A DNA stretch of 15,903 nt. Source: Cryomorphaceae bacterium (GTDB taxonomy: Bacteria; Bacteroidota; Bacteroidia; Flavobacteriales; Crocinitomicaceae). This document shows, in pieces, positions 1-15,903 of the stretch. The notes beneath the pieces were generated by a model. That model was given only the letters and a program-made list of their open reading frames with translations. It was not told the DNA's origin and did no database searches. The DNA lies in contig JAJTDX010000079.1 in NCBI GenBank assembly GCA_021298235.1, forward strand, positions 1-15,903, written 5' to 3'. The stretch's first letter is position 1; each line of letters begins with the position of its first letter. A program made the position numbers and the translations under genes.

Positions 1-23
1 GGTGGGAGAGTAAGTCGACGCCA
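1..23 (+). rRNA. rrf: 5S rRNA, 3' end only
   Basis: The window opens with GGTGGGAGAGTAAGTCGACG, which matches the conserved 3' strand of bacterial 5S rRNA (the GGTGGGAGAGTAGGTCG-type sequence before the terminal GCC). Only the last ~23 nt are present; the rest lies left of the window. A strong terminator follows directly, as expected at the end of an rRNA operon. The exact 3' base is uncertain by a few nucleotides. Confidence 0.85.
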
Positions 24-29
24 CTTTTC

Positions 30-63
30 AAAAACGCCTTTCCATTAATGGGGAGGCGTTTTT
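30..63 (+). terminator. rRNA operon terminator
   Basis: The left arm AAAACGCCTTTCC (31-43) pairs with GGGGAGGCGTTTT (50-62) as a 13-bp stem with two G-U pairs and a six-base loop (ATTAAT). The right arm runs into a T tract at 59-63. Its position just behind the 5S rRNA end fits a Rho-independent terminator of the rRNA operon. Confidence 0.9.
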
Positions 64-82
64 CATTTTAGATTGTTTCCTC

Positions 83-140
83 AAAAGGACAGTAAGTCCC
101 TGCCTGAAGTAGCGATAGCGCAGATAGGGATGTCACTTTT
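83..140. repeat. Imperfect inverted repeat in the spacer after the rRNA operon
   Basis: AAAAGGACA (83-91) faces TGTCACTTTT (131-140), and TCCCT (97-101) faces AGGGA (126-130). The flanking GCCTG and CAGAT also pair partly, leaving a loop around AGCGATAGCG. A small local hairpin GGAC-AGTAA-GTCC lies at 87-99. Together these could form a long bulged stem-loop on either strand. It resembles a repetitive extragenic palindrome, but no second copy is seen in this window. The rest of the spacer (141-258) is AT-rich and shows no clear promoter or gene. Confidence 0.45.
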
Positions 141-258
141 AATCTTCATAACGCATGCGAAGAAGAGTTTTTAGATTTTTTGTTTTGTAGGTTTTCCTGG
201 GTGAGTCAGTGTTTTCATGAATTTGGAATTTACTACCTTTGAATCTCAATTTCGAACC

Positions 259-3099
259 ATGCCAAAAACCATATTATTCTTATCCGTATTCTTCATTACT
301 CTGCAAAGTTATTCTCAGAACTGGCAGGCATTCACAGATTCTATTCCTACGCTTTCGTCTCCTAGAGTGTCCGATCTCAACGGAGACAATGTTCTAGATG
401 TCATTATTGGCGGTGGAACTGATGGAGTGTACAGTAACAATGGAATCATGGCATACAATGGGCTGGATGGTTCACTCTTGTGGAAAAGAGCCGCGCGCAA
501 TGAAGTTTTTGGAAGTGCGATTTTTCAAGATATTACCGGCGATGCGATCAACGATGTATTTATTGTAGGAAGATCTGCTCAGCTTCTTGCGATCAATGGT
601 TTGAATGGTCAGTTGATCTGGGATTATTTTCCATATGGCACCAATCCGGTCGATAGTGGTTTGTATAATTTTTACAACCCTCAATTCATTCATGATGTAG
701 ATGGTGATTCATATCCGGATATTTTGGTGACGAATGGAGGTGATCACGCTGCGCCTGCATGGGAGACAGATAGGCCTACGGGAAGGATGATGGTGATTAG
801 TTCTTTATCTGGTGTTTTGTTGGCAGAGGCTCTGGTTCCGGATGGCGCTGAAACATATTGTTCTCCGATAGTAGCAGATATTCAGAATAATGGTATTCAA
901 TGGATTCTATTTGGTACTGGTGGTGAAAATTTAGGGGGACATTTTTATATGGCTCCTTTAGATGAGTTGATCAGTTCAAATACTTTAGAAAACAGCATTA
1001 CTCTTGCTTCGGACAGTGAAAAAGGATTCATTGCTCCTGCATCTATTTATCGAAAAGAGGATGGTTCTTATGATATTTTTATTCATTCTTTTGGAGGAAC
1101 CTTTTATAAAATAAAAGGACAAGGTGGAAGTTTGATGTGGAGTTATACCAAGCCAAGCACAGAGTCAAGTGCTGCACCGGTTATTGGCAATTTTACTGGT
1201 GATCTTACACCAGATGTAGCATTGAGCTTGTACAAAGGTATCGCACCATCGTACACTGATTTTTATCAGATCATTTTGGATGGATCAACGGGTGAACTCA
1301 AATTCATGGATAGCTTAGGAGTGATTCAGTACGCATCGGGCAATGCTGTAGACTTAAACAATGATGGCCGCGATGAAGTGTTGTTCTCTGTAACTTATGT
1401 CGAGGATGGGTACTTCAAGACGAGAATTGAGTCGTATGACCCAGTCAACAATACGCTCACCACATTAGATAATGCAAAAACTGGAGTCAATCTGGGCTCA
1501 ACACCCTATGTCGGTGACATCGATCAGGATGGTCTCTTGGACTTGATTTATTCCGTAAAAAAAGATAGTATCGATCCCGTAGGTTGGAAAGGAATTTACG
1601 TTTACCATCACGAATTGAATTCCATTGTGCCAAATTCAGGAGTGGCTTGGGGTAGTTATATGGGAACAGCATATGATGGCGAATATCTTTTGGTTCCTGT
1701 GGATTGTGGTTTTGGTTCAGTAATCAGTGGCATAACCATATCTAATCCATCCTGCAATGGATTTTCTGATGGAATGATCGTCCCTGGCGTAATTGCCGGC
1801 TCAGATCCGTATACCTATCTATGGTCTACAGGAAGTACTGAAGCGGTGCTTCAAAATGTGTCTGCTGGGACCTATTGGGTGCAAATCACCAATGGTCAGG
1901 ACTGTTACGAATATAGATCTGTTACTTTGAATGATCCATTTGTGATCACTTATGGGGGGATAGTTCCTCCGACATGCATCGGAGATACGAATGGCATGGC
2001 AACACTTAATTCTTCAGGATGTTATTGCATGTTTTCTACATGTACATTTCTGTGGGATAATGGGATAACTACGAAACCGAACAATCAGTTGCATGAAGGT
2101 TGGAACAGTGTGATAATCACGCATTCGAATGGGTGTGTGGTAGAAGATTCTGTTTTCATTCCGTCCCCTCTTCCTGTGATTGATTCTATAGAAGTATATG
2201 ACGTAAGCGCTTGTTTTGGTGATGCTACTGGTTCAGCCATTGTTTTTACGAATCCCGGTGTTCAGCCAATAACTATTTTATGGTCAACGAATGAGGTAAA
2301 TGACAGTATCTCCAATCTGACAGCTGGAGATTATTATGTCGTTGTTCAGGACAATCGACCATGCCGTGATTCTATCGCTTTCACCATAACTCAACCTGAA
2401 GAACTTGTTTTTTCAGCTTCGGCAACGAATGTTTCTTGTAATGGAATTTCGGACGGTGAAATAACGTTTAATTCAACAGGTGGAACTGTTCCATACACTT
2501 ATTTTGTAAATTCAAATAGTAGTGCGCAGTCAAATGTAACTGATCTCGGTCCTGGGAATTACACCATTCATGTCGAGGATATGAACGGGTGTACTACAAT
2601 TCCGGATAACATTGTGATCACTGAGCCGACGGTGCTTTCAGCCGAAGTTTCTGTGCTTTCGAATGCATCCGGGTTAACATCATTAGACGGGATGGCTCTA
2701 TGCGCAGTTTCGGGAGGAACATCGCCCTACACGATAACTTGGAATGATTCAAATTCGCAACCGGGAACAACTGCTGTATATTTGAATCCTGGATGGTACA
2801 CTGCTAGTGTGGTAGACGCCAACGGATGTCTCTTTGAGGATTCAGTTTACATTGGTGTATTGGAAGTAGATGAGTTAACTCAGAGTCAACAATTATTTTA
2901 TCCCAATCCCTCAAATGGTGAAATTCAATTTATGGGAGAATTTGAATCTGTGAGTATCTTCGATGCAAAAGGATCACTGGTATGGAAAGAGAATGCTCCA
3001 CTAGGTAAGCGATACTTGGATATGGCAAATGGTGTTTACATGGTTGAGCTTACATCCAATGAGGAAGTCAGAAATATTCGCTTGATTCTTTCCCGATAG
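259..3099 (+). CDS. Secreted FG-GAP/beta-propeller protein with SprB-type repeats and T9SS sorting domain
   Basis: The product is a large exported protein, probably carried over the outer membrane by the type IX secretion system and then anchored or released. I chose the ATG at 259 because the product then begins with a clean signal peptide (MPKTILFLSVFFITLQSYSQ). The upstream in-frame ATG at 217 would add 14 residues in front of it. Counting from that upstream Met, residues ~50-450 carry FG-GAP/VCBS calcium-loop motifs (DLNGDNVLD, DVDGDSYPD, DLNNDGRDE, DIDQDGLLD) mixed with PQQ-propeller-like LDGSLLW and LNGQLIW strands. Residues ~505-882 form five SprB-like units, most with a Cys near each end. 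Residues ~890-960 are a T9SS type A sorting domain (FYPNPSNGE ... NGVYMVEL). It is likely adhesive or surface-associated; the ligand is unknown. It stands alone downstream of the rRNA operon, and its stop is one base from the convergent kinase gene. Confidence 0.9.
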   Translation: MPKTILFLSVFFITLQSYSQNWQAFTDSIPTLSSPRVSDLNGDNVLDVIIGGGTDGVYSNNGIMAYNGLDGSLLWKRAARNEVFGSAIFQDITGDAINDVFIVGRSAQLLAINGLNGQLIWDYFPYGTNPVDSGLYNFYNPQFIHDVDGDSYPDILVTNGGDHAAPAWETDRPTGRMMVISSLSGVLLAEALVPDGAETYCSPIVADIQNNGIQWILFGTGGENLGGHFYMAPLDELISSNTLENSITLASDSEKGFIAPASIYRKEDGSYDIFIHSFGGTFYKIKGQGGSLMWSYTKPSTESSAAPVIGNFTGDLTPDVALSLYKGIAPSYTDFYQIILDGSTGELKFMDSLGVIQYASGNAVDLNNDGRDEVLFSVTYVEDGYFKTRIESYDPVNNTLTTLDNAKTGVNLGSTPYVGDIDQDGLLDLIYSVKKDSIDPVGWKGIYVYHHELNSIVPNSGVAWGSYMGTAYDGEYLLVPVDCGFGSVISGITISNPSCNGFSDGMIVPGVIAGSDPYTYLWSTGSTEAVLQNVSAGTYWVQITNGQDCYEYRSVTLNDPFVITYGGIVPPTCIGDTNGMATLNSSGCYCMFSTCTFLWDNGITTKPNNQLHEGWNSVIITHSNGCVVEDSVFIPSPLPVIDSIEVYDVSACFGDATGSAIVFTNPGVQPITILWSTNEVNDSISNLTAGDYYVVVQDNRPCRDSIAFTITQPEELVFSASATNVSCNGISDGEITFNSTGGTVPYTYFVNSNSSAQSNVTDLGPGNYTIHVEDMNGCTTIPDNIVITEPTVLSAEVSVLSNASGLTSLDGMALCAVSGGTSPYTITWNDSNSQPGTTAVYLNPGWYTASVVDANGCLFEDSVYIGVLEVDELTQSQQLFYPNPSNGEIQFMGEFESVSIFDAKGSLVWKENAPLGKRYLDMANGVYMVELTSNEEVRNIRLILSR

Positions 3100-3100
3100 A

Positions 3101-4186
3101 TTACTTAATCTGCACGCCTCTTGAAGAATATAGTCCTGCCGATTGATTTTTACTTTTATCCAGACTAAAAGCGAAGGTACTTCCAATGCCAACGGTGCTT
3201 CTCACGGATATTGTTTGTCCGTGTGATTCAATGATGTGTCTGCAGATTGCCAAGCCCAGACCCGATCCACCCTCGTTTCTATTTCGACTTTTTTCCACTC
3301 TGTAAAAGCGCTCGAAAAGTCTTGGAAGATGTTTTTCATCAATTCCCGGTCCGTCATCAGATACTTCAACGGTGATGATATCATCCACGACAAAAAGACG
3401 TATCGTCGTATTCCCACCTTCATTCCCGTAGAAGATTGAGTTAGTGATCAGATTAGTCAAGACCTGTCCTATTTTTAATCGGTCTCCATCCGCGAAGAGG
3501 TTTCCATAATCTTTGGCAAAACCAAGTTTAATCTTTCTTTCGGATGCCCTTAACTCAAGAGATTCAAATACTTCTCTAATGAGTTCTATGATATCAAATG
3601 CGCGAATTTGCATTTGAAGTGCATCTACCTCCAATTTTGTGATCTCATCCAAATCCTCCAAAATGTTTGTCATTCGTTCTGCAGATTTAGATGCGCGTTC
3701 CAGAAAATTTCGATTTACTGTTTCATCTTCAAGGCCGCCATCCAAAAGTGTGAGTATATAACCCTGTATCGAAAAAACAGGTGTTTTGAGTTCGTGCGCC
3801 AGGTTGCCTAGAAATTCTCTACGGAATTCTTCTTGTTCTTTAAGCTTTTCAATTTCCTTGTTTCGTTCTTCCGTCCATTCTTGTGTTTCTTTCTCAGCTT
3901 GTGCAATCACGTCATCCGTAATTCGGAACTGTAGATCATTTTCCTTGGTAATTTTCCCTTTTCGGATGGAACGATACAGCACCTTAAGACGGTCATTAAT
4001 GAAACGTTGGATAAAAAAATAAAAAACACCGAATGAAATCAATCCGGTTGCAAATGGCAATCCTATAAGTACCCAAAAAGGAAAATTCATTACCTGAAGA
4101 TCGATAATGAATGTAATTAGTAAGGTCAACAAGAAAATGATGGCGCTGCCACCAAATACTAGGTGAATAGGTTTAATGTTCTTCAC
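3101..4186 (-). CDS. PhoR-like sensor histidine kinase
   Basis: This is an inner-membrane histidine kinase of 361 aa that would phosphorylate the PhoB-type regulator encoded just upstream. Two hydrophobic segments (~8-30 and ~36-58) are joined by only a few residues, so there is almost no periplasmic sensor. No PAS domain is visible, and a coiled linker (~95-122) leads to the catalytic core. The HisKA motif FLGNLAHELKTP places the phosphorylated His at 131. The N box is QVLTNLITNS (241-250), G1 is DDGPGID (277-283), the F box is LFERFYRVEKS (290-300), and G2 is GGSGLGLAI (306-314). All key residues are present. The start is GTG and overlaps the regulator's TGA by four bases (GTGA), which points to translational coupling. 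The architecture fits Bacteroidota PhoR-like kinases; a phosphate role is inference, since no pst or phoU genes are in view. Confidence 0.93.
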   Translation of the reverse strand: MKNIKPIHLVFGGSAIIFLLTLLITFIIDLQVMNFPFWVLIGLPFATGLISFGVFYFFIQRFINDRLKVLYRSIRKGKITKENDLQFRITDDVIAQAEKETQEWTEERNKEIEKLKEQEEFRREFLGNLAHELKTPVFSIQGYILTLLDGGLEDETVNRNFLERASKSAERMTNILEDLDEITKLEVDALQMQIRAFDIIELIREVFESLELRASERKIKLGFAKDYGNLFADGDRLKIGQVLTNLITNSIFYGNEGGNTTIRLFVVDDIITVEVSDDGPGIDEKHLPRLFERFYRVEKSRNRNEGGSGLGLAICRHIIESHGQTISVRSTVGIGSTFAFSLDKSKNQSAGLYSSRGVQIK

Positions 4187-4872
4187 GATTCGCTGAAGGT
4201 ATATCCGACGCCTTTTATAGTGCGAATATAGTCATCTCCCAGCTTTTCTCTTAATTTTCTGATATGAACATCAATTGTTCGTTCGCCCACTACCGTATCA
4301 TTTCCCCAAACAATGGTCAGTATCTGTTCTCTCGAATATACTTTTCCCGGTCTGCTAGCTAGTAATTCAAGCAATTCAAACTCCTTTTTGGGCAGCAACA
4401 TACTTTGCCCTTTGATTTCTACCATGAACTTTTCCCTGTCAATTTTAATACTGATTACAGGATTTTCAACGATAGAACTTGACGAACGCACCAATCTTCG
4501 CAGCAGTGATTCTACTTTACTAATGAGAAGTCGAGGTCTGACCGGCTTTGTAATGTAATCATCGGCACCTGCTTCAAAACCAGCAATCTGTGAATAATCT
4601 TCGGCTCTGGAGGTTAAAAATGCAATAATTGGTTGGGTAATGTTTAGGTCTTTTCGGATCACTTGACAGGCTTCAATCCCATCCATTTTTGGCATCATAA
4701 CATCCATAAGAATGAGCGAGGGATGTATTTGTTGGACTAATTTTATAGCTTCTTCACCATTCAATGCGGTAAACACCTTGTATCCCTCCTTCTTCAAGTT
4801 GTATGAAAGAAAGTTCAAGATGTCTTGCTCATCATCCACCAGTAAAATAGTATGTCCTTTTAGTGTATCCAT
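4183..4872 (-). CDS. PhoB-type response regulator (OmpR/PhoB family), partner of the adjacent kinase
   Basis: This is a cytoplasmic DNA-binding response regulator of 229 aa. The receiver domain (~7-125) has the acidic pair D13/D14, the phosphoacceptor D57 (LILMDVMMPKMDG), T87 and K109. A winged-helix domain follows (~133-227) and ends in RTIDVHIRKLREKLG and IKGVGYTF, typical of PhoB-like regulators. I chose the ATG at 4872 because the receiver begins a few residues later. The frame stays open to 5031, but that extension would cross a terminator and run into the upstream gene. The kinase gene follows with a 4-bp overlap. The protein is closely similar to the orphan regulator at 11672-12343, sharing EDYSQIAG and RTIDVHIRKLREK. 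No promoter is evident in the 46 bp upstream, which are filled by a terminator hairpin, so expression may depend on read-through or on a promoter inside the preceding gene. Confidence 0.94.
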   Translation of the reverse strand: MDTLKGHTILLVDDEQDILNFLSYNLKKEGYKVFTALNGEEAIKLVQQIHPSLILMDVMMPKMDGIEACQVIRKDLNITQPIIAFLTSRAEDYSQIAGFEAGADDYITKPVRPRLLISKVESLLRRLVRSSSSIVENPVISIKIDREKFMVEIKGQSMLLPKKEFELLELLASRPGKVYSREQILTIVWGNDTVVGERTIDVHIRKLREKLGDDYIRTIKGVGYTFSES

Positions 4873-4880
4873 TCTAGTTG

Positions 4881-4909
4881 AAAAATGGGGCAGCTTATGA
4901 AGCTGCCCC
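4881..4909 (-). terminator. Terminator of the beta-helix/T9SS gene
   Basis: A perfect 10-bp inverted repeat, GGGGCAGCTT (4887-4896) and AAGCTGCCCC (4900-4909), is separated by three bases. On the minus strand it is followed by ATTTTT (4886-4881). This is a textbook Rho-independent terminator for the gene ending at 4919. It also sits only 14 bp in front of the start of the next regulator, so it could act as an attenuator for the regulator-kinase pair. Confidence 0.85.
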
Positions 4910-4918
4910 TTAGATATA

Positions 4919-6487
4919 TTAGTTCTTAATGATAAGCTTACGTGTGAGTTTTCCGCTTGCTGTCTCAAGATTGATGAAATAAATTCCATTGGCAAAACTG
5001 CCGGATGATATTTCGAGATGGTTATTTCCATCTAGAAGTGTTACTTCATTCTTTAATACAACTTGTCCAAATTGATTCGTGAGGATTAAATTTGCTTCTT
5101 GTGCTGTGGAGGAAACAAACGTTAAATTCACTTTTTCTCCAGCTGGATTTGGGTAAAGTTCAACTTGATTCAATCCGCTTAGTTCCTCGAGACTCACGTT
5201 GATAAGTACTGTCAATGTTGCTTCATCAGAGCAGTTGCCATTGATCGCAGTTAGGATAACAGTGTATGAGCCATTTGCTGCGTAAGCATGCGTTGGATTG
5301 GCAGCTGAAGAATTGGTTGCGTCTCCAAAATCCCATGAATATGAGGTAGCATTTGATGAAGCATTTGTGAATGTCACAACATTTCCTGAAGAAGTAAATG
5401 AACCAGTCGCTGTTGGTGTTGTTCCAAAGGTGATAGTCACCGGATCTGAAGTTCCAACTCCAGCACATGCATCTGCATTTGTTGTTGTTACAGTATATAC
5501 ATCACCTTGAGTCACACTGATTGCTTGGGTAGTTTCACCTGTGCTCCATAAGTAAGAATCTGCTGTTGATGATGTCAATGTGATGGTTTCACCAGAACAT
5601 GCCTCTGTTTGCGGAGCACTGATGGTTGGGATCGGTGCGTTGCTCACGTTAACCGTTACAGGAGCTGATGTAGCAGAGCAACCATTTGAATTGGTATAAG
5701 TTACCGAATAGCTTCCGGAGCTGTTCACTGTGATCGAGGATCCAGTTGCACTATTTGACCAAGTGTTACCTGCTGCTTCGCTTGAGGTCAATACTACAGA
5801 ACCACCAGTACAAAATGTGGTTGGACCGTTTGCATTAATGGTAGGCGCAGTTGGATTTGCATTGACCACTACTGTGATTGCTGTTCTTGGGCTTTCATCG
5901 CCGTTAGTGTTGTATTGACTAACATAATAAGAGTAGGTGCCTGATGCCGATGTGGTTGGAGTAATGGCAGTTGTTGAAGATGTACCTCCAGTTGCTTGCA
6001 TGTACCAATACAATGAATTTCCTGTTCCCGCATTTGCAGTCAAGGCAGATGCAGCTGCTCCAACACAATAGGTATATGATGTTGTGGCTGTAGGGGCAGC
6101 TAAATTGTAGAATTTAGGATGTGTGAAGTTCGCTCCGGAACCTGCAACCGAACCTGTATTCAAACGAGCATCGGGGGTAGTTCCTAAAGCAGTGAAAATG
6201 TTTACCCAATTTACCTGACCTAACGTGGAGGTAGAATCATTGCCATCAGCGTTCCAAAATGAACCATAGAATGCAGCATTAGAGGGAAGTGCAGTATTTG
6301 CATTGTAAACCGTATTTGTATTTGAAGTCGACCAGGATGGTGTTGCAAAGTTGGTAGTGATGTTGGATACAAAAACCAATGAGTCTCCATTTACATTGTT
6401 CACAACTGCATCTCCTTCGATGGACAACCCTTTTTCCCAACCTGTAATAATGGAGTTAAGAAGAGAAGTCGAAGTGTTTCTTCTCAA
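4919..6487 (-). CDS. 3' fragment of a split secreted protein: beta-helix remnant, Ig-like and PKD domains, T9SS sorting domain
   Basis: This is the downstream half of a gene interrupted at ~6485. The only nearby start is a TTG at 6487, overlapping the TGA of the 5' half. The first residues (LRRNTSTSLLNSIITGW) look like the inside of a beta-helix domain, not a protein start, and there is no signal peptide. Seen in order, counting from the TTG: beta-helix tail (1-~130); three Ig-like units opened by CVGAAASAL, FCTGGSVVL and ACSGETITL (~135-353); a PKD domain with SYSWDFGDA (~358-430); and a T9SS type A sorting domain with ELYPNPAGE and ANGIYFINLE (~441-522). The sorting domain shows that the ancestral product was secreted. 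Without its signal peptide this half would stay in the cytoplasm if translated at all. A good terminator follows at 4909-4881. It is probably a pseudogene piece, unless the junction is a sequencing error. Confidence 0.75.
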   Translation of the reverse strand: MRRNTSTSLLNSIITGWEKGLSIEGDAVVNNVNGDSLVFVSNITTNFATPSWSTSNTNTVYNANTALPSNAAFYGSFWNADGNDSTSTLGQVNWVNIFTALGTTPDARLNTGSVAGSGANFTHPKFYNLAAPTATTSYTYCVGAAASALTANAGTGNSLYWYMQATGGTSSTTAITPTTSASGTYSYYVSQYNTNGDESPRTAITVVVNANPTAPTINANGPTTFCTGGSVVLTSSEAAGNTWSNSATGSSITVNSSGSYSVTYTNSNGCSATSAPVTVNVSNAPIPTISAPQTEACSGETITLTSSTADSYLWSTGETTQAISVTQGDVYTVTTTNADACAGVGTSDPVTITFGTTPTATGSFTSSGNVVTFTNASSNATSYSWDFGDATNSSAANPTHAYAANGSYTVILTAINGNCSDEATLTVLINVSLEELSGLNQVELYPNPAGEKVNLTFVSSTAQEANLILTNQFGQVVLKNEVTLLDGNNHLEISSGSFANGIYFINLETASGKLTRKLIIKN

Positions 6488-7293
6488 ACGCCAAACTGAA
6501 CTTTACCACGGAATCCAAAATCTGTATCAAAGTCATCATCCAACCCGCGGTATGCAATTAGATGTTTACAGTTTACAGTACCACCAAACCATTCAAAGGA
6601 GTCGTCACCTGAAAAGGAAACTTGTACATAATCTACTGTGGTAGCAGAACCAACTGATCCAAACGTGATTCCATTGATCTCTTTATTTGGTTCTAAAGGG
6701 ATACCACCAAATTCAACGCGCACATAGCGCAGAGTACCTGAGTTATCCGTATCGAAATTACCCCCAAACTGAGTGTCAGTGGTAGGTGCAATACCTTCAA
6801 TATTTGCTACGCCTCCTGGTTGATTGTTTTTTGCAAGGCCAAGTATTACAAGTCCTCCCCAGTCTCCTTCATTTCTGTTTCCAACTGCTTCATTCGAGGT
6901 GAAGACAATTGGTTGTGACGCTGTACCATTCGCATTGATCTTTGCACCTCGGGTAATAATAAGCGTTGCTTGAGTTAGCTTATCACCACGTATAATGGTT
7001 CCGGGTGCAATAGTTAATGTTGCATTGTTTTTAACATACACTTTGTTTTGAAGCAGGATTGTTCCGCTCCATGTAGTGCTTGTGGTAATGTCGGAAGATA
7101 CAGTTGTGGTTGTAGCCGGATAAACGGTGTTTTCAGGATCAAAATTTGACCAACCACTTGTCCAGTCTGTCGCTGGTGTATTATCCGTTACGGGAAAAGC
7201 TCCCTTATAATCTACAACATCCCAAAATGCCTCTTGGGCTGTTGCTAAACTGCACAAGGATAGTGCAGCAAACATTGTGTACATTTTTTTCAT
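6484..7293 (-). CDS. 5' part of split beta-helix secreted protein (signal peptide plus beta-helix, stops early)
   Basis: The ATG at 7293 is followed by a signal peptide (MKKMYTMFAALSLCSLATAQ). A right-handed beta-helix region follows, recognisable by YVKNNATLTIAPGTIIRG, GTASQPIVFTS, GDWGGLVILG and LIAYRGLDDDFDTDFGFRG. Reading ends at residue 269 after GKVQFGV with TGA. In relatives as I remember them, GKVQFGV is followed by LRDP and a glycine/asparagine-rich stretch of some tens of residues before HLRRNT. Here RRNT follows almost at once, but in another frame. So this gene seems to carry an internal deletion plus a frame change relative to its family. The product would reach the periplasm but lacks the T9SS signal. 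It lies downstream of a periodic TTA-repeat promoter like that of the TonB receptor. Its function is unknown; proteins of this type often sit beside TonB receptors. Confidence 0.8.
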   Translation of the reverse strand: MKKMYTMFAALSLCSLATAQEAFWDVVDYKGAFPVTDNTPATDWTSGWSNFDPENTVYPATTTTVSSDITTSTTWSGTILLQNKVYVKNNATLTIAPGTIIRGDKLTQATLIITRGAKINANGTASQPIVFTSNEAVGNRNEGDWGGLVILGLAKNNQPGGVANIEGIAPTTDTQFGGNFDTDNSGTLRYVRVEFGGIPLEPNKEINGITFGSVGSATTVDYVQVSFSGDDSFEWFGGTVNCKHLIAYRGLDDDFDTDFGFRGKVQFGV

Positions 7294-7317
7294 GACTCTT
7301 TTACATTTTTATCTGTG

Positions 7318-7385
7318 CAAAGTAACGGAGCATGATAGGCTTGGATGGTTAGCTTAGTTTTATTCTTAAATTATCATTCTATTAA
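7318..7385 (-). promoter_or_regulatory. Putative PhoB-type operator and promoter of the beta-helix gene
   Basis: On the minus strand a TTACTTTG -7-like element lies at 7325-7318, about 25 bp before the start codon. TTA motifs (plus-strand reading) begin at 7349, 7360, 7371 and 7382, each exactly 11 bp apart. The first repeat starts 31 bp from the CAAA of the -7 element, against 30 bp in the promoters at 11583 and 12365. The repeats are weaker here (TTAG, TTAT, TTAT, TTAA), and an off-phase TTAA at 7366 shows that AT-richness contributes. Confidence 0.45.
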
Positions 7386-7430
7386 TGAGATAACACAATT
7401 TCTTAACATAACAATTATAGATAACGGAGC

Positions 7431-7460
7431 AAAAAAAAGGCTGCCCCTAAAGAGGCAACC
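7431..7460 (-). terminator. Terminator of the outer-membrane protein gene
   Basis: On the minus strand GGTTGCCTC (7460-7452) pairs with GGGGCAGCC (7447-7439) around a TTTA loop, with two G-U pairs. Eight T residues follow at 7438-7431. It lies 63 bp after the stop of the gene at 7523 and separates it from the beta-helix gene, so the two are probably not one simple operon. Confidence 0.85.
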
Positions 7461-7522
7461 AAATTCCTTTTGAAACAATTCTATTGATTACGTTAATGGT
7501 GGTAGTTTGAATTCAACTCGAA

Positions 7523-8491
7523 TTATTTGTTAATACTAATATTCAATCCAAATGCCGCATAGAAGTTCTTGAACCTCCCTGAGGAGCTGGTATTGAACAA
7601 AATTCCAGGCCGTGATCCTAATTCCAAACGTAGACCAAATCCTATCAAATTAACCCAGTCTGCATCCACGATGAAGCGATATCCCAAATTACGAATTTCT
7701 GGTTTTTCTGATAGTTGAAAAGATGTTCCACCATTTTCAGGTTTCTGCACCAAGGTGTTGTCCACATTGACAACAGGCATCCATAAAGCTTCGACAATAA
7801 CGTCTACTTTGTTTCGCACTGATTTTTTACCATAGGCCTCACCAGTCTCTGAATTCTGAGCATTGATAACAAAATTTTGAATCATACTAAAATGAAAGCC
7901 TCCGGTAAAACGAGCTCCTGAAAAATATGTTCCATAATTCAAGGAATTATGCGAAGCACCTTGCGCGTCGACGACACGGAACAAGGTGTCAAATTTTTGA
8001 TTTTCTGTAATACTGTTCAGATAATACCCTGCACTACCCGTTAACCCCATTTTTCGTAAGGTAGTAGCCGGTGCCATTATGTATGTTTCGTTCGTGTATG
8101 TGAAGTAACCTACATTCGAACTAGTTCTTTTCAATGAAACCTTCACATCCTCTTTTTGCTCTATCGATTGAAAGTAAAAACTTCCTCGAGTAGAGAAATT
8201 ATTGGGATTCTTTTGAATTGTATTCATTGATTGCTTGTAAACATTATCCCATTTTTGTTGTGTTTTTTGATATTCTCCGGCGATTGAGATCCGTTTTCCT
8301 ATGTTAAAAGATCCGTTAAAATAGTAGCCGGAGCGGCTATTTCCGCTGCTAAAATCACCATCATACAGCACTCCACCTTTTAAATGAATGAACATTTTAG
8401 GATTATCTCTTAAAACTTCATAGTTTATTTTTTGACTCAATGCAACATTGTAAAACAGAATAATGATCCCACAAGAAAGTGTTTTTTTCAT
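7523..8491 (-). CDS. Putative outer-membrane beta-barrel protein of unknown function
   Basis: I do not recognise a named family. The 322-aa product has a signal peptide (MKKTLSCGIIILFYNVALS, cleavage before Gln20). The rest is rich in alternating aromatic and polar strands, such as MFIHLKGGVLYDGDF, SGYYFNGSFNIGKRISIAGEYQ, and FYAAFGLNISIN at the end, as in small outer-membrane barrels. It has no lipobox in a usable position, no T9SS sorting domain and no Cys-rich repeats. The gene lies between the TonB receptor and the beta-helix gene on the same strand, but has its own terminator (7460-7431). Its upstream promoter does not show the 11-bp TTA repeats of its neighbours. A role in the same surface system is inference from position only. 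Confidence 0.8.
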   Translation of the reverse strand: MKKTLSCGIIILFYNVALSQKINYEVLRDNPKMFIHLKGGVLYDGDFSSGNSRSGYYFNGSFNIGKRISIAGEYQKTQQKWDNVYKQSMNTIQKNPNNFSTRGSFYFQSIEQKEDVKVSLKRTSSNVGYFTYTNETYIMAPATTLRKMGLTGSAGYYLNSITENQKFDTLFRVVDAQGASHNSLNYGTYFSGARFTGGFHFSMIQNFVINAQNSETGEAYGKKSVRNKVDVIVEALWMPVVNVDNTLVQKPENGGTSFQLSEKPEIRNLGYRFIVDADWVNLIGFGLRLELGSRPGILFNTSSSGRFKNFYAAFGLNISINK

Positions 8492-8505
8492 TTTGAATTT
8501 TTATG

Positions 8506-8537
8506 CAAAACTATCGCTGACATCTACCTTTTTCAAT
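8506..8537 (-). promoter_or_regulatory. Bacteroidota-type promoter of the outer-membrane protein gene
   Basis: On the minus strand TAGTTTTG (8513-8506) fits the -7 consensus TAnnTTTG, and ATTG (8537-8534) lies 20 bp upstream as a -33 element. Transcription would start within about 10 bases of the ATG at 8491. No 11-bp TTA repeats are present. The rest of the spacer up to 8657 shows nothing further that I can assign. Confidence 0.55.
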
Positions 8538-8657
8538 ACGCATTCTTTCGTATTTGTTGTATCAAAAGAACTAGAATTAGTTTTTGTTGATTCAAGAATG
8601 TTTATCTACCTTTTCGAACTTTCTATTTTTTACATCGTCGAGAGCTTCACTTTGTTG

Positions 8658-8688
8658 AAAAAAAAGGGCCGTCTATTCAGACAGCCCC
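8658..8688 (-). terminator. Terminator of the TonB receptor gene
   Basis: On the minus strand GGGCTGTCT (8687-8679) pairs with AGACGGCCC (8674-8666) around a four-base loop, with one G-U pair. Eight T residues follow at 8665-8658. It starts 23 bp after the receptor's stop codon and isolates the receptor transcript from the next gene. Confidence 0.87.
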
Positions 8689-8710
8689 TTTAAAATCGAA
8701 TTTAATGAGT

Positions 8711-11566
8711 TTATTTGAAACTGTACTTCACCGACAAGCTGATGGTCTGACCGAAGCTGATCTCTTGCCAGTTGTTGTCCACGTCGGCATCGTATGATTG
8801 ATTTCCATTCAGATCCTGGAAATAGACAAGTTTTTGAGCTAAAAGATCCCGTGCATTAAGTTTAATCTCCCATTTTTCAGCTATTGTTTTACTCAACTGA
8901 AGGTCTATGACATGCCTGCCATTTTCCCACACTGTAGGTTCTTGAACATTCCCAACAATATAAATACGTTGACCAATGACGTTATAGGAAATGTTCAATG
9001 CCCAATCATATTTAAACGGATTGAAACTTATTCCTGCATTTACAATGTAAGGGGATTGTCCTTGTAGTGGTCTGTCTCCTCCCGAACCGAGTACCTCAGA
9101 GACATCTACCTTTGAGCGTATTAATGCGAGGTTCGTATAAATCGTTGTAGCATCCAGCCAAGTCGAGTCGGCTTTATTAAAAATGCCAAGTTTGAGTCTG
9201 TACTCCAATTCTGAGCCGTAATTTGTCGCTCCTACCACATTGGTGTAATACAGTTCAGGTGCTCCTGATGTTCCGGTTCGGTTAATGAGTTCAATTGGAT
9301 CAGTGAACGTTTTGTAAAAAGCACTTACGCTGAAAACTTGCCCAGCTCCGGGGAACCATTCAAAACGTAAGTCGGCATTATTGATAAGTGCTCGTTTTAG
9401 ATTTGGATTTCCTGAAAGAATATTGTCCTGCACGAAGTTATAAAAGGCAAACGGTGCCAACTCTCTGAACTCAGGTCTTGATACAGTTTTGTAATAGGAT
9501 GCCCTGATATTCATCTTCGGAGAAAGTGACCAGATCAAGTTGACAGATGGAAGCACGTCAACCACGGTGGAATCTATGTTCTTCGGAAGGTTCGAGCCAA
9601 ATTCAATGTAACTGAATTTTTGGTTGTATGATTCCAATCGAGCACCACCGACAAATCTGAGTTTATCTCCCAGCTTTATATCACCCATTGCAAAACCCGC
9701 GTTTAAAAACGCCGATGCTTGATAACTGTCGTCTACGTTGGAAGCTTCATCCAACTTAAATCCTCCCTGTCCGTTTTCAAGCAAGCCCAAATTTTCTTGT
9801 GCAAAGATTTGATCTGCGGGTAATAATAAAAGTGAACTATTGAATGAGCTCCCATTCGGCTTGTATTGAGAAAATCCAAAGTTCCTTGATTCAAAATTAC
9901 GGTCGCGGATCTGATGCATGCCTCCGAATTTCCATTCTGTTTTGATTTTATCCATACTCCAAGGTAAGGAGTAATCATATTTCATGCTTACTGTCTGTTC
10001 AGTAGAATTCGCCCAAAACATATTTCCGGCAGCAGTAGGAATAGTGCCATTGTTTTGAACAACAGCGACGTACGCGGTATCTCCGAAATTAATATCCGTA
10101 TTATTTTCTTCCAAGGCATATTTGCGATAAACAATTCGACGCAGGTTTGGAATTTGTCGTTCTACACTACTTAAACCTGTATTCCAGTTGAGCTTCCCTT
10201 TTTTCAGTTCGTGACTTCCAATAAACTGGGTGCTGAATAAATTATTTTGGGTATACCAAAAGTTAGTTGATCGTTCCCACTGCCTCGGGTCATTGTCTAG
10301 TTCTCTTGCACCGCTGCGCAGATTGACCTTATCTTCAGAGTTTACCGAGTAAAGTGTCTTGATTGATAATTTATTTTTAGGATTTATTTTCCAAGTAGTA
10401 TTCAGCATGGCACTATTTAATATAGACTGGTTAAATACCGAGTCCATTAATTCCATTTTCTTCACTACGCCTGCAGCCTGCTCTTCAAAATCACGACGGT
10501 AGTATATGTTTGTGTTGAAATTATTTTGATAGTTGTAGGCGAACAGAAATCCGAATTCTTGATCATTTTTTTTGAATGTTTTACCAAAGCTGTACTGTAG
10601 GTTTCCATTGGGCAGTGCTTTTCCTGAACCAGCATTCCAGACGAAGTTCATGTTTTTTGCCAAAAGACCCTTTTCATCTTTACCCATGCTAGCAAAATCA
10701 ATGGTACTCGGAATACTTTCAGGAAGTTTACGTGAATCAGATCCAAATCCTAGTCCATCCAAAAAGTTGCCACCGGAATTTCTGAATGTCTGAAAGGTGG
10801 TCAGCGTGTTGAATCCGCCTCCCAATTGTAATTGATGTATATCTTTAGATTTTGGCTCCATCGTATTGATGTCGATCACCCCACCTGCAAATTCTCCGGG
10901 CATGTCGGGCGTAGCTGTTTTCATAATGACGAGATTGTCCAGCATATTTGAAGGGAAGATATCAAATGAAAAGGCCTTTTTATCACTTTCAGAGGAAGGC
11001 AGTGTGGCACCATTAATCAGTGCAAAGTTGTAACGGTCGCTCAGTCCTCTTACGACGACAAATTTGTTATCTTGAACACTGGCACCGCTGACTCGTTTGA
11101 GTACATCACTCGCTTTACTGTCCGGTGATTTTTTAATAGTTTCTTGTGAGATACCATCCACTACCGTTGCACTGTTTCGTTGCATTTTGATGATATTCTC
11201 GTTAGATTCTTTACTTACCTGGCCTTTCACGGTAATATCCTTAACCTCCTTAATGTCCTTCTCAAGAACAATGTTTACAAAAACAGTATCTCCAGAACGC
11301 ACTACTACTTCAGCTTGCCGTCCGGTTCGATAGGTCGGATAGGATATTGAAAGGGAATACCTCCCTGGTTGGAGGCTTATAAAGTAGTTTCCGTCCAAAT
11401 CGGTCATGGCACCTTTGTTTAGACTGTCGACGCTTACTCGAGCTCCCGGGATGGTCTCGTTGTTTGAAACATCTGTGACTTTGCCTTTAATGAAGCCGTT
11501 TTGAGCGATTGAGAGAAACGTTGTTAAAAGGAATTGGACAGTAAGTAGTGTGTTCTTCATCGTCAT
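8711..11566 (-). CDS. TonB-dependent outer-membrane receptor with carboxypeptidase-like regulatory domain
   Basis: This is an outer-membrane active transporter energised by TonB-ExbBD, 951 aa long, a normal size for the Bacteroidota type. The signal peptide ends near SIAQ (residue ~22; MTMK start, or the second Met at 11560). Residues ~25-103 are a CarboxypepD_reg-like beta-sandwich (GKVTDVSNNETIPGARVSV ... TDLDGNYF). The plug spans about 125-235, with SDVLKRVSGASVQDNKFVVV, RGLSDRYNFALINGATLP and PGEFAGGVIDI. The remainder is a beta-barrel ending in QTISLSVKYSFK. No SusD partner is present, which argues against a classical glycan SusCD system. The promoter carries five TTAA motifs at 10-11-bp steps, suggesting control by the PhoB-type regulator encoded immediately upstream. 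No terminator separates that regulator from this gene. The substrate is not shown; a phosphorus source is an inference from the operator. Confidence 0.94.
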   Translation of the reverse strand: MTMKNTLLTVQFLLTTFLSIAQNGFIKGKVTDVSNNETIPGARVSVDSLNKGAMTDLDGNYFISLQPGRYSLSISYPTYRTGRQAEVVVRSGDTVFVNIVLEKDIKEVKDITVKGQVSKESNENIIKMQRNSATVVDGISQETIKKSPDSKASDVLKRVSGASVQDNKFVVVRGLSDRYNFALINGATLPSSESDKKAFSFDIFPSNMLDNLVIMKTATPDMPGEFAGGVIDINTMEPKSKDIHQLQLGGGFNTLTTFQTFRNSGGNFLDGLGFGSDSRKLPESIPSTIDFASMGKDEKGLLAKNMNFVWNAGSGKALPNGNLQYSFGKTFKKNDQEFGFLFAYNYQNNFNTNIYYRRDFEEQAAGVVKKMELMDSVFNQSILNSAMLNTTWKINPKNKLSIKTLYSVNSEDKVNLRSGARELDNDPRQWERSTNFWYTQNNLFSTQFIGSHELKKGKLNWNTGLSSVERQIPNLRRIVYRKYALEENNTDINFGDTAYVAVVQNNGTIPTAAGNMFWANSTEQTVSMKYDYSLPWSMDKIKTEWKFGGMHQIRDRNFESRNFGFSQYKPNGSSFNSSLLLLPADQIFAQENLGLLENGQGGFKLDEASNVDDSYQASAFLNAGFAMGDIKLGDKLRFVGGARLESYNQKFSYIEFGSNLPKNIDSTVVDVLPSVNLIWSLSPKMNIRASYYKTVSRPEFRELAPFAFYNFVQDNILSGNPNLKRALINNADLRFEWFPGAGQVFSVSAFYKTFTDPIELINRTGTSGAPELYYTNVVGATNYGSELEYRLKLGIFNKADSTWLDATTIYTNLALIRSKVDVSEVLGSGGDRPLQGQSPYIVNAGISFNPFKYDWALNISYNVIGQRIYIVGNVQEPTVWENGRHVIDLQLSKTIAEKWEIKLNARDLLAQKLVYFQDLNGNQSYDADVDNNWQEISFGQTISLSVKYSFK

Positions 11567-11582
11567 TTTTCGAAATTTGACG

Positions 11583-11659
11583 CAAAGAAAGGGCTAAAGT
11601 TTTACCTTCAATTTAACTCAAGATTAAGATTCATTAATGATAAGTTAACTTAGGGTTAA
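11583..11659 (-). promoter_or_regulatory. Putative PhoB-type operator array and promoter of the TonB receptor
   Basis: TTAA motifs begin at 11613, 11624, 11634, 11645 and 11656, with steps of 11, 10, 11 and 11 bp. On the minus strand the outer ones read TTTAACCC and GTTAACTT. Downstream, a -7-like TTTCTTTG lies at 11590-11583, and a possible -33 ATTG at 11612-11609. The distance from the CAAA of the -7 element to the nearest TTAA is 30 bp, the same as in the promoter at 12365. PhoB/PhoP-family proteins bind 11-bp-periodic direct repeats; that this array is such a site is inference. Confidence 0.6.
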
Positions 11660-11671
11660 ATCAGAATTTAC

Positions 11672-12343
11672 CTAATCTTCAGGAATGAATTTGTAGCCTA
11701 CGCCCTTGACAGTTTTGATCTGATTTTCACCAATTTTTTCACGTAATTTTCTAATATGTACGTCAATAGTACGGTCACCAACGATGATGTCTGTCCCCCA
11801 CACTTTGTCGAGGATTACATCTCTTTCAAATACATCGCCTGGTTTCGAGACCAACAAGGCCAGCAATTCAAATTCCTTGCGAGGCAGTTGTAGAACTTTT
11901 CCGTCTTTTTCAACAATGTATTTTTCTCTGTTTATAACCAATCCTGTGACAGGCTTTGGATCTTGTTCGATCATTCCTTTTCTGCGGAGAATGGCATTTA
12001 TGCGACTAATCAGAACTTTTGGTTTGATCGGTTTGGCCACGTAATCATCTGCTCCGGCGTCCAACCCTGCAATTTGGCTGTAATCCTCGCCTCTTGCAGT
12101 CAAAAAACAAATCAGTGTTTGGCTGAGTCCCGGAATCTGTCTGATTGTTTCACAAACTTCTATTCCGTCCATACCCGGCATCATTACATCCAATAATACT
12201 AAATCCGGTTTTTCCTCCCTCAGAAGTGATAATCCGTTTTCTCCGTTTTCTGCAGAGAAAACAACATAGCCCTCCTTTCTTAAATTGTAACTCAGGAGCT
12301 CGCGAATGTCTTCTTCGTCATCCACAATGAGTATCTTGATCAT
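11672..12343 (-). CDS. Orphan PhoB-type response regulator (OmpR/PhoB family)
   Basis: This is a DNA-binding response regulator of 223 aa. The receiver has D8/D9, the phosphoacceptor D52 (LVLLDVMMPGMDG), T82 and K104. The winged helix (~130-220) contains PRKEFELL, VGDRTIDVHIRKLREKIG and VKGVGYKFIPED. The ATG at 12343 is chosen because the receiver begins at once (MIKILIVDDE); the upstream in-frame start at 12367 would overlap the predicted promoter. No kinase gene is adjacent, although the close paralogue at 4183-4872 has one, so the same kinase might serve both. It lies directly upstream of the TonB receptor, and its own promoter carries the same repeats as the receptor's. This suggests autoregulation and control of the receptor. 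Phosphate as the signal is inferred from family resemblance. Confidence 0.94.
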   Translation of the reverse strand: MIKILIVDDEEDIRELLSYNLRKEGYVVFSAENGENGLSLLREEKPDLVLLDVMMPGMDGIEVCETIRQIPGLSQTLICFLTARGEDYSQIAGLDAGADDYVAKPIKPKVLISRINAILRRKGMIEQDPKPVTGLVINREKYIVEKDGKVLQLPRKEFELLALLVSKPGDVFERDVILDKVWGTDIIVGDRTIDVHIRKLREKIGENQIKTVKGVGYKFIPED

Positions 12344-12364
12344 ACAAGCTTCAATTAATAAGCC

Positions 12365-12409
12365 CAAAGGTATTCAAAAGGAATTGAGTGCGCATTAACA
12401 AAAGGTTAA
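12365..12409 (-). promoter_or_regulatory. Putative PhoB-type operator and promoter of the orphan regulator
   Basis: On the minus strand TACCTTTG (12372-12365) fits the -7 consensus TAnnTTTG, about 22 bp before the ATG at 12343. The minus-strand sequence CTTAACCTTTTGTTAATG (12410-12393) holds two TTAA cores exactly 11 bp apart, starting at 12395 and 12406, where a -33 element would lie. A further TTTAACCT is at 12428-12421, out of phase. The CTTAACCT-N3-GTTAATGC layout resembles the Pho box described for cyanobacteria. Confidence 0.55.
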
Positions 12410-12440
12410 GTGTAAAACCAAGGTTAAAAAAATGTGAATT

Positions 12441-12472
12441 TTTGTTGGTATTTGAAGAAATGTTTAAATTTG
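12441..12472 (+). promoter_or_regulatory. Promoter of the RprY-like regulator and tsaB
   Basis: TTTG at 12441-12444 and TAAATTTG at 12465-12472 are separated by 20 bp, a full match to the Bacteroidota pattern TTTG-N~20-TAnnTTTG. Transcription would begin near 12479 and leave a leader of about 80 nt with a hairpin. The TTAA repeats of the divergent promoter lie just upstream and might affect both directions. Confidence 0.65.
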
Positions 12473-12508
12473 CCAAAGTAGTAGTAGGTTAGGTTGATTA
12501 GTGTAATG

Positions 12509-12536
12509 AGAGCCTCGGATTCCCGTCTGAGGCTCT
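12509..12536 (+). other. Leader stem-loop upstream of the RprY-like regulator
   Basis: AGAGCCTC (12509-12516) and GAGGCTCT (12529-12536) form a perfect 8-bp stem with a 12-base loop in the predicted 5' leader. The sequence after it (TTGTTCGTTTG) is T-rich but broken, so it could be a weak attenuator, an RNA-stability element or a protein-binding site. No riboswitch class is recognised. Confidence 0.5.
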
Positions 12537-12562
12537 TGTTCGTTTGTAACGTACAGTTTGTC

Positions 12563-13249
12563 ATGAAAATAAAGATTTTACTTGTTGAAGACGATACCAG
12601 TCTAGGATTTGTGATTTCGGATCAACTCAGAAGTGACGGATACCATGTAACTTTGTGTACTGATGGGGCGGAGGGATTTCAAAAATTCAATGCAGAAGTA
12701 TTTCATCTCTGTATTTTTGATGTTATGATGCCCAAACTTGATGGGTTTTCACTCGCACGTTCTATCCGAAAAATCAATCAGCACATTCCCATTTTGTTTC
12801 TTACAGCTAAGTCAATGACGGAAGATAAATTGGATGGTTTTAGAGCTGGTGGTGATGATTATCTTACAAAGCCATTCAGCACTGAGGAGCTTCAAATGCG
12901 CATAGCTGCCTTGCTCAAAAGAGTGGATATACACGTCAATTCCGAGGAAGAAACTGTTCTTCTTGTAGGTGCGTATTCATTCGACACTTCGAATTTTCAG
13001 CTTAAGCATGAAAAATTCCATAAAACGCTTACTAAAAAGGAGGCTCAGATACTTAAAATTCTGTGTAAATTCAGAAATCAAGTCGTTGCGAGAGAGATTG
13101 TATTAAATGCAGTTTGGGGACAGGACGATTATTTTGTAGGAAGGAGTTTGGACGTCTTTATTACTAAGCTTCGAAAGTATTTCAAAGAAGACCCTTCGGT
13201 AACGATTTCAAATATTCACGGAATTGGGTTTAAACTTGAAGTAAAATGA
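12563..13249 (+). CDS. RprY-like response regulator (OmpR/PhoB family)
   Basis: This is a DNA-binding response regulator of 228 aa. The receiver (~3-120) has E9/D10/D11, the phosphoacceptor D53 (CIFDVMMPKLDG), T81 and K103. The winged helix (~130-226) contains LTKKEAQILKIL, VWGQDDYFVGRSLDVFITKLRKYF and IHGIGFKLEVK. The DYFVGRSLDVFITKLRKY block resembles Bacteroidota RprY-type regulators and differs clearly from the two PhoB-type regulators in this window. The ATG at 12563 is chosen because the receiver starts at residue 3; an earlier in-frame ATG (12508) would place the leader hairpin in the coding region. No kinase gene is adjacent. Its TGA overlaps the tsaB ATG by four bases, so the two are probably co-translated. 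Its targets are unknown. Confidence 0.93.
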   Translation: MKIKILLVEDDTSLGFVISDQLRSDGYHVTLCTDGAEGFQKFNAEVFHLCIFDVMMPKLDGFSLARSIRKINQHIPILFLTAKSMTEDKLDGFRAGGDDYLTKPFSTEELQMRIAALLKRVDIHVNSEEETVLLVGAYSFDTSNFQLKHEKFHKTLTKKEAQILKILCKFRNQVVAREIVLNAVWGQDDYFVGRSLDVFITKLRKYFKEDPSVTISNIHGIGFKLEVK

Positions 13250-13917
13250 GCGCGTGGATCCTACATTTGGAAACATCGACCAAAGTATGTTCAGTAGCGC
13301 TTTCTGAAAATGGTGAACTGACAGAATGCACGGAAGTGGTCAATGCAGAGTTCTCACATGCTGAGAATCTTACCTTATTCGTAGAGGATGTTATAAAAAA
13401 AGCAGGGATTACCCTGAATGATTTGTCAGCTGTGTCGGTATCCTCCGGACCTGGTTCGTATACAGGTCTTCGTATTGGTGTCTCTACGGCCAAAGGATTT
13501 TGTTATGCGCTCAACATCTCCTTAATTGCTGTAGATTCTCTATTTTCTCTGGCATCGATTGCGGCTGAAAAACACAAGGGAATGAATTTGTGTCCTGTAA
13601 TTGACGCACGCAGGATGGAGGTATATAATGGGATTTATACGGATGATCTCCTGATGCTCAAGGAAATTTCCGCAGACATTGTCGATGAAACAACTTACAC
13701 ATCATTCGAACCTATGGTGTGTTTCGGTGATGGGCATAAGAAGTTAATGGATATTTGGCAAGACAGGAATGTTATTTTTGACGACCAAATCTATTCCTCT
13801 GCAAAGGGCCAGGTAAAAGAAGCATATAAACGATTCATAAATGGACAAGTAGAAGATCTTGCCTATTTTGAACCTTTTTATCTTAAGGATTTTATAGGAA
13901 CGAAGCCTAAAACTTGA
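13246..13917 (+). CDS. tsaB: tRNA threonylcarbamoyladenosine biosynthesis protein TsaB
   Basis: TsaB is the non-catalytic partner that dimerises with TsaD and, with TsaE, helps transfer the threonylcarbamoyl group to A37 of tRNAs reading ANN codons. The 223-aa length is normal. Visible family motifs are ILHLETST (5-12), SSGPGSYTGLRIG (66-78), the DARRMEVY block (120-127) and the C-terminal EPFYLKDF (209-216). It has an ASKHA-type N-terminal fold and no signal peptide, so it is cytoplasmic. The start overlaps the stop of the upstream regulator (ATGA). Its last 11 bp overlap the end of the convergent CotH-type gene, so no separate terminator is possible between them. The link with a response regulator is probably just operon position. 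Confidence 0.95.
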   Translation: MSAWILHLETSTKVCSVALSENGELTECTEVVNAEFSHAENLTLFVEDVIKKAGITLNDLSAVSVSSGPGSYTGLRIGVSTAKGFCYALNISLIAVDSLFSLASIAAEKHKGMNLCPVIDARRMEVYNGIYTDDLLMLKEISADIVDETTYTSFEPMVCFGDGHKKLMDIWQDRNVIFDDQIYSSAKGQVKEAYKRFINGQVEDLAYFEPFYLKDFIGTKPKT

Positions 13918-15903
13918 CTAATCGCTTGCCAATTCTTTCTCCTAAATCGTTTGTCAGAATACAAGCGTAGATTCCTTGACTTAACATGTCGATATCCACA
14001 TGATTTACCTGATTATCAAGTGTACCCTCTATTCTAATTCGTCCATTCATGTCCACAATTTCAAATTGCATTGGCAGGGATTTGTTATCATTTGTTAGGG
14101 CTATGGTAAGTTTATCAGTCGCCGGATTTGGGTAAATACTAACATTTTTTTGAAGTGTTTCTTCTTCCAAAATTCCCAAACTGGTCCCTTCAAAAAAGGC
14201 GGTAAAGGTAACGTTGAAAAGATCGAGAGTATCGAGAAACACTGGATTAAATACATTTGTAATCACGGGATTATTCCCCCAGTTGAGAAACTCATATCCC
14301 GGATTTGGAATGGCTTCGATACGAATGGGAACACCATTGAAGTAATACCCTTGCCAAGGATAGATCTCGGGTTCTATGGTGCTGATTCGGATTTTTCCTG
14401 CGCCTTCCGGACTCACATTCAGTTGAAGATCAACGATATTCGGAAGATCGAAATTGTTTTTAATGTGCTGACGCACATAGTTAGAACGAGCTGAAAGTTC
14501 ATTTCTGAATGTCAAGTGGTTGGTGTAAAAATTAGTCATCTGCCCTGGAACATCTCCTGGATCGCCCCATCGGGCATAAAGGTTTTGCATTTCAACGGCA
14601 GTTTGATCGAAGAAATATTGTTCGAGGGGAAGTAGTCTATCCGTGTGATATTCTGTGTTCATCAGATCAGCAAAACGATTGATGAAATAATTCTTGAACC
14701 GGTTGTTCTGAATACTCTTTAACCAGACGTTAATAAATGGATTGTCCTGGCTTTGATTCAGCAGGTAGGAAATATGGTCATCTCCGGCACTCGTCCAACC
14801 GTTTGGTTGAAGACAAAGCTCCATGTCAATCGTGCAAAAGCGGTAACGGAAATTGGTTTTATTGGATCGCATGATCTTGATATTATTTCCAGGCCAGTCC
14901 TGATTTCCCATCCATGATTCTGCTATGATATAGTCAGCGTAGTATTCTAAATCAAAATACTGATCCGCAAGATCCCAATAGTTCGGCGAAGCTTGATCCA
15001 ATTGGTAGAATTGAAGATACCGGTCGATAAAGGTCTGTACCGGAGCCCCATGCACTGAACGAAGAGCAAAGCCATACCACGCGCTCAACGATAAGATGTC
15101 GAGCGAATCGGGATCGGCTCCGTCATGTACTTCAAAAAATTCAGCATCCATTTTCTCGCGCAGTTCATATAAACCGAAATAGCCCCCGTTGATATACACA
15201 CTAACCGGTCGCCATGCAGAATAATAATTTTTAGTCGTTCCTGACATGGCTTGATTCTGAAATGCATCTTTATAAGGGAAAATGAGGTATTGATTGCTGC
15301 CATTTCTCAAATAGAAGTTGCTGTATTTGGTTCGGTTTCTTCTAAATGGAATAATGCTGTCATAAATTGTTCCATCGCCGAGAACACTGTTGTCAAACTC
15401 AAGCCGAAAAGAATGTTGTGGCTGATAACGACTACCTCCCCATCCACCATCAATCTGCATGGCAGCCCGTGATGTAAATCGTAGATTTTCGTTCGAATCA
15501 AGGTAAGAAACCTGTGTCTGTCTTTGCCAGTCTCGACTCCAGTTGTCAAATATTCCCTGCTCTCCGTAAAGATTTTCTATGGGTGTTGAAATGCTGACGA
15601 TGGGTGTAACATGATCTACTCCTAACAGGATGGATGACGCAACGATCTCACTGGGTAAAATTCCTTCAGCAAAAGCCCTGACTTTGACTACAGATGAGAA
15701 AAAAACAGGGATAGCTGTCCCGTTATAAAGTTCTGAGGTTGGAGTGGGATCTGAACCATCTAGCGTGTATCGCACCTGGCTTCCGGCGCCATTTGGATTG
15801 TCAATAGTTATGTATTGTGTTGCACTGTAACTACCCGATGGAACGGAAATTACCGGGTCTAATAGAAAACTCTGATAGGCAACGGAACTGTTGTTGGAAC
15901 TTC
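13907..15903 (-). CDS. CotH-type secreted protein with chitobiase-like and T9SS sorting domains (5' end outside window)
   Basis: The frame is open from the right edge without a stop, so the start and any signal peptide are missing. An internal GTG at 15775 lies inside a domain and is not a plausible start. Near the edge is a CHB_HEX_C-like beta domain (SGSYSATQYITIDNP ... VRYTLDGSDPTPTSELYNG). A CotH domain follows (about 58-400 counting from the GTG), with YINGGYFGLYELREKMDAEF, WMGNQDWPGNNIKIMRSN and RFCTIDMEL (D317, a candidate metal-binding Asp). CotH proteins are known as atypical kinases in spore-coat systems; in Bacteroidota they are common, secreted, and mostly of unknown substrate. 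A bacterial-repeat-like segment (~452-530, GYEFLNWG) and a T9SS type A sorting domain (~545-622, VSIYPNPATDK ... QGIYACIL) end the protein. It converges with tsaB. Confidence 0.9.
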   Translation of the reverse strand, partial: SSNNSSVAYQSFLLDPVISVPSGSYSATQYITIDNPNGAGSQVRYTLDGSDPTPTSELYNGTAIPVFFSSVVKVRAFAEGILPSEIVASSILLGVDHVTPIVSISTPIENLYGEQGIFDNWSRDWQRQTQVSYLDSNENLRFTSRAAMQIDGGWGGSRYQPQHSFRLEFDNSVLGDGTIYDSIIPFRRNRTKYSNFYLRNGSNQYLIFPYKDAFQNQAMSGTTKNYYSAWRPVSVYINGGYFGLYELREKMDAEFFEVHDGADPDSLDILSLSAWYGFALRSVHGAPVQTFIDRYLQFYQLDQASPNYWDLADQYFDLEYYADYIIAESWMGNQDWPGNNIKIMRSNKTNFRYRFCTIDMELCLQPNGWTSAGDDHISYLLNQSQDNPFINVWLKSIQNNRFKNYFINRFADLMNTEYHTDRLLPLEQYFFDQTAVEMQNLYARWGDPGDVPGQMTNFYTNHLTFRNELSARSNYVRQHIKNNFDLPNIVDLQLNVSPEGAGKIRISTIEPEIYPWQGYYFNGVPIRIEAIPNPGYEFLNWGNNPVITNVFNPVFLDTLDLFNVTFTAFFEGTSLGILEEETLQKNVSIYPNPATDKLTIALTNDNKSLPMQFEIVDMNGRIRIEGTLDNQVNHVDIDMLSQGIYACILTNDLGERIGKRLVKF

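Follow-up and report, generated by a model that had tools for sequence, protein, structure and literature searches.

In the window, a 15,903-nucleotide stretch of DNA from a Cryomorphaceae bacterium (contig JAJTDX010000079.1), the genes for a TonB-dependent receptor and a secreted beta-helix protein are preceded by arrays of TTAA-type repeats. Judged by their sequence, these arrays are most likely real, evolutionarily kept, putative Pho boxes. We consider it probable (roughly 0.8) that they are Pho boxes through which PhoR/PhoB switches on the receptor and the beta-helix gene under phosphate shortage. The box of a third gene, which encodes an orphan response regulator (ORR), is less certain than these two.

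Genes of the window

The phoB, phoR, TonB receptor and beta-helix genes lie close together (Table 1). Both response regulators consist of a receiver and a winged-helix Trans_reg_C domain, as PhoB-type proteins of the OmpR family do, and have the recognition-helix core RTIDVHIRKLREK in common. Against the NCBIfam PhoB models TIGR02154 (cut-off 296 bits) and NF053854 (cut-off 270 bits), ORR, whose top NCBIfam model was PhoB, scored 217 and 204 bits and the PhoR-linked regulator 206 and 205 bits; since these cut-offs were missed, we call the regulators PhoB-type and not PhoB. The top NCBIfam models for the PhoR-like kinase were PnpS and PhoR, neither of which reached its cut-off.

The beta-helix gene of the window is broken into two open frames. 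An AF2 model of the beta-helix domain of a relative had a pLDDT of 85, and its PDB matches (50 listed of 225) were mostly pectate lyases, polygalacturonases, pectin methylesterases and tailspikes, none of these 50 with E <= 0.001. A search of solved structures with the relative's beta-helix protein gave matches (PKD-type and similar) only behind the beta-helix domain. The terminator-like structure before phoB has a similar counterpart in 36 of 42 loci. The outer-membrane protein gene had no relative in the open frames of the loci fetched from 60 relatives, and an Rfam scan of the window returned nothing up to E 0.5.

Table 1. Positions of genes and promoter elements in the window
Feature	Position	Strand	Remarks
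TTAA-N7-TTAA pair of ORR	12395..12409	-	TTAA at 12406-12409 and 12395-12398, 11-bp step
-7 element TACCTTTG of ORR	12365..12372	-	TTTG type
ORR, orphan OmpR/PhoB-family response regulator	11672..12343	-	ATG at 12343; Pfam Response_reg and Trans_reg_C
Putative Pho-box array of TonB receptor gene	11613..11659	-	five TTAA upstream; conserved in relatives
-7 element TTTCTTTG of receptor gene	11583..11590	-	CTTTG retained in relatives' consensus
TonB-dependent receptor, 951 aa	8711..11566	-	carboxypeptidase-regulatory-like N-domain
Outer-membrane protein gene without array	7523..8491	-	
Putative Pho-box array of beta-helix gene	7349..7406	-	TAA/TTAA units; conserved in relatives
-7 element TTACTTTG of beta-helix gene	7318..7325	-	
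Beta-helix secreted protein, N-terminal open frame, 269 aa	6484..7293	-	
Beta-helix protein, C-terminal open frame	4919..6487	-	Ig_7, PKD and T9SS sorting domains
Intrinsic-terminator-like hairpin and T-run	4881..4909	-	between beta-helix stop and phoB; z -4.0
PhoB-type response regulator, PhoR-linked	4183..4872	-	
PhoR-like histidine kinase	3101..4186	-	HisKA and HATPase_c

Geometry of the arrays

The first-pass annotation had described TTA(A) units with 11-bp spacing before a TTTG-type -7 element at three genes, and all three arrays were found where it had placed them, on the minus strand in the promoters of the receptor, the beta-helix gene and ORR. TAnnTTTG is the published -7 consensus of Bacteroidetes (PMC7366714). 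In the ORR pair, the TTAA units start 41 and 30 bp ahead of the TTTG of TACCTTTG; a third TTAA lies 18 bp higher up, off the 11-bp step, so that this promoter has one such step only. The five units of the receptor array have their low ends at 11656, 11645, 11634, 11624 and 11613 (steps of 11, 11, 10 and 11 bp), the nearest starting 30 bp ahead of the TTTG of TTTCTTTG. The beta-helix array is degenerate, with TAA/TTAA units 30, 41, 52, 63 and 84/85 bp ahead of the TTTG of TTACTTTG; within this series only 7382-7385 and 7403-7406 are full TTAA, and one extra TTAA (7366-7369) is out of phase. The distances claimed before (30, 30 and 31 bp) thus hold as 30 for ORR, 30 for the receptor and 30-31 for the beta-helix gene, where 31 is the 30-bp series measured from TTA.

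The outer-membrane protein gene, offered earlier as an internal contrast, does lack an array: there is no TTAA within 169 bp upstream, and a TTTG lies 18 bp ahead of the ATG. The '-33' element ascribed to it, however, is merely an ATTG 28 bp above the TTTG.

Conservation and chance

The loci of relatives came from 60 of 200 receptor-matching genomes, taken from the top of the list, with partial matches and part of the 42-45% class omitted. The beta-helix gene follows the TonB gene in 58 of the 60 relatives, and in 41 of 60 a PhoB gene comes after the pair on the same strand. Filtering for redundancy and length reduced the promoter sets from 61 to 44 (TonB), 59 to 45 (beta-helix), 17 to 14 (ORR) and 42 to 34 (PhoB). 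TTAA pairs with an 11-bp step were present in 38 of the 44 non-redundant TonB promoters (2.3 expected) and in 27 of the 45 beta-helix promoters (2.2 expected).

Anchoring to a TTTG was possible in 60/61 TonB, 59/59 beta-helix and 10/17 ORR promoters. Across the 60 TonB promoters, TTAA occurred 52 bp (52 promoters), 41 bp (47), 30 bp (45) and 73 bp (30) from the TTTG; across the 59 beta-helix promoters, the distances were 63 bp (42), 52 bp (31), 84 bp (24), 41 bp (24) and 30 bp (15). The receptor and beta-helix arrays are therefore tandem direct repeats of 11-bp period at a constant position relative to the core promoter, as PHO boxes are.

That such arrays are simply common in AT-rich spacers is extremely improbable. 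Shuffling, which the first-pass annotation had proposed as a check, showed them to be rare: when the 150 bp upstream of each gene were dinucleotide-shuffled 20,000 times, with patterns picked post hoc, TTAA-N7-TTAA-N26-TTTG appeared 16 times for ORR and 6 times for TonB, and four in-phase TAA plus TTTG did not appear for the beta-helix region (0/20,000). The post hoc choice of the window patterns speaks for chance, as does a search of three whole genomes (G001, G064 and G114), where the strict pattern gave 22 matches against 17 in a reversed control and thus no clear excess. Over the 61 loci (1,935,098 bases, both strands), the exact arrangement matched 44 times, at 40 TonB promoters, one beta-helix promoter, the ORR promoter of the window and two other places. 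Control upstream regions had an 11-bp TTAA pair in 6/91 cases and one in register in 0/91, whereas TonB regions had 53/59 and 46/59, respectively (regions compared: 59/61 TonB, 59/59 beta-helix, 16/17 ORR and 42/42 PhoB). Fisher tests against the controls gave p ~1e-26 for TonB and ~1e-12 for the beta-helix gene, the relatives being non-independent. Conservation and controls contradict a chance origin of the receptor and beta-helix arrays, which we reject.

Box before other phosphate genes

Phosphate-acquisition genes of related genomes also carry the box; the 6/91 control regions with a pair again serve as the comparison. We took the 12 best of 30 pstS-like loci, using a 130-bit limit chosen post hoc, after the list and the promoters had been seen; 7 of these 12 have the pair, as do 3 of the 6 that lie above the family cut-off. 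In five of the seven, two of them near-identical promoters, the proximal TTAA is exactly 30 bp from a TTTG. The remaining 18 loci, lower-scoring binding proteins that served as control, have the pair in 0/18 upstream regions. Na/Pi-cotransporter genes have it in 16/30, ten times exactly 41 bp from a TTTG. In both sets several promoters contain two or more TTTG, each of which could count as the anchor; the arrays of these sets mostly follow the 30+11n register. The pair precedes 14 of 30 Porin_O_P genes, with arrays 46-48 bp from the TTTG in 8 of the 14, outside this register. PhoX-like genes have it in only 2 of 21 upstream regions (from the 22 strongest of 30 loci, one of the 22 being unreadable), and many of these genes may not be true PhoX. 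In the nearest genome, the fragmented MAG G001, PstS, the Na/Pi cotransporter and PhoX were all unmatched. At a more distant locus, L188, a TonB/beta-helix pair adjoins a PhoB-type regulator, Porin_O_P and a Na/Pi cotransporter.

The earlier proposal of a local PhoB-type regulon stands in so far as a conserved and phased box joins the receptor and the beta-helix gene; 'local' is too narrow, because the box also precedes other phosphate genes.

Which regulator might bind the box

The first-pass annotation had put ORR at the centre of an autoregulated circuit, binding its own, the receptor and the beta-helix promoters. The exact 30/41 arrangement before ORR and its rarity in shuffles agree with this, as does the recognition helix shared by the two regulators. 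There is also a mild excess of 11-bp pairs, 6/16 ORR regions against 6/91 controls (p 0.002), and 5/20 against 1.3 expected at ORR genes located elsewhere (20 of 29 loci taken, distance to the -7 element uncounted). Thirty genomes were chosen to look for ORR at other places, G001 and 29 with ORR away from the receptor; in all 29 an ORR relative was found elsewhere. In a regulator tree that leaves out one divergent copy, the PhoB-type copies of L188, L190 and L194, distant loci with Na/Pi transporter genes, cluster with ORR and not with the linked PhoB, at moderate support (91/82). Against such a circuit, the exact arrangement is peculiar to the window among the 17 ORR upstream regions, only 2/17 show any of three registers, nearest-TTAA distances are scattered in the 10/17 that could be anchored, and ORR adjoins the receptor, on its upstream side, in just 16/60 relatives. 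A conserved box in ORR's own promoter was thus not seen among the 17 loci, and we regard the ORR circuit as unlikely. ORR's array in the window may have joined the circuit in this lineage specifically; it could still have arisen by chance.

Tandem sites ~10-11 bp apart are general among OmpR-family proteins, so the boxes might serve another member (for example an RprY-like regulator divergent from ORR) or a non-phosphate signal. The binding map of Riemerella anatipestifer PhoP is indeed broad, with 583 peaks (PMC9603813). The box is, however, shared with pstS-like, Na/Pi and porin genes, the pair is linked to PhoB-PhoR, and a similar cluster of F. johnsoniae is induced at low phosphate; we find another regulator or signal distinctly improbable.

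We favour control by PhoR/PhoB. At low phosphate, PhoR would phosphorylate PhoB, possibly one or both of the paralogues with the common recognition-helix core. The phosphorylated regulator would bind the head-to-tail sites, one TTAA core each 11 bp. As the array lies just above a TAnnTTTG-type -7 element, in the place of the -33 element, the bound regulator would, by class II activation, recruit the primary sigma factor of Bacteroidota. This would turn on the genes of both the TonB receptor and the beta-helix protein, the latter exported by T9SS. Together, the two proteins may bind or process, and then import, a substrate that contains phosphorus. Since the PhoB-PhoR genes come after the terminator in the beta-helix unit, read-through would yield weak positive feedback; this route is likelier than feedback through ORR. 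The full combination, a flavobacterial class of Pho promoter with TTAA phased 30+11n from the -7 TTTG and replacing the -33 element, two PhoB paralogues sharing one recognition helix, and low-gain feedback by read-through of the conserved terminator that follows the boxed beta-helix gene, is a tentative proposal to which we give slightly less than an even chance.

Comparison with known systems

Repeats bound by B. subtilis PhoP are TTAACA-like, and the TTAA core of the window is nearer to these than to CTGTCAT of E. coli. Unlike the classical PHO box (E. coli PhoB and B. subtilis PhoP; reviewed with others in PMC4415409), the array of the window is anchored to the Bacteroidota -7 element. Riemerella anatipestifer, which we take to belong to the same order as the organism of the window, has a similar PhoB/PhoP-type regulator. 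There, PhoP binds upstream of its own operon, the most conserved letters of its sites are TTTAACA, and a TonB-receptor promoter was among those tested by EMSA (PMC9603813); an 11-bp repeat or a -7 register is not described in the text consulted, and 'direct repeat' is absent from the main text.

A similar cluster is PUSIV/phoBR of F. johnsoniae (Fjoh_0541-0549), which is strongly induced at low Pi (PMC8115612). By description, in both the phoB and phoR genes adjoin those for a TonB receptor (pf13715) and an exported protein of beta-helix type (IPR011050); in the first value column of the published table the TonB-dependent transporter has 8.02 and the pectin-lyase-fold lipoprotein 9.91. The exported protein is a lipoprotein in F. 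johnsoniae, whereas that of the window has T9SS, PKD and Ig_7 domains, and OprP, part of the F. johnsoniae cluster, was not seen in the window. The main text of that study contains neither 'Pho box' nor 'promoter'. It reports that the FI-FIII proteins are modestly homologous to a low-Pi-inducible C. crescentus lipoprotein, which we take to be ElpS. Caulobacter ElpS is an exported protein induced by phosphate starvation whose release is aided by a type II system (PMC2996285), whereas the beta-helix protein of the window is, by description, of the T9SS kind.

Pho control in a Bacteroidota is also known from Bacteroides fragilis, where PhoB is required for pst expression at low phosphate; the text consulted gives no box sequence, and the main text is without 'motif', 'consensus' or 'binding site' (PMC3547664). 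Marine bacteria have been reported to carry putative Pho boxes at their plcP genes, likewise with no sequence in the text consulted (PMC4796936).

In Proteobacteria and Firmicutes, the control of genes by phosphate has been studied thoroughly. As far as the literature was searched, its accessible text holds no Bacteroidota Pho box defined by 11-bp repeats positioned from the -7 element, the nearest published motif being TTTAACA of Riemerella PhoP (PMC9603813). The system is thus of a known kind and, as far as our searches show, the box is newly described. For the uncharacterised receptor/beta-helix pair, such a box points to phosphorus scavenging as the likely function, and it would help in reading Pho regulons from the genomes of flavobacteria that live in water or with plants.

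Conservation of the repeat arrays

TTAA or TAA units ~11 bp apart, a proposed Pho box, lie upstream of TTTG-type -7 elements at three genes of the window: the orphan OmpR/PhoB-family response regulator (ORR; TTAA 30 and 41 bp before the TTTG), the TonB-dependent receptor (TTAA at 30, 41, 51, 62 and 73 bp) and the beta-helix gene (TAA cores at 30, 41, 52 and 63 bp). The repeat-to-(-7) distances of the first-pass annotation agreed with our re-measurement. Each of the three arrangements was rare in shuffled sequences; as the patterns had been selected post hoc, conservation is the stronger test.

Distances between TTAA motifs peaked at 11 bp (77 pairs, 2.1 expected), 22 bp (41) and 21 bp (26) in 44 non-redundant TonB promoters, and at 11 bp (39, 2.3 expected), 21 bp (19) and 22 bp (18) in 45 non-redundant beta-helix promoters. 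TTAA stood 30 bp from the -7 TTTG in 45, 41 bp in 47, 52 bp in 52 and 73 bp in 30 of the 60 TonB promoters. Control upstream regions of other genes in the same loci contained an 11-bp pair in 6/91 cases and an in-register array (30+11n bp before TTTG) in 0/91. Because the relatives are not independent, p-values are too strong, and the evidence was weighed by effect size instead.

The array is conserved at the receptor and the beta-helix gene; ORR differs. The strict arrangement (TTAA-N7-TTAA-N26-TTTG) preceded ORR in 1/17 regions, the window's alone, and any of three registers in 2/17; TTAA positions varied among the 10 regions anchorable to TTTG. An ORR not beside the receptor had an upstream 11-bp pair in 5/20 cases (1.3 expected). 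The slight surplus of such pairs upstream of ORR (6/16) makes weak or lineage-specific control possible.

Organization of the locus

The minus strand encodes ORR, the receptor, a small outer-membrane protein, the beta-helix protein with a T9SS tail, and PhoB-PhoR. The T9SS sorting domains encoded in the window, and a Flavobacteriia MAG as its nearest relative, point to Bacteroidota DNA. Gene order in the closest relative's locus (L001) is the same, minus the outer-membrane gene. Nor did the open frames of 60 relatives' loci (some ended by contig ends) include a match to this gene, which suggests an insertion. Neither Pfam nor NCBIfam gave a match to its product at E 0.001. TTAA is absent from the region upstream of the gene, making it a fair internal contrast, as originally proposed.

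Features of the window
Feature	Position	Strand	Remark
Terminator-like hairpin with T-run	4881-4909		between beta-helix stop and phoB
Beta-helix frame break	about 6484-6490	-	
Outer-membrane-like protein	7523-8491	-	322 aa
TonB-dependent receptor	8711-11566	-	
ORR	11672-12343	-	
Conserved stretch	about 12480-12545	+	upstream of RprY-like gene

The window's beta-helix gene is ~187 bp shorter than that of L001 and split into two frames; the two matching pieces overlap by 7 bp, and the break may be either a real deletion or an assembly error. An AF2 model of a relative's beta-helix domain (pLDDT 85) matched pectate-lyase, polygalacturonase and tailspike folds, none at E <= 0.001 among the matches listed; on this model, the name appears reasonable. 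Upstream of the RprY-like gene, GTAGTAGTAGGTTAGGTTGATTAG is followed by an inverted repeat; this stretch also occurs in L001 and several ORR loci and has no Rfam match.

Phosphate genes of relatives

The 11-bp pair preceded 7/12 pstS-like genes (130-bit limit chosen by us; 3/6 above the family cut-off); in five of these seven, the distance from the proximal TTAA to a TTTG is exactly 30 bp. It also preceded 16/30 Na/Pi cotransporter genes (ten exactly at 41 bp) and 14/30 Porin_O_P genes (eight off register at 46-48 bp), but 0/18 lower-scoring binding-protein genes and only 2/21 PhoX-like matches. At Porin_O_P loci L135, L146, L151, L153 and L157, the distance from pair to TTTG is 47 bp, which departs from the 30+11n register of other promoters by roughly half a helical turn. 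At L188, a more distant receptor/beta-helix pair adjoins PhoB-type regulators, Porin_O_P and a PhoU-domain Na/Pi cotransporter. The strict pattern was not clearly enriched in three whole genomes (22 hits versus 17 for the reversed control), and so does not suffice by itself for predicting a full regulon.

Activation and regulators

PhoB of E. coli activates through sigma factor contact. The arrays occupy the place of the -33 element, beside the -7 element, which suggests that an array-bound regulator would activate by contacting the sigma factor. The published -7 consensus, TAnnTTTG (PMC7366714), is fully matched only at ORR; the receptor and beta-helix elements retain TTTG.

A Flavobacterium johnsoniae cluster of similar make-up (receptor, beta-helix-type exported protein, PhoB, PhoR) is induced by low phosphate, according to PMC8115612. 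The first value column of its table gives 8.02 for the receptor, 9.91 for the exported protein, 3.06 for PhoB and 0.76 for PhoR; OprP was not induced there (-1.3, not significant). A hairpin with a T-run directly precedes phoB in 36/42 loci, the gap from the beta-helix stop is 39-73 bp in 39/42, and an 11-bp pair lies upstream of phoB in only 4/42. A terminator like the window's would fit, without proving, the smaller rise of PhoB and PhoR in the F. johnsoniae data.

ORR precedes the receptor in 16/60 relatives. An ORR counterpart (61-83% identical) accompanies a PhoB paralogue in 30/30 genomes, of which 29 were chosen for lacking the ORR-receptor neighbourhood and one is the nearest genome. 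ORR and the linked PhoB form separate groups in the regulator tree; both window regulators have the recognition-helix core RTIDVHIRKLREK, by which one box may serve both. PhoB-type copies from three distant loci that also carry Na/Pi transporter genes cluster with ORR (moderate support, 91/82), and judging from this grouping, the counterpart of PhoB there might be ORR instead of the linked PhoB.
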